A stretch of DNA of 57,234 nucleotides from an uncultured Bacteroidota bacterium. GTDB taxonomy: Bacteria > Bacteroidota > Bacteroidia > 2-12-FULL-35-15. The notes beneath the pieces were generated by a model. That model was not told where the DNA came from, ran no database searches, and was given only the letters and a program-made list of their open reading frames with translations. Location: positions 1 through 57,234 of the forward strand of contig CAIWDF010000304.1 of NCBI GenBank assembly GCA_903911435.1. Direction: 5' to 3'. Below are positions 1 through 57,234 of this stretch, piece by piece. A program made the translations under genes and the position numbers. The number at the start of each line of letters is the position of its first letter. Position 1 is the stretch's first letter.

Positions 1-80
1 AAAAAGTTAGCTTGTACATTAAAATAAAATTATATATTTACATTGCAAAATTATATAAAAACAGTTTAAAAAAATAAAAA

Positions 81-2288
81 ATGGTAGTGGCAGATAAAAC
101 AACACTTCAACAGTACTTACAAAAATTTTTTGGTTTCGATACTTTCAAAGGTCAACAAGAAGAAATTATTTCTAGTTTATTAGCAAAAAAAGACACCTTC
201 GTTATCATGCCAACAGGTGGTGGCAAATCATTATGTTATCAATTACCGGCTTTAGTAAGCGAAGGTACTGCAATAATTATCTCTCCGCTTATCGCGTTGA
301 TGAAAAACCAAGTAGATGCATTAAGAAATTTTGGAAACGAAGATGGAATCGCACACTTTCTAAATTCATCTTTAACCAAACCTGAAATAGCGAAAGTAAA
401 AAAGGATATCACTGATGGTAAAACAAAATTATTATATGTAGCTCCAGAAAGTCTAACAAAACAAGAAAATGTTATTTTCTTTAATGAAATAAAAATTTCT
501 TTTTTTGCAATTGATGAAGCACATTGTATCTCAGAGTGGGGTCATGATTTCAGACCAGAGTATAGAAGAATAAGAACAATTATCGAAGAGATTGGTACTG
601 TTCCAATCATTGCACTTACAGCTACTGCAACTCCTAAGGTACAACAAGATATTCAGAAGAACCTTGGTATGACTGATGCTAATGTGTACAAATCGTCATT
701 CAATAGAGGAAATCTTTATTATGAAGTTCGTCCGAAACAAAATGTAATTAAAGAAATTATTAAGTATGTAAAAACGCAACATGGGAAATCTGGGATCATC
801 TATTGTTTGAGTAGAAAGAAAGTAGAAGAACTTGCGGAAACACTTCGTGTAAATGGAGTGAAAGCTCAGGCTTACCATGCAGGATTGGAAGCAAAGGAAC
901 GTGCACATACTCAAGATGCATTCTTGATGGAAGACATAGATGTAATTGTAGCAACCATTGCATTCGGAATGGGAATAGATAAACCAGATGTTCGATTTGT
1001 TATTCACCATGATATTCCTAAATCACTAGAAGGTTATTACCAAGAAACAGGAAGAGGTGGTAGAGATGGTGGCGAAGGAAATTGCATCACTTTTTATAGT
1101 CATGATGATATTGTAAAACTTGAGAAGTTCATGAAAGGAAAACCTGTTGCTGAACAAGAAATAGGAAAACAATTGTTGCATGAAACAGTTTCGTATGCTG
1201 AAACTTCTAGTTGCCGAAGAAAGTTCTTGTTGCATTATTTCGGAGAAGAATTTGATGAAGCAGGTTGTGGAGGAATGTGTGATAATTGTCGCAATCCAAA
1301 ACAGAAGTTCGAAGCGATGGAAGATGTAGAATTGGTTCTTGAAGCTATTGAAGATATCAAGGAAAAGTTCAAAACCAAAGATGTTATCAACGTACTACTA
1401 GGAACTGTAACAGCTACTGTAAAGTCATATAAACATAATGATTTGGAATGTTTCGGAAAAGGTGCTGAGGATGATAAAAATGAAAAATATTGGAATGCTG
1501 TCATCCGTCAAGCTTTAGTTTCAGGACTTTTATCAAAAGATATTGAAAACTATGGTCTATTGAAATTAACCAAAGAAGGGAAATCATTCATGAATAAACC
1601 ATATTCTATTATGGTTACAAAAGACCATGATTATGAAGGAACCGAAACGGATGATGATGAAGGTTCAGGGGGAGGAAACAAAGGTGGATCAGGAGCTGAT
1701 GCTGTATTGTTTAGTGCATTAAAAGATTTGCTTAAACAAACAGCGCATAAATTAAAACTACCTCCATATGTTATTTTTCAAGAATTATCTTTGGAAGAAA
1801 TGGCGATTCAATATCCAATCAAAATGGATGAATTGGTTAACATCACTGGTGTTGGACAAGGAAAAGCACAGAAGTTTGGAAAACCTTTTCTGGATTTAAT
1901 TGCAAAATATGTAGAAGAAAATGAAATAGACCGACCATTAGATATGGTTGTTAAATCTATTGTCAATAAATCAGGTCTAAAAGTTTATATCATTCAGAGT
2001 ATCGACAGGAAATTACCATTAGATGATATTGCAAGTGCTAAAGGAATTGGTTTATCCGATTTGATTTCTGAAATCGAAAGTATCGTTTCGTCAGGAACCA
2101 AAGTAAATATTGGATATTACATCAATGAAATACTTGATGAAGATAAACAACAAGAAGCAATGTTGTATTTCAAAGAGTCGGATTCTGATTCTGTTCAAGA
2201 AGCATTAAAAGAATTGGGAGAAGAAGAGTACTCAGAAGATGAAATCAGATTGTTACGTATAAAATTCATGAGTGAATTTGGAAATTAG
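81..2288 (+). CDS. recQ: ATP-dependent DNA helicase RecQ
   Basis: Superfamily 2 helicase that unwinds DNA 3'-5' during recombination and repair in the cytoplasm. Walker A (GGGKS, residues 46-50) and the DEAH box (145-148, followed by CISEWGHDFRP) are intact, as are the SF2 motifs of the second RecA lobe (QETGRGGRDG). A RecQ-Ct region follows with the zinc cysteines (SSCRRKFLL and CGGMCDNC). After an acidic, Gly-rich linker come an HRDC-like domain and an extra C-terminal helix-turn-helix segment (about 640-735), giving 735 residues, typical of the long Bacteroidota RecQ. The gene is monocistronic and shares a bidirectional terminator with the convergent amidohydrolase gene. Starting at the ATG at 81 keeps the whole helicase domain. 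Confidence 0.95.
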   Translation: MVVADKTTLQQYLQKFFGFDTFKGQQEEIISSLLAKKDTFVIMPTGGGKSLCYQLPALVSEGTAIIISPLIALMKNQVDALRNFGNEDGIAHFLNSSLTKPEIAKVKKDITDGKTKLLYVAPESLTKQENVIFFNEIKISFFAIDEAHCISEWGHDFRPEYRRIRTIIEEIGTVPIIALTATATPKVQQDIQKNLGMTDANVYKSSFNRGNLYYEVRPKQNVIKEIIKYVKTQHGKSGIIYCLSRKKVEELAETLRVNGVKAQAYHAGLEAKERAHTQDAFLMEDIDVIVATIAFGMGIDKPDVRFVIHHDIPKSLEGYYQETGRGGRDGGEGNCITFYSHDDIVKLEKFMKGKPVAEQEIGKQLLHETVSYAETSSCRRKFLLHYFGEEFDEAGCGGMCDNCRNPKQKFEAMEDVELVLEAIEDIKEKFKTKDVINVLLGTVTATVKSYKHNDLECFGKGAEDDKNEKYWNAVIRQALVSGLLSKDIENYGLLKLTKEGKSFMNKPYSIMVTKDHDYEGTETDDDEGSGGGNKGGSGADAVLFSALKDLLKQTAHKLKLPPYVIFQELSLEEMAIQYPIKMDELVNITGVGQGKAQKFGKPFLDLIAKYVEENEIDRPLDMVVKSIVNKSGLKVYIIQSIDRKLPLDDIASAKGIGLSDLISEIESIVSSGTKVNIGYYINEILDEDKQQEAMLYFKESDSDSVQEALKELGEEEYSEDEIRLLRIKFMSEFGN

Positions 2289-2307
2289 TAAACATCACGT
2301 ATAATAT

Positions 2308-2339
2308 AAAAGGCTACTCCATCAGAGTAGCCTTTTTTT
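2308..2339. terminator. bidirectional rho-independent terminator
   Basis: An 8-bp stem, GGCTACTC (2312-2319) and GAGTAGCC (2325-2332), with a 5-nt loop. It is flanked by an A run on the left and a T run on the right, so it can stop both recQ (+) and the amidohydrolase (-). Confidence 0.85.
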
Positions 2340-2353
2340 ATTGACATTTTATT

Positions 2354-3544
2354 CTAAACACTCAATTCGTTAATAGCCAACCAGGCCATTAAACCAGAAC
2401 CTGTTTCAAGTGCACGTTCATCTATTTCAAAAGTAGAAGTGTGTAATCCACTTGTAATTCCTTTTTCTTTATTTCCCGTGCCAAGACGATAAAAACATGC
2501 AGGAACTTGTTGTGAATAAAAAGCAAAATCCTCTGCTGTCATTCGCATTGGTAGTTCTTCTACATTTTCTTTTCCAAGGTAATTTTCAGCTGCAGTTCTT
2601 GCTGATATTGTTTTGTGTTCATCGTTAACCAAGAAAGGGTATCCGAGTTCGATTCGAAAATCTGCAATTCCAGAATGTTTCAAAGCGACTTGAGTTGCGA
2701 TGTTTTTCATTTTAGTGTGTGCTTCTAGTCTCCATGTTTCATCCATTGTTCTGAATGTTCCTTCAAGTTTTACTTCATCAGGTATTACATTCGTTGCTCC
2801 ATTACCAATTATTTTTCCAAATGCTAAAACTGTAGGAGCTTTTTGTTCTTTCAACATAAATTCCTTATTCAACTCCATTAAAATATCAGATGCTATCATT
2901 AGTGGGTTGATATAATCCTTTGGTAATGCAGCATGACCGCCCTTACCCTTCACATTTAAATAAAGTTCATCAGTACTTGCCATATACATTCCACTTTTGA
3001 AGCCAACTTTACCAGCTTCCATGATTGGATAAACATGTTGCCCAAGAATGGCTTGTGGTCGAGGATTTTCAAGAACACCTTCTTTTATCATTAAGGATGC
3101 ACCTCCAGGTAGTTTTTCTTCTCCAGGTTGAAAAATCAGTTTAATAGTTCCTTCAAATTCGTTTTTTAATTCATAAAGAATCCTTGCCGATGTCAGTAAT
3201 GACGCAGTATGAGCATCATGACCACAAGCATGCATTATACCAACATTTTTTGAGGAATATTCACATGTGTTCGATTCGGTGATAGGGAGAGCATCAATGT
3301 CTGCTCTTAAAGCAATCGTCTTTTTTGTTGGATTTCTTCCTTCAATCAAACCTACGATACCTGTTTTTACCATTCCTTGTTCGAAAGGTATCGAATACTT
3401 TTTTAGTTGTGAAGCAATGTAATCGGAGGTTGAATATTCTTGAAAGGATAATTCAGGATTTGCGTGTAAGTGTCTCCTGATTTCAATGGTTTCGGACAAA
3501 TACTGTTTAGCCAACAATTGGATTTTTTGTTTCAATTCTAACAT
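2354..3544 (-). CDS. M20 family metallopeptidase / amidohydrolase
   Basis: Cytoplasmic metal-dependent amidohydrolase of the M20D group (IAA-amino acid hydrolase, hippurate hydrolase and N-acyl amino acid amidohydrolase relatives). The metal site is visible: ADIDALP at about 81-87, MHACGHDAH at 104-112, GEEKLPGGA near 141 and GQH at 168-170. A bacterial dimerisation domain lies in the middle, and the C-terminal HTSTFEID supplies the last ligand. At 396 residues it is full length. The substrate cannot be read from sequence. It lies 2 nt downstream of the TauE-like gene on the same strand, so the two are probably co-transcribed. Confidence 0.9.
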   Translation of the reverse strand: MLELKQKIQLLAKQYLSETIEIRRHLHANPELSFQEYSTSDYIASQLKKYSIPFEQGMVKTGIVGLIEGRNPTKKTIALRADIDALPITESNTCEYSSKNVGIMHACGHDAHTASLLTSARILYELKNEFEGTIKLIFQPGEEKLPGGASLMIKEGVLENPRPQAILGQHVYPIMEAGKVGFKSGMYMASTDELYLNVKGKGGHAALPKDYINPLMIASDILMELNKEFMLKEQKAPTVLAFGKIIGNGATNVIPDEVKLEGTFRTMDETWRLEAHTKMKNIATQVALKHSGIADFRIELGYPFLVNDEHKTISARTAAENYLGKENVEELPMRMTAEDFAFYSQQVPACFYRLGTGNKEKGITSGLHTSTFEIDERALETGSGLMAWLAINELSV

Positions 3545-3546
3545 TT

Positions 3547-3909
3547 CTATTTTCCCAAAACCATTTTAAGAGCAATCAGAAATAAAAATCCTCCAAATAT
3601 TTTCTTTACCATATTTTGGTCAAGAGAAATCGCAACCTTAGAGCCGAAGTAGCCTCCAATAAGAAAAGAAGAAGCTATTATCAACGCCATCTTAATATCC
3701 ACAAATCCTCCCTTGTAGTAATTATATACTGCAAAAATTCCAACTGGTAAAAGTAGAACTGATAACGATGTCCCTTGTGCTTCATGTTGACTAATATTCA
3801 TAAAATAGACCAAAGCCGGAACGATGATAATCCCACCACCGATACCAACCATTCCACTAAGAAGCCCTGCCATCAGTCCGATAGCGAGTAATATAATTAC
3901 TGTATTCAT
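3547..3909 (-). CDS. short sulfite exporter TauE/SafE family permease
   Basis: Inner-membrane protein with four predicted transmembrane helices. The first carries the family signature (GLLSGMVGIGGGIIIVPAL). It has about 120 residues, half the usual TauE/SafE length, so it would have to work as a dimer; half-size members are common. The longer reading from 3927 needs a TTG start, and the ATG at 3909 begins directly before the first helix, so I prefer 3909. The transported anion is unknown. Its neighbours are an amidohydrolase and a large outer-membrane protein. Confidence 0.8.
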   Translation of the reverse strand: MNTVIILLAIGLMAGLLSGMVGIGGGIIIVPALVYFMNISQHEAQGTSLSVLLLPVGIFAVYNYYKGGFVDIKMALIIASSFLIGGYFGSKVAISLDQNMVKKIFGGFLFLIALKMVLGK

Positions 3910-3936
3910 GTTATATGTAGGTTTCAAATTTGTAAA

Positions 3937-6900
3937 TTAAAAATCAAGACTCAATGATAAATAGGTAAGAGGTTTTAGAATAATTCCATCCTGAACACCC
4001 CAAGCTCTATCCACTCTAATAAAATAACCAAATAAACGACTACGAACACCCAAACCATATCCTCCGATAATTGGATTGTGTTGTGTATTAAGTGTGATTT
4101 CAAGTTGTGTCTCCGAATTCCCAATCAAGGTTTGATTCAAAGAATTTGAATCCGAGAATGGCGAATTCCCTGTCCATGCAGTTCCAATATCTCCAAAACC
4201 TACGATTTGGAAATTCTCAATGAAGTCAGAACGAATTGGTCGTTTGTATAAATATTTAAATATTGGGAATCGCAATTCCGTGTTATCAACAACAAAACTA
4301 TTTCCGTTTCTAGCGTTTTGATAGAATCCCCTCATATTAGTTGCTAATGTTTGATAAGCGTAATTTTGGTCAGTAGCAATGTTGGTGCTATTATCAAAGC
4401 GAGCACCAAACCAATTATCAACTCCTCCCATGTAATAGATTAACTTTTGGTTTCCAAAAGAAGTACTTCCTGCAAGTCTGTTTGCCCAGATAAAGCAACG
4501 GCTAATTTTTTTGTAATACCTGTAATCAAAGCCAAGTACAAAGAAGTCTGTTAGCTCTTTGTCAATCTGACGATAATATTCGCCAAATAATTTTGCTCTT
4601 GTGCCGTTGTAAAGGTTCAATCCTTTTTTAATTGTATTGTCATAAACATATTCCATCTTGACCGTTCCCCAGTTTTCATAGGTGTTAGGTGCTTTTAGAT
4701 TCGCATCATTTGTTGAAAGGTAAATGGTAGCATCATTTCGATAACACACAGAACCCCTTAAGCTAGTTACTTCGTTGAACGGGAATTTTAAAACATACCT
4801 CACATCATTTGAATGGACTTTCATCAATGAATTATCAGAAGAATTGATAAAGCTATTTCTGTGAACAATTAATTGTCGGTCCAATTTATGCAATCGGTTT
4901 TCGTAACTTAGAAAGTACTCATTATTATTGATGTCTCCCGAAAACCGCATGGCGCCAACTATTCTATAATCTTCGAACAAATCACTCATCCCAATTTTAA
5001 AGAATGCATTTAAACCTGGATTAAGGTAGATTGGACTTCCCCCTCCAGTAAATTTCTGGTAAGATGCGTTCAAGAACGAATTGTCTAATTGCGAGATAAC
5101 ATAATCTACAGAGTAATTGATATTGTAGTTTTTCTGTTTGCCAAGTTTAAATTCGCCATCGGGTTTAATGCCTGTGGTATCCATATTAGCAGCTACTTTA
5201 CTAATAACCTCCGTGTTTTTTTCTTTCTTGTTTTTTTCGTTTTCAAAAACATAATTATTAATATCAATCTCTGTTGAGTCGAGTGCTTTTTTCTGATTTA
5301 TCTCAATTTTCAAATTCTCAAGAGTGGGTGCATCAATCACTGACTTTAATTTCGACTCAGCATCATTTTTCTCTTTATTGTCAAGCCTATTCTTGTAATC
5401 TCGGTAGGATGTATTCTTTAATTCAATAGGAACAATGGTCTTGATATCGGCTATTGGAGACACATACATCTTATACTTTCCATTTTCGAAAAACACCTCA
5501 GTAAGCTTATTCGAATTGGTATTCACATCTTGTTCTACAATATTTCTTGAGTAATTTGTGATTGGATATGTAGTGACTACGGTACGATAATGTGCTGCTG
5601 TATCAACATAGGCAATGGTGCTATCAAATTGCGCTACATATCTATTCCGTATTCCATTTAAGTCGCTAAGATAGGAGATATGAGTACTATCGTAATCGGC
5701 AGGGTAAGTTTCATCAATGGTTGGAGTGTTCGTTATGCGTAATAAGGTTCGCGACTTAGTTACATTATTAAACATAAACAAATCTTTATGTTGTTGAGCA
5801 TCTGGCAAAATTTTCTTAGTGTCAAACGAGAGTGTATCGTGAGGGCGATTAGAAGCAAAAACAATTCCTCTTGAATTGTGCACGAATCGCGGATTCAAGT
5901 CATCATATATATCCTTGGTAATTTGGTCGTACCCATTAGAGCCTGCAGTAAAAATAAAAATATCCGTTTGTCCCTTTTGCACAGCCGACATTACAAACTT
6001 CTTTCCATCGCTATTATAAGAATAGTCGAGGATTTTTTCGAAGTCGAAGATATTGCGCTCTGTCTTCTCTTTTGTTTCTAATTCATAGTTGGTTAATACC
6101 AAACGATTCTTCTTTTCAACGATGTATGAAAATACTTTTCCACTTGGATGCCACGCTACTAAAGGGAACGAATAATCATTAATCCGATCAATCTTCTTTC
6201 CTGCTTTTACAATTCGTTTCGATTTGTTATTCTCCACATCGTACAGCCAAATCTTGTATTGTCCCATTTCATTAGTGGTATAGATCACATACTTCCCATC
6301 AGGGCTTACCTTTAAATGACTGTAAACACGGTTTGGATTTATCTTTTTTAAGATTGGTGCTTGAGTAGGCAATGTCTTTGTGTTGTCCTTATCCGAATAT
6401 TTATTGATATACGATTCGTAACATTCTTTCCATAAGTTTTTGGATGAAATGCCTAAAACAAACATGAATGAATTATCAATATTCCTACTCACCTTAGTCA
6501 TGTATAGAATATTTGATATCACTGACTCACCATAATTATCGGCTATGTGCTTCCACAATGCATGTCCTGCATAGACTGCATCTTCACCTTCAAGACGATT
6601 TAAATTTTTAAACCTTCCTGTTAATATTCCATCTTTTACCTTATTATCAATATCCGTATTCCAATCGTTAGCAACATAGGTACTTAACCCTTTGGTATAC
6701 CAAGCAGGCAGATTGAGCAAAGTGCTATTCTTAAACATCTCCCTTACGTTGCCTCCAAACATCATCTGGTTCATCAGCACCGTTGCTACTCCTTCACGAA
6801 TTTGTGCATCCAACAAAGCATGGTCACCTTCGTAGTACAAGCAAATTTTGGAACCCGCTATCCTTGTTACCCCTCCTGTGTTGTATTCCTCCTCTGTACT

Positions 6901-7245
6901 TAAGCCGATATTGCTTTGTTTGAAGTCGGTTTGCTTATTATAAACCAGAAACTGAATTTTTTCATCAAACGAATAATCAAACAATTTTTCAACCGCTTCT
7001 ATTTGCTTCTTTGCAGCCTGCGACACATAATTCGCATACTCTCGGCCTTGTTCGTAGAAGTATACATCATACCTATTGTATTGATAATAGGTCCAGAAAA
7101 AGTCTTCATATTTCATCCTGTTCTTTCCGAAATCAGTTTGAGAACCTGTATAGAACTGTGCTTTTGCAACTTCACACGAGGTGATGATGCCGACAAAAGT
7201 CAGGAGCAGAATGAAACTTCGAATGGAAACTGTTTTACTTTTCAC
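3937..7245 (-). CDS. large secreted PD40 (TolB-like) beta-propeller and outer-membrane barrel protein
   Basis: Envelope protein of 1102 residues starting at a GTG codon. The export signal covers residues 1-30; Cys24 sits in a possible lipobox (ITSC), but a signal peptidase I site after AKAQ is also possible. Residues 60-280 look like a gluzincin (peptidase MA-like) fold: LPAWYTKGLSTY (179-190) matches the helix that normally carries the glutamate ligand. The position of HExxH reads REGVA (150-154), so it is probably inactive. Residues 300-560 hold PD40/WD40-like blades (SPDGKYVIY, WHPSGKVFSY, SNRPHDTL). A Lys/Asn-rich linker leads to a C-terminal barrel of about 400 residues ending in an aromatic residue (SLDF). 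The domain order resembles Bacteroidota proteins annotated as TolB-like translocation proteins; the function is not known. Confidence 0.75.
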   Translation of the reverse strand: MKSKTVSIRSFILLLTFVGIITSCEVAKAQFYTGSQTDFGKNRMKYEDFFWTYYQYNRYDVYFYEQGREYANYVSQAAKKQIEAVEKLFDYSFDEKIQFLVYNKQTDFKQSNIGLSTEEEYNTGGVTRIAGSKICLYYEGDHALLDAQIREGVATVLMNQMMFGGNVREMFKNSTLLNLPAWYTKGLSTYVANDWNTDIDNKVKDGILTGRFKNLNRLEGEDAVYAGHALWKHIADNYGESVISNILYMTKVSRNIDNSFMFVLGISSKNLWKECYESYINKYSDKDNTKTLPTQAPILKKINPNRVYSHLKVSPDGKYVIYTTNEMGQYKIWLYDVENNKSKRIVKAGKKIDRINDYSFPLVAWHPSGKVFSYIVEKKNRLVLTNYELETKEKTERNIFDFEKILDYSYNSDGKKFVMSAVQKGQTDIFIFTAGSNGYDQITKDIYDDLNPRFVHNSRGIVFASNRPHDTLSFDTKKILPDAQQHKDLFMFNNVTKSRTLLRITNTPTIDETYPADYDSTHISYLSDLNGIRNRYVAQFDSTIAYVDTAAHYRTVVTTYPITNYSRNIVEQDVNTNSNKLTEVFFENGKYKMYVSPIADIKTIVPIELKNTSYRDYKNRLDNKEKNDAESKLKSVIDAPTLENLKIEINQKKALDSTEIDINNYVFENEKNKKEKNTEVISKVAANMDTTGIKPDGEFKLGKQKNYNINYSVDYVISQLDNSFLNASYQKFTGGGSPIYLNPGLNAFFKIGMSDLFEDYRIVGAMRFSGDINNNEYFLSYENRLHKLDRQLIVHRNSFINSSDNSLMKVHSNDVRYVLKFPFNEVTSLRGSVCYRNDATIYLSTNDANLKAPNTYENWGTVKMEYVYDNTIKKGLNLYNGTRAKLFGEYYRQIDKELTDFFVLGFDYRYYKKISRCFIWANRLAGSTSFGNQKLIYYMGGVDNWFGARFDNSTNIATDQNYAYQTLATNMRGFYQNARNGNSFVVDNTELRFPIFKYLYKRPIRSDFIENFQIVGFGDIGTAWTGNSPFSDSNSLNQTLIGNSETQLEITLNTQHNPIIGGYGLGVRSRLFGYFIRVDRAWGVQDGIILKPLTYLSLSLDF

Positions 7246-7343
7246 TTAATCGAAAAATTGGAAACGCTAAATTAATAAATATCTCACTATATCCAACCAG
7301 AATTAACGGATAAGTTTTGTTAATTTCGCACCCAAAAAATAAT

Positions 7344-7982
7344 ATGATTACAGTAAAATCTTTTACCCTCGGTCCTTTTCAAGAAAACACCTATGTGCTT
7401 TCGGACGAGACAAACGAATGCATCATCATCGATCCAGGTTGTTATTATGAGAACGACCGTGCAGAATTGTCGAACTACCTTGATGCGAATGATAAGAAGC
7501 CTGTTCGGTTGATCAATACGCATTGCCACCTCGATCACATGTTTGGTAATGGTTTCGTTTCGCGCAAGTATAATTTGTTTCCTGAGTTCCACAAAGAAGA
7601 TCGTGTGGTGTTCGATTCGTATTTAGCGGTATCTGAAAAGTATCAACTAAAGGTGGAAGCTTCGCCCGAACCTCTGCACTATTTAAGTGAAGGTGATAAA
7701 ATTACTTTTGGTAAATCATCGCTCGAAATACTTTTTACGCCAGGGCATTCGCCTGGAAGTTTAACGTTCTACTCCAGCGAACAAAAGTTTATGATTGCTG
7801 GTGATGTGTTGTTCTACGGAAGTATTGGCCGCACCGACTTACCGGGAGGTCATCATCAAACACTTATTGATAGTATCAAAGAAAAACTATTTCCGTTGGG
7901 TGACGATTTTAAAGTGTATAGCGGACATGGGCCAAGTACGAGCATCGGTTTCGAGCGAATGAATAATCCGTTTTTGGTATAA
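7344..7982 (+). CDS. MBL-fold metallo-hydrolase (glyoxalase II-like)
   Basis: Cytoplasmic metallo-beta-lactamase-fold hydrolase of 212 residues. The metal-binding motif THCHLDH lies near residue 60, the second-site GHSPGS near 135, GDVLF near 155 and the final His in YSGHGPST near 195, all intact. This small subgroup is usually annotated as hydroxyacylglutathione hydrolase-like; the thioester substrate is inferred only. The start at ATG 7344 (MITVKSFTLGPFQENTY) matches the family N-terminus; an extension to 7317 would need TTG and adds nine unconserved residues. It is divergent from the PD40 gene. Confidence 0.88.
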   Translation: MITVKSFTLGPFQENTYVLSDETNECIIIDPGCYYENDRAELSNYLDANDKKPVRLINTHCHLDHMFGNGFVSRKYNLFPEFHKEDRVVFDSYLAVSEKYQLKVEASPEPLHYLSEGDKITFGKSSLEILFTPGHSPGSLTFYSSEQKFMIAGDVLFYGSIGRTDLPGGHHQTLIDSIKEKLFPLGDDFKVYSGHGPSTSIGFERMNNPFLV

Positions 7983-8070
7983 ACATTTGTTTTTCTTTTT
8001 ATTCTAAAACATCAATGATGCAACGATTTACTTTTTATTCGTGCATTAAAAAAATCATCGGCTCAGCATT

Positions 8071-8289
8071 ATGAAAATAAAACTAGGGAAATACAAACAC
8101 TACAAAGGCAAACCCTATGAAGTGATAGGAGTGGCGCGACACAGCGAAACACTCGAAGAAATGGTGGTGTACAAAGCGTTGTATCAAACTGAGGGTGAAA
8201 ATTTATGGGTACGACCATTGACCATGTTTCTCGAAACAGTGGAGATAGATGGCAAGACGATGAATCGGTTTGAATATCAAAACGAATAA
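8071..8289 (+). CDS. DUF1653 domain-containing protein
   Basis: Small soluble protein of 72 residues made of a single DUF1653 domain: the N-terminal GKYKHYKGKPYEVIGVARHSETLEEMVVY, the central ALY and the C-terminal WVRPLTMF motifs are all present. The molecular role of the family is unknown. It is monocistronic, starts at an ATG 88 nt after the MBL-fold gene and is followed by a strong bidirectional terminator. Confidence 0.85.
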   Translation: MKIKLGKYKHYKGKPYEVIGVARHSETLEEMVVYKALYQTEGENLWVRPLTMFLETVEIDGKTMNRFEYQNE

Positions 8290-8301
8290 GTAATACAAAA
8301 G

Positions 8302-8350
8302 AAAAAAAGCATCTACACCCTTGAGTTATTGGGAGTAGATGCTTTTTTTA
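8302..8350. terminator. bidirectional rho-independent terminator
   Basis: Stem AGCATCTAC/GTAGATGCT extended inward by CCC/GGG, with a 7-nt A run before and a T run after. It serves the DUF1653 gene (+) and gpmI (-). Confidence 0.85.
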
Positions 8351-8414
8351 TGTCCTGTGACGAATGATTTTTATTCTCTTTTACTCATCCTGAAAAAAGT
8401 TTTCCTTCTGTTTT

Positions 8415-9929
8415 CTACACTAAAACATTTCCATCCATTTCCTTTGGTATCGATAGTTTCATCAAGGTCAAAATGGTTGGAGCAATGTCTGCCAATTTCC
8501 CTTCTTTCACCTTTTTGTAATCCTTATCAATTAAAATACAAGGAACAGGATTGGTGCTGTGTGCCGTATTGGGTGAGCCATCCGCATTAATCATAAAGTC
8601 GGCATTACCATGGTCGGCAATAATGATGAATGAATAATCGTTTGTTAAACCGGCTTCTACCACTCGTTTCAAACACGCGTCAACTGTTTCTACAGCAGTA
8701 GTCACTGCCTTGTAATCGCCTGTGTGGCCTACCATATCGGCATTCGCAAAGTTCAAACAAACAAAATCAAGTTCGCCCTTTAATAACTCTGGCACGATGC
8801 AATCGGTCACTTCCAAGGCACTCATTTCGGGTTTCAGGTCGTAGGTTGCTACCTTTTGCGATGGTATCATACTTCTCTTCTCCCCTTTAAATTCGCTCTC
8901 GCGACCACCCGAAAAGAAAAACGTAACGTGAGGATATTTCTCGGTTTCTGCTATCCTTATCTGCGTTTTCCCTGCTTTCTCCAGCACTTCGCCAAGCGTA
9001 TTCTCCAAATTATCTTTGTCATATACAAGGTGAACGTTCTTGAAATTGTGGTCGTAATTGGTCATCGTTACATAATACAACGGTATCGTGTTCATGCCTT
9101 GTTCGGGCATGTTTTGCTGTGTAAGAACCTGAGTAATCTCGCGGCATCTATCGGTACGGAAGTTAAAACAAATCACCACATCGTTTTCTCTTATCGTGCC
9201 GATGGCCTCTCCTGTATCGTCTGTAATTACAATAGGTTTAATGAATTCATCGGTCACCTGATTGGCATACGATTGTTCAATAGCTTCTACCGCATTCTTC
9301 GCTTTTTGTCCTTCTCCTTTCACTAGCATATCATAAGCCAGCTTCACGCGTTCCCAGCGCTTGTCCCTATCCATGGCATAATACCTGCCCACCACCGAAG
9401 CAATTTTTCCGGTTGAAGATTTTAGATGTGCTTCTAAATTTTTCATGTAACCCAATCCACTTTTCGGGTCGGTATCTCGGCCATCTGTAAATGCATGTAT
9501 AAATAAATTCTCCACTTGGTTGGCTTTCGCGAGGGAGCATAAATAATGCAAGTGCTCTTGCGATGAATGCACTCCACCTTCGGAAACTAAACCCATCAAA
9601 TGGATGGCCGCCTTGTTTTCTTTTGCATATTTAAAAGCCGCAACAAGAGTAAGGTTGGTATCAATTGTTTTTTCGCGAATGGCTTTATTTATCAACTCTA
9701 AATCTTGATACACTATTCTACCTGCACCCAAATTGAGATGCCCTACTTCGCTATTTCCCATCTGTCCATCGGGCAATCCAACGAAGTTGCCCGAAGTATG
9801 CAAGGTGCTATGCGGATAGTTTTTCATTAAGCTATCCATAAAAGGAGTGTGCGCATGGGCTATCGCATCCGACTTTGAACCATTGCCAATGCCCCATCCG
9901 TCTAAAATTACTAAAGCTACTTTTTTCAT
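8415..9929 (-). CDS. gpmI: 2,3-bisphosphoglycerate-independent phosphoglycerate mutase
   Basis: Interconverts 3- and 2-phosphoglycerate in glycolysis and gluconeogenesis, using two Mn ions and a phosphoserine intermediate. At 504 residues it has the normal length. The phosphatase-domain metal ligand is Asp10 (VILDGWG), the catalytic Ser60 is in GNSEVGH, and the C-terminal metal motifs (NFANADMVGHTG, IIADHGNADFM, HSTNPVP) are intact. The transferase domain (FIHAFTDGRDTDP, GRYYAMDRDKRWER) is inserted as usual. It is a single gene whose 3' end uses the terminator at 8302-8350. Confidence 0.96.
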   Translation of the reverse strand: MKKVALVILDGWGIGNGSKSDAIAHAHTPFMDSLMKNYPHSTLHTSGNFVGLPDGQMGNSEVGHLNLGAGRIVYQDLELINKAIREKTIDTNLTLVAAFKYAKENKAAIHLMGLVSEGGVHSSQEHLHYLCSLAKANQVENLFIHAFTDGRDTDPKSGLGYMKNLEAHLKSSTGKIASVVGRYYAMDRDKRWERVKLAYDMLVKGEGQKAKNAVEAIEQSYANQVTDEFIKPIVITDDTGEAIGTIRENDVVICFNFRTDRCREITQVLTQQNMPEQGMNTIPLYYVTMTNYDHNFKNVHLVYDKDNLENTLGEVLEKAGKTQIRIAETEKYPHVTFFFSGGRESEFKGEKRSMIPSQKVATYDLKPEMSALEVTDCIVPELLKGELDFVCLNFANADMVGHTGDYKAVTTAVETVDACLKRVVEAGLTNDYSFIIIADHGNADFMINADGSPNTAHSTNPVPCILIDKDYKKVKEGKLADIAPTILTLMKLSIPKEMDGNVLV

Positions 9930-10007
9930 CTTCTTATTTTTTTCTATATTAATATGTCATGATGTATTTCTCTGTTTTAGGGTGTTTCGTTCGTTTTCAA
10001 TTTAACT

Positions 10008-11000
10008 TTAAGTACTAGCTTGTGTGTCAAATGTTACTTCGAATATACTTCCCTTCGGTGTATTATTTTTCACCACGATATTGCCTTGATGTTGTTTCAC
10101 GAGGTATTGAACAATGAAGAGGCCCAATCCCGTTCCCTTCGTTTTACGGGTGTCTTCGCTGCCTACGCGATAAAATTTCTGAAATATCTTCGACTTGTCT
10201 TCCTCCGATATTCCCCATCCCTCGTCCTTTACAGCGAATACAATTTTATCGTTTTTCTTTTTCAAAACCACTGTAATGGTCGACTCGGGTGCTGAATACT
10301 TAATCGCGTTTTCGAAAAGATTGATGATGATAGAAGGAAAACTTAACTTATCAATCGACATGAAAATATTGGGCTCAATATCCAAAACAATCTTATGTTG
10401 ATAATGAATGGCATCAATGTTTTGCTTTAAATTACTGCCAATGTAGTCTGAAATATTGCATTCTTCCATATACGAGGTGGCCACTGCATTATCAATTTTA
10501 GCGGCCATCAAAATATTTTCTACTAGTGTGTTCAGTCGGTCGGTGTCGGCTATTGCATGCCCAATGATTTCTTTTTGCATGGCACGGTCGAGCTCTCTCT
10601 TCTGAAGTGTTTGCAATTGTAGTTTGGCTGATGCAATGGGCGACTTGAGTTCATGCGTTACCGAAAGCAAGAAATTCTTTTGTTGCTGTGCCAATTCGTT
10701 TTCAGTTTTAAATGATTTCCGAATTTGAAAAATGCCAAACAACAACAAACTAAAAAACACCGTTCCTTCGCCTGTTATCATGATCCATCGCCTGTGCAAT
10801 ATCTTATTCAACTCATTGCCACTGTCCACTACTTCCTCTAGCGAATTTCCTTTCAACACATTCATTTCTTCTTCGAGGTGAGTAATTTTATTATTCTGCT
10901 TCACCATCGAATACGTCCACCACGAAAACTGAAGTATAATATACGCAACCAAGATATAGAACCAAAATAATGGTCGCGAGCGTTTCTCCTTTTTTGACAT
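10008..11000 (-). CDS. membrane-bound sensor histidine kinase
   Basis: Orphan two-component sensor of about 330 residues. Two transmembrane helices (about 10-32 and 72-92) enclose a short periplasmic segment of some 40 residues with a coiled-coil look. The HisKA domain carries the phospho-acceptor in SVTHELKSP (His near 116). The HATPase_c domain has N box NLFENAIKYS, G1 DEGWGIS and G2 GTGLGLF, all intact. No response regulator gene is adjacent. The ATG at 11000 is preferred over the TTG at 11024; a -7-like element, TACCTTTG, ends only 5 nt before it. It is divergent from the small membrane protein, with a 24-bp inverted-repeat region between them. Confidence 0.9.
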   Translation of the reverse strand: MSKKEKRSRPLFWFYILVAYIILQFSWWTYSMVKQNNKITHLEEEMNVLKGNSLEEVVDSGNELNKILHRRWIMITGEGTVFFSLLLFGIFQIRKSFKTENELAQQQKNFLLSVTHELKSPIASAKLQLQTLQKRELDRAMQKEIIGHAIADTDRLNTLVENILMAAKIDNAVATSYMEECNISDYIGSNLKQNIDAIHYQHKIVLDIEPNIFMSIDKLSFPSIIINLFENAIKYSAPESTITVVLKKKNDKIVFAVKDEGWGISEEDKSKIFQKFYRVGSEDTRKTKGTGLGLFIVQYLVKQHQGNIVVKNNTPKGSIFEVTFDTQAST

Positions 11001-11005
11001 AGATG

Positions 11006-11054
11006 CAAAGGTAAATAAAATCAAATTAGGAGATTTGATTTCTGCCTATCTTTG
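11006..11054. promoter_or_regulatory. divergent promoter region with a 9-bp inverted repeat
   Basis: Two Bacteroidota-type -7 elements face away from each other: TACCTTTG on the minus strand (11006-11013) and TATCTTTG on the plus strand (11047-11054). Centred between them is a perfect inverted repeat, AAATCAAAT (11018-11026), 6-nt spacer, ATTTGATTT (11033-11041). No -33 TTG at the usual spacing was found, so a site for an activator or repressor of both genes is an inference. Confidence 0.45.
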
Positions 11055-11071
11055 TTTTTTATTCTATAAAA

Positions 11072-11284
11072 ATGGGAGCAGTATTATTTATGAGTATGGG
11101 ATTGCTATTTCTGCTTAGCATCCCCATCATCACCTCGAAAATGGCGAAACGACTGGGGCGAAACCCCAAGGTTTGGTTTTGTGTTTCGTTAGTAATACCT
11201 GTGGTGGCCACTTTTATTTTGTTTTTATTGCCCGATTTATCAGAGGAAGAAACTCCCTCGAAGCCCGAAACGTTTTCCGAATAA
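11072..11284 (+). CDS. small two-helix membrane protein
   Basis: Seventy residues with two predicted transmembrane helices (about 3-22 and 34-55) joined by a basic loop (KMAKRLGRNPK), and an acidic C-terminal tail. I do not recognise the family. The coding reading is supported by the ATG, the hydrophobic pattern and the -7 element at 11047-11054 ahead of it. It lies 54 nt before the beta-barrel gene and is divergent from the histidine kinase, whose signalling it may relate to (inference from position only). Confidence 0.6.
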   Translation: MGAVLFMSMGLLFLLSIPIITSKMAKRLGRNPKVWFCVSLVIPVVATFILFLLPDLSEEETPSKPETFSE

Positions 11285-11338
11285 AGAATTCCATCTCTTC
11301 GTTTTCCTTTTCTCATTAATTTTTGTTTTCTTTGTTGA

Positions 11339-12241
11339 ATGAAAAAAACATTTTTGTTACTTGCTATTTCAATTGCACTGTCGACTGCTACTACAGTGGC
11401 ACAACCATTTGTAGACCTTGTTAATTTTAGTGCACAAACGTATTCGTCAACGTATAAAGACACTACGCGTTGGAAAAATCATACGGACAGTTATTTCATG
11501 AACTTTTTTCTTCCGAAGGAATTTAAAAACGGAAACACGCTGCTGGTGCGCCTCAATAGCGAAATTATGAACGCTACATTTTCTCCCGAATCGGCATATA
11601 GTTCTCAGGTATCAAGCATATCAATGCCTGTGGGGCTTCAGGTGGTTTCTAAAAATAAAAAGTGGAAAACCTTAGTAATGGTGATTCCAAAGGTAGCCTG
11701 CGATTTCAAGGAGTCTATTCATCGGAACGATTGTCAATACGGTGGAATATTTCTCGAGAACTATGTGGTGAATGAGAAATTGAAAATCAAAGCTGGCTTG
11801 TATTACAATACCGAAGCGTTTGGCGATTTCTACATGCCCTTAGCTGGCATCGACTGGCAGCCTACTTCGCGCTTGAGTTTCTACGGTGTGCTTCCGTCAA
11901 ACTATAAGGTGGAATACAATGTGGTGAAGAATAAGTTTTATATGGGGCTCAACTTCAAATCCTACACGCGTTCGTTTAGGTTAGATAAAAAGCAAAACTA
12001 TAATTACGTTCGCTACGATGAGATTCAGTTGAAATTATTTTTAGATTATTTTGTTTACAAAAAGATTTTGTTGTTTGCCGAACTGGGCTACTCGCTTGGC
12101 AAATCGCCAATTGAATATAAAATAAATACTAAAGACAGGGTGTACACCAATCCGGTGTACGATGAGCTGAAACCCTATCCTACCTTTACCATTGGCTTAG
12201 CCTATCGTTTGCGTTTCGACTTGGTGACTCCAGAAAAATAA
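11339..12241 (+). CDS. DUF6268-like outer-membrane beta-barrel protein
   Basis: Secreted protein of 300 residues with a clear signal peptide (residues 1-21, ending TTVAQ). The rest is rich in alternating aromatic strands (YFMNFFLP, LKLFLDYFVYKKILLFAELGY, PTFTIGLAYRLRFDL), the pattern of a small barrel. Assignment to the DUF6268 type is by general resemblance, not by a motif. Function unknown. It follows the small membrane gene and ends at a bidirectional terminator. Confidence 0.65.
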   Translation: MKKTFLLLAISIALSTATTVAQPFVDLVNFSAQTYSSTYKDTTRWKNHTDSYFMNFFLPKEFKNGNTLLVRLNSEIMNATFSPESAYSSQVSSISMPVGLQVVSKNKKWKTLVMVIPKVACDFKESIHRNDCQYGGIFLENYVVNEKLKIKAGLYYNTEAFGDFYMPLAGIDWQPTSRLSFYGVLPSNYKVEYNVVKNKFYMGLNFKSYTRSFRLDKKQNYNYVRYDEIQLKLFLDYFVYKKILLFAELGYSLGKSPIEYKINTKDRVYTNPVYDELKPYPTFTIGLAYRLRFDLVTPEK

Positions 12242-12272
12242 AAGCCTTGCCAATTGGCAAAGCTCTTATTTA
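12240..12272. terminator. bidirectional terminator
   Basis: Stem GC-C-TTGCC / GGCAA-A-GC around the perfect palindrome TTGCCAATTGGCAA (12247-12260 approximately), with AT-rich T runs on both sides. It lies between the convergent barrel gene (+) and the hypothetical gene (-). Confidence 0.65.
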
Positions 12273-12303
12273 CATTGGTGGACGCAGGTTTGCGAAGCTC
12301 CCC

Positions 12304-13266
12304 TTATACTCTTTCGATAACGAAACTCAACGTGATGCTGCTCTGACTGGTTACGTTTAAATATTTTTTAGCTGACGTATAGCCCATTTCAGAAGCTTTG
12401 AAAGTGAGTGCAGTTGTATTGTCAATCACCTTGCCAGTTGCAGGAGTGATGACTACATCCATTCCATCAGCAAAACCAACCACTATAGTGCCATCACCCG
12501 AAACCGAAATTTTATATTTCGTGTCGGGACCGGCAGTGTTGTCGAATACATTCTGTGTAGTCATGGGGTTAATGTCGTTTTCTATTCGCGAGTCGGCTTC
12601 CTTGAATGCAGCATTGAGTATCGCCTGATTGAAGTACACATCACCAGCCGATTCATCGCCAAGAAACTCGCGAGCAATGGTAAGCAGATTGTAGGTTAAT
12701 TGTTTGCAAAGCGCAGGTTTGGTAGTTGCCAAATCTCTTTTTTCGGCAGCCACACCGCCCATTGCAGCCTTTTGGAAATTTCTGTTTTCAACATAAGTTT
12801 TGTACACCACAGTATAATCGGCAACGAAAGCTGCTGTAAAATCGGCCGCATGCAAGGCGAGCACATCTAGATAACGTTTCCCTTTGGTCTCCAAGGTAGG
12901 GAGGTCAGCTTCGGTATACTCGGTGATGCCCAGCGGATAAAACTCTTGATACACCATCATGTTAGCACTGTACTGGTACGCAATGAGGTTTTCGTTTTTG
13001 CTGATTAGTTTGCACAAAGCATCACGGCTTTCATTCATAGCCACTGTTTTTCCTTCTTGCAGAGCAAGGTTTAAACTTTCGGAAGTGATGTCGCCAAAAT
13101 AATTGGTAAACGCAGTAGTTACATCTGTTAAGATAACGGTAAAAATTCCACCGGGATTATTGGCATTCAAACGCGCAATGTGATCTTCGGCAAAATCTTT
13201 TAATCGTTCGCGACTGATTTTCGTACTTAAGAAAAGTATCGAAAAGTATTTTATTAATTGAATCAT
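12304..13266 (-). CDS. hypothetical protein
   Basis: I do not recognise this 320-residue protein. It has no convincing signal peptide. Residues 1-230 look all-helical and rich in Ala/Leu, including SRERLKDFAEDHIARLN near the start. The last 90 residues are Thr/Gly/Val-rich and strand-like (KISVSGDGTIVVGFADGMDVVITP), like an immunoglobulin- or fibronectin-type add-on. It is a single gene; upstream lies almost 900 bp of hairpins and a 42-bp array. A similar setting (hypothetical gene, array, LuxR gene) recurs at 52.8-54.8 kb. Confidence 0.65.
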   Translation of the reverse strand: MIQLIKYFSILFLSTKISRERLKDFAEDHIARLNANNPGGIFTVILTDVTTAFTNYFGDITSESLNLALQEGKTVAMNESRDALCKLISKNENLIAYQYSANMMVYQEFYPLGITEYTEADLPTLETKGKRYLDVLALHAADFTAAFVADYTVVYKTYVENRNFQKAAMGGVAAEKRDLATTKPALCKQLTYNLLTIAREFLGDESAGDVYFNQAILNAAFKEADSRIENDINPMTTQNVFDNTAGPDTKYKISVSGDGTIVVGFADGMDVVITPATGKVIDNTTALTFKASEMGYTSAKKYLNVTSQSSITLSFVIERV

Positions 13267-13453
13267 GTTTTAAGAAATTAAAATTTATACATATTATTAT
13301 TTACTCATTATATATAGTGTCGTTCTTTTGGAACTGGTTAGTTTAGGTTTAAAAATTAAAATTTCTTTTTCTGAAAAGCATTTCTTTTTGTTCACTCATG
13401 TTTTGTCTTTTATGTCGAAAAATTGTTACCTGCATTTTTTCGATTGGAATAAA

Positions 13454-13643
13454 GAACTCTGCAAGAGTTCAACGTCAATAGCCCCCAATGCAATTGGGGG
13501 TAACCGAAGTTTCGAATCAGAAAGAACTCTGACAGGAGTTCAATAACTTTAGAATTCAACTCCTTTGGAGTTGTCTAAATAGATGATTCCATCATTTCCC
13601 CCAATTTCATTGGGGGCTATTCTTATTCAATCCTTTCAGGATT
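13454..13643. repeat. mosaic of six short hairpins
   Basis: Successive inverted repeats with short loops: GAACTCT/AGAGTTC (13454-13470), CCCCCAAT/ATTGGGGG (13482-13500), GAACTC/GAGTTC (13524-13541), CAACTCC/GGAGTTG (13557-13573), CCCCCAAT/ATTGGGGG (13598-13616) and AATCCT/AGGATT (13629-13643). AATAGCCCCCAAT (13477-13489) and its exact reverse complement (13609-13621) also make the block a larger nested inverted repeat. Confidence 0.85.
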
Positions 13644-13654
13644 TCCCACATCGA

Positions 13655-13923
13655 TTTCCTTTTTCGGAAATAGGCCTCCGAGCGTTCGGACACGCATTTC
13701 CTTTTTCGGAAATAGGCCTCCGAGCATTCGGACATGCATTTCCTTTTTCGGAAATAGGCCTCCGAGCGTTCGGACACGCATTTCCTTTTTCGGAAATAGG
13801 CCTCCGAGCATTCGGACACGCATTTCCTTTTTCGGAAATAGGCCTCCGAGCGTTCGGACACGCATTTCCTTTTTCGGAAATAGGCCTCCGAGCATTCGGA
13901 CATGCATTTCCTTTTTCGGAAAT
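13655..13923. repeat. 42-bp tandem repeat array, 6 full units and a partial
   Basis: Units start at 13655, 13697, 13739, 13781, 13823 and 13865; a partial unit starts at 13907. Each unit has two hairpins, TTTCC-N6-GGAAA and TCCGA-N4-TCGGA, whose centres are 21 bp apart. Units alternate between a GCG and a GCA version at the second loop, which points to amplification of an 84-bp dimer. There are no spacers, so it is not a CRISPR. Confidence 0.95.
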
Positions 13924-14073
13924 TCATCCTCGCTCATTCGTTTGTTTTGCCACTTTTTAGTGGGCTCAATGGAGTAGAGTAGGGCTGTGTTTTACTTTCA
14001 AAGAACTTAAAAAACCACTGCTCGGGGCTAGGTTTCCTTTTTCGCGATACAAAGGTGGGGAGAAATAGGGGGT

Positions 14074-14105
14074 ACAAACAATACGTAAAACTACGTATTG
14101 TTTGT
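14074..14105. promoter_or_regulatory. perfect 14-bp inverted repeat, likely operator
   Basis: ACAAACAATACGTA (14074-14087) and its exact reverse complement (14092-14105) are separated by AAAC. The right arm overlaps the -33 TTG of the LuxR gene promoter, and the start codon is 50 nt downstream. A dimeric regulator, perhaps the gene product itself, is the likely ligand (inference). A transcript hairpin is possible but there is no T run. Confidence 0.6.
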
Positions 14106-14128
14106 GTGCTTACTTCTTGCGATATTTG
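14098..14128 (+). promoter_or_regulatory. promoter of the PAS-LuxR gene
   Basis: TTG at 14098-14100, a 20-nt spacer, then GATATTTG at 14121-14128, one mismatch from TAnnTTTG. The ATG follows 26 nt later. The -33 element lies in the right arm of the inverted repeat. Confidence 0.5.
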
Positions 14129-14154
14129 TCGTATGATATTTAAACAAACCCCGA

Positions 14155-14955
14155 ATGGAATCAAATTTAGCAACCACAAACAAGGCGATGCTAAAGGAAC
14201 ACAACCTTTTACTCAGCTCCCTCACCAAAGGAAGCGAGTGCATCGACTTTGAAAAAGATTATCCCGAAATGCATCGTTGGCTCGAAATCGAAACATGCAT
14301 TTCGTTTGTCACCGATATTGCAAAACGAGGATATTTATTCCTTCATCCTAATTTTGCAAACTTCACGGGTTACTCCGATGAACTAGCTCCTACCAAGAAC
14401 CTCGCCTTTCTCCACTCCATCATCTATCCCGAAGACGTACAAGATTATTGCTTGATGTTTAAAATCTGGTACGAACATTTGGCGGGTTTGCCTCTTGCCG
14501 AAAAAATGAAATCGGAGGCGCAATTTCAATTTCGAATTGTAAAAAGCGATGGCACTAAAATTTGGGTGATGCTTAAATTTGCTGTCTTCGAGTTGGATAA
14601 GCAAGGTGTGCCCTGTTTAGAAAAGGGTTGTTTCATTGACGAAGAGCACCTCAATACCAATGTTAAAGTTTCGGGAACCATCATGGTGAACGGTGTTCCC
14701 ACAAAGATGGATCTTGATAAGTATCGAAAAACCACCGAGCGGTTTGCTCCCCGAGAACTCGAGGTGCTTTCCTTACTTCATCATGGTTTATCTCATAAAG
14801 CCATTGCAGATAAATTCGGCCGAGCGGTGTCAACCATTTCGAAACATACAGAAAACATCAGACGGAAAGATGCAGAACATCTCCGCAGCATTGGCCTAAA
14901 GCCTCGTAACATAAAAGAATTAATAAACGAATTGGTGATGCAAGGCAAGATATAA
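14155..14955 (+). CDS. PAS and LuxR-type HTH transcriptional regulator
   Basis: Cytoplasmic regulator of 266 residues. Residues about 45-165 resemble a PAS fold (GYLFLHPNFANFTGYSDELAPTKNLAFLHSIIYPEDVQDY, FQFRIVKSDGTKIWVMLKFAVFE), a sensor for a small ligand or redox state. A C-terminal LuxR/GerE helix-turn-helix follows (FAPRELEVLSLLHHGLSHKAIADKF, VSTISKHTENIRRK). There is no receiver domain, so it senses directly. The 14-bp inverted repeat over its promoter suggests autoregulation or control by a related protein. It stands alone, between the repeat region and an OmpA-family gene. Confidence 0.85.
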   Translation: MESNLATTNKAMLKEHNLLLSSLTKGSECIDFEKDYPEMHRWLEIETCISFVTDIAKRGYLFLHPNFANFTGYSDELAPTKNLAFLHSIIYPEDVQDYCLMFKIWYEHLAGLPLAEKMKSEAQFQFRIVKSDGTKIWVMLKFAVFELDKQGVPCLEKGCFIDEEHLNTNVKVSGTIMVNGVPTKMDLDKYRKTTERFAPRELEVLSLLHHGLSHKAIADKFGRAVSTISKHTENIRRKDAEHLRSIGLKPRNIKELINELVMQGKI

Positions 14956-15117
14956 ATGCTCGTTTCGGTAAGCATAGCATCTGTCCATGTATGTTCTTGA
15001 TTCGATTTAATAATGCTTACAAAGCCTATGACAAGCGAGCTTTACCTTATCTGATGGTCCTCCTTTTTTTATCTTGTATCTTTTTCTATTTTTGTTGTTA
15101 TTAAAATATATACTCGT

Positions 15118-15969
15118 ATGAAAAAATATTTTTTATTCATTGCCCTTTTTGTGCTCTCAGCATCCGTGCACGCACAGTACAAAACCATAGTTTATTTTAA
15201 TACCAATCAAAGCGCACTCGACAAGGCATCAACCGCTAAAATCGATTCGATTGTAAAATTTCTAAAATCAAAAGACAGCTATACCATTGCCATAAGCGGT
15301 TATGCCGATAATGTAGGCAACAACGATATCAATGTTCCCTTATCCATGCAACGTGCAGTGGCGGTGATGACGCATCTCACCGAACATGGCATACCCTCGC
15401 AATACCTCACTGCCAAAGGATACGGAAGCGAGTCGCCACTTACTAATAATCAATCGGAGCAAGCACGAATGCGAAACCGAAGAGCTGAATTGCTGCTCAC
15501 TTATTCCGCTCCAATCCCTGCAAAGCCTGCACCTGTGGCACAACCAGCACCTATGCCCACACTTCCTCCGAAAGTAAAAATGCAAGAAGCCGAAGCACTC
15601 ACCGAACAGAACTCCACCAATGGATTTGAAGTAGGTCAAGTATTGCGCCTAGCGAATCTTAATTTCATTGGAGGCACCGACAACTTGCTACCAGAGGCCG
15701 CTGCTCCGCTAGCCCTCCTTTTACGAACCATGAAAGAGAACCCAAAATTGCAAATCGAAATTGGTGGACATGTATGTTGCATGGACGATATGCCTTTATC
15801 CATAAAGCGTGCAGAGGCAGTGAAAGATTACCTCATACGAAAAGGAATAGAAGCCGAACGCATGGAGGCCAAAGGATATAGCCGCAATAAACCCATCGTG
15901 CCTGACGATAGAAACGAAAGGGATGCCAAAACAAACAGAAGGGTGGAGATTACAATTCTAAAGAATTAA
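15118..15969 (+). CDS. exported protein with two OmpA-type domains
   Basis: Periplasmic or outer-membrane-associated peptidoglycan-binding protein of 283 residues with a signal peptide (1-20, ending VHAQ). Residues about 22-125 form an OmpA_C domain with the usual GYADNVGN and MRNRRAEL. A Pro/Ala linker (135-155) leads to a second OmpA_C domain (about 170-283) ending NERDAKTNRRVEITI. In the second domain the usual GHTDNxG reads GHVCCMDDM, with two adjacent cysteines, so its ligand site is altered. A -7-like TATTTTTG lies upstream. Its stop codon directly abuts the stop of the convergent UbiD-type gene. Confidence 0.85.
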   Translation: MKKYFLFIALFVLSASVHAQYKTIVYFNTNQSALDKASTAKIDSIVKFLKSKDSYTIAISGYADNVGNNDINVPLSMQRAVAVMTHLTEHGIPSQYLTAKGYGSESPLTNNQSEQARMRNRRAELLLTYSAPIPAKPAPVAQPAPMPTLPPKVKMQEAEALTEQNSTNGFEVGQVLRLANLNFIGGTDNLLPEAAAPLALLLRTMKENPKLQIEIGGHVCCMDDMPLSIKRAEAVKDYLIRKGIEAERMEAKGYSRNKPIVPDDRNERDAKTNRRVEITILKN

Positions 15970-17808
15970 TTAAATGATGCCGTGCAACGATTTGCCCTTT
16001 GCACCCAAGGCATCTACGCGTTTTTCTATTTCAGCATTCTTTATTAAGGGCGGTGCATGGTGAGGCTTTATCCGTGCATCTATTATCAACGAGCCTTTGC
16101 AGCCCCAGTGTTTATGCTGGATAAAGCTATCCACTCCATAAACATCGTGCGATGGATTGCTTCGCGTAAACGTAACCCATAAAAAGTTGTTGAGTGTTTG
16201 TGCCACAAAATCACTGTCGTCACAAACAATGATGAGCGGAAAGCCAGCAAGTGTTTCTTGTTGGTTTTTTAAGATAGCACTCAATGCTTCCATTTGTTGT
16301 TCCGTGCTAGTGGCATCGATGTATTTACCAGCTTGCAGGGCAAGCACTCCAGGGAAAATAAACTTCGGATGATGAAATCCTTCGGGTAATTTAAGTTCGG
16401 GCACTACAGTCGATAACGTTCTGCAAGGCTCACCAGCAGCGGCAATTACTAGTTTGCTACCGCTATTTAAATCGGTTCCGCTATAATCCAAGGTGTCAAT
16501 CGAAGTACGTGTGTAGAAATGCAAATCCCTTGTCCACTGCACCCTTTCGAGCAAGTGCATAAAGTAAGCGTCTACTTTTTTAGTGCTCAATTGTGGGTTG
16601 TCTTCGCCAGCTACTATTAGTAAATACTTTGCAAGACTGAGTTGTCCTTTACCTAATATATGATTGGCAATGGTTAATAGCTCTTGAGGTTTACGCTCCG
16701 AACTATAAGGCGTGTATCGTTCGCTGCCAATGGCAAGCAATAGCGGATGCACACCTGCAGCATCCACGGCATGTACATCTCTCAATCCGGGAATCTCTAC
16801 TGGCATGGCTGCTCCGGTGAGCTCATGTATCAATGCTCCGAAGCTCGTATCCTCTTGCGGAGGACGGCCTACCACTGTAAATGGCCATATGGCATTGTTG
16901 CGATGATACACCTTGTGTACACGCATCAAAGGGAAATTATGTTTCAAACTATAATAGCCAAGATGGTCGCCAAATGGACCTTCTGGCTTGTTTTCGTTTG
17001 GATATACTTCACCTGTAATCACAAAATCCGCATCGCTAGCGATGCGAAAACCATCGGCACTCGTATACCGAATGCGCCTATTGCCCAGTGCTCCAGCGAA
17101 TGTCAGTTCGCTCATGCCTTCAGGCAAAGGCATTACAGCACCAAGGGTAAGTGATGGTGGTCCACCAACAAATATACTCACCTTGAGCGGAATGTTCTTT
17201 GCATTTGTTTTTGTTTGATGCACACCAATGCCTCTATGCAATTGATAATGTAAGCCCACTTCTTTATCTTTCACATACTCATTCCCCGAAATTTGAATTC
17301 GATACATCCCCAAATTTGAATGCATCACTCCCGGAAGGTCAATGTCTTCGCTATACACAAGCGGAAGGGTGATAAATGCTCCACCATCATCAGGCCAACA
17401 TTTAATCTGCGGCAATGCCGAAAGTTGCGTTTCGTTTTGCAAAACGGCAGCATTTATGTTTGTTTTTCGCGGCAACGATGAAAAAGCAGTAAGCGCTACA
17501 TTGCTATATTTTAGTGGGTGTTTCAAAGCCTCCATTGGATGATTTTTTAAATCAATCAATGTTTTCATTTTCTCAAAGGTATCTCTGAAAATAAATTTAC
17601 TTCGTTCGGTATTCCCGTAAAGATTAGATACCGCCTTAAATTTACAATCCTTTATATTCTCGAATAATACGGCTGGCCCATTGTTTTCGAACACTCGCAA
17701 GTGAATAGCAGCCATCTCCAATTCCGAACTTACCTCTTCCGTAACACGCACCAAATGGCCGTGTTTATCCAAGTCATCAATACACTCCTGAGTAGTTCGG
17801 TATCCCAT
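15970..17808 (-). CDS. UbiD family decarboxylase (menaquinone biosynthesis type)
   Basis: Prenylated-FMN-dependent decarboxylase family, 612 residues, cytoplasmic. Family features include FGDHLGYYSLKHNFPLMRVHKVYHR, PPQEDTSFGALIHELTGAAMPVEIPGLRDVHAVDAAGVHPLLLAIG and the central GGPPSLTLGAVMPLPEGMSELTFAGAL. In organisms using the futalosine route such a protein (MqnL type) removes a carboxylate from the naphthoate intermediate. mqnA in this window supports that role, but other aryl-acid substrates are possible. It is the last gene of the five-gene operon beginning with the GWxTD gene. Confidence 0.85.
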   Translation of the reverse strand: MGYRTTQECIDDLDKHGHLVRVTEEVSSELEMAAIHLRVFENNGPAVLFENIKDCKFKAVSNLYGNTERSKFIFRDTFEKMKTLIDLKNHPMEALKHPLKYSNVALTAFSSLPRKTNINAAVLQNETQLSALPQIKCWPDDGGAFITLPLVYSEDIDLPGVMHSNLGMYRIQISGNEYVKDKEVGLHYQLHRGIGVHQTKTNAKNIPLKVSIFVGGPPSLTLGAVMPLPEGMSELTFAGALGNRRIRYTSADGFRIASDADFVITGEVYPNENKPEGPFGDHLGYYSLKHNFPLMRVHKVYHRNNAIWPFTVVGRPPQEDTSFGALIHELTGAAMPVEIPGLRDVHAVDAAGVHPLLLAIGSERYTPYSSERKPQELLTIANHILGKGQLSLAKYLLIVAGEDNPQLSTKKVDAYFMHLLERVQWTRDLHFYTRTSIDTLDYSGTDLNSGSKLVIAAAGEPCRTLSTVVPELKLPEGFHHPKFIFPGVLALQAGKYIDATSTEQQMEALSAILKNQQETLAGFPLIIVCDDSDFVAQTLNNFLWVTFTRSNPSHDVYGVDSFIQHKHWGCKGSLIIDARIKPHHAPPLIKNAEIEKRVDALGAKGKSLHGII

Positions 17809-17862
17809 TTATAAAATCGTTTTCGGAAGCAAGCAAGCGAAAAGCCTATTGCAGCGAGTGGT

Positions 17863-18264
17863 TTAGGTAAGTTTTACTTGTTGTTTCTTTTCAAACATTT
17901 CGCGAATAGCACCAAGGTAATAGCTGTCCCAACCTTCGGCAATGCTTTTCAGCGATTTCTCTGGAACATCTTCATGAAGCAATGTCACTGTAGTGGTTTT
18001 ACCTTTTCCTTTAAGCGTAAGGGTTACCTTCGAAGGCTGTGCCCATTGGTCGTAACACCATTCTTGTACCAATTTCTTATTCGGTACCACTTCTAAATTG
18101 GTACCAAACATCTGTCCGCCCCATAGCGAAAATGTTCCTCCTACTTCGGCACTCATTTTAGCTTCGTCACCACTCCAGTGTTGAATAATATCAGGATTTA
18201 CTAAGGCCTCGAAAACATCGCTAGGCTTAGCATTCATCTCATAAGTTTGTTTTATTATCGACAT
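17863..18264 (-). CDS. SRPBCC (AHSA1-type) domain protein
   Basis: Small cytoplasmic protein of 133 residues with the START/Bet v1-like fold seen in AHSA1 (Aha1 C-terminal) proteins: YEMNAKPSDVFEALVNPDIIQHWSG at the start, GGTFSLWGGQMFGTNLEVVPNKKLVQEWCYDQW in the middle and GWDSYYLGAIREMFE at the end. Members bind hydrophobic ligands; the ligand is unknown. It lies between the membrane protein and the UbiD-type gene in the minus-strand operon. Confidence 0.85.
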   Translation of the reverse strand: MSIIKQTYEMNAKPSDVFEALVNPDIIQHWSGDEAKMSAEVGGTFSLWGGQMFGTNLEVVPNKKLVQEWCYDQWAQPSKVTLTLKGKGKTTTVTLLHEDVPEKSLKSIAEGWDSYYLGAIREMFEKKQQVKLT

Positions 18265-18286
18265 CTTTAGTACATTTTTATTTTAT

Positions 18287-19702
18287 TTAATCTATTGAAA
18301 AAGGTTTCGAAAGGTCATTGGTTATTGATATTTTGTACATCTCATCGTTGTACTTGTTTTGCTCGGGCAAGTAAAATAGTTGATAGCCTTTCGCAATGTA
18401 TGCCCTCATTTCTTTTTCACCTAAATAGGGTTCAAAGGTAATGGATTTGTTTTCGTTTTGACCAATTTTTGTTACCATTATTTCATTGTACCACCAGCCA
18501 GCTATTATCACCGTTTTCGATTGAATGGTTTCTGTTTTGTCAATCACGGCTTTGGTGTATTTTATCTTTTGCATTCTTTTCGAATAGTCCGAAAAGATGG
18601 GGCCAGTAAGTGGGTCGAAAAATAGTTCTTGTCCCGATACCTCGAAAACTACCGCCATGCTGGAGTGTTCGGCACCTCTTAATTTATCAGTGAGGTTGAT
18701 GCTAAAGAAAAATGGAGAAAGAATGAAGAGCGAACAAATGACGATAAAGTGTTTTTGCTTTAGGTAAATCGCAGCCCACCAAATCAAAAAGGGGAGGACG
18801 GTAATCATATACCCTGATTTCTGCGGCAAACGGAAATAGGAGATGGTGTAAAGCACTACTATCATTAAGATGGTGTAGGTATAAGTTTTTATGTGCGACC
18901 GGGCTTCGAGGTTTTCGGAAGAGCGCGATTTCCAATTCGTGATTGCCATTGGCAAAGCGATGAGTACCGCCACAACGCCCAAGGTGCCAAGCACACCAGG
19001 TATCATCTTATAAAGTACTTTGCTCATGGGTGGGTAGGCAAATTGATCGTAATACATAAGGAAATTTATTCCGAATTGTTTAAAGAGGGGAGCATACGAA
19101 AGGCCCGCAACGATTAGTGTTAAACAGACAAACCCAATGATGTGTTTCAAAAGGGTTTTTCGGTTTCCATTCATCCAAACCATATAAGTAAAAGGAATGA
19201 GTAAGGCTCCGCTAGTGATGCGACAACCAATGGCTAATCCTAAGAATACTCCAGCAAGCGCCAATCGGTTGGTTGCAAGGAGATACAAACTAATGAGGAC
19301 AAATGTTTCGGTCCAAATAAAATCGATGGTATAAGTGCTACTGATGTAAACCACAGGAATAAATGCGAAGGCCAAAGCGCCAATCAAATAATTTTTGAAC
19401 TGCATATGATGCAAGAATCGCGCAAAGTACATGGCACCAATGGCGCTCATCAAGGCTGATAGGCCATTGAACAAAACAGGGCCTCCACCCCAAAGCGCTG
19501 AATAGATAAGCTCTTGAACAGGATGCCCTGGAAAACGGGAAGGTTCGTAAACATGGCTAAGGTGCGTGTGATAAGCGGCTAAGGCAATGCCCCACGAATC
19601 TTCTTCGATGCCGTAGCCCGCAAAAATAAAGGGGATTCGCGAAACAAGAACAAGGATAAAAACTAAGTAAAAGGGATTATATTTAATTTTTACCTTACTC
19701 AT
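18287..19702 (-). CDS. multi-spanning membrane protein, glycosyltransferase family 39-like
   Basis: Inner-membrane protein of 471 residues with about ten transmembrane helices, then a soluble C-terminal domain of about 120 residues. The first periplasmic loop has an acidic pair (GYGIEEDSWGIAL) and SRFPGHPVQELIYSALW, as in GT-C polyprenol-phosphate-sugar transferases. Specific substrate unknown. The ATG directly follows the rlmB stop codon, so translation is probably coupled. It could instead be another GT-C type protein. Confidence 0.7.
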   Translation of the reverse strand: MSKVKIKYNPFYLVFILVLVSRIPFIFAGYGIEEDSWGIALAAYHTHLSHVYEPSRFPGHPVQELIYSALWGGGPVLFNGLSALMSAIGAMYFARFLHHMQFKNYLIGALAFAFIPVVYISSTYTIDFIWTETFVLISLYLLATNRLALAGVFLGLAIGCRITSGALLIPFTYMVWMNGNRKTLLKHIIGFVCLTLIVAGLSYAPLFKQFGINFLMYYDQFAYPPMSKVLYKMIPGVLGTLGVVAVLIALPMAITNWKSRSSENLEARSHIKTYTYTILMIVVLYTISYFRLPQKSGYMITVLPFLIWWAAIYLKQKHFIVICSLFILSPFFFSINLTDKLRGAEHSSMAVVFEVSGQELFFDPLTGPIFSDYSKRMQKIKYTKAVIDKTETIQSKTVIIAGWWYNEIMVTKIGQNENKSITFEPYLGEKEMRAYIAKGYQLFYLPEQNKYNDEMYKISITNDLSKPFSID

Positions 19703-20464
19703 CTAATCGTTTAAGCGCTGACGCACGGCTTCGTATAAGATAACACCTGCTGCCACCGAAACGTTTAAGGAGCCAATGTTTCCCATCATAGGTATCTTGG
19801 CATGTGCATCCGATAGGTTCAAATATTCGGTGGATACACCGTTTTCTTCGGAACCTAAAATAAGTGCAACAGGCAGTGTATAGTCGTGTTGTGAATAGAC
19901 ATCCGTAGTCTTTTCGGTACAAGCGATAACCTGTAAACCACTCTCGCGTAAATACTCGATTACAACTTTTAAGTCTACCTCACGACAAACAGGAACCTTG
20001 TGTAAAGCTCCAGCAGAGGTTTTGATGGCATCAGCATTTATTTGTGCTCCGCCTTTCTTTGGTATGATGATGGCATCAACACCTGCGCATTCGGCAGTAC
20101 GTGCAATGGCTCCAAAGTTTCTCACGTCAGTAATTCGATCGAGTATAAGTATCAAAGGAGTTTTTCCTTTTTCAAATACAAGCGGTAAAAGTTTCTTAAT
20201 CTTATGATAGGTGATAGAGGAAAGATAACCCACCACACCTTGATGATTCTTGTTGGTTAAGTGGTTGATCTTTTCGAGAGGTACATATTGAAAAGGTATT
20301 TCGTGTTGTTTCAATAGGACCATCAACTCGCTGTAGAGTTCATTTTTAAGCCCTGTTTGAACAAATAATCGTTCGATTTCTTTCCCTGCTTTGATGGCTT
20401 CAATTATTGGACGCAACCCGAATAATAAATTTTCCTCTTCTCGTCTCTGTTCTTTTGTTTGCAT
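19703..20464 (-). CDS. rlmB: 23S rRNA (guanosine(2251)-2'-O)-methyltransferase RlmB
   Basis: SPOUT-class TrmH/RlmB methyltransferase of 253 residues, using S-adenosylmethionine to methylate the ribosomal P loop. The N-terminal substrate-binding domain begins at LLFGLRPIIEAIKAGK. The SPOUT motifs are intact: LDRITDVRNFGAIARTAE, LILGSEENGVS and IPMMGNIGSLNVSVAAGVILYE. The substrate assignment follows the RlmB-type N-terminal domain; other TrmH relatives are less likely. It is the second gene of the operon. Confidence 0.9.
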   Translation of the reverse strand: MQTKEQRREEENLLFGLRPIIEAIKAGKEIERLFVQTGLKNELYSELMVLLKQHEIPFQYVPLEKINHLTNKNHQGVVGYLSSITYHKIKKLLPLVFEKGKTPLILILDRITDVRNFGAIARTAECAGVDAIIIPKKGGAQINADAIKTSAGALHKVPVCREVDLKVVIEYLRESGLQVIACTEKTTDVYSQHDYTLPVALILGSEENGVSTEYLNLSDAHAKIPMMGNIGSLNVSVAAGVILYEAVRQRLND

Positions 20465-20496
20465 ATTTTCTATTCGTTGGTGTGATGTTTCGTTTG

Positions 20497-21762
20497 TTAA
20501 TCTTGTAAATACGTTCTTCCTTGTCGCCAGTTATCCACTGATGTATACCACGATTGCTTGTAAACAACCGAACGTTCGAGTGTATAATCATTATCAGTAA
20601 AAGGGTTAAGGACTTTGGTAAATGAGAATTGCAGCGAATTAATATTGTTTTCTTCTCCATAATTCCATGATTCGGAAATAGCAGTTCGATAGATGGAAGT
20701 TGGAGCGCCAAATATCAGGAAAATCATGCCACGGTCGGTTTTCCAGCCTTCGAGGTACGAAGTGAAATAAAGGTTAGCGTCTTGTATGCGCGTATAATAC
20801 TTTCTAATGGCTTCGCGTGCTTTGTCTTGATTGCCAGCACAGTTTATCCAAAATTTCTCCACCGAAACTTTTTTGTTGGTGCTATAAGTAAGGTCATCAT
20901 ATTCTTGTTTCGAAGTAATGAAACGCAATGGATTCACCATGTCTTCGGCTTTTTTTACATCCGGAAACAATTCCGAAAAATTGAAAAGTGTGAGTCCATC
21001 ACGTTTGGTAGTATCCAACTGAAAATGATAAAACCCTTTCCGAGTGGCAGTAAAATTAAGGTTTCCTTCAGCCGACATTTGAAGCACAAAAGTACTATCG
21101 GGTTTGTATTTAAAAGGCTCTGCTTCGCTGAGTGAAAAAGGAGGAGCCGCCAAAGGGAAGTTGCGATTGTAATAGCGCACATACACGTTCACACCAATCT
21201 TTGCTTTGTATTTGATAGAAACTTCCTCGCCTGTTTTGGTGTAGTTGCAGAACAACGGTACATCTGTCGCCTTTGATTTAACGATGAAATTCTGACGATT
21301 CAAATCATTCACCTTCTCAATAGGCAACACATTCGATACAGTTATATTTCTATTCAAGTCGGCTACAGTTACACGTAAATAGTATGTATGATGAGCCAAC
21401 GCATGAATATTGATTTTGCCAATTAAATTCTTATCCGAGGCTGTATTGTTTTCGTCCACCACTCGTACCGAAGAACTATCCACTATTTCGCGGGAGTCGA
21501 AGGAAGGCATTAATCGATAAGAAACAAGAACGTTTGATGAAAAGTTAATTCCATCCGGGCGGGTGTAGAGTAGTTCTTTACTCGCTATTTTGAAATGCAA
21601 TTCGCTAAGTGTGTCGCTGATGTTGAACACTACAAATTGCGGATGGATGGTATATACTTCTTTTTTATAAGTCGTGTTTTGCCCTTTATTCACCATCTTC
21701 TTGGACGAGCCGCAAGAGATAGAAAAAAAGATGAATAATGTATATAACGCTATTTTTTTCAT
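20497..21762 (-). CDS. GWxTD domain lipoprotein
   Basis: Exported protein of 421 residues with a lipoprotein signal (MKKIALYTLFIFFSISCGSS, Cys17). The middle is strand-rich. The C-terminal part carries the GWxTD domain (YLEGWKTDRGMIFLIFGAP), a Bacteroidota-specific domain of unknown function seen in envelope proteins. It is the first gene of the minus-strand run leading to rlmB, the membrane protein, SRPBCC and UbiD genes, with 32 nt to rlmB. Confidence 0.88.
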   Translation of the reverse strand: MKKIALYTLFIFFSISCGSSKKMVNKGQNTTYKKEVYTIHPQFVVFNISDTLSELHFKIASKELLYTRPDGINFSSNVLVSYRLMPSFDSREIVDSSSVRVVDENNTASDKNLIGKINIHALAHHTYYLRVTVADLNRNITVSNVLPIEKVNDLNRQNFIVKSKATDVPLFCNYTKTGEEVSIKYKAKIGVNVYVRYYNRNFPLAAPPFSLSEAEPFKYKPDSTFVLQMSAEGNLNFTATRKGFYHFQLDTTKRDGLTLFNFSELFPDVKKAEDMVNPLRFITSKQEYDDLTYSTNKKVSVEKFWINCAGNQDKAREAIRKYYTRIQDANLYFTSYLEGWKTDRGMIFLIFGAPTSIYRTAISESWNYGEENNINSLQFSFTKVLNPFTDNDYTLERSVVYKQSWYTSVDNWRQGRTYLQD

Positions 21763-21877
21763 TGATACCTTAGTACTACTTCAAATGATTTGAAATCTGA
21801 AATAGGAGTTTTAATAAAAGCATGTAAAATTAATAATTAATTCGCATGTGGTCACCTGCAAATGAATACTTATCAAA

Positions 21878-23779
21878 TTAAAAATAATTTACAATTCCAA
21901 AATGGATTTTTCCACTCTTCAGTTCTATCTTGTTGTTTTGTTGACTTCCCAACGCATAGCTGATGGAAAATATTCCAGCTTTGGTCTGGAAGCTAATGCC
22001 AGCACCGAATCCATAGGGGGTGTCGTGTTCCACTAATTTTAAGTTAGCTGAATGGTTTTCGTAATAGGCTTGGTCGCCAAAGAGGTATAGGTAGGAGTTT
22101 TGTTCTAAGATAAAACGATATTCTATGGTAAATATGGAATAAGCAGAAGCGTAAATGGATTCTTCGTCAAACCCTCGTAATGATTTTAATCCACCAATGC
22201 GTAAAAGTTCATTCTGAAAAATGGTGGGTCCATATAGGAAGGCATCCTGACTTCCAATCTTTATCGTGTTTCTACTGAAAAGTGGAAGGAAAATAGCTCC
22301 TTCGAAATCGCCATTGTAGATGGTAGAACTCAGATGCTCAATATTGTCATACGCGATAGGGTTTACCTTTGCATTTTTCTTGATATCCTTTGTTCCAACA
22401 CTGGCATTCATCAACACTGTAAAACCTCTACGAGGATTTAAACGGTAATCCAAACGTTCGTACTTCAGGCCAATACCGTACATATTGGTGCTTACATCGG
22501 CATAAGGTGGCAAGGTGGTAATGTTCTCGTATCCTTTGGTAGAAAGCAAAGAAGAGGTTTTGTTGTTATAGAATATTTTGATGTAGTTTCCTCCATTCAG
22601 CAAGTATTGAATGCCTACGTTTTGGTTTACTTCCAAAAAGGTCGTGTCTTTTTTGTAAAGTTTAAACGTGTAATCCACACCAAATGGGGTGTGAAAGAGG
22701 AAAGGATATACCAATCTCAATTTTAAATCTTGGGTTTGGGTTTGCAACCTCCGCCAATTTAAATCTATCAATTCGCCTCTGCCCAAGCTGTTTTGCAGCT
22801 TTAGTTGTACATCGCCTGTAAATAATATTTTCCCCGTTTTGTCATCGGGAAGTATTCCAATAATGCCATCAAATTGGCTGGCCCTTTTTTTCTCAAGGTT
22901 CAAAATGAGTTTATTGAATTTGTCAGTAAACGTAATGGTTGCCGGTTTAGTGGAGCGTACAAAAGGTAGCTCGGCAATGCGAGTATTTACCTTCTTCAAC
23001 ATCGATTCGTTGTAAGGACTTCCAGGTTTAACCCCAAGATAATTGTACAGAAATACGGGAGCTATTTTCGCATTGCCCCTGATTACTACGCTGTCAATTT
23101 TCTCGGATATATTTTTATCAAGTTTGAGTTGTGCACTCATGCTATTGTCTGAAATTGTGATGCTGTCGAGCTTTACCGAGGCAAAAGGATATCCATGATT
23201 CTCGTAATAGGAAATTAATTTTTCTTCAATCTTCTTAATATTCTTATAGTACAACGGTTTGTTGCTATATAGTTTTTCCCTAAACCCAATTTCGCTAAGC
23301 ACTCCTTCATCCACATTTCCCTTCGAAAGCTTCGCCCATTTGTATTGAACTCCGAATTCCAAATAAGCCTTCATGAAGGAAGAGTCATTTCTCAAGCTAT
23401 CGTACGAAGCAAGCAAATAGGCATTGTCATAACAAGTGAACAATACATTTTGCAATTCCTTGTCGCGTTCACTTCGTGTCTTAAAAGTTTTTTTATACTC
23501 CAATTTTTTAAGAAGAATTTCATCTTTTGGTGAAGTAATTAAAAGCGAGAACTCGTTGTGTTGGTCGTTTGCCTCTTTGTTCTTTAAGCTGTCGTTAGTG
23601 GATTTGCGAGCTTCAAGAAAATTGGTAGAAGGGAGTTTGTTCAGATTTTTAGTGGTGTCAATCACATAAGGAAGGTTTTTTTTCACCGTATCACCCACCA
23701 CTTGAGCATTAGAAATCACGGGCAAAAGAATGCTCGTGATGCAAAAGATGAATGAAATAAATGCGATTCTAAATGTCAT
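21878..23779 (-). CDS. Omp85/BamA-TamA family outer membrane protein
   Basis: Outer-membrane protein of 633 residues with a signal peptide (1-25, ending SNAQ). A long N-terminal region contains POTRA-like segments (KKIEEKLISYYENHGYPFASVKLDS and NKLILNLEKKRASQFDGIIGI), then a 16-strand-type barrel with the Omp85 loop motif GGLKSLRGFDEES near residue 530. It ends with a terminal strand closing in Phe (FGIVNYF). At this length it is a shorter TamA/surface-antigen relative, not the main BamA. The cargo is unknown. It is a single gene. Confidence 0.88.
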   Translation of the reverse strand: MTFRIAFISFIFCITSILLPVISNAQVVGDTVKKNLPYVIDTTKNLNKLPSTNFLEARKSTNDSLKNKEANDQHNEFSLLITSPKDEILLKKLEYKKTFKTRSERDKELQNVLFTCYDNAYLLASYDSLRNDSSFMKAYLEFGVQYKWAKLSKGNVDEGVLSEIGFREKLYSNKPLYYKNIKKIEEKLISYYENHGYPFASVKLDSITISDNSMSAQLKLDKNISEKIDSVVIRGNAKIAPVFLYNYLGVKPGSPYNESMLKKVNTRIAELPFVRSTKPATITFTDKFNKLILNLEKKRASQFDGIIGILPDDKTGKILFTGDVQLKLQNSLGRGELIDLNWRRLQTQTQDLKLRLVYPFLFHTPFGVDYTFKLYKKDTTFLEVNQNVGIQYLLNGGNYIKIFYNNKTSSLLSTKGYENITTLPPYADVSTNMYGIGLKYERLDYRLNPRRGFTVLMNASVGTKDIKKNAKVNPIAYDNIEHLSSTIYNGDFEGAIFLPLFSRNTIKIGSQDAFLYGPTIFQNELLRIGGLKSLRGFDEESIYASAYSIFTIEYRFILEQNSYLYLFGDQAYYENHSANLKLVEHDTPYGFGAGISFQTKAGIFSISYALGSQQNNKIELKSGKIHFGIVNYF

Positions 23780-23961
23780 TGGATAAAATTACACTTTTAC
23801 TATAAACGAAAAATAAGTATATTTATTTAAATCGAATGACGAATGTCAAACAAATTTCTTTTGTAGATGAATCCTACTCATCGATTGTAACTCAAATTAA
23901 CATATTATTTTTTTTGCCTTTTGAATAAGTTGTGTATTATTGTGTTCTAAATTTTCCATCG

Positions 23962-24525
23962 ATGTTAAAACAAATTATTGTTGCCCTACTCATTTTATTT
24001 CCAATCGTTAACTATGCACAAAAATTGGAGGAAGTGAAAATTGACCCTGTATCGCATTTGCTCATTAAGCATACTAGCTGGGAGAAATTTACCAAAACAG
24101 GGCAATTCAATTCTTACTTCAGAATGTCACAAGTTGATTCGGCCTATTTTTTCGAAATAAGAATAATTTTGAATGAACCCAAACCGATGGAAGCAAAGGA
24201 GGGGGAAGAGTTAATTTTTACATTGTCGAATGGAGAAAAGTTGACTTTAAATTGTTTTAAAGGAAAGAAAAGTTGCTTGGGTTGTGGTGCAGTGACTATA
24301 GCAGGCAACTCGTCACCAGGCATTGAACTTTCTTATCATTTGACCAAACAGCAGTTGGAGAAGCTTAGAATAAACCAAGTACTTACCAAAGAAGAATACG
24401 CCCAACACAAAAAAGAAGAGATAGAACACATCAAGTTAAATATTACTTCTGGAAGTATTGAGCATGAACTGTCGGAAAACAGTTATTACCAAATCCGAAA
24501 ATCGATAAAGCTGTTAAAGAAATAA
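23962..24525 (+). CDS. hypothetical exported protein
   Basis: About 187 residues with a signal peptide (MLKQIIVALLILFPIVNYAQ). The mature part is mixed alpha/beta with KKSCLGCGAVTIAG, giving a short Cys pair, and a Lys/Glu-rich C-terminus. Not recognised as a named family. The ATG at 23962 starts directly before the hydrophobic core; the longer frame from 23932 would need GTG. It converges on ftsE with 4 nt between stop codons. Confidence 0.65.
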   Translation: MLKQIIVALLILFPIVNYAQKLEEVKIDPVSHLLIKHTSWEKFTKTGQFNSYFRMSQVDSAYFFEIRIILNEPKPMEAKEGEELIFTLSNGEKLTLNCFKGKKSCLGCGAVTIAGNSSPGIELSYHLTKQQLEKLRINQVLTKEEYAQHKKEEIEHIKLNITSGSIEHELSENSYYQIRKSIKLLKK

Positions 24526-24529
24526 ACGA

Positions 24530-25204
24530 TTAAGCGGCTTCCGTTAGTTTGCCATTCTCACATTTGATGGTGCGCGATGGGAATTTGTCGAACATCATGA
24601 TGTCGTGAGTAGCTATCAATACAGCTCTTCCACTTCTACTAATTTCTAATAATAGATTCATGATGCCTTCTGATGTCTCAGGGTCGAGGTTTCCTGTTGG
24701 CTCGTCAGCAAGTATAAGCTCAGGGTCGTTCAACAAAGCACGTGCGATTGAAATGCGTTGTTGCTCACCACCCGAAAGTTCATGAGGCATTTTAAATCCT
24801 TTGGTCGTGAGATGCACTTTTTCGAGCACATCTTGAATGCGCTTTTGCATTTCCTGTTTGTTTTTCCATCCAGTTGCTTTGAGCACGAACATAAGGTTTT
24901 CGTTTATTGTTCGGTCGGTAAGTAGCTGGAAGTCTTGAAACACGATGCCGAGTTTACGTCTTAAGAAAGGAATTTCTTTGAGTTTTATTGTCTTTAAGTC
25001 GTAACCTGCAACTACACCGCTACCATCTATTAAATCTAAGTCGGCATATAAAGTTTTAAGCAAGCTGCTTTTCCCGCTTCCCGTTTTTCCGAGCAGATAC
25101 ACAAACTCCCCTTTGTCAATTCTGAGTGAAACATTGGTAAGTACCAAATTGTGTTTTTGAAAAATGGATGCGTTTTCGAGTTGTATAATTGTGTCTAATG
25201 ACAT
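24530..25204 (-). CDS. ftsE: ABC transporter ATP-binding protein FtsE
   Basis: Cytoplasmic ATPase of about 224 residues that works with FtsX in cell division and control of wall hydrolases. Walker A (GKTGSGKSS), Q loop (VFQDFQLL), signature LSGGEQQRISIARAL, Walker B LILADEPTGNLDPE and H loop ATHD are intact. The FtsE-type sequence around RRKLGIVFQDFQLLTDRT supports the name. The start MSLDTIIQLEN at 25204 is preferred; the longer frame to 25282 adds 26 unconserved residues. No ftsX is adjacent. It is divergent from the TPR gene. Confidence 0.88.
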   Translation of the reverse strand: MSLDTIIQLENASIFQKHNLVLTNVSLRIDKGEFVYLLGKTGSGKSSLLKTLYADLDLIDGSGVVAGYDLKTIKLKEIPFLRRKLGIVFQDFQLLTDRTINENLMFVLKATGWKNKQEMQKRIQDVLEKVHLTTKGFKMPHELSGGEQQRISIARALLNDPELILADEPTGNLDPETSEGIMNLLLEISRSGRAVLIATHDIMMFDKFPSRTIKCENGKLTEAA

Positions 25205-25366
25205 TTTTACGTAATTAAATATTGCGAAAATTACACCATTCATCAACAGCATGGAATTTTTTCTTGGCAATAGTTTTAACAAGCTAAGGTTAATAACTTA
25301 TTCGAACCTTAAAACTTACTGCATCTATCCTGACTAATTTTACACCATTGATACCTAAACAACGCG

Positions 25367-28300
25367 ATGAATAAGATAAAGGCAATAGGAATACTAATGG
25401 GAATTTTTCTTTCCGTTATAGTTTCAGCACAAAAAACGAACATCTATACCCATAAGGACCTTGAGTTTGAAAAGGGTATTGAGCTTTTTCAAAAGGAAAA
25501 GTACGGTGCTGCGCAAAAGAGTTTTATGAAAACAATGGAAGTTTACACCGACCCGCAATCACTTGTTCGTATTGATGCTGAGTATTACCATGCAATCTGT
25601 GCAATCGAATTGTTCAACAAAGATGGAGAACTTTTCTTGAAGCAATTTGTGAAAAATCATCCAGAAAGTGCAAAAGTAAAAGCTGCTTATTTTTATCTCG
25701 GTAAATATAATTACAGAAAGAAGAAGTATAAAGAAGTTCTCAATTGGTTCGAAAAGGTTGATGTGTATGATTTGACGAAGGATGAATTAGCGGAATACTA
25801 TTTTAAGCGAGGGTATAGTTATTTTGTAGAGAATAAAATAGTAGAGGCGAAAAAGGATTTGAACGAAATAAAGGATATTGATAATAAGTATGCTTCATCT
25901 GCTAAATATTATTATGCTCATATCGCTTATAGCGAAAAGAACTACGAAACCGCTTTGAAGGATTTCTTATTACTACAAAAGAATGAAACATTCGGGTCGG
26001 TAGTGCCATTTTATATCGCACAAATCTATTATTTACAAGGAAAGTATAACGATGTAATTAGTTATGCTCCCGCTCTTCTCGATTCAGTTAACACCAAACG
26101 AGCACCCGAAATTGCTAGGATACTTGGAGAGTCCTATTACCGAACATCGAGGTACAAAGAAGCAATTCCGTATTTAAAAAAGTATGAGAAGGCAGCCAAT
26201 GGCTTGCAAAGACAAGACAATTACCAAATGGGATATGCTTATTACAAAACAAATGATTATGTAAGTGCTGAAAGTTATTTTGTAAAAACAACAGATATTG
26301 ACGATTCGTTAAGTCAAAATGCCAACTATCATATCGCAGATTGTTATTTGAAAGCCGATAAAAAGCAAAATGCACTTACTGCTTTCGGGCGCGCATCTCG
26401 ACTCAATTTTGATAAAGTTATACAAGAAGATGCACTGTACAACTATGCTAAGTTATGTTATGAACTTTCATTTAACCCTTACAACGAAGCAATCAAAGCG
26501 TTTCAAAAGTACATTACTGATTATCCAAATTCGTCAAGAATCGATGAAGCGTATACTTATTTAGTGAATGTTTTTATCACCACGAAGAGTTACAAAGAAG
26601 CTTTGGTTGCCATTGAGAATATTAAAACACTTACTCCAGAATTAAAGCAGGCCTACCAAAAGATTGCCTACTATCGAGGCGTTGAGCTATTTAATAATTC
26701 GGAATTCACTTCAGCAATAAAATCTTTCGAGCAATCGCAGAAATATAATTTTGATAAAGCGATACGAGCGAACGCTGTTTATTGGAAGGCTGAATCGTAT
26801 TACAGAGAAAAAAACTATCAAAAAGCAATCGACAATTATTCGGAGTATATTGCAGAGCCTGGATCTATAAGTCGTTCAGAATACAGCGATGCAAACTACA
26901 ACATTGGATATGCCTACTACAAGTTAGATGATTGGAACAATAGCATTTTGTGGTTTCGAAAATTTGTAACATTCAAAACCAAAGCAGACGAGAAAAAAGT
27001 AAATGATGCGTTGAACAGAATTGGGGATGGTTATTTCATGACCCGCGATTACTCCAACGCTGTTGACTATTACGATCAGTCGTACAAGATGAAGTTAATA
27101 AATGCCGATTATGCTTTGTTCCAAAGGGCTTTGGCATATGGAGTTCAGAAAAAGTATTCGGAAAAAATTGCGGATTTGAAATTGTTTATCCAAACCTATT
27201 CGGGTACTAGTTCCACTTATGTTCAACGGGCAAAGTTTGAGCTTGCCAACACCTATATGTCCGACAACCAAACGGAGCTTGCTTTATCAGGCTTCAAAAA
27301 ATTCACTGAAGATTATCCAAATAGCATATATGAAAATACTTGCTTGAGTAAAATTGGCCTCATCTATTACAATCAGAAAGATGATGAAAATGCCTTATCC
27401 TATTTTGATAGATTAATTAAAAGAGACCGTAAATCGCCTGACGCAAACACTGCTATTGATATCGTCAAGAAAATATATACTTCTAAAGGCGATGTGCAGA
27501 AAATGGAAGAGTACTTGGGTTCTGTAGGAGCAACCATCCCTCAAGCAGCTCTAGATTCAATAACATATAACATTGGCAAAACACATTACCTAGAGCAGGA
27601 CTGCAATAACGTAATTAAGGATTTTGACAAGTATATTCAGAAATTTGCAAATGGAATATTCGTGCTTCAAGCTAATTTTTATAAAGCGGAATGCGAATAT
27701 AAAGTTGGAAATTCGGAAGCTGCTTTGGCTGGTTATACTTACGTGATAGGCCAAACGAAGAGTGAATTTACAGAACAATCATTAAGTAGAGCCTCAGATA
27801 TTGTTTTTAAGAAGCAAAATTATACCCAAGCGTTAGATTATTATAAACAATTGGAACAAATAGCAGAGAATGCTAAAAATGGTGCAGTTTCAAAGATAGG
27901 ATTGATGCGATGCAATTACCAATTGAAACTGTACCCTGATGCTATCGCATATGCGAATAAAGTAATAAGTTTAGAAAAGCCGAATAACGAGTTGTTAAAT
28001 GAGGCACACTTTGTTATTGCTTCTTCTGATTTAGCAACTGAAAAATATGAGGAGGCCTTAACAGAATATCAGTTGGTTGCGAATGCTTCGAAGAGTGAAA
28101 ATGGAACGGAAGCGAAATACAATGTTGCATACATTCAATATCTGAAGAATGACTTTAAACAGTCGCAGAAGACTATTTTCGATTTGATAAATGGGGAGGG
28201 AGACTTTCCATATTGGACTGATAAATCGATGATTTTGCTTGCTGATAATTATGTTGCTCTAAAGGATAATTTTCAGGCCAAGGCAACATTGAAGGGAATA

Positions 28301-28504
28301 CTATCTGAATCAGACATTAAAGAGACAAAGAAATTGGCACAAGAAAAGCTAGATAAAATACTTGCTGCTGAAGAGGCTGAAAAACAACCGAAACCAATGA
28401 ATGAACCTTTGAAAATTGAATTCGAAGGTAATTCGCCTCAACAAAATGATTTGTTTATAGAACCTCAGGTTATTAAGGATAGTATTGAAACGAAACAAGA
28501 TTAG
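25367..28504 (+). CDS. large exported tetratricopeptide repeat protein
   Basis: Periplasmic or envelope scaffold of 1045 residues with a signal peptide (1-21, ending VSAQ). About 20 TPR-like repeats fill the rest, e.g. YYLQGKYNDVISYAPALLD, YKTNDYVSAESYFVKTTD and YREKNYQKAIDNYSEYI, many with the aromatic/Ala pattern of outer-membrane lipoprotein TPRs (BamD/YbgF-like). The C-terminal 50 residues are acidic and Gln/Pro-rich. It is followed after 15 nt by a barrel protein gene, so the two are almost certainly an operon and may form one complex. Function unknown. Confidence 0.85.
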   Translation: MNKIKAIGILMGIFLSVIVSAQKTNIYTHKDLEFEKGIELFQKEKYGAAQKSFMKTMEVYTDPQSLVRIDAEYYHAICAIELFNKDGELFLKQFVKNHPESAKVKAAYFYLGKYNYRKKKYKEVLNWFEKVDVYDLTKDELAEYYFKRGYSYFVENKIVEAKKDLNEIKDIDNKYASSAKYYYAHIAYSEKNYETALKDFLLLQKNETFGSVVPFYIAQIYYLQGKYNDVISYAPALLDSVNTKRAPEIARILGESYYRTSRYKEAIPYLKKYEKAANGLQRQDNYQMGYAYYKTNDYVSAESYFVKTTDIDDSLSQNANYHIADCYLKADKKQNALTAFGRASRLNFDKVIQEDALYNYAKLCYELSFNPYNEAIKAFQKYITDYPNSSRIDEAYTYLVNVFITTKSYKEALVAIENIKTLTPELKQAYQKIAYYRGVELFNNSEFTSAIKSFEQSQKYNFDKAIRANAVYWKAESYYREKNYQKAIDNYSEYIAEPGSISRSEYSDANYNIGYAYYKLDDWNNSILWFRKFVTFKTKADEKKVNDALNRIGDGYFMTRDYSNAVDYYDQSYKMKLINADYALFQRALAYGVQKKYSEKIADLKLFIQTYSGTSSTYVQRAKFELANTYMSDNQTELALSGFKKFTEDYPNSIYENTCLSKIGLIYYNQKDDENALSYFDRLIKRDRKSPDANTAIDIVKKIYTSKGDVQKMEEYLGSVGATIPQAALDSITYNIGKTHYLEQDCNNVIKDFDKYIQKFANGIFVLQANFYKAECEYKVGNSEAALAGYTYVIGQTKSEFTEQSLSRASDIVFKKQNYTQALDYYKQLEQIAENAKNGAVSKIGLMRCNYQLKLYPDAIAYANKVISLEKPNNELLNEAHFVIASSDLATEKYEEALTEYQLVANASKSENGTEAKYNVAYIQYLKNDFKQSQKTIFDLINGEGDFPYWTDKSMILLADNYVALKDNFQAKATLKGILSESDIKETKKLAQEKLDKILAAEEAEKQPKPMNEPLKIEFEGNSPQQNDLFIEPQVIKDSIETKQD

Positions 28505-28519
28505 TTTTAGAAAATTAAA

Positions 28520-30199
28520 ATGAGCACAATGCAAAAACATCTTTTAAAGATATATATTGGAGTAGCATTATTCATGTCTTTCCTGTCAAATAATTCCTTT
28601 TCTCAAACAAGAAGTTTGGATTCTAATATTGTAATAAGTATTGGAGAATATAGACCAACGGTTGCAGATGCAAACAAAATCAATGAGAATCCTGTTGTTG
28701 TTGATTCCACTCAAAAGCTTCCTGTGAAAGGTTATAGTATAAGTTCTCAGAAAATTAATACTGGATTTGACGTAACTCCTATTCCCGCGGCCCAAATGGT
28801 TGGTGAACCACTTACTAAGCTTTATAATGCCTTAGTAAAACTTGGATTCGGTAATTATACAACTCCTTATGCAGAGGTTTGGTACAATAGCCTACGTTCT
28901 AAGGATTACGCATATGGTGTTAGAATGAAACATTTGTCTTCTTCTGCTACTTTGAAAGACTTCGGATTTTCTGGATTTAGTGATAATGAAATTAATTTGT
29001 ACGGAAAGAAATTTTTGAAAGAACATACCTTGTTTGGGAATTTTGATTATGCACGAAATGTGGTTCACTTTTATGGATACGATGCCAACCTTCAAGATTT
29101 ATCGAAAGATGCAACGGTACAGCGATTCAATTACTTTTCCGCTAATGCCAACTTGTCGAGCCATTACACTAATGATTCTAGGTATAACCATGAGGTGAAT
29201 TTGAATTATTATAATCTCGCTGATTTGTACAAAGCTTCTGAAAATAATATTAAGGTAGCAGGGTTTGTGGGTACAAAAATAGGAAAGGAATATTTAAAAG
29301 TAAATGGACTTGTAGATTATTACAACTACAAAACAGCTAAGGATACATTTAATGACGTAATTATTTCTATTAACCCCAATTTCAGTGCTTCATCCGAAAA
29401 GTATTCCGCAACAATAGGTATTAATGCTACCATGAACAAATTGGAAGAAACAAAGTATTATTTCTATCCTAACTTTAATTTGACTTACAATATCATTGAT
29501 AACATCATCATTCCATATATAGGTGCTACCGGAGGCTTACATAAAAATAGTTATAAGGTAATCACGGATGAAAATCCTTTTGTTCTCTCAGGGCTGAAGA
29601 TGACGAATACTAACCAGAAGTATAAACTTTTTGGAGGTATAAAGGGAAATATAACGAACACTGTTTCGTATTCGACACAAGTTTCCTACGCGAGTATTGG
29701 TAATATGATGCTTTATGAGAATGATACGAAAGACTTACTTAGTAATAGATTTAATGTTATCTATGATGATGCTGAAGAGTTGACTGCTCATGGTGAAGTA
29801 GGGTATCAATTGCGAGAAAAGTTGCGTTTCAGTTTGAGAGGAGATTACTATAACTACAAGATGAAAACAGAATTGCGCGCATGGTATACTCCACAAGTGA
29901 AATTTACTTTAAATGGCAACTACAATTTGTCTGACAAGATTGTTGCGAAAATTGAGTTGTTTTATTTAGATAATCAATATTATAAGACAATTGAAAACGA
30001 AAACACAACTCAACAATTAGTGGTGGCCAATCAGCTCAAATCGTTTTTTGATGCAAATATTGGAGGAGAATATAGATATACAAAGAAACTTGGCTTCTTT
30101 ATCAATATGAATAACATTGCAAACGTTCGTTATTATCGATATAGTAATTATCCCAGTCAACGCTTCAGCGCGATGCTCGGTTTGAGTTATTCTTTTTAA
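28520..30199 (+). CDS. outer-membrane beta-barrel protein paired with the TPR protein
   Basis: Exported protein of 559 residues with a signal peptide (about 1-29, ending NSFSQ). After a segment with repeated small residues (EYRPTVADANKINENPVVVD) comes a long run of amphipathic strands typical of a TonB-dependent receptor-like barrel without a plug, ending in the C-terminal strand FSAMLGLSYSF with terminal Phe. The substrate is unknown. Being 15 nt after the TPR gene suggests a partner role in the envelope. Confidence 0.75.
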   Translation: MSTMQKHLLKIYIGVALFMSFLSNNSFSQTRSLDSNIVISIGEYRPTVADANKINENPVVVDSTQKLPVKGYSISSQKINTGFDVTPIPAAQMVGEPLTKLYNALVKLGFGNYTTPYAEVWYNSLRSKDYAYGVRMKHLSSSATLKDFGFSGFSDNEINLYGKKFLKEHTLFGNFDYARNVVHFYGYDANLQDLSKDATVQRFNYFSANANLSSHYTNDSRYNHEVNLNYYNLADLYKASENNIKVAGFVGTKIGKEYLKVNGLVDYYNYKTAKDTFNDVIISINPNFSASSEKYSATIGINATMNKLEETKYYFYPNFNLTYNIIDNIIIPYIGATGGLHKNSYKVITDENPFVLSGLKMTNTNQKYKLFGGIKGNITNTVSYSTQVSYASIGNMMLYENDTKDLLSNRFNVIYDDAEELTAHGEVGYQLREKLRFSLRGDYYNYKMKTELRAWYTPQVKFTLNGNYNLSDKIVAKIELFYLDNQYYKTIENENTTQQLVVANQLKSFFDANIGGEYRYTKKLGFFINMNNIANVRYYRYSNYPSQRFSAMLGLSYSF

Positions 30200-30216
30200 T
30201 TCCCACAAAAAGCTTG

Positions 30217-30251
30217 AATTAATGAAGTATTTGGAACTTCATTAATTTTAA
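30217..30251. terminator. bidirectional rho-independent terminator
   Basis: Perfect 12-bp stem AATTAATGAAGT (30217-30228) / ACTTCATTAATT (30236-30247) with a 7-nt loop and a T run, between the convergent barrel gene (+) and SGNH gene (-). Confidence 0.75.
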
Positions 30252-30261
30252 CGAAAATAAA

Positions 30262-31626
30262 CTAGGGGAATTTTACCCCATCGCATTCAACACAATTGGT
30301 TAATGGAATGGCCGCTTGATATTTTGTATTAATAGCCTTTATGAATTCATTTGCGAATAGGGCGTATCCCTTTTGGTTTGGGTGATAGCCATCTAAACTA
30401 AAAAATCCACCTGTAACAAATTCTGCATTGAAACTTACACCATCCCAAGTAATTCCTGTTTTTACCGACTTCATAAATGATGAAATATCGGCCAAAGCAA
30501 AATCATATTGTGCAGCCTTCTGCGTAATGATTGAATTATAGGCACTAATTGCTTGGTCTATTGTAAACACCTCGCTACTATCTAGGGCATAATAATCATT
30601 GATTAGGTTTTGGATTAAACCATATTTAAAACATTTCATGGAGTCTAAAGGCACCGACAAGGTGATGTATTCCCCACTGTGTAATTGGCGCAATCCTCCA
30701 TTACTAACACTTGCATCGCGAATAATAAACCCATTGTTACCCGCATTAAAATGAATCTGCATATAACCAGCAATGTTATTCCAAACATCGTTCAATGAAT
30801 CGGCTTGTACTTGACTCATGTTTGCTGCATTCCAAGCAACCAATGTATAGTATGGGAAATCTCTGAAATCGGGAATAGTTGCTAGTACTCCCTTTGCACC
30901 ATTTGCAGTCAACCCTCCAATTATAGAATCAAGTCGAGCACTAAATGTTGCAGCAGAAGGAATGGGAGTTCCTACACCGCCACTACTGGCATAATTATAG
31001 ATGTCCTCCATCCCAAGCCAAGCTGTAATGAATGTTGCATTTTGAGCTTTCGCATCAGAATATAATGTTGAAACACCTGGATTGCTGGCAATGCGATTAT
31101 AGTAAGGATTTCTATTCCCTGAAGAAAAACTCATTCCGAAATCAGGATTAAAATAATTAGCAGTACTTGCAAAAGGAATTGCGAGATTTTGAATACTATT
31201 GCCTGCTATTCCTGTTAAGTAAGGAGTGGCGTTCCCTATTGTAATAACTGTGTTTAAAGGATTCAGTGAAGTCACATGTTGACAATCTGTTTTATAACCT
31301 AAATGGAAGGATGAGAAAAATGGCTGCCGCCAAGGAACTCCTCCAAGTCCTAAGCCACTTTCATCCGGCATCAAAGCTTGGTTAAAATTGGAGCCCCCAA
31401 CTAGTTTGAATTGTTCAGCGAGCAATGCAGGTATACTTAATCGTTGACCTTTTGCAAACAAGGCTCCATCTTGATAGCCTGCTAAGAAATCGCCTCCTAT
31501 TGCAATGGATTTCGAAAAGTTTGCATTTCCTGCGAATGGTTCAGGTACCTTTAATTCTGGTGTACATGAATATTGGAGCAGCAGTATACTGAAAACAAAA
31601 AAAGGAAGAATAAATTGTTTTTTCAT
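30262..31626 (-). CDS. SGNH/GDSL-type lipoprotein
   Basis: Outer-membrane-anchored protein of 454 residues with a lipoprotein signal (MKKQFILPFFVFSILLLQYSC, Cys21). The fold looks SGNH: SKSIAIGGDFLAGYQDG near residue 44 (GDF instead of GDS), TVITIGNATP (block III-like), FITAWLGMEDIYNYAS, and a C-terminal DGYHPNQKGYALFANEFI with the Asp-His of block V. The nucleophilic Ser is not obvious at GGDF, so esterase activity is uncertain. It follows nifU by 11 nt and is probably co-transcribed with mrp and nifU. Confidence 0.75.
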   Translation of the reverse strand: MKKQFILPFFVFSILLLQYSCTPELKVPEPFAGNANFSKSIAIGGDFLAGYQDGALFAKGQRLSIPALLAEQFKLVGGSNFNQALMPDESGLGLGGVPWRQPFFSSFHLGYKTDCQHVTSLNPLNTVITIGNATPYLTGIAGNSIQNLAIPFASTANYFNPDFGMSFSSGNRNPYYNRIASNPGVSTLYSDAKAQNATFITAWLGMEDIYNYASSGGVGTPIPSAATFSARLDSIIGGLTANGAKGVLATIPDFRDFPYYTLVAWNAANMSQVQADSLNDVWNNIAGYMQIHFNAGNNGFIIRDASVSNGGLRQLHSGEYITLSVPLDSMKCFKYGLIQNLINDYYALDSSEVFTIDQAISAYNSIITQKAAQYDFALADISSFMKSVKTGITWDGVSFNAEFVTGGFFSLDGYHPNQKGYALFANEFIKAINTKYQAAIPLTNCVECDGVKFP

Positions 31627-31637
31627 ACAGCCATTAA

Positions 31638-31886
31638 TTACACCGTTATTGTAACATTAACTGCTTGTATTGCTTTTATTTCAGGCACAGCTCGCTTTAT
31701 GCTTTCTTCTATGCCTGTCTTTAAAGTCATAACATTCATGGAGCACGATTTACACGCTCCAACCAATTCTAGTTTCACAATAAAATCAGAAGTTATTTCA
31801 AGCAATAATACATCACCTCCATCTGCCTTTAAAAAGGGACGAATCTGATCAAGTGCTTCTTCTACTCTTTTTATAATTGTTTCCAT
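31638..31886 (-). CDS. NifU-like Fe-S scaffold protein
   Basis: Small cytoplasmic protein of 82 residues, a stand-alone NifU C-terminal (Nfu) domain. The CxxC pair that binds the Fe-S cluster is in VGACKSCSMNVMTLK, and the N-terminal RPFLKADGGDVLLLEI matches the family. It probably transfers Fe-S clusters together with the Mrp ATPase encoded 36 nt upstream. Confidence 0.92.
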   Translation of the reverse strand: METIIKRVEEALDQIRPFLKADGGDVLLLEITSDFIVKLELVGACKSCSMNVMTLKTGIEESIKRAVPEIKAIQAVNVTITV

Positions 31887-31922
31887 TTAATATCTGAAGT
31901 CAGTTTGGTTTTAGAAATAGTA

Positions 31923-33005
31923 CTATGAAAGTACAACCTCTCTTCGTGCATTCACTATTGATACTTGTTGTGCAATGTTTTTAGCCATTTCCATAAATGC
32001 GATTGCTTGAGGAGTGTTTTCCTGAAGCACCGCTGGACGCCCTACATCACCTGATTCACAAATACTTTGAACAAGCGGAATTTCGCCCAATAAAGGAATG
32101 TTCAGCTTTTCGGCAAGTTTTTTAGCACCATCTTTTCCGAAGATATAATACTTGTTGTTTGGCAATTCGGCTGGAGTAAAGTAGGACATGTTCTCTACAA
32201 TTCCCAATACAGGTACATCTATTTTTGGCATCATAAACATCGATACCCCTTTTTGTGCATCTGCTAATGCAACATTCTGAGGTGTACTTACGATGACCAC
32301 ACCATTTACTTTTATGTCAGTAACTAACGAGAGTTGAATATCTCCTGTTCCTGGAGGTAAATCTATAATCATATAATCCAATTGTCCCCAATCGGCATCC
32401 GAAAACAATTGCATCAAAGCTTTTGCTGCCATTGGCCCTCTCCAAACAATTGCTTGTTCTGTATCAGCAAAAAAACCAATGGACAATAATTTTACTCCGT
32501 AGTTTTCCACAGGGATTATTTTTGTTATTCCATCCATTTCTTTGACCATGGGCTTTTCGTGCACCACGTCAAACATTATTGTTTGCGATGGTCCATAAAT
32601 ATCAGCATCCACAAGGCCTACAGATGCTCCTTGCTTTGCCAATGCTACTGCAAGATTAGATGCAACGGTTGATTTTCCAACACCTCCTTTTCCAGATGCT
32701 ACTGCTATTATGTTTTTTACATTAGGTAACATTGGAGCAGAATTCTTATTTGCTGTCACGTTAGCACTCATCTTTACATTCACAATTGCGTCTTTGTCTA
32801 CAAAATGAAGAACTGCATTCACACATGCTTTGTGAATCATTTCTTTCATTGGGCATGCTGGAGTGGTTAACATTACCGTGAAACTCACATTCTTTCCTTC
32901 TACTTTTAAATCCTCAATCATACCGAGTGTTACAAGGTCTTTTTTCAAATCAGGATCGTCTACATTTCTTAATGCGTCTAAAATTTGTTCATTTGTTATG
33001 CTCAT
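31923..33005 (-). CDS. Mrp/NBP35-type Fe-S carrier ATPase (MIP18 domain fusion)
   Basis: Cytoplasmic ATPase of 360 residues. The N-terminal MIP18/DUF59 domain (about 1-90; ALRNVDDPDLKKDLVTLGMIEDL, TTPACPMKEMI) is fused to a ParA/MinD-type domain with the deviant Walker A SGKGGVGKSTVASNLA and GLVDADIYGPSQ. The CPxC pair seen in some members is missing: the site reads ENMSYFTPAELPNNKYYIFG, which I know from other Bacteroidota versions. With nifU next to it, a role in Fe-S cluster delivery is likely. Confidence 0.92.
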   Translation of the reverse strand: MSITNEQILDALRNVDDPDLKKDLVTLGMIEDLKVEGKNVSFTVMLTTPACPMKEMIHKACVNAVLHFVDKDAIVNVKMSANVTANKNSAPMLPNVKNIIAVASGKGGVGKSTVASNLAVALAKQGASVGLVDADIYGPSQTIMFDVVHEKPMVKEMDGITKIIPVENYGVKLLSIGFFADTEQAIVWRGPMAAKALMQLFSDADWGQLDYMIIDLPPGTGDIQLSLVTDIKVNGVVIVSTPQNVALADAQKGVSMFMMPKIDVPVLGIVENMSYFTPAELPNNKYYIFGKDGAKKLAEKLNIPLLGEIPLVQSICESGDVGRPAVLQENTPQAIAFMEMAKNIAQQVSIVNARREVVLS

Positions 33006-33115
33006 AATATTTTTTAATTGATGATAAAGGTAATAAAAAATGTCAATAGCAAATTAATATGCATGCTCATTAATGAGGAATATCTATTTTTGCCTCTCAT
33101 AATTTTGTAACGAAC

Positions 33116-33874
33116 ATGCAAGTAATGGAGAAAGTAAAAATTTCGGTGGTATCCTATCTTAACTCAAAGCCTTTTATTTATGGTTTGAAACATTCCGAAC
33201 TTATTAATAATGTCGAACTAAGTTTAGATATTCCATCTGATTGTGCTCGTAAACTTTTAAATGGTGAAGTAGACCTAGGCCTAATTCCTATTGCTGTCAT
33301 TCCTAAACTGAAAGAACACTATATTATAAGCGATTATTGCATTGGTGCCGAAGGAAAGGTGACTTCAGTAATGATGTATAGCGAAGTACCTCTTCAAGAA
33401 ATCTCCACCATTCTGCTCGATTATCAAAGCAGAACATCAGTGACATTGGTAAAGGTTCTAGCAAATAATTATTGGAAAATTTCTCCAACATGGATAAATG
33501 CGGAAGCTAATTTCGAAAACAACATAAAAGATACTACTGCAGCCGTTATTATTGGCGATAGAACATTTGGATTAGAAAACAAATACAAATATGCCTACGA
33601 CCTCTCTGAGGAATGGCAAAAGTTTACACAATTGCCTTTTGTTTTTGCGTGCTGGGTAGCCAACAAGCCGCTACCAGAAACTTTTATCAATTCATTTAAT
33701 CAAGCTCTTAAATTTGGATTGGACAATCGCACTCAATTAATAAGTGAACTTAAAGAGTTGAATGTATACCATACCGACATTGCCGATTACCTCAACCATC
33801 ATATCAAATTCAACTACGATACAGAAAAGCAAATAGCATTGAAATTGTTTTTGAGTTACTGCGAGAAACTTTAG
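33116..33874 (+). CDS. mqnA: menaquinone biosynthetic enzyme MqnA (chorismate dehydratase)
   Basis: Cytoplasmic enzyme of about 250 residues that forms 3-enolpyruvyl-benzoate from chorismate, the first step of the futalosine menaquinone pathway. The periplasmic-binding-protein-like fold and family motifs are visible: VVSYLNSKPFIYGL at the start, LLNGEVDLGLIPIAVI and LPFVFACWVANKPLP. The ATG at 33125 (MEKVKIS) is an alternative start. A -7 element TATTTTTG lies at 33085-33092. This fits the menaquinol-using complex III in the window. Confidence 0.9.
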   Translation: MQVMEKVKISVVSYLNSKPFIYGLKHSELINNVELSLDIPSDCARKLLNGEVDLGLIPIAVIPKLKEHYIISDYCIGAEGKVTSVMMYSEVPLQEISTILLDYQSRTSVTLVKVLANNYWKISPTWINAEANFENNIKDTTAAVIIGDRTFGLENKYKYAYDLSEEWQKFTQLPFVFACWVANKPLPETFINSFNQALKFGLDNRTQLISELKELNVYHTDIADYLNHHIKFNYDTEKQIALKLFLSYCEKL

Positions 33875-33890
33875 TACATTAATTGTTCTT

Positions 33891-33906
33891 CCATCGAATT
33901 CGATGG
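33891..33906. promoter_or_regulatory. perfect 16-bp palindrome downstream of mqnA
   Basis: CCATCGAATTCGATGG is fully self-complementary, 17 nt after the mqnA stop and 28 nt before the GNAT gene -33 element. No T run follows, so it may be an operator rather than a terminator. Confidence 0.4.
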
Positions 33907-33933
33907 TCATTCACACAAATTGCAAAAAAATAA

Positions 33934-33963
33934 TTGTTCATTAATTCATTTTTGATACATTTG
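33934..33963 (+). promoter_or_regulatory. promoter of the GNAT gene
   Basis: TTG at 33934-33936, a 19-nt spacer, and TACATTTG at 33956-33963, an exact TAnnTTTG. The ATG at 33970 is only 6 nt downstream, so the transcript may be leaderless. Confidence 0.5.
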
Positions 33964-33969
33964 TGTCAA

Positions 33970-34434
33970 ATGACAATTGACTGGCAATTAAAAAAATTCA
34001 AGGAACTAAGTCCGATCAAACTCTACAATATTATGAGTTTGCGCGCTGAAGTATTTGTTATTGAGCAAAAGTGTATTTATCAAGATGCCGATGGAAAAGA
34101 TGCTCAGTCGTTTCATTTAATGGGATTCGATACTGCTGATAAATTGATTGCTTATGCGCGTATTCTCCCTGCTGGCCTTTCGTATAAAGAAGTTTCTATT
34201 GGCCGAGTAGTGATACCCAAAAAACTAAGGAGAAAAAGTATTGGGAAAGAACTCATGCTGAAAACGCTGGATTCAGTAAAAAATATTTATGGTAATGTGC
34301 CCATCCGTATTAGTGCACAAATGTACCTTAAGGAGTTTTATACCGACTTAGGTTTTGTGACTGTTGGTGATGAGTATCTCGAAGATAATATTCCTCACTT
34401 GGAGATGCTAAAAATGCCAAGCGTGCTTTCTTAA
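33970..34434 (+). CDS. GNAT family N-acetyltransferase (ElaA-like)
   Basis: Cytoplasmic acetyl-CoA-dependent transferase of about 154 residues. ElaA-like features are LYNIMSLRAEVFVIEQKCIYQDADGKDAQSFHLMG and the acetyl-CoA-binding segment IGRVVIPKKLRRKSIGKELM. The substrate is unknown. The ATG at 33970 (MTIDWQLKKF) fits the family; the longer frame from 33934 starts at the TTG that I read as the -33 promoter element. Confidence 0.88.
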   Translation: MTIDWQLKKFKELSPIKLYNIMSLRAEVFVIEQKCIYQDADGKDAQSFHLMGFDTADKLIAYARILPAGLSYKEVSIGRVVIPKKLRRKSIGKELMLKTLDSVKNIYGNVPIRISAQMYLKEFYTDLGFVTVGDEYLEDNIPHLEMLKMPSVLS

Positions 34435-34466
34435 ATTCATTTTCATTTTCAATCCTTCTATTTTTC

Positions 34467-34499
34467 TTTGCCTACAAAATGATTATTTAAATATCTTTG
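34467..34499 (+). promoter_or_regulatory. promoter of the deoC operon
   Basis: TTTG at 34467-34470, a 21-nt spacer and TATCTTTG at 34492-34499, an exact match to the Bacteroidota consensus. The deoC ATG is 22 nt downstream. Confidence 0.65.
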
Positions 34500-34521
34500 C
34501 TCATACACTTTATATATAAGT

Positions 34522-35433
34522 ATGAGTAGAACCAATACCTTACCCGATTTTAAAAACACACCTGTTATCGACCAAGTAGGAGTGGAGGAGCGTGTAGCTC
34601 GATTCACCACACGAAGTATCAAAAAATCATCGAAAGGACAAGCGCTTAAAATGATTTTAAACATGATTGACCTTACCACCCTTGAAGGTAAAGATACCGA
34701 AGGGAAAGTAAAACAAATGTGTTACAAAGCAGTTCATCTTCACGATGTAATTCCTAATTTACCAACTGTTGCAGCCGTTTGTGTTTATCCTTCGATGGTT
34801 AAAATTGCGAAGGATGCTTTGAAAGGCTCTTCCGTAAAAGTAGCTTCAGTTGCTACTGCTTTTCCTAGTGGGCAATCAACACATGATGTGAAAATAGCAG
34901 ATACCAAGTTTGCGGTTGATAATGGCGCTGACGAAATTGATATGGTTATTTCTCGTGGTGAATTTTTAAGCGGGAATTACAATTTTGTATTTGATGAAAT
35001 TGCTTCTATCAAAGAAGCTTGTGGCACGGCTCGTTTAAAAGTGATTTTTGAAACGGGCGAACTGTCAACCTTAGACAATGTGCGAAGAGCAAGTGAAATA
35101 GCAATGGCCGCTGGTGCCGATTTTATAAAAACATCAACAGGGAAAATATCTCCTGCTGCTACTATGCCTGTTACTTTGGTGATGCTAGAAGCTATTCGCG
35201 ATTATTATTATAAAACAGGTAGAATGGTTGGTATGAAACCCGCAGGTGGTATTTCAACTTCTAAAGCAGCTATTCATTATTTAGTAATGGTTCGTGAAAC
35301 GCTTGGTGGCGCATGGTTGTCGAACGAATGGTTTCGGTTTGGGGCAAGCAGTTTGGCAAACGATGTGTTGATGCAAATTGCCAAAGAAGCCTCAGGAGTT
35401 TATCAAAGCATTGATTATTTTTCGAAAGATTAA
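34522..35433 (+). CDS. deoC: deoxyribose-phosphate aldolase
   Basis: Class I aldolase of 303 residues that cleaves 2-deoxyribose-5-phosphate to glyceraldehyde-3-phosphate and acetaldehyde. The Schiff-base lysine is in DFIKTSTGKI, and the family motifs IDLTTLEG, VCVYP and FPSGQSTHDVKIADT are present. The N-terminal extension is typical of the longer DeoC group. It heads an operon with two aldehyde dehydrogenase genes, which would handle the acetaldehyde or related aldehydes. Confidence 0.93.
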   Translation: MSRTNTLPDFKNTPVIDQVGVEERVARFTTRSIKKSSKGQALKMILNMIDLTTLEGKDTEGKVKQMCYKAVHLHDVIPNLPTVAAVCVYPSMVKIAKDALKGSSVKVASVATAFPSGQSTHDVKIADTKFAVDNGADEIDMVISRGEFLSGNYNFVFDEIASIKEACGTARLKVIFETGELSTLDNVRRASEIAMAAGADFIKTSTGKISPAATMPVTLVMLEAIRDYYYKTGRMVGMKPAGGISTSKAAIHYLVMVRETLGGAWLSNEWFRFGASSLANDVLMQIAKEASGVYQSIDYFSKD

Positions 35434-35442
35434 ATTATTTTT

Positions 35443-36912
35443 ATGACAAAAAAGACAAAACAACCTTCATTGGATTTTAAAACCGACTGGGCTTACGCTC
35501 CTGCTTTGGAAGATACCAAACACATCTCATTGAAAAAGCAATATGATTTGTTCATCGATGGTGAATTTGTGAAACCACATAGCAAAAAATATTTTGCAAC
35601 TTATAATCCAGCAACTGAACAAAAGCTTGCCGACATTGCCGAAGCCGACCAAACGGATGTGAACAAGGCGGTGAGTGCTGCACGAAAAGCATTCGAGAAA
35701 TGGAGCAAGATTTCGGCTAGCGAACGTGGTAAATACATTTATCGTATTGCACGATTGATGCAAGAGCGTGCTCGCGAATTTTCGGTGATTGAAACATTGG
35801 ATGGAGGAAAACCAATTCGCGAAAGCCGCGATATTGATATTCCGCTTGCGGCCAATCATTTTTTCTATTATGCTGGATGGGCCGACAAACTTGAGTATGC
35901 TTTCCCAAATCGAAATCCAAAACCATTGGGTGTTGCGGGTCAAATTATTCCTTGGAATTTTCCTTTACTGATGGCGGCTTGGAAAATAGCTCCTGCATTG
36001 GCTACTGGAAATACAGTTGTGCTTAAACCTGCCGAATCTACTTCGCTCACTGCACTTAAACTTGCCGAACTTATTCGCGATAGCGGATTGCCTAACGGGG
36101 TGGTGAACATTGTTACTGGCGCTGGCAGCACAGGTGCAGCCATTGTTAATCATCCTGACATTAACAAAATAGCATTTACTGGTTCTACTGATGTAGGTAA
36201 ACTCATTCAGAAATCCATTGCGGGTACAAGTAAAAAATTAACGCTTGAACTTGGAGGAAAAGCAGCGAACATTATTTTTGATGATGCTCCTATCGATCAA
36301 GCGGTAGAAGGTATTATCAACGGTATCTTTTTCAATCAAGGCCATGTTTGTTGTGCGGGTTCGCGGTTGTTTATTCAAGAAGGAGTGGCCGATGTGGTTA
36401 TCCGTAAATTAAAGGATAGAATGGAAACCCTTATTGTGGGCGACCCACTGGATAAAAACACCGACATCGGTGCTATAAACTCGAAAGAACAATTATCAAA
36501 AATAAATAAATACATCACCATTGGTAAAAACGAAGGTGCCGAGATGTACCAATCGTCATGCGCACTTCCAACGAAAGGTTATTTCTGTAGACCAACTTTA
36601 TTTCTTAATGCTTCTCAATCGCATCGCATTGTGCAAGAAGAAATATTTGGGCCTGTGCTTACCATTCAAACATTCCGCACCATTGAAGAGGTGATTGAAA
36701 AAGCCAATAACATACCATACGGTCTTTCGGCTGGAGTATGGACTGACAAAGGTTCGAAGATTTTTAACCTGACCTCGAAGTTACGTGCTGGTGTGGTTTG
36801 GGCTAATACTTACAACAAGTTCGACCCTACTTCTCCTTTTGGAGGATACAAAGAAAGTGGTTTTGGACGCGAGGGTGGACTGCATGGCTTAATGCCTTAT
36901 CTTACTTTTTAA
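35443..36912 (+). CDS. aldehyde dehydrogenase family protein
   Basis: Cytoplasmic NAD(P)-dependent aldehyde dehydrogenase of 489 residues. Oxyanion Asn in IIPWNFPLL, the NAD motif FTGSTDVGK, catalytic Glu in LELGGKAANI and catalytic Cys in FFNQGHVCCAGSR are intact, with the C-terminal FGGYKESGFGREGG. It starts 9 nt after deoC, so acetaldehyde from deoxyribose catabolism is a likely substrate (inference). Its stop codon overlaps by one base the left repeat that flanks the GxxExxY gene. Confidence 0.92.
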   Translation: MTKKTKQPSLDFKTDWAYAPALEDTKHISLKKQYDLFIDGEFVKPHSKKYFATYNPATEQKLADIAEADQTDVNKAVSAARKAFEKWSKISASERGKYIYRIARLMQERAREFSVIETLDGGKPIRESRDIDIPLAANHFFYYAGWADKLEYAFPNRNPKPLGVAGQIIPWNFPLLMAAWKIAPALATGNTVVLKPAESTSLTALKLAELIRDSGLPNGVVNIVTGAGSTGAAIVNHPDINKIAFTGSTDVGKLIQKSIAGTSKKLTLELGGKAANIIFDDAPIDQAVEGIINGIFFNQGHVCCAGSRLFIQEGVADVVIRKLKDRMETLIVGDPLDKNTDIGAINSKEQLSKINKYITIGKNEGAEMYQSSCALPTKGYFCRPTLFLNASQSHRIVQEEIFGPVLTIQTFRTIEEVIEKANNIPYGLSAGVWTDKGSKIFNLTSKLRAGVVWANTYNKFDPTSPFGGYKESGFGREGGLHGLMPYLTF

Positions 36913-36937
36913 CCGCAAAGACAGAAAGGCACTAAGG
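36912..36937 (+). repeat. left flank repeat of the GxxExxY insertion (ACCGC family)
   Basis: Begins ACCGCAAAGACAGAAAGG and ends CACTAAGG. It matches the reverse complement of 37404-37428 at 18 of 25 positions, so the pair forms imperfect inverted repeats around the GxxExxY gene. Confidence 0.75.
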
Positions 36938-37011
36938 AAAATGAAGAGAAAAGAGCAATCTGGATGTAATTTAGAATTACTTTTTATAGTTAGAAAGATA
37001 AAGCGAATGTC

Positions 37012-37398
37012 ATGACTAAAGAAGAGTATGAAAATATTGCAACCGAAATTGTGGATGCTTGTTTTTCTGTTCACAAAGCAATGGGGCCAGGGTTATTAGA
37101 GTCTGTGTATGAGTTGTGCTTAATGAAAGAATTTGAACTACGAGGAATTGAAGCAGTAAATCAAGTTACGATTCCTCTTTTTTACAAAGGATATGAATTA
37201 AGCAAAGAGTTCAAGATTGATATTTTGGTAGAAAACGAAATTGTAATAGAATTGAAAGCTGTGGAAACAATTTTACCTGTTTTTACAGCACAATTAATTT
37301 CGTATTTGAAATTATCAGAAAAGAAAATGGGGTTTTTAATTAATTTCAATGTGCCTTTAATTAAAAACGGAATAAATAGATACGTAAATAATTATTAA
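37012..37398 (+). CDS. GxxExxY protein (PD-(D/E)XK nuclease-like)
   Basis: Cytoplasmic protein of 128 residues. The defining motif is GLLESVY near residue 28. IDILVENEIVIELKAVE (about 71-87) has the Asp, Glu and Lys spacing of a PD-(D/E)XK nuclease core, and the family is placed in that superfamily (PDDEXK_3). The biological role is unknown. It lies between two genes of the deoC-aldehyde dehydrogenase operon and is bracketed by inverted ACCGC repeats, so it looks inserted. Confidence 0.9.
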   Translation: MTKEEYENIATEIVDACFSVHKAMGPGLLESVYELCLMKEFELRGIEAVNQVTIPLFYKGYELSKEFKIDILVENEIVIELKAVETILPVFTAQLISYLKLSEKKMGFLINFNVPLIKNGINRYVNNY

Positions 37399-37403
37399 AT
37401 TAA

Positions 37404-37428
37404 CTTAGCGCTTTAGCGCCTTAGCGGT
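37404..37428 (-). repeat. right flank repeat of the GxxExxY insertion (ACCGC family)
   Basis: On the minus strand it begins ACCGCTAAGGCGCTAAAG and ends CGCTAAG. It is inverted relative to 36912-36937 and ends 7 nt before the start codon of the next gene. Confidence 0.75.
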
Positions 37429-37435
37429 ATGTAAT

Positions 37436-38305
37436 ATGTCAAGAATAGAAATTCAAAAAACCTACAAACTCTTTATTGGAGGGCAATTCCCTCGCACCGA
37501 ATCGGGAAGGTATTATCCTCTGAAGAATAAAAAAGGAGAACTGATTGCCAACATTTGTTTGTCATCGCGCAAAGATTTTCGTAATGCTGTTGTGGCTGCT
37601 CGTTCTGCTTTTGCTTCGTGGAGCACTCGTGCAGCGTTTAACCGTTCGCAAATTTTGTATCGCATTGCCGAGATGATGGAAGGAAGGAAACAACAATTCA
37701 TTGACGAGTTGATGCTACAAGGTGCTAGTTCAAAAGCAGCCACCACCGAACTCGAAACGGCTATTGACACGATGGTGTATTATGCTGGATGGTGCGACAA
37801 GTATCAACAATTGTTTAGTGCTGTTAATCCGGTAGCTTCATCGCATTTCAACTTTTCGGTGCCCGAGCCCACCGGTGTGGTGGCCATCTTGGCTCCCGAA
37901 AACAATTCATTGCTCGGTTTGGTTACTTCCATAGCTCCTGCCATAGCAGGTGGAAATACCTGTGTGGTGCTTGCTTCGGAACTGATGCCGCTTTGTGCCA
38001 TCACTTTTGCTGAGGTACTCAATACCTCTGATTTGCCTGCTGGTGTGGTGAATTTGCTTACGGGCAGTAGCCAAGAGTTGCATGCTCATTTTTCCACACA
38101 TATGGATGTGAATGCGGTGGTAACCTATCAAAACAAGCCGGATGAAATAAAAACCATCCAACAAAATGCTTCATTGAATGTGAAACGTGTGTTTGTACAT
38201 ACCGCTGTAACTAATCCTAATCCATATTTGATTTTCGATTTGCAAGAAATTAAAACTACTTGGCATCCTATCGAGAACATTGGTTCGGCCAAAGCGGGTT
38301 ACTAA
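37436..38305 (+). CDS. aldehyde dehydrogenase-like protein lacking the catalytic domain
   Basis: A 289-residue protein homologous to the N-terminal and NAD-binding part of aldehyde dehydrogenases (KLFIGGQFPRTESGRYYP, RSAFASWSTRAAFNRSQILYRIAEMM, GVVAILAPENNSLLGLVTSIAPAIAGGNTCVVLA). It stops before the catalytic Cys domain. PWN reads PEN, so the oxyanion Asn is kept, but no catalytic Cys or FNQGQ motif exists. The frame is clean, so it is probably a real short partner of the full-length enzyme rather than a fresh pseudogene. It was likely co-transcribed with deoC and the first aldehyde dehydrogenase gene before the GxxExxY insertion. Confidence 0.75.
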   Translation: MSRIEIQKTYKLFIGGQFPRTESGRYYPLKNKKGELIANICLSSRKDFRNAVVAARSAFASWSTRAAFNRSQILYRIAEMMEGRKQQFIDELMLQGASSKAATTELETAIDTMVYYAGWCDKYQQLFSAVNPVASSHFNFSVPEPTGVVAILAPENNSLLGLVTSIAPAIAGGNTCVVLASELMPLCAITFAEVLNTSDLPAGVVNLLTGSSQELHAHFSTHMDVNAVVTYQNKPDEIKTIQQNASLNVKRVFVHTAVTNPNPYLIFDLQEIKTTWHPIENIGSAKAGY

Positions 38306-38416
38306 GCGGTTTAACTTTATTTTAAGATATTTTTGTTCCGATCAGAAGAATGGCTTGGGTTGTAGCCTTTACTTTCTGCTAAATTAATTGGAATATCGAA
38401 TGGGGCTACTTTAATT

Positions 38417-39037
38417 TTACCAATTTACATTATAATTTGTAGTAGTATTTTGTAAGAGAGTAATAGTGTCTTTAATATTAATGTATACTCCTGATTTAAA
38501 TTTATCGATGTTGACATAATACCGTCCATCCGCTAACGGTGCTGGTCCAATAATACTTGGATAACCTAATTGAGTTACTTTGTAATAGTTATATTGGAGA
38601 TATGAATGTCTGAAAATAACAGTTAATGAATCACTAGGGCTATATGGAGGAGGAGGTAAAAAACTAACAGAAAGTGAAGCCATACCAGATATATTTAATT
38701 GCACTTTATTATCAATCCCTTTGCTAATACTTTTTTCGTTTATATAGTAATCATATTTTTTATTCTTCATTGCCTCAAACACACCAAAATCAAAATTTCC
38801 ATTAACGTCCGTTTCTCCTTCTTTTAATGAGTAGGAATTATAATTATTGAAATATCCACCTATTGCCAACGTGGGTCTATCATTATACCTCTCTATTAAT
38901 CTTACTTTAAAGTTAGGTACGTATGTTCCTGAATTTTGATCGAATACGCTTACTTTAACAGAAGTTTCCTCAACCTTTTTACAAGCTCCTATCACTATAA
39001 TAATACAAAACAGAAAAAGTATTTGGAGTTTTTTCAT
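38417..39037 (-). CDS. hypothetical lipoprotein
   Basis: About 206 residues with a lipoprotein signal MKKLQILFLFCIIIVIGACKK. The mature part has VSVFDQNSGTYVPNFKVRLIER, a pattern like a carboxypeptidase-regulatory or Big-type beta domain, and the rest is strand-rich. No enzyme motif. The ATG at 39037 starts at the signal; 39061 would add eight residues. A single gene beside the 42-bp array region. Confidence 0.7.
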   Translation of the reverse strand: MKKLQILFLFCIIIVIGACKKVEETSVKVSVFDQNSGTYVPNFKVRLIERYNDRPTLAIGGYFNNYNSYSLKEGETDVNGNFDFGVFEAMKNKKYDYYINEKSISKGIDNKVQLNISGMASLSVSFLPPPPYSPSDSLTVIFRHSYLQYNYYKVTQLGYPSIIGPAPLADGRYYVNIDKFKSGVYINIKDTITLLQNTTTNYNVNW

Positions 39038-39270
39038 CTCCCAAATATACCTATTTTTCATTTCCTTAAAACCATACCTATATAATATGTATGCATCTAG
39101 GTTTAATTTTCTAAGTTCAGAAGACCATTTTTCGGAAACCGGTAATTACGGATTGGCGAAAAGTAAGTTTTTTTCGCCCTTGTTGGTATTCCATTAAAGT
39201 TTGTAGAAACGAGGCCTTTGCGGTTTTTTTTACCTGCAAACGAACGACTAATTTTCCTTTTCTCTGCCTG

Positions 39271-39540
39271 CGATATATCGCAGGCAGGTCAAAAAAATAG
39301 TTTTATGCCCTCCGATATATCGCAGGACGTGTCGCGAAAAAGAATTATGCCCTTCGATATATCGCAGGACGTGTCGCGAAAAAGAATTATGTCCTCCGAT
39401 ATATCGCAGGACGTGCCGCTAAAAAGAATTATGCCCTTCGATATATCGCAGGACGTGCCGCGAAAAAGAATTATGTCCTCCGATATATCGCAGGACGTGT
39501 CGCGAAAAAGAATTATGCCCTCCGATATATCGCAGGAGGT
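39271..39540. repeat. 42-bp tandem array with CGATATATCG palindromes
   Basis: The palindrome CGATATATCG recurs exactly every 42 bp, at 39271, 39313, 39355, 39397, 39439, 39481 and 39523. The first copy lies in a perfect 24-bp palindrome (39264-39287). Between palindromes each unit carries GGACGTG and usually TCGCGAAAAAGAATTATG. The base before the palindrome alternates in several units (CCCTTC or TCCTCC). Confidence 0.95.
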
Positions 39541-39541
39541 G

Positions 39542-39568
39542 TTCTTCGCGCCTTCGTGTCTTAGCGGT
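39542..39568 (-). repeat. ACCGC-family repeat copy
   Basis: On the minus strand it starts ACCGCTAAGACACGAAGG and ends CGCGAAGAA. It is related to the GxxExxY flanks but has no such gene beside it. Confidence 0.65.
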
Positions 39569-39587
39569 AAAAATACCCCCTAATAGG

Positions 39588-40244
39588 TTATTCCCTTTTA
39601 ATAAACCGTTTGTAAATATCGAAATAATAGAGGATAAAGCTAAAGGCATAAATGGGTGAGGTGAACTTGGCATTTAGTTTACGGTCGCTGCCCACCATAA
39701 AGCGGTAACCCATTTCGGCCCCCACGCCAAAATATCGGCAGAGTTTGTACTCTACGGCCACAGCAGGTTCGTACACTATGTTTATCTGTTGGCCCAAGCG
39801 GTGGGTAGTGCCCCCTTGGTTGTATCTGTAATAGTTGGTACCAATGCCTATTTGCAGGGGCATGCTCAGGCTCCAGTGATGCGATTTGTAAAACACATAA
39901 TCAACACTTGCCGACACGTAATACAATTTCAATTCTTGTTTCACACTGTCGCGCTTATTGTCAGCGTTCATATAATAATAGGTTTCATCGAAATTGGAGG
40001 TAGGCGGATACAATTGGTTATAGCCCACCGCGCAATAAAGTCGGTTGGCATAGTTCATCCCCATCAAAAATCCAAAAATCTTAGCTCGGCTATGGTCGAT
40101 GAATGAGTTTCGCGAATCGAAACTAAAATAAAACTTAGGTTTTTTGGTCAAGCAATCTTTTATGGTATCCAAGGCCGGTTGACTCTGCACAGTTAGCACA
40201 AAGCATTGAAACAGGAAAACCAAAAGCAACCAACGTTTTTTCAC
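39588..40244 (-). CDS. hypothetical outer-membrane protein
   Basis: Exported protein of 218 residues with a signal peptide (about 1-21, ending TVQSQ). The mature part is rich in aromatic residues and beta strands (FSFDSRNSFIDHSRAKIFGFLMGMNYANRLYCAVGYNQLY, AVEYKLCRYFGVGAEMGYRF), the look of an 8-strand barrel. The C-terminus is basic (DIYKRFIKRE), so the last strand is not canonical. Not recognised as a named family. It starts 25 nt beyond the respiratory operon terminator. Confidence 0.65.
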   Translation of the reverse strand: MKKRWLLLVFLFQCFVLTVQSQPALDTIKDCLTKKPKFYFSFDSRNSFIDHSRAKIFGFLMGMNYANRLYCAVGYNQLYPPTSNFDETYYYMNADNKRDSVKQELKLYYVSASVDYVFYKSHHWSLSMPLQIGIGTNYYRYNQGGTTHRLGQQINIVYEPAVAVEYKLCRYFGVGAEMGYRFMVGSDRKLNAKFTSPIYAFSFILYYFDIYKRFIKRE

Positions 40245-40267
40245 AAGGCAAAGATAGGCGAAAACCT

Positions 40268-40306
40268 AAAAAAATATCCCTACTCCGAAAGGAATAGGGA
40301 TATATA
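40268..40306 (-). terminator. terminator of the respiratory operon
   Basis: Stem ATATCCCTA (40275-40283) / TAGGGATAT (40296-40304), extended inside by TCC/GGA around GAAA. In minus-strand reading a T run follows (TTTTTTTAGG), as expected downstream of cytochrome oxidase subunit I. Confidence 0.75.
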
Positions 40307-40343
40307 TTATTGATTAATCAGATAACTCAACAAACGACAAGGT

Positions 40344-42161
40344 TTAATGACCTCCCCCGTCTAGTTCGCCTTCTTCCAAAGGAACGGTTTGTGGCACAAA
40401 ATCGTGTTCTTTACCAGGTTTGCTATAGTCGTAAGGCCAACGGTGAACCACAGGCAAAGCACCAGGCCAGTTGCCATGCGTATGTTCCATAGGAGTTGTC
40501 CATTCTAAAGTGTTGGCGTTCCAAGGATTTTGTTCCGATTTAGGACCTCTAAACATAGAATAGAAGAAATTGAACAAGAAAATCAATTGACCCAATCCAC
40601 CAATGATGGCACAAATGGTGATGAATACGTTGATGTCAACCAAATTGTCGAACATCGGGAAAGCACTGTTGGTATAATACCTACGAGGCACACCAGCCAA
40701 ACCTAAGAAGTGCATCGGGAAAAATACTCCGTAAGCACATACGAAGGTAATCCAGAAGTGAATGTATCCAAGTTTCTTATTCATGTGGCGCAAAAACAAT
40801 TTAGGATACCAATGATAAACACCAGCAAGCATACCCAAAATAGCCGACACACCCATTACAATATGAAAGTGAGCTACCACAAAATAGTTATCGTGAACGT
40901 TGATGTCCAAAGCCGAATCGGCAAGGATGATACCTGTTAAACCTCCCGAAATAAAGGTAGATACCAAACCAATAGCAAATAGCATAGCAGGTGTGTAGCG
41001 GATGTTTCCTTTCCACAACGTAGTGATGTAGTTAAACGCTTTTACAGCCGAAGGGATAGCAATAAGTAAAGTAGTGAACACAAACACCGAACCAATAAAC
41101 GGATTCATACCAGTAACAAACATGTGGTGACCCCAAACAATGAACGATAAGAAACCAATGGCCATAATAGAACCAATCATGGCACGGTATCCGAAGATAG
41201 GTTTACGAGCATTTACTGAAATGATTTCGGATGTTAAACCCAAAGCAGGTAATAAGATGATGTATACCTCAGGGTGACCAAGGAACCAGAATAAGTGTTC
41301 GTACAATATTGGACTACCACCGGTTTGTTCCAATGCTTGTCCACCAATGTAAATGTCGGATAAGTAGAACGAAGTTCCAAGACTTCTATCAGAGATTAAT
41401 AACAATGCAGCTGAGAATAATACTGGGAAAGAAAGTACACCAAGAATAGCAGTTACCAAAAACGCCCAAATGGTCAATGGCATACGAGTCATCGACATAC
41501 CTTTAGTACGTAAGTTGATTACCGTAACGATGTAGTTCAAACCACCTAACAACGAAGACACAATGAACAAACTCATTGAAATCAACCACAAAGTCATCCC
41601 TATTTTCGAACCTTCCATGGCTTGAGGCAATGCGCTTAATGGAGGATAAACCGTCCAACCACCCGATGCAGGACCAGTTTCGGTAAAGAAACCAGCAAGC
41701 ATAAATATACTTGATAAGAAGAAGAACCAATACGACAACATGTTCATGAAACCCGAAGCCATATCGCGAGCTCCAATTTGGTATGGGATTAAAAGGTTAC
41801 TGAATGTTCCACTCAATCCACCAGTAAGTACCATAAACACCATGATGGTACCATGTATGGTTACCAAGGCCATGTACATTCCTGGGTCAAGAATACCATC
41901 TTTACCCCATTTGTCGCCCAATATCATGTTGATTACCGCAAATTTTTCGCCTGGCCAAGCCAATTGCAAACGGAACAATAATGACATTCCCATTGCTATC
42001 GTTGCCATGATCACTGCAGTTATCAAAAACTGACGAGAGATCACTTTGTGGTCCATACTAAAAATGTATTTCGATACAAAAGATTCTTCATGATGATGCT
42101 CATCGTGGTGTCCGTGACTTGCGTGAGCTTCGTGATGATGTGTGTGTGCTTCTGCTGACAT
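40344..42161 (-). CDS. coxA: cytochrome c oxidase subunit I
   Basis: Inner-membrane haem-copper oxidase catalytic subunit of 605 residues and about 12 helices, reducing oxygen to water with proton pumping. Ligands are present: the haem a His in HGTIMVFMVLTGG, CuB His and the cross-linked Tyr in GHPEVYIILLP, the His pair in WGHHMF, and haem ligands in HDNYFVVAHFHIVMG. The N-terminus is His-rich (HTHHHEAHASHGHHDEHHHEE). It is the last gene of the act-cox operon. Subunit III is not in the window. Confidence 0.95.
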   Translation of the reverse strand: MSAEAHTHHHEAHASHGHHDEHHHEESFVSKYIFSMDHKVISRQFLITAVIMATIAMGMSLLFRLQLAWPGEKFAVINMILGDKWGKDGILDPGMYMALVTIHGTIMVFMVLTGGLSGTFSNLLIPYQIGARDMASGFMNMLSYWFFFLSSIFMLAGFFTETGPASGGWTVYPPLSALPQAMEGSKIGMTLWLISMSLFIVSSLLGGLNYIVTVINLRTKGMSMTRMPLTIWAFLVTAILGVLSFPVLFSAALLLISDRSLGTSFYLSDIYIGGQALEQTGGSPILYEHLFWFLGHPEVYIILLPALGLTSEIISVNARKPIFGYRAMIGSIMAIGFLSFIVWGHHMFVTGMNPFIGSVFVFTTLLIAIPSAVKAFNYITTLWKGNIRYTPAMLFAIGLVSTFISGGLTGIILADSALDINVHDNYFVVAHFHIVMGVSAILGMLAGVYHWYPKLFLRHMNKKLGYIHFWITFVCAYGVFFPMHFLGLAGVPRRYYTNSAFPMFDNLVDINVFITICAIIGGLGQLIFLFNFFYSMFRGPKSEQNPWNANTLEWTTPMEHTHGNWPGALPVVHRWPYDYSKPGKEHDFVPQTVPLEEGELDGGGH

Positions 42162-42217
42162 ATTCTTTTTATGTTATTTGTTTAAATTTCTTAAATCCTA
42201 ATCTTAATTTGTTTCAA

Positions 42218-43225
42218 TTATTTTGCTGCTACTGCTTTTACTTCGGCAGGTGCTGCAGCTTTCTTTTTAAATGTCGACTTCGAACTCAACCAAGCGTTGT
42301 ATTCGCTTTCTGTTTCTACCACTATGGTCATTTGCATATTGTAATGACTGTTTCCACAAATCTTGTTGCACAATAGAATGTAATCGAACTTAGGGTTGTT
42401 CAATTTTTCTCTCATTTGCGCAGTAGTGATGATAGGAGTAAAATGCATCATGGTGGTCATTCCCGGTACGCAGTTCATTTGAGAACGGAAGTGAGGCATA
42501 TAAGCACTGTGTATTACCTCGCGTGCATTCAATTTAAATTCCACTTCTTTTCCTAATGGAATATGAAATTCATTTCTTACCACAATATCATCATTCGATT
42601 TAATATCGGTCGAATCGATACCTAAAGGATTTTCACCAGTAATCAATTTATAATTCGATGCTCCCAATTCGTTATCCTTACCAGCATAGCGTGCAGTCCA
42701 ATCGAATTGTTTAGCGTAAAGTTGAATCACGATGGCTTCTTTCGAAGCAGGCTCGGTAATTTTGTTCCAGTTCTTCAATCCGAAAATGATGATGATAGCA
42801 AGCACTATGGCAGGTATCACTGTCCAAATCATTTCCAACTTATTGTTGTGTGCCAAATACGTTGCTTTGTTACCTTCTCTTCCATAATATTTGAAAGCAA
42901 AAACAAACAAAAATATTTGAGTTATGGTGAACACAATAAACAGGATAATCATGTTGAAATTGAACAACCAATCTAATTCTACACCATGTGCAGAAGCCGA
43001 TTCTGGCAAAGTTCTAGGACCATAGCTCTCTAAATTGTAAATTACAAAAGCGAAGAATGCAAACAAAAATGTAAGCATGAATCTTGCCATTAGTCTGTTG
43101 TCGCCTTCAGTCACTATGTGTTGTTTCTTACCTCTTATGCTCGAAGAAAGTTCGTACACTCTAACCATATACCCGATTACAAAAAGGGCTAACGTTATGG
43201 CAACGTAAATAAGTATTTCTGTCAT
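42218..43225 (-). CDS. coxB: cytochrome c oxidase subunit II
   Basis: Inner-membrane CuA subunit of 335 residues. The N-terminal half has up to three helices, one more than the classic two. The periplasmic domain carries the CuA site (CNKICGNSHYNMQM; C-x3-C-x3-H) and HSAYMPHFRSQMNCVPGM. No CxxCH, so no fused cytochrome c. It receives electrons from the neighbouring ActE/ActA haems (inference). It is 56 nt upstream of subunit I. Confidence 0.94.
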   Translation of the reverse strand: MTEILIYVAITLALFVIGYMVRVYELSSSIRGKKQHIVTEGDNRLMARFMLTFLFAFFAFVIYNLESYGPRTLPESASAHGVELDWLFNFNMIILFIVFTITQIFLFVFAFKYYGREGNKATYLAHNNKLEMIWTVIPAIVLAIIIIFGLKNWNKITEPASKEAIVIQLYAKQFDWTARYAGKDNELGASNYKLITGENPLGIDSTDIKSNDDIVVRNEFHIPLGKEVEFKLNAREVIHSAYMPHFRSQMNCVPGMTTMMHFTPIITTAQMREKLNNPKFDYILLCNKICGNSHYNMQMTIVVETESEYNAWLSSKSTFKKKAAAPAEVKAVAAK

Positions 43226-43560
43226 GATGTTGATTTAAATAATAAATTAATTATAATGGATGAAAATTAGAAATGCTAGTAAGAAATAAATGAACTTAAC
43301 TGATAAACTATATCCGTGCAGTTCAGTTTGGATTTTCTTGCCTTAATTCCTCAATTTCCTATTAAGCGTTTTTTCTTCCTTTAAGAATCAGTACAAGGTC
43401 AAAGATTCTCGCAACATAGCGAAACGCTATTATTGCTAAAGCAATCGAAGTGTACGTTAAAATTGTTGTCATACAAATTAAAATTTAGATTGATTAATAA
43501 TTGTTTTGTTTTTATTTCGGTTTAAGTTTTAGCTATAATTGATTAATTGAACAAGTTCGA
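43226..43560 (-). other. 335-bp gap within the respiratory operon
   Basis: This gap between actF and coxB holds one small reading frame (43362-43472). The rest is AT-rich, with two nearby copies of ATTAATCAAT in minus reading ahead of that frame. No promoter or terminator was recognised. Confidence 0.6.
43362..43472 (-). CDS. 36-residue single-helix membrane protein (small ORF)
   Basis: ATG at 43472, TAA at 43362-43364, 36 residues. The N-terminal two-thirds is hydrophobic (ILTYTSIALAIIAFRYVARIFDLVLIL) and the C-terminus is basic (KGRKNA), as for a small membrane protein with the tail in the cytoplasm. It lies in the actF-coxB gap on the operon strand. An accessory subunit of the oxidase or complex III is an inference from location; single-helix accessory subunits are known in such complexes. 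There is no recognised family. Confidence 0.5.
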   Translation of the reverse strand: MTTILTYTSIALAIIAFRYVARIFDLVLILKGRKNA

Positions 43561-44790
43561 TTAATAGTGATGATGAATACTTTCATCCAAATATGGATGT
43601 TTCTGAACCATTAGTGGAGCCTTTGCTAACGATTTGTGAACAACAAATATGATTAGTCCAACAAATCCTAATGCAGTACCCAATTCAACCCATCCTAAGT
43701 GGTGGTTTCCTTTTACGGTAGCAGGCATTACCATGTCATATACATCTAACCAGTGTCCGATTAAGATAATGCAGCCAACAATTACTAAGAAATAGTAATT
43801 ACGTTTAGCATCTCTACTCATTAATAATATCATAGGGAACAAGAAGTTCATGAAAAACACCGTCCACATTAAGCCCATGTAACCAAAATTATGTAAACGA
43901 TCTTGGAAATAGATAATTTCTTCTGGAATGTTTGTATACCATATCAACATGAATTGGCAGAACCATAAATAGCTCCACAAGAAACTTACTGCAAACATCC
44001 ATTTTCCTAAATCGTGAATATGACTGTCGTTTACATTTTCTAAATATCCTTTTCTCTTCAAGAATAATACAGTTAACAAGATTGTCGTCATAGCAGAAAT
44101 CCACATTCCAGCAAATGCATACCATCCATACATAGTACTGAACCAATGTACATCTAACGACATCATCCAATCCCATGCAGATGTTGAAGAAGTAAAAGCA
44201 AAGAACACAAGGAATAACGCACCTTTACCAATGTTTTTGTAGTGTAAGGCAGTTCCTCCTTGCAAATCTTCTTCAAGAGAACGTTTACGGAAACCTCTTT
44301 GAAATAAAGTCCAAATAACTAGGTATGCAATGGTTCTGGTCCAAAAGAAAGCTGGAGCAAAGTATCCTTGTTTGTGCGTAATTAATTCATCAAATTTTGG
44401 TGATGTTTTGTCATACACTTCTGGGTCCATCCAAATATATAAATGGTGCAAATGCAATTGACCAGCAAGTAATATTAAAAACATGATGGTTGCTCCTACA
44501 GGTAAATAGCAAGAAACAGCTTCGTAAACTCTTTTCACAGCAACTGACCATGCTACTTCAGCAGCATATTGCAAGGCCATAAAAAATGTTGCCAATAATC
44601 CTATTCCCATAAAGAAATAGCCATTCACCAATAAATTAGCCCATATACGCATGTGCTTATAATCATCAGGATTCACTCCATCAGGAGCAGGTTGTGCAAA
44701 ACCAGCAATAATGGTGATGACACCTATAGCCATCAACGCAAATGTGAAATTTCTGGTTTTGTTAGTAAATGTATAGTTTAAATTATTCAT
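43561..44790 (-). CDS. actF: alternative complex III subunit ActF
   Basis: Inner-membrane subunit of 409 residues with about ten helices, a paralogue-like quinol:cytochrome c oxidoreductase membrane subunit. The N-terminal NKTRNFTFALMAIGVITIIAGFAQP and the long central helices with conserved His and Arg (LHLHHLYIWMDPE, GYFAPAFFWTRTIAYLVIW) match ActF of Bacteroidota. It works with ActC at the membrane arm. It follows actE by 36 nt and precedes the small ORF. Confidence 0.9.
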   Translation of the reverse strand: MNNLNYTFTNKTRNFTFALMAIGVITIIAGFAQPAPDGVNPDDYKHMRIWANLLVNGYFFMGIGLLATFFMALQYAAEVAWSVAVKRVYEAVSCYLPVGATIMFLILLAGQLHLHHLYIWMDPEVYDKTSPKFDELITHKQGYFAPAFFWTRTIAYLVIWTLFQRGFRKRSLEEDLQGGTALHYKNIGKGALFLVFFAFTSSTSAWDWMMSLDVHWFSTMYGWYAFAGMWISAMTTILLTVLFLKRKGYLENVNDSHIHDLGKWMFAVSFLWSYLWFCQFMLIWYTNIPEEIIYFQDRLHNFGYMGLMWTVFFMNFLFPMILLMSRDAKRNYYFLVIVGCIILIGHWLDVYDMVMPATVKGNHHLGWVELGTALGFVGLIIFVVHKSLAKAPLMVQKHPYLDESIHHHY

Positions 44791-44826
44791 ATCTTTAATA
44801 TTGTTGTATTCTATATTGACTACTTT

Positions 44827-45486
44827 TTATTTTTTCTTCCCTTTAGCTTTCACTTTCACTGCTGGTGTTGCAGTAGTATCAGCAACTTTTACAGGTTCTC
44901 CATTAGGATATTGTAATTTATGAATGTACATAATCACTTTCCATCTTTCATCCTCGTTCAATTGCGAAGCATGAGAACCCATCATGTTTTTTCCGTAAGT
45001 AATGGTGTGAAACATTTTGCCTTCTGGCAAAGCCATTAATGCTGCACTGGTATAACTTGGTGGAGGTCCAGGTAATTTGCTACCTACTATTCCATCTCCT
45101 TGTCCACTTGCACCATGGCAATGGACACAGTATTTACCATACAATACTTCACCTTCTGCAACATTTGCATCATTTTTAGGCAAAGGATTGTGTAAGTATT
45201 TTCCAGCATTTGAATATCCTGCCGTGTCGTTTGTGTAGGGATAAGGCATATAACCTCTTGGTATAGTACCCGCCACAGGCAAACGGTTAGTTTGAATGGT
45301 ATCGAAAGTTCCGTCAGCATTAGCTACTACCGAAAATGAGTTGGTTTCCAACGATGGTGAACGATACATATCAGGCATGTATTCCACTCCCGGGCTATTA
45401 GCATCACGTTTTGAGCATGATGTAAAGGCAATGGTTATACCACCAACAATTGCCATTAAAGAAATAATATTTGTTACTTTTTTCAT
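44827..45486 (-). CDS. actE: alternative complex III monohaem cytochrome c, ActE
   Basis: Exported lipoprotein of 219 residues: signal to Cys25 (AFTSCSK), then one CxxCH (GKYCVHCHGASGQGDG) with a distal Met region (GKNMMGSHASQLNEDERWKVIMYI). The C-terminus is Lys/Ala-rich. It carries electrons from the ActB/ActA haems to the oxidase or soluble cytochrome c. It lies between actD and actF. Confidence 0.93.
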   Translation of the reverse strand: MKKVTNIISLMAIVGGITIAFTSCSKRDANSPGVEYMPDMYRSPSLETNSFSVVANADGTFDTIQTNRLPVAGTIPRGYMPYPYTNDTAGYSNAGKYLHNPLPKNDANVAEGEVLYGKYCVHCHGASGQGDGIVGSKLPGPPPSYTSAALMALPEGKMFHTITYGKNMMGSHASQLNEDERWKVIMYIHKLQYPNGEPVKVADTTATPAVKVKAKGKKK

Positions 45487-45550
45487 ATCACTTTTTAAAT
45501 CTAAGTCCTAATCTCTAAATTTTAATTCCGCAATTGCTTGCAGTTCTAAA

Positions 45551-46069
45551 TTATTTGTAATGTATTTCTGATGCTCCACCGTTTTTAAGAATCGACTCAA
45601 TGTCATTCTTGTTTTCCGGTTTAGTTTCTACCACCATCAAAAATTTATCATCCGTTGTACGAGGATCAGGGTTTTTAGCTTTTGCTCCGGGTACCAACCA
45701 ACATCTCAAATAATAGGTAATTGCCATTCCATGTGCAGCACAAAGCACTGTACACTCGAAAGAGATAGGAATAAACGCAGGCATATTCATGTAATATGCA
45801 AAACTTGGTTTACCTCCAATATCTGTTGGCCAATCGTTAATCATCATGTACCACATCATCAATGTACCTAATGATAACCCGGTAATACCATAAATAAAAG
45901 CGCATATCGCTATCCAAGTTCTTGGAACTCCAATTACAGGGTCTATTCCGTGTATTGGGAAAGGAGAGAACACATCTTTTACTCTAATGCCATTTGATTT
46001 AAGAGTTTTTGCACTCGACATTAATGGTTCTTCATCGTCAAAAATCGCGTGAATTGTTACGTTACTCAT
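45551..46069 (-). CDS. actD: alternative complex III subunit ActD (DUF3341)
   Basis: Inner-membrane subunit of 172 residues with two helices (about 56-80 and 98-125) and a soluble N-terminal part (TIHAIFDDEEPLMSSAKTLKSNGIRVKDVFSPFPIHGID) typical of DUF3341. It holds the membrane arm of complex III together. It is 49 nt after actC and 64 nt before actE. Confidence 0.93.
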   Translation of the reverse strand: MSNVTIHAIFDDEEPLMSSAKTLKSNGIRVKDVFSPFPIHGIDPVIGVPRTWIAICAFIYGITGLSLGTLMMWYMMINDWPTDIGGKPSFAYYMNMPAFIPISFECTVLCAAHGMAITYYLRCWLVPGAKAKNPDPRTTDDKFLMVVETKPENKNDIESILKNGGASEIHYK

Positions 46070-46118
46070 TTTCTAAAATTATTAATTACTTAATTTTTTA
46101 ATTTCCTATTCTTACTAA

Positions 46119-47504
46119 TTAGTGTGCTGCGTGTTTTGCTTTCTCTTTGTATTCTTGACCCGAAGCTTTTACAATTGATTTTAACTCAGCTTGTGCAATT
46201 ACAGGAAAATAACGAGTAAACAAAAGGAAGAATGTAAAGAACATTCCAATCGTTCCAGTGAAAATTCCGATATCAATAAATGTAGGGTGATACATGTTCC
46301 AAGTTGAAGGAAGAAAAGTTCTACACAATGTTGGAACGATAATTACAAAACGTTCGAACCACATACCGATGTTCACTATGATTGACATAACAAACGTGAA
46401 CGCTAGATTAGTTCTAAGTTTCTTGAACCAGAATATCTGTGGTGAAATAACGTTGCAAGTCATCATTGCTGCATATGCCCACCAATATGGTCCTGTTGCT
46501 CTGTTCAAGAATGCGTATTGTTCGTATTCAACACCTGAATACCAAGAAATAAACAACTCAGTAAGGTAAGCCACACCAACAATAGAACCTGTAACAATAA
46601 TTACAATATTCATGTATTCGATGTGTTTGATAGTAATATAGTTTTCTAAATGGTAAACTTTACGCATGATGAGCAATAAGGTTTGAACCATTGCAAATCC
46701 TGAGAATACCGCTCCAGCAACGAAATAAGGAGGGAAGATGGTAGTGTGCCAACCAGGAACTACTGATGTAGCAAAGTCCATGGATACAATAGAGTGAACC
46801 GAGAACACAAGTGGAGTAGATAAACCGGCAAGTACCAATGATACTTCCTCGAAACGACTCCAGTGACGAGCACTTCCACCCCATCCAAAACTTAATAAGC
46901 TATAGAATTTTTTAGCAAAAGGTTTTACGGCTCTATCGCGAATCATTGCAAAATCAGGAACAAGACCTGTATACCAGAATACCAATGATACAGAGAAATA
47001 AGTAGAAACCGCAAATACGTCCCATAATAAAGGAGAGTTGAAATTCACCCAAAGAGAACCGAATTGATTTGGCAATGGAAACAACCAATAATCTAACCAA
47101 GGACGACCTGTGTGTAGGGTTACGAAAATAGCTGCACACATTACGGCAAATATCGTCATCGCTTCGGCCGAACGGTTAATAGCCATCCTCCATTTCTGAC
47201 GGAACAACAACAACACAGCTGAAATAAGTGTACCAGCGTGACCAATACCAATCCACCATACGAAATTGGTGATATCCCAAGCCCAATCAACACCGTTGTT
47301 TGAACCCCAAACTCCGATTCCGGTACCGATGGTATAAGCTAAGCAACCTATTCCCCATAAAAAGCAAATGACTGCCAATGTTAGTAGCATATACCATTGT
47401 TTGGTGGCTTTTCCTTCTATTGGTCGTACAATATCTTCACTGATTTGATGATATGTTTTATTACCAAGAATTAAGGGCTCTCTAATTTCTGATTCTGCGT
47501 GCAT
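46119..47504 (-). CDS. actC: alternative complex III subunit ActC (NrfD/PsrC family)
   Basis: Inner-membrane subunit of 461 residues with about ten helices, from the NrfD/PsrC family that binds quinol. The N-terminal DIVRPIEGKATKQWYMLL and the central WWIGIGHAGTLISAVLLLFRQKWR match ActC. It oxidises menaquinol and passes electrons to the Fe-S subunit ActB. It follows actB by 80 nt. Confidence 0.94.
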   Translation of the reverse strand: MHAESEIREPLILGNKTYHQISEDIVRPIEGKATKQWYMLLTLAVICFLWGIGCLAYTIGTGIGVWGSNNGVDWAWDITNFVWWIGIGHAGTLISAVLLLFRQKWRMAINRSAEAMTIFAVMCAAIFVTLHTGRPWLDYWLFPLPNQFGSLWVNFNSPLLWDVFAVSTYFSVSLVFWYTGLVPDFAMIRDRAVKPFAKKFYSLLSFGWGGSARHWSRFEEVSLVLAGLSTPLVFSVHSIVSMDFATSVVPGWHTTIFPPYFVAGAVFSGFAMVQTLLLIMRKVYHLENYITIKHIEYMNIVIIVTGSIVGVAYLTELFISWYSGVEYEQYAFLNRATGPYWWAYAAMMTCNVISPQIFWFKKLRTNLAFTFVMSIIVNIGMWFERFVIIVPTLCRTFLPSTWNMYHPTFIDIGIFTGTIGMFFTFFLLFTRYFPVIAQAELKSIVKASGQEYKEKAKHAAH

Positions 47505-47584
47505 ATTATTTCTTAAATTGTTTTATTCTTTATTATTTTTAAATAGTTCTTGGTTGAATTAACTTCTTCAACTTCAAAGTTATT

Positions 47585-50500
47585 TTATCCTTCTTTTTTC
47601 TCCGATTTTGTTTCAGCTGGTTCTGCAGTTTCTAACTCACAGTTACGTACTTTGGTTAAGTATGATACTGTTGGTTTTATTCCAAGTTCTTCTAAGATGA
47701 AATAATTTCGTTCATCTTCTTTTCTCAACTTGGTAATTGCACTGTTTTCGTCATTCAAGTCGCCAAATAAGATTGCATTGGTAGGGCAAGATTGAGCACA
47801 AGCCAATTTAATATCGCCATCGGCTAATTTACGTTCCGCTTTTTTAGCTTCTAATTTACCAGCCTGAACACGTTGAACACACATTGAGCATTTTTCCATT
47901 ACCCCACGTGAACGAACAACTACATCAGGATTCAATACCATACGACCTAAATCGTCTTGTGTAGGGTTGATCTTGAAGTCAGGGCTTTCGTTATAGTTAA
48001 ACCAGTTGAAACGTCTTACTTTAAATGGACAGTTGTTAGCACAGTAACGAGTACCAACACAACGATTGTAAGCCATTGCATTTAATCCTTCTGAACTATG
48101 GTTGGTAGCCAATACAGGGCAAACTGTTTCGCAAGGAGCGTGATTACAATGTTGACACATGATTGGTTGGAATACCACTTTCGGATTTTCAACCGAAGGA
48201 TTTTCCATATCTAAATACATATCAATAGAACCAACTCCTTTTTCGTCAGCTTTTTCTTTTGCTTGTGCTACTTCCGATGGCCAGTTGGTTGAATAATAAC
48301 GGTCGATACGCAACCAGTGCATTTCGCGTGTTTTCATCACCATTTCTTTACCTACCACAGCCACATTGTTTTCGGCTGTACAGCTTACAACACATGAGCC
48401 ACAACCGATACAAGAATTCAAATCGATGGTTAATCCCCATCTATGACCAAGTTTTTCGTGTTCATTCCATAAGTCGAGAGTGGCAGGGTTTACTTTGCCA
48501 CTGTTGGTATACATCATTTCAGGATGGTTACCTGCTGTTGGATCTTTTTTATAATCTTCTAACGAAGTTACTCTCACAATCTCACGACCCATCATGGTAT
48601 GATGAATCTGTGTTCCTGCTAATTCTGTAACTTCAGTTGTGCTTTCAATTTTTGCATCTAACGAAGCGTAAATCAATGTTCCGTTTGCTATTTGAACAAA
48701 TGGATAAACGTTTTGACCAACCACTCCTGTGTTTGTACTTAATTTACCTGCTTTGTCGCGACCATAACCAAGCGCAATTCCAATTGTACCTTTTGCTTGT
48801 CCTGGTTGAGGTACCACTGGCAATTTAACAGTAACGCCATTAACAGTAACGTTCACAATACTTGCTTCACGGTCCTGACGTTTCATTAATTTGTATTTCT
48901 TTTCCATATCGGCTGGCGACATGGTAACGTAGTTGTCCCAAGTTATTTTTGAAATAGGGTCAGGCAATTCTTGCAACCAAGGGTTGTTGGCTTGGTTACC
49001 ATTTCCAATTCCTACTTTTTCGTAAAGGGCTAATTCAAACTCTCCTCCTTTAGCAGCATTTAATTTCTGTGCAGCATCGTTTAAATCAACTTTGGCAATT
49101 TCTTTTTTCTCCTCTTTTTTCTCTTCTTTCTTATTGCCTTTCTTTTTATCGTCTGCTTTTTCTTCTTTCTTAATCACTTCATCACCTGTACCTACTTCAA
49201 TAGCACCATCGTGTAATGAGTTGTTCCAGAATTCAGCGAACATCATGTATTTTCCTTGCATTGGGAAAACGCGTTCTGTCCATGTTTTTTGAATGAATGA
49301 ATGATAATCTGCTGTGATGCCAGCCCAAATCAACAACGATTCTTGAGCCTGACGTGTTCCCTCGTAACGAGGTTGTGTGAACAATGGCGAAATAGTAGGT
49401 TGAGCTAAACTATAGTGTCCTTTTTTAGGATTAAAATCGTTCCATGACTCTAAGTAATGGTGGTCAGGGCAGATATAAGTTGCAAGCGAAGCAGTTTCGT
49501 CAGCTCTGTCGGCTAAGGAAATGCGCAATCCTACTTTGTTGTATGCATCTGCAAATTTCAATGATGCAGGTGCAGTGTAAACCGGATTAGTATTATAAGT
49601 GATTAATGCATCTACTTTACCAGCTGCCATATCGGCTACCAATGCAGTAAAATCAGCATCATCGCCCTGACGGGTTAAATTGGTGTTTTCAATATCAATT
49701 GTTTTTCCATAGTTGTCGAGCATTTGGTTAATACCATTTACTACTAACTGGATGTATACATCGTTCGAACCAGCTATTACTAGCGATTTGCCTTTGTTCT
49801 CTACCAATTCTTTAGCTGCTTTAGCTATGGTAGCATCGCACGATAATGACGAAGAAGATAAAGTTGCTCCTCCAACAAGTTTTGCAACTGCATTGTATAA
49901 GTTAACGGCTACTTTTCCTTGTTCCGAAACTTTCACTGGCTCACGCTCATCAGCATTAGCTCCTGTAAGCGAAAGGTTCGACTCGAAATGGAAATGTTTC
50001 GACATTTTTGTATGCTCTTTGCTCACTCTCCTTAAAGTAGCATATTGCTTAGCATATTCAATTGGCGATAACCAGTTGGCAAGGAAGTCGGCAGCAATAC
50101 TTACTATTACTTCGGCTTTGTCGAAACTATAAGATGGAACAAATGATTTACCAAAAGTTTGTTCGTTGGCTTTTGCAATTCCCGAATACGATACCGCATC
50201 GTACATTACCACTTTGGTGGTTGGGTATTTGGCAGTAAATTCGGCAATAGCCGCTTTGGTAGAAGGACTGATGATAGAAGAAGATAGGATGCGGATATTA
50301 CCGTTTTTAGCAGTAATCGAATTTAATTTAGCAGCTATTTCTTTGTCGGTTAAAATCCAAGTGGCTGAAGAGCCATTTGATTGAGGACCTGTTAATCTTG
50401 ACGAATCGTAAAGAGAAAGAACGGATGCTTGAATACGAGCATTGGTTCCTCCCATTGTTATTTTCGATAATTCGTTTCCTTCTATTTTAATAGGACGACC

Positions 50501-50899
50501 TTCGCGTGTTTTTACCAATAAGGCTGCATAGTCGTTTCCATCATAATAGGTAGAAGCATACCAATTGGCAACTCCTGGAGTGATTTCTTCGGGACGAACT
50601 ACATAAGGTATTGCTTTGTTTACCGGAGTTTCGCAAGCAGCCAATGATGCAGCGGTAACGCTAAATCCTAGAAATTTCAAGAAATCTCTACGGTTGGTTC
50701 CTCCGCCTATAGCAAGGTTGTTGTCTCCTAAAAATTCTTCTAAAGGTACTTGTTCAGCAAATTCGTTTTCTGCTTTTTGAACAAATTCAGGACTATTGTT
50801 TAACTCTTCTAATCCTTTCCAATATTTTACAGCCCCTCCCGACCTCCCCGAAGGGGAGGAGTTGGTGTTAGTTACTCCGTTATCGTTGGTGTTTTTCAT
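47585..50899 (-). CDS. actB: alternative complex III Fe-S subunit ActB
   Basis: Periplasmic subunit of 1104 residues fusing a molybdopterin-oxidoreductase-like domain (about 90-750, no cofactor ligand seen) to a ferredoxin domain (about 800-1080) with four cysteine clusters: CIGCGSCVVSC, CQHCNHAPCETVC, CVGTRYCANNC and CSMCVQRV/CAQSC. A twin-arginine signal starts at Arg70-Arg71 (RRDFLKFLGFS), with a lipobox-like LAAC after it. The family N-terminal motif KYWKGLEEL (25-33) is preceded by a segment read from a palindromic element (residues 13-23). A Lys/Glu-rich insertion (about 580-610) is also unusual. Confidence 0.93.
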   Translation of the reverse strand: MKNTNDNGVTNTNSSPSGRSGGAVKYWKGLEELNNSPEFVQKAENEFAEQVPLEEFLGDNNLAIGGGTNRRDFLKFLGFSVTAASLAACETPVNKAIPYVVRPEEITPGVANWYASTYYDGNDYAALLVKTREGRPIKIEGNELSKITMGGTNARIQASVLSLYDSSRLTGPQSNGSSATWILTDKEIAAKLNSITAKNGNIRILSSSIISPSTKAAIAEFTAKYPTTKVVMYDAVSYSGIAKANEQTFGKSFVPSYSFDKAEVIVSIAADFLANWLSPIEYAKQYATLRRVSKEHTKMSKHFHFESNLSLTGANADEREPVKVSEQGKVAVNLYNAVAKLVGGATLSSSSLSCDATIAKAAKELVENKGKSLVIAGSNDVYIQLVVNGINQMLDNYGKTIDIENTNLTRQGDDADFTALVADMAAGKVDALITYNTNPVYTAPASLKFADAYNKVGLRISLADRADETASLATYICPDHHYLESWNDFNPKKGHYSLAQPTISPLFTQPRYEGTRQAQESLLIWAGITADYHSFIQKTWTERVFPMQGKYMMFAEFWNNSLHDGAIEVGTGDEVIKKEEKADDKKKGNKKEEKKEEKKEIAKVDLNDAAQKLNAAKGGEFELALYEKVGIGNGNQANNPWLQELPDPISKITWDNYVTMSPADMEKKYKLMKRQDREASIVNVTVNGVTVKLPVVPQPGQAKGTIGIALGYGRDKAGKLSTNTGVVGQNVYPFVQIANGTLIYASLDAKIESTTEVTELAGTQIHHTMMGREIVRVTSLEDYKKDPTAGNHPEMMYTNSGKVNPATLDLWNEHEKLGHRWGLTIDLNSCIGCGSCVVSCTAENNVAVVGKEMVMKTREMHWLRIDRYYSTNWPSEVAQAKEKADEKGVGSIDMYLDMENPSVENPKVVFQPIMCQHCNHAPCETVCPVLATNHSSEGLNAMAYNRCVGTRYCANNCPFKVRRFNWFNYNESPDFKINPTQDDLGRMVLNPDVVVRSRGVMEKCSMCVQRVQAGKLEAKKAERKLADGDIKLACAQSCPTNAILFGDLNDENSAITKLRKEDERNYFILEELGIKPTVSYLTKVRNCELETAEPAETKSEKKEG
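50831..50862. repeat. palindromic element inside the actB 5' coding region
   Basis: CTCCCC-GAA-GGGGAG hairpin flanked by GCCCCTCCC on the left. It lies in frame in actB and codes for residues 13-23 (SSPSGRSGG). It is similar to the intergenic element at 50949-50976. Confidence 0.7.
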
Positions 50900-50948
50900 A
50901 TTATTCTTTTATTCCTTTTTTATAGTCTTTATATTTTTTAAGTCCTTC

Positions 50949-50976
50949 AATTCCCCCTTCGGGGGCAAGGGGGCCT
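50949..50976. repeat. palindromic element at the end of actA
   Basis: CCCCC-TTC-GGGGG hairpin followed by CAAGGGGGCC, abutting the actA stop codon. It resembles the element in actB in inverted orientation. Confidence 0.65.
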
Positions 50977-52240
50977 AATAATGGCATTTACCACATTCTA
51001 TTCCTCCCATTTTCGCAACAGTAATTACCTGTTCGTCTTTTGGTAAGTTTTTGAATTTCTCACTTAGTTTTTTGTGTAAACTTTCGTAATAAGGATTGTC
51101 TTTCATGCCCGGTACTTCTGTTTTGCGGTGACAATCGACACACCATTTCATGGTGAGTGGTTGCATTTGAGTAGCGGTAGTCATTTTGGTCAAGTCACCG
51201 TGGCAAGTTGCACAATCTTGTTTACCCACTTTTACGTGTTGTTGGTGACTAAAGAATACAAAATCCTGAAGGTTGTGCACTTTTACCCATTTAATAGGTT
51301 TTTGTGGTTTGGTATAAGCTCCTTTTTCAGGGTCCCAACCAGCAGCATCGTATATCTTAGCTATTTCGGTGGTTCCTGTAATTGGTCCTTTCGATATTCC
51401 TTTGTGACAGTTCATACAAACGTTTACGGCAGGTATACCAGCTGTTTTGCTTCGTTCTACTCCCGAGTGGCAGTATTGGCAGTTGATGGCATTGTCGCCT
51501 GCATGTATTTTATGCGAAAATGCTATTGGTTGGCTAGGATTATAACCTTGGTAAACTCCTATACCCATCATACCATCCCATGAAGCCGCCAAAAATCCTC
51601 CTACTATATACAATATAATAAGTACCATGGTGCGTTTGTGGTTACCCATCCATACTTTTAGTTCGGCCCAAGCAGTTAATTTTGCTTGTTCAGGTAAACC
51701 TTCTTTTTCTCTTTTGATGTTTTTTAATGAATGCGAAAGTCCACGTAAAATAGCAACCAAGATAACAAGGAATGCAATTACTCCTAACAATATGGCCAAA
51801 GGATTAACTGTTTTTTCGACAGGTGCAGCAGCTCCAGCTCCAGCAGCAGGCATAGGTGCCACTTCTTTAGGTGGGTTTTTGATGTAAGTAACAAGAGCCT
51901 TTAATTCCTCATCTTTCAAATCGGCAAACACGGTCATTTGCATACCGTTGCTTTCAGCAAGTATCTTTTTAGCGTAAGCGTCACCGCTTTTCAATACTTC
52001 TTGGTTGTTTTTTATCCATTTCATCAACCAAGCATCGTTTGGCACACGTGCTGCCACACCTGCTAAACCAGGTCCTACTAATTTCTGACTAGTGATGGTA
52101 TGACATACCGCGCAATTTTGCTTAAACAATTTGGCACCATCCTGTGCCGAAAGCGGTTGTATACTAAAAATGATTGATAAAAACAGGAAGGAAAAAACTG
52201 CTGATATTTGTTTTCGCTGCTTGTTGTTAGTTGTATCCAT
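50975..52240 (-). CDS. actA: alternative complex III multihaem cytochrome c, ActA
   Basis: Exported membrane-anchored cytochrome of 421 residues. Six CxxCH motifs are present: CAVCH (43-47) in an N-terminal class I-type domain, then CQYCH, CMNCH, CATCH, CVDCH and CGKCH in the C-terminal multihaem domain. The N-terminal domain is thus a fusion of a monohaem cytochrome onto the five-haem ActA core. A signal peptide covers 1-33, and membrane segments lie near 150-170 and 200-220. It is the first gene of the operon and stands under the promoter at 52309-52341. Confidence 0.93.
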   Translation of the reverse strand: MDTTNNKQRKQISAVFSFLFLSIIFSIQPLSAQDGAKLFKQNCAVCHTITSQKLVGPGLAGVAARVPNDAWLMKWIKNNQEVLKSGDAYAKKILAESNGMQMTVFADLKDEELKALVTYIKNPPKEVAPMPAAGAGAAAPVEKTVNPLAILLGVIAFLVILVAILRGLSHSLKNIKREKEGLPEQAKLTAWAELKVWMGNHKRTMVLIILYIVGGFLAASWDGMMGIGVYQGYNPSQPIAFSHKIHAGDNAINCQYCHSGVERSKTAGIPAVNVCMNCHKGISKGPITGTTEIAKIYDAAGWDPEKGAYTKPQKPIKWVKVHNLQDFVFFSHQQHVKVGKQDCATCHGDLTKMTTATQMQPLTMKWCVDCHRKTEVPGMKDNPYYESLHKKLSEKFKNLPKDEQVITVAKMGGIECGKCHY

Positions 52241-52308
52241 ATTAATTTTTAACGTTTTAACTCCATTTAGTCCACCTCTTTTGAGGTATCCCTTTTTTTA
52301 AGGCGCGA

Positions 52309-52341
52309 CAAATTTATAAAAACATTTATAGCTAATTCAAA
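52309..52341 (-). promoter_or_regulatory. promoter of the act-cox operon
   Basis: In minus-strand reading: TTTG (52341-52338), a 21-nt spacer and TAAATTTG (52316-52309), an exact TAnnTTTG. The expected transcript start lies about 60 nt before the actA ATG. Confidence 0.65.
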
Positions 52342-52615
52342 AAAGAAAAAATATTTATGCATTTTTTTATCAAGATTTCAACAAAATCACCCTTTTTGGT
52401 CGAAACAAAACCCGAAATAGTAATAAGAGATACCAAGCTTTGGAGAATAGATGACTTTCGTCATATCAATGTTTTCAATGCTTTCGGAGGGTTTGGGTTT
52501 AAAGTTTTTTAGTTGAAAATTGAAAATTGACGCGAAGGCAGAAACGGCAATTTTGCAATTTGGCAGTAGGCAATTATTCGTAAATTCGTAATATTCGTAT
52601 TTCGTAAAGAAAATT

Positions 52616-52652
52616 ACACCACTAAGACACGAAGGCACGAAGGCACACTAAG
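52616..52652 (+). repeat. ACCGC-family repeat copy
   Basis: Carries ACCACTAAGACACGAAGG, then another GAAGG and CACTAAG, resembling the GxxExxY flanks. Confidence 0.6.
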
Positions 52653-52686
52653 CATTCGTACTATTCGTATTTCGTAAAGAGTATTT

Positions 52687-52715
52687 CACCGCGAAGGCAG
52701 AAAGGCGCGAAGAAG
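52687..52715 (+). repeat. ACCGC-family repeat copy
   Basis: Starts CACCGCGAAGGCAGAAAGG and ends CGCGAAGAAG. It is the second unit of a 70-bp tandem duplication with 52616-52652. Confidence 0.6.
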
Positions 52716-52747
52716 AAATTCTAAATACTTAGACGAGATTCCTACAA

Positions 52748-52785
52748 AAAACAAAACCCGACAGAATTAAGGCTGTCGGGTTTCG
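52748..52785 (-). terminator. rho-independent terminator
   Basis: 11-bp stem AAACCCGACAG (52754-52764) / CTGTCGGGTTT (52773-52783), then in minus-strand reading a T-rich run. It terminates the 52805-53476 gene. Confidence 0.75.
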
Positions 52786-52804
52786 AAATTGACATTTACT
52801 AGCT

Positions 52805-53476
52805 CTAAATTATCGGATTGGCTATTATGGCTGAGATAGGACCATCACCGCTGTCGTTGCTAAAACATACCGCCAAGTATGCTATTTTGCCTTCATCGGC
52901 TGGTGCAAACGGAATATCGAAATTCATGGTTCCCGATTCCATTTCGGGCAAAAGTTGATCAATGGTTGGTTCTGGTTTTCCTTTGTCGAGCACCAACATC
53001 AACACTTTTATCCTTTTCACATCCTTTGGTTTGGCTCCACTTGTCATGTTTGCCAAATCAAAAACATGGTATTCGTGGTTCAAATGTTGGTTGGTTTTTA
53101 AGGATACACCTGCCTCTTGAGTAGGTTTTGGGATATTGCTTCGCGGAGTTGCATCTTTGTGAATATCAAATAGGATATACTCCAATTCGGTAAGCACCAG
53201 CAGCGAATTGCTTTTTAATTGTTGACCAATTCCGTTGGTAATCGTTTTATTGTTACGAAACAGTCCGTTGATGGTGGCTGTATTCACTTTCGAATAGGTA
53301 GACGGATTGATGTATTTTTCGTAATCCAGTTTCCAGATAGCTAATGCAGCCGTTAATGCAGCCACTTGTGGAGGGGTCAAACCCAATCGAGCCGAGTTAG
53401 CGGGGTCGATGGCATAAGGCACCATGTAAATAAAAAAAATGTTGTAGTTCAGGATGGTTTTGCTGTAATTTATCAT
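52805..53476 (-). CDS. hypothetical protein
   Basis: Not recognised as a named family. Residues 1-20 are hydrophobic, but no clean signal peptide or cleavage site shows. Residues 25-120 are helical, with GLTPPQVAALTAALAIWKLDYEKYINPS. The C-terminal 110 residues are strand-rich (HEYHVFDLANMTSG, GTMNFDIPFAPADEGKIAYLAVCFSNDSGDGPISAIIAN), like a fibronectin-type fold. I recall Bacteroidota proteins of the same layout with no known role. The start may instead be the Met at 53425. The gene is upstream-flanked by a 21-bp array. Confidence 0.65.
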   Translation of the reverse strand: MINYSKTILNYNIFFIYMVPYAIDPANSARLGLTPPQVAALTAALAIWKLDYEKYINPSTYSKVNTATINGLFRNNKTITNGIGQQLKSNSLLVLTELEYILFDIHKDATPRSNIPKPTQEAGVSLKTNQHLNHEYHVFDLANMTSGAKPKDVKRIKVLMLVLDKGKPEPTIDQLLPEMESGTMNFDIPFAPADEGKIAYLAVCFSNDSGDGPISAIIANPII

Positions 53477-54031
53477 AACGTTTAGTTTTAAAGTTTAATA
53501 TTAAATTTAGTTGTTATTGTTTATTTTATTCTTAAGTTATTCATTTACTGTACTATGTTTGCAATCGGATGGTGTTGCAATCGGATAAAAATTTTCGAAA
53601 AACCCATTACGGAACTTTTTGTGCAAAACATTTTATATTTTGAGCGAACGATTACATTTTTGGTGCGAAACATTCGAACATTCACTCAAAATGTTTATTC
53701 ATTCGCTTCAAACATTCTTTCATTCACACGAAATATATATTCTTTCACTCCAAAGATTATACTTTTCACTCCAAAAGTTTAATCATTCGCACGAAATGTC
53801 TAACATTTTGAGCGAATGGAATAATATTTTGAGTCAACGGAAACATCTTTCGCACCAAATATTCGAATTTTGACTTTCCAAGTGTTTTTATGAGATTTCG
53901 ATAAATAAAGAACCATTTTCCATCAATTTACTTCTCGCTTTCTATTGCTCCCGAAGCAAATAACGGCACAAAAGTATGCTACGAAAGTGCGTTTGTCAAT
54001 CCCCTTTTATGAGGTATTTTTGCGGTTTTTT
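53477..54031. other. gene-free region with a 21-bp periodic array
   Basis: No gene. The array spans about 53638-53870, and the flanking bases are AT-rich with no motif seen. Open frames here follow the 21-bp period. Confidence 0.75.
53638..53870. repeat. degenerate 21-bp periodic array with inverted ends
   Basis: Six consecutive 21-bp units from 53680 share ATTCrCnCnAAA. The outer units are inverted: ATTTTGAGCGAACG near 53638 and AACATTTTGAGCGAAT at 53802-53817, the latter matching the reverse complement of 53680-53695 at 15 of 16 bases. Confidence 0.8.
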
Positions 54032-54772
54032 TTAATAAAACCAGGCACTGCCATCACTAAATCCTATAGGAGGAGGCGGTTTGGGGATATGTAGATTTTT
54101 ACTATTTATCAAATCCGGATGGAGGGGTTTTATCCACCCTATATTAAAAGCAAATACCGTTAAATCGGCCGCATTATGGCATTTTGTTTTCTGTAATAAA
54201 TGATCGCGATGGTCGCGTACAGTGCATTCGGCTATATCTAAAATATCGGCAATCTGTTTACTCACCAATCCTTCGCTCAGCAATTTCAACACATCGGCTT
54301 CGCGTTCCGACAAAAGCACCTTACACCAATGGTCGTACCTCAGCATATCTTCTTCGCTACGCACCATCCATTTTTGCCTTTCACAAGGATGAAAATAGTT
54401 TCCACAGTTGAGCACAAAATCTACACCGGTTACCAACTCATCGGGCGCACAGGTGCTTATTATTACCCCATCCATGCCCGCTTCTTGGCTAAGTTTCATT
54501 TCCTCGAACGAGCAATGGTGCATCAGCAAAAGCACTTTCACGTTGGCGAAACGATGTTTGATGTCTTGCAACAACAAGAGTTGATTGGTAAAAGCCGATT
54601 CTTTTACCGCAATGATAACATCGGGCACACGCTTACGGCAAGCCCCACTCACCTCGCGAGTGGTGTTGAGTTCGAACGAAAGAATAACTTTTGTTGATTG
54701 TTTGAACTGCGTAGCAATTCCGAGACGCCTTATTGGCTCATCATCCACAATCCCTAAATAAATTTTTTCCAT
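54032..54772 (-). CDS. LuxR-type regulator with a degenerate receiver domain
   Basis: Cytoplasmic regulator of 246 residues. Residues 1-120 follow a receiver fold (IYLGIVDDEPIRRLGIATQF; VKVLLLMHHCSFEEM; GMDGVI), but the phospho-acceptor position after strand 3 reads PDVIIAVKES, with no Asp. It therefore probably does not accept phosphate in the usual way. The C-terminal LuxR/GerE HTH (LSEREADVLKLLSEGLVSKQIADILDIAECTVRDHRDHLL) is intact. A Pro-rich tail follows. There is no sensor kinase beside it. The neighbours are the 21-bp array downstream and the divergent integrase. Confidence 0.85.
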   Translation of the reverse strand: MEKIYLGIVDDEPIRRLGIATQFKQSTKVILSFELNTTREVSGACRKRVPDVIIAVKESAFTNQLLLLQDIKHRFANVKVLLLMHHCSFEEMKLSQEAGMDGVIISTCAPDELVTGVDFVLNCGNYFHPCERQKWMVRSEEDMLRYDHWCKVLLSEREADVLKLLSEGLVSKQIADILDIAECTVRDHRDHLLQKTKCHNAADLTVFAFNIGWIKPLHPDLINSKNLHIPKPPPPIGFSDGSAWFY

Positions 54773-54925
54773 ACACAGTAATGTATAAAAGGTTATTAGG
54801 GTTGCTTTTATAATACAATTGCTTGTACTTGTCGATTACAAAAATAATAATTTTTCGTTTTTGATAATAAAAGTGGGAGAAATAATTTGTGGGAGGGAGG
54901 AATATTTAGGGATACTTTATTTTAT

Positions 54926-54972
54926 TATATTTGTAAGGTATAAAAAACAATCTGTTGTGGCGTGTCGCCACA
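54926..54972 (+). promoter_or_regulatory. putative integrase promoter element and hairpin
   Basis: A -7-like TATATTTG at 54926-54933, followed by a hairpin TGTGGCG (54956-54962) / CGCCACA (54966-54972) with a 3-nt loop in the leader, 32 nt before the integrase ATG. No -33 element was seen. Confidence 0.35.
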
Positions 54973-55004
54973 GAATAAATGGCATGGGCGAAAGAATGTA
55001 AAAA

Positions 55005-56105
55005 ATGAAGTATTCTGCTAAACAAATAGAACATAAGGGCGAGAAGCGCATAGCTGTTTATTTTGCTAATGATGCTGCATTGATAGCTCGGTTTAAGAAG
55101 TTGGATGGTGCGAGATGGAGTGCTTCGCTGAAGTGTTGGCATGTGGGGGATACGGAGGAGAATAGGGAGAGATTTGGAATAGGGAATAGCGAACAGGTAA
55201 TAGGGAATAGTGAAAAAAGGGAGGAGGGAAGGAGCTTGTATGAAGGTTTGCCGGATGGTCATAAACAAGCGGTGGAGGTTTATGTGGATTTGCTGAGGTT
55301 GGAAAATTATAGTGAGAAAACCATTACTACTTATCGGAATTGGTTTGTTATATTTTTGAAATGTTTTCCGAATGATAAACCGAGCACGATAACTAAGGAG
55401 GAAATAATGAAAATGCTGGTGAGGTTTCGTAACAGCGATAAATGGAGTGCTGCTTCGCAAAATTCGCTCATTAGTTCAATAAAATATTTTTATGAAAAGG
55501 TGTTGAAACGGAAACGGGAAATATTTGATTTGCCAAGAGCAGAAAAACCATTTAGGTTGCCTACTGTTTTTTCGCAATCGGAAGTGGCGGCAATAATAAA
55601 TGCATGTGACAATGTAAAGCATAAAACTATTTTATGTTTGGCTTATGCAGGGGGTTTGCGGATTAGCGAGATTGCTAATTTGAAAATTGCTGATGTGGAT
55701 AGTAAACGGATGGTTATTACTTTGCGGCAGGCAAAAGGCAAGAAGGACAGGCAGGTTATGCTTAGTGAAACTTTATTGGAAATGCTGAGAAAATATATAC
55801 TGGCACAAAAAGAGAATAAACCTAAATTATGGCTGTTTGAAGGATATGGGCATACGCAATATAGTACAAGAAGCATTGGTAAAATAATGGATGAAGCAAA
55901 GAAAAAAGCAGGAATTACAAAGAGAGGAAATATACATGGATTGCGCCACTCGTTTGCGACCCATTTGCTGGAAGGGGGCACAGATTTGATGGTGATAAAA
56001 GAATTATTAGGACATAGCAGTTTGCAGACAACAAGTATTTATACTCATGTGAGCAAAAAAACTATCAGCAAAGTACAAAGCCCTTTGGATAAATTGGGGC
56101 TTTAA
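55005..56105 (+). CDS. tyrosine recombinase/integrase (XerC/D-like)
   Basis: Site-specific recombinase of 366 residues. The N-terminal 55 residues form a small domain (KRIAVYFANDAALIARFKKLDGARWSASLKCWHV), then a low-complexity linker (about 58-75), a SAM-like core-binding domain (YVDLLRLENYSEKTITTYRNWFVIFLK) and the catalytic domain. Catalytic residues are present: Arg in GGLRISEI, Lys in AKGKKDRQ, HGLRHSFATH, LLGHSSLQTT and the Tyr in SIYTHV. It lacks the extra segment of integron IntI. It marks the accessory end of the window. Confidence 0.9.
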   Translation: MKYSAKQIEHKGEKRIAVYFANDAALIARFKKLDGARWSASLKCWHVGDTEENRERFGIGNSEQVIGNSEKREEGRSLYEGLPDGHKQAVEVYVDLLRLENYSEKTITTYRNWFVIFLKCFPNDKPSTITKEEIMKMLVRFRNSDKWSAASQNSLISSIKYFYEKVLKRKREIFDLPRAEKPFRLPTVFSQSEVAAIINACDNVKHKTILCLAYAGGLRISEIANLKIADVDSKRMVITLRQAKGKKDRQVMLSETLLEMLRKYILAQKENKPKLWLFEGYGHTQYSTRSIGKIMDEAKKKAGITKRGNIHGLRHSFATHLLEGGTDLMVIKELLGHSSLQTTSIYTHVSKKTISKVQSPLDKLGL

Positions 56106-56106
56106 T

Positions 56107-56141
56107 AAAGTGCGTTAATCTGTAAACAAAAGTGCGTTAAT
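56107..56141 (+). repeat. direct repeat pair just after the integrase gene
   Basis: AAAGTGCGTTAAT occurs at 56107-56119 and 56129-56141, 22 bp apart and starting 2 nt after the integrase stop codon. A recombinase binding or core site is possible. Confidence 0.5.
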
Positions 56142-56196
56142 TTTTTTGGGGAATTGATATTGAATATTTTAGTAATATTGCAAGTGCATATATTAA

Positions 56197-56214
56197 TATG
56201 TTATCGGCAAGTGT
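56197..56214 (+). repeat. left inverted repeat of the two-gene module
   Basis: TATGTTATCGGC-AA-GTGT. It matches the reverse complement of 57075-57092 at 16 of 18 positions. Confidence 0.6.
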
Positions 56215-56288
56215 AAGACCGCACGTAACGAACGGGGTAGCTGAAAACCGAATAGAGTAAGCGCAGAAACAAAAACAAAATTATCATT

Positions 56289-56645
56289 ATGGAAAACATT
56301 CAAAAGAAATGGTATCAAAAAACAGGATGGATAATTGCTTTAAGCATCTTATTCTTTCCACTCGGACTTTATTTACTTTGGAAAAATAAGTATATGTCTA
56401 AACCTCTTAAATGGACTATCTTCGCAGGGTGGTTAGCGTTTTTTGGTTACGCTGCATCACAAACAGACTTTAGTAATATTGAAAGAGGTAGTACACATTC
56501 AGGCAAGATGTGTTGTTGCAGATTTAAAGACAACTCTGTTTTAAGGACTAATGATAATACTTATATTACTGAATGGACTGATGAATCTACCTGTAGAACA
56601 ATTGGCGGAGAAATACAATCAAAAGAAAAAGGAGAATGTTATTAA
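56289..56645 (+). CDS. small membrane protein with a Cys-rich tail
   Basis: Protein of 118 residues with two predicted helices (about 12-32 and 42-58; FPLGLYLLWKNKYMSKPLKWTI between them). A C-terminal soluble part of about 55 residues carries four or five cysteines (CCCRFKDN, CRTIGGE, GECY), which could bind metal or form disulfides. The family is not recognised. It starts the inverted-repeat-bracketed module 22 nt before the zinc-ribbon gene. Confidence 0.65.
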   Translation: MENIQKKWYQKTGWIIALSILFFPLGLYLLWKNKYMSKPLKWTIFAGWLAFFGYAASQTDFSNIERGSTHSGKMCCCRFKDNSVLRTNDNTYITEWTDESTCRTIGGEIQSKEKGECY

Positions 56646-56667
56646 TTAATTAAACAAAGTATAAACT

Positions 56668-57054
56668 ATGTATTGTAAAAATTGCGGTAAAGAAGTTAAT
56701 GAGAAAGCTGTTGCTTGCATTAGCTGCGGAGTTCCACCTCTATTAGAAAAAAAATTCTGTCAAGAATGCGGTGTGTCAACAAATACTAATCAAGTTATCT
56801 GTGTAAAATGTGGAGTATCATTGACGACCTCAAAAACAGGTGGACTCTTATCTACTACAGGAAAGTTAGATGGTTTTTATTGCAGCACTGACGACAAAAT
56901 CATAATGGGAGTTTGTGGCGGACTTGGACACAAGTACGGACTTTCTCCTTGGATTATGCGTCTTGTATTTCTATGTGGAACGGGAGCTATAATTGCAATT
57001 CCTGTTTACTTTGTGCTTGGGACAAAAGAAAAAATCCCTACTAAAAATTTATAG
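56668..57054 (+). CDS. zinc-ribbon and PspC domain protein
   Basis: Protein of 128 residues with three CxxC zinc-ribbon knuckles (CKNCG, CISCG, CQECG/CVKCG) in residues 1-50. A PspC domain follows (about 70-120; DKIIMGVCGGLGHKYGLSPWIMRLVF plus one transmembrane helix). Zinc-ribbon-PspC fusions are common in bacteria and are linked to membrane stress, though this one is untested. It is the second gene of the module. Confidence 0.85.
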   Translation: MYCKNCGKEVNEKAVACISCGVPPLLEKKFCQECGVSTNTNQVICVKCGVSLTTSKTGGLLSTTGKLDGFYCSTDDKIIMGVCGGLGHKYGLSPWIMRLVFLCGTGAIIAIPVYFVLGTKEKIPTKNL

Positions 57055-57074
57055 ACACGACCCGACAGAAACGA

Positions 57075-57092
57075 ACACCAGCCGATAACATA
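57075..57092 (-). repeat. right inverted repeat of the two-gene module
   Basis: ACAC-CA-GCCGATAACATA, inverted relative to 56197-56214. A small palindrome GTTGCACAAC lies just outside it (57100-57109). Confidence 0.6.
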
Positions 57093-57234
57093 GGTAGCCG
57101 TTGCACAACCCTCTTTTTAAAACAAAAATAAAACAGAAAACGGAAAAACCGACCTCAATAGATGCGTTTTAAGAGAGGATGGGATTTTGGGGATGGAATG
57201 TAGTCTGCTAAATTGCCATCGCTATAAAGCGAAA

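Follow-up and report, generated by a model that had tools for sequence, protein, structure and literature searches.

A probable integron-like system, found mainly in Bacteroidia, with a Xer-like integrase and a gene cassette at an attI-like site

The right-hand end of a 57,234-nucleotide contig from an uncultured Bacteroidota bacterium (the whole stretch is called the window here) is best explained as the integrase end of an integron-like system, in which a Xer-like integrase is followed by one cassette in an attI-like site. We give this reading a probability of about 0.8. The type of integron system to which it belongs is found mainly in Bacteroidia. Judged on sequence features, this system does without the IntI hallmark but has the other integron features that were tested; it is likely to work in an integron-like manner, but we do not claim that it is an integron by definition. 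Directly visible are cassette ends that match, junctions at attI, palindromic sites and ORFs in a common orientation, as well as the adjacency of the integrase and, in a relative, another cassette between the same flanks. The features of the window are as follows.

55005..56105, + strand: tyrosine recombinase, presumed cassette integrase; 366 aa, PF00589 at E 2.4e-44, without the IntI-specific insertion; predicted model mc702164ac30b, pLDDT 84
55005..55184, + strand: N-terminal extra domain of the recombinase, residues 1-60; predicted beta-beta-alpha-beta-beta-alpha, model mabc12f480767, pLDDT 88
56106..56202, + strand: putative attI-like region, with the cassette junction G|TT at 56200-56202
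56200..56208, + strand: 5' core of the cassette, R'-like (GTTATCGGC); fits GTTRNNNNNMA of relatives
56231..56263, + strand: leader RNA element resembling Rfam DUF805b (RF02914); 34.7 bits, just below the gathering threshold of 35.6, E 1.5e-7
56289..56645, + strand: cassette ORF 1; 118 aa, Cys-containing, apparently a membrane protein (by eye)
56668..57054, + strand: cassette ORF 2; 128 aa, double zinc ribbon PF12773 and PspC PF04024
57081..57089, + strand: 3' core of the cassette, R''-like (GCCGATAAC); exact partner of 56200-56208 over 9 nt
57090..57234, + strand: conserved right-hand segment after R''; second attC half (L'/R') not seen, the contig ending inside the segment

The cassette extends from 56200 to 57089, holds two genes and starts 94 nt past the recombinase stop; neither Pfam nor NCBIfam matched the product of the first gene at E 0.1. 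The original prediction had described an 18-bp inverted repeat matching at 16 of 18 positions, which encloses a Cys-rich membrane gene and a zinc-ribbon/PspC gene downstream of a XerC/D-like integrase. All these elements were recovered. The arms lie at 56197-56214 and 57075-57092 (18 nt, 16/18 match, 89% complementary), with a spacing of 860 nt and a perfect 12-nt core (TATGTTATCGGC / GCCGATAACATA), both ORFs are found inside them, and the upstream gene is the tyrosine recombinase. With its end at 57234, the contig (G000:C304) continues for 142 nt beyond the repeat, and a complete attC is invisible in the window, where a single cassette displays R' and R'' only and the right end is without an L'/R' half. 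The remark that standard attC sites are lacking is therefore correct for the visible part of the contig, but it does not extend to the rest of the genome, where complete attC-like hairpins occur on contigs C30 and C130.

According to its sequence, the recombinase is not an IntI; it is of the Xer/XerA kind with an extra N-terminal domain. It scored 199.9 bits against the IntI model TIGR02249, under the cut-off of 265, and 207.2 bits against the XerA model NF040815, under the cut-off of 220. Residues R219, K244, H311, R314, H337 and Y346, which we take to be the catalytic ones, are invariant across 30 aligned recombinase sequences. Compared with Vibrio cholerae IntI4 (2a3v), the protein has 23 residues where 2a3v has 63. 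In one alignment, the interval of the IntI insertion measured 86 residues in 13/13 IntI, 44-47 in 35/35 family members (the window protein included) and 44-46 in 14/14 other recombinases that we labelled Xer-like; the insertion of roughly 40 residues is thus absent from all 35 family members. A maximum-likelihood tree split the 13 IntI from the other 60 sequences with a support of 94, and only this split was used, the family forming no clean clade and 15 other recombinases falling inside its common ancestor (support 49). The predicted model matched the XerA-like 4a8e (Z 24.0, rmsd 8.6, 258 aligned), XerA 5hxy (Z 21.3, rmsd 15.0, 253 aligned) and IntI4 2a3v (Z 20.4, rmsd 3.4, 259 aligned). Xer/XerA proteins (NF040815, 4a8e, 5hxy) are therefore closest to the family in sequence and fold and have a catalytic interval of the same length, whereas the family differs from them by its N-terminal domain and adjoining cassettes, and the window protein remains under the NF040815 cut-off. 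Xer acts on dif and, to our knowledge, has no cassette array.

The comparison with classical integrons is twofold. The order is alike: the integrase comes first, then an attI-like site, then an array in which short co-oriented ORFs alternate with palindromic sites and the cassette ends match. In contrast, the insertion is present in 13/13 IntI, and the family is devoid of it, groups apart and carries an extra N-terminal domain. The array lies 3' of the integrase in the family, whereas among ten IntI loci more sites were found on the 5' flank in six and on the 3' flank in four. Since the IntI loci vary in this way and archaeal attI sites have been reported downstream of intI in the cited part of PMC9668308, the 3' position of the array is not new by itself. 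The passages cited from PMC9668308 and PMC8138268 describe the IntI insertion as necessary for integron recombination, and its absence in the family therefore needs another solution. PMC8138268 gives the insertion as not fully conserved in its integron-like subgroup, so that sequences lacking it may already have been noticed earlier.

This solution might involve the N-terminal domain. At least 68 extra N-terminal residues are present in 35/35 family members. In a Foldseek search with the domain, the top two rows were chains of 4o66 (SMARCAL1 HARP) at E 0.35 and 0.45, the best of them with a weak probability of 0.51 and a TM of 0.41; hmmsearch returned 4o66 at E 0.14, behind a designed protein. 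Among 24 family members, Pfam recognised HARP in three (best E 0.0007) and DUF5710 in 11, and HARP was matched in 4/30 full-length members. VIA-align gave many unrelated folds (best Z 4.7), with 4o66 not in 50 rows. The possible link to the HARP domain of SMARCAL1 (PF07443, 4o66), drawn from the Foldseek, hmmsearch and Pfam matches, is weak: HARP takes the top Foldseek rows and is matched by Pfam in 3/24 members, but the scores are low, and 11/24 members match DUF5710. SMARCAL1 is an annealing helicase, not a recombinase, and HARP fused to other SNF2 proteins gives annealing-helicase activity, as stated in the part of PMC4035279 cited here; a role of the N-terminal domain with folded strands is therefore attractive, though only as an idea. 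The domain also occurs outside integrases; a recombinase lies within 1.5 kb at 29/30 domain loci, L237 being the exception. Some genomes have two or more neighbouring copies of the domain (G140, G188, G207, G373).

The genes of this integrase family are accompanied by attC-like arrays, which lie mostly downstream. At the 30 best integrase loci the contig ends within 3 kb downstream in 19 cases and upstream in four, as expected if repeats follow the integrase gene. Twenty loci in well-assembled genomes (19 genomes, some of other classes), chosen among the domain hits of the phylum sample for contiguous assembly before arrays were sought, gave 87 attC-like sites downstream (up to 18.4 kb, one stretch being shorter) versus 9 upstream (19.8 kb); L257 was without a downstream site, and L249 and L262 had one each. 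Hairpins of about 100 nt were found in G027 (L094), and in Flavobacterium enshiense DK69 (L107) a 9.2-kb stretch contains 11 candidate sites between short ORFs, most of these sites being of the form ...TAACAGCGGTTTT...CCGGCGGGACGTTA... Several sites were also present in Algibacter onchidii, Seonamhaeicola aphaedonensis, Winogradskyella ursingii and a Rufibacter. In the stretches covered, attC-like sites were absent at L105, L128 and L131, and single at L117 and L132. L105 holds the closest integrase in a named genome among the matches listed (58-60%), and no repeat or site was seen there in 10 kb downstream. The scan of named genomes took the best 80 of at least 592 stretches and gives no frequencies.

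As the sites are palindromes, their counts are near symmetric on both strands, and tags and ORFs were therefore used to orient the arrays. Across 36 arrays, with 154 sites in all, neighbouring cassette ends matched at 6/6 nt in 69/119 pairs; the five loci with 0 or 1 site (L105, L117, L128, L131, L132; 5/18 loci scanned) were excluded from this test. The same match was found in 15/621 non-neighbours of the same array, in 75/11,411 pairs across arrays and in 3/154 comparisons of the two halves of one site. The 50/119 neighbouring pairs that fail correspond to missed or false sites, or to decayed cassettes. Ten classical IntI loci of the phylum, used as a positive control, gave 23/46 neighbours versus 3/358 non-neighbours. 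The method therefore sees known integrons, and the new arrays equally well. Folding of 8 chosen attC bottom strands against shuffles gave z values from -8.3 to -1.5, half of them only weakly better (4/8, z -2.6 to -1.5), a result that is not independent because the sites were found by complementarity. A nearly identical site sequence (AACAATGGCTATAAGTAATTGCTTG...) recurs in Algibacter, Winogradskyella, a Sphingobacteriales MAG and Algoriphagus, and nearly equal attC-like sequences stand in different orders at L143, L122, L112 and L115, which suggests that cassettes have been exchanged horizontally between orders.

Altogether, 69 confirmed cassettes in 25 arrays had a median length of 771 bp, and the longest ORF was co-oriented with the array in 65 of them, with a median start 52 nt from GTT. 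The cassette starts followed GTTRNNNNNMA in 67/69 cases (a pattern derived from the same set) and the textbook GTTRRRY in 5/69; the start in the window, GTTATCGGCAA, fits the former. The IntI control loci keep GTTRRRY only loosely, with T as fifth base in 12/27. Since the IntI loci of the phylum also break this consensus, the clear difference is the 11th base, which is A in 70/70 starts of the family versus 5/27 at IntI loci, where T prevails.

The first cassette is often fixed close to the integrase. Thirty-seven loci were inspected, of which 36 had a recognisable integrase. In 32/36 loci an exact 9-nt tag located a cassette start after the integrase and before an early site (a count without a shuffled control), and the tag-confirmed junction was within 130 nt of the integrase end in 17/36. 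Cassette starts near the integrase are often preceded by sequence like GCATATAAACAA. Several Flavobacteriaceae have an attC-like first confirmed start at a long distance from the integrase gene, probably as the result of missed earlier sites. Position, tags and flank homology lead us to regard the site next to the integrase as attI-like.

How far the family extends was estimated in two samples, whose class and phylum names we deduce from named relatives. Within Bacteroidia, the profile of the N-terminal domain was found in 134/296 genomes at E <= 1e-6, and classical IntI above the cut-off in one. In the whole-phylum sample the domain occurred in 54/296 genomes at E <= 1e-4, of which 22 belong to other classes, and IntI in 85/296, of which 84 belong to other classes; the family is therefore not confined to Bacteroidia. 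Integrase relatives were found at E <= 1e-40 in 52/99 genomes, a count that includes ordinary Xer-like proteins, and the genome of the window itself gave no IntI match at E <= 1e-65. The family also resides on plasmids. The plasmid of Chryseobacterium sp. SNU WT5 (L372) has an attI-like junction 107 nt past the gene, and 2/6 neighbouring pairs match at 6/6; in Rufibacter tibetensis and Pontibacter kalidii the integrase is on plasmids typed mobilizable. The other plasmid records gave no matched pairs (L373, L375) or one left boundary only (L374). In the L372 array, the same palindromic site of about 140 nt starts at 13183, 15278, 17659 and 20728, and an IS110 transposase and a group II intron gene lie between copies of the site. 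In the literature, the cited section on IntegronFinder 2.0 names one complete integron in Bacteroidetes, that of Salinibacter ruber (PMC9024848), and Bacteroidota are listed among the phyla with integrons in reviews, according to the part of PMC8618304 used here.

The arrays could alternatively be ordinary cassettes served by a classical IntI located elsewhere or lost (CALIN), the adjoining recombinase being unrelated. The attC-like sites are indeed classical in layout, and attC can be recombined by a foreign integrase, as reported in the cited portion of PMC9668308. Moreover, in the related genome G004 no integrase was found at E <= 1e-40 despite the presence of cassettes and an attI-like region, and several genomes outside the class (e.g. 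G099, G103, G383) have both IntI and the N-terminal domain. Nevertheless, we consider this explanation unlikely: a classical IntI is over the cut-off in 1/296 Bacteroidia genomes, the sites lie beside the family on the downstream side, a cassette start comes directly after the integrase in nearly half of the loci, and the constant A at the 11th base sets these cassettes apart from those at IntI loci.

In the integron-like reading that we prefer, the inverted repeat would be the core-site pair of an integron-type cassette, with R' at the 5' end and R'' at the 3' end, both derived from the same original attC. By analogy with classical integrons, the bottom strand of attC in the circular cassette would fold into a hairpin. 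The integrase would bind the R and L boxes of this hairpin, its N-terminal domain perhaps aiding in recognition or stabilisation of the folded strand, and a single strand exchange would then join the cassette to attI between G and TT. The captured gene would be read in the direction of the integrase. From this analogy we infer the recombination, the single-strand substrate and the role of the N-terminal domain.

The genome of the window contains further modules with the same type of repeat, which had been proposed as a check, and they are found on other contigs. Right ends of this kind are also present on C130, C254, C30 and C5. C5, C306 and C271 repeat the cassette start together with its leader, and on C5 an attI-like upstream sequence like that of the window accompanies it; the repeat is therefore not unique to its place. 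In 13 oriented loci of G000 (the genome of the window) and G004 there were 10 right ends, of which eight have an exact 8-nt left partner within 6 kb, for a chance expectation of about 0.09 per right end by our own arithmetic. The partners are 0.4 to 3.5 kb away, C254 and C5 being without one. The tags differ between modules, yet they are equal at both ends of most modules. An integron cassette holds R' at its 5' end and R'' at its 3' end, both from one attC, so that modules with equal tags at their two ends bear the signature of integron cassettes. C30 and C130 carry tag-matched cassettes, the one on C130 spanning an assembly gap; both contigs also have complete palindromic attC-like sites, about 121 nt long, whose tags match one after another.

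Several of these modules end in the right-hand segment, which is matched 2 to 7 times per genome in six members of the same genus (G000, G004, G005, G012, G014, G027). It opens like an attC, with R'' and then a possible L'', and most inspected copies directly follow a TAAC core, with G012:C498 as an exception. The L'-R' pattern gave 17 hits in the genome of the window, right ends included, and 17 control hits, and visual inspection of 140 to 790 nt after five right ends of G004 showed no second attC half. Read in reverse, the segment has TGC about 13 nt before GTT, which over this short stretch is somewhat attI-like. The segment could mark where an array ends, or be a second attachment site in inverted orientation. 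It is about 150 nt long, has an inverted repeat inside, and comes after the last cassette at many loci (L020-L023, L193-L197) of the six related genomes. Cassette starts were also noticed without a nearby integrase (L023 10441-10610, L024 36-227, L025 9652-9952); these three loci share an upstream stretch (ATATATAAGGTGTGTTTTTGGGGGG or close) with 88% and 79% identity over 61 and 85 nt.

In both G000 and G004, modules that share this right-hand segment are scattered over several loci, which would also fit a small transposon or MITE-like element, of which the inverted repeat would be the terminal repeat and the two ORFs the passenger genes, with a transposase acting in trans. This possibility appears still more remote than a distant IntI. 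The ends of a transposon would be constant, whereas here the repeated part is the tag only, which varies from module to module and is equal at both ends in 8/10; moreover, the left contexts include attI-like and attC sites, and the module in the window encodes no transposase.

The site was also compared with relatives, another check that had been suggested. On contig C36 of G004, a left homology to window positions 56059-56205 (147 nt, 92%) takes in the final 47 nt of the integrase gene, crosses the attI-like region and stops 6 nt inside the cassette core; a right homology covers window positions 57074-57234 (161 nt, 96%). Between both flanks, G004 encloses another module of about 1.7 kb. The zinc-ribbon/PspC gene is matched at E <= 1e-12 in 2/99 genomes, its own and G028 (a 56-residue match), and the two genes are thus not present at the same site in all relatives. 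This comparison supports the view, already put forward in the original prediction, that the module is a cassette which the adjoining integrase would move.

Taken alone, the repeat is not beyond chance; the recurrence of the matched tags is. Indeed, the window has 86 overlapping 18-mer inverted pairs of such quality (>=16/18, within about 900 nt, hairpins included), against 2, 1 and 3 pairs in three mononucleotide shuffles. An inverted pair of this kind is thus no rarity in the window, but this last explanation, a chance pair around two ordinary chromosomal genes, is very improbable in view of the recurrent matched tags, the lack of a match to the PspC gene in 97/99 genomes at E <= 1e-12 and, in direct contradiction to it, the two G004 flanks whose homology breaks at the cassette ends.

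Beyond the window, we propose, with slightly more confidence than doubt, that the integron-like system is a second integron machinery of Bacteroidia and part of the phylum. A Xer-like integrase would have been recruited independently of IntI, and the folded attC would be read by the HARP-like N-terminal domain in place of the IntI insertion. This machinery would be present in nearly half of the Bacteroidia genomes, fill the apparent absence of integrons there, and draw on a cassette pool shared across orders and found also on plasmids. We found no description of such integrons among the open-access papers listed, and an account in preprints or subscription papers may exist. If the proposal is true, the integron gap of Bacteroidia is a detection gap, a large cassette system being overlooked by tools that require the IntI domain. 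Other classes of Bacteroidota commonly have classical IntI. Cassette capture would then work without the IntI insertion described as essential, the reading of a folded single strand by an integrase could be tested with a second enzyme, and a large reservoir of cassette genes, some of them on plasmids, would be waiting to be read.

Finally, the leader of the cassette contains the DUF805b-like RNA listed above. The DUF805b motif was present in 47/59 genomes searched, and above the gathering threshold in 31/59. As a constant cassette leader it was rejected: an exact far tag was found at 1/30 loci, and shifted control anchors gave 1, 0, 0 and 1. By eye, the motif follows a cassette-like start at L297 and L310, and it is mostly elsewhere among the 30 loci. 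We therefore keep this RNA as a feature of the window cassette, not as a hallmark. DUF805b is common outside cassettes too in related genomes, and a candidate cis-regulatory RNA of the DUF805 type (RF03081) lies in the cassette leader at L022 1849-1918.
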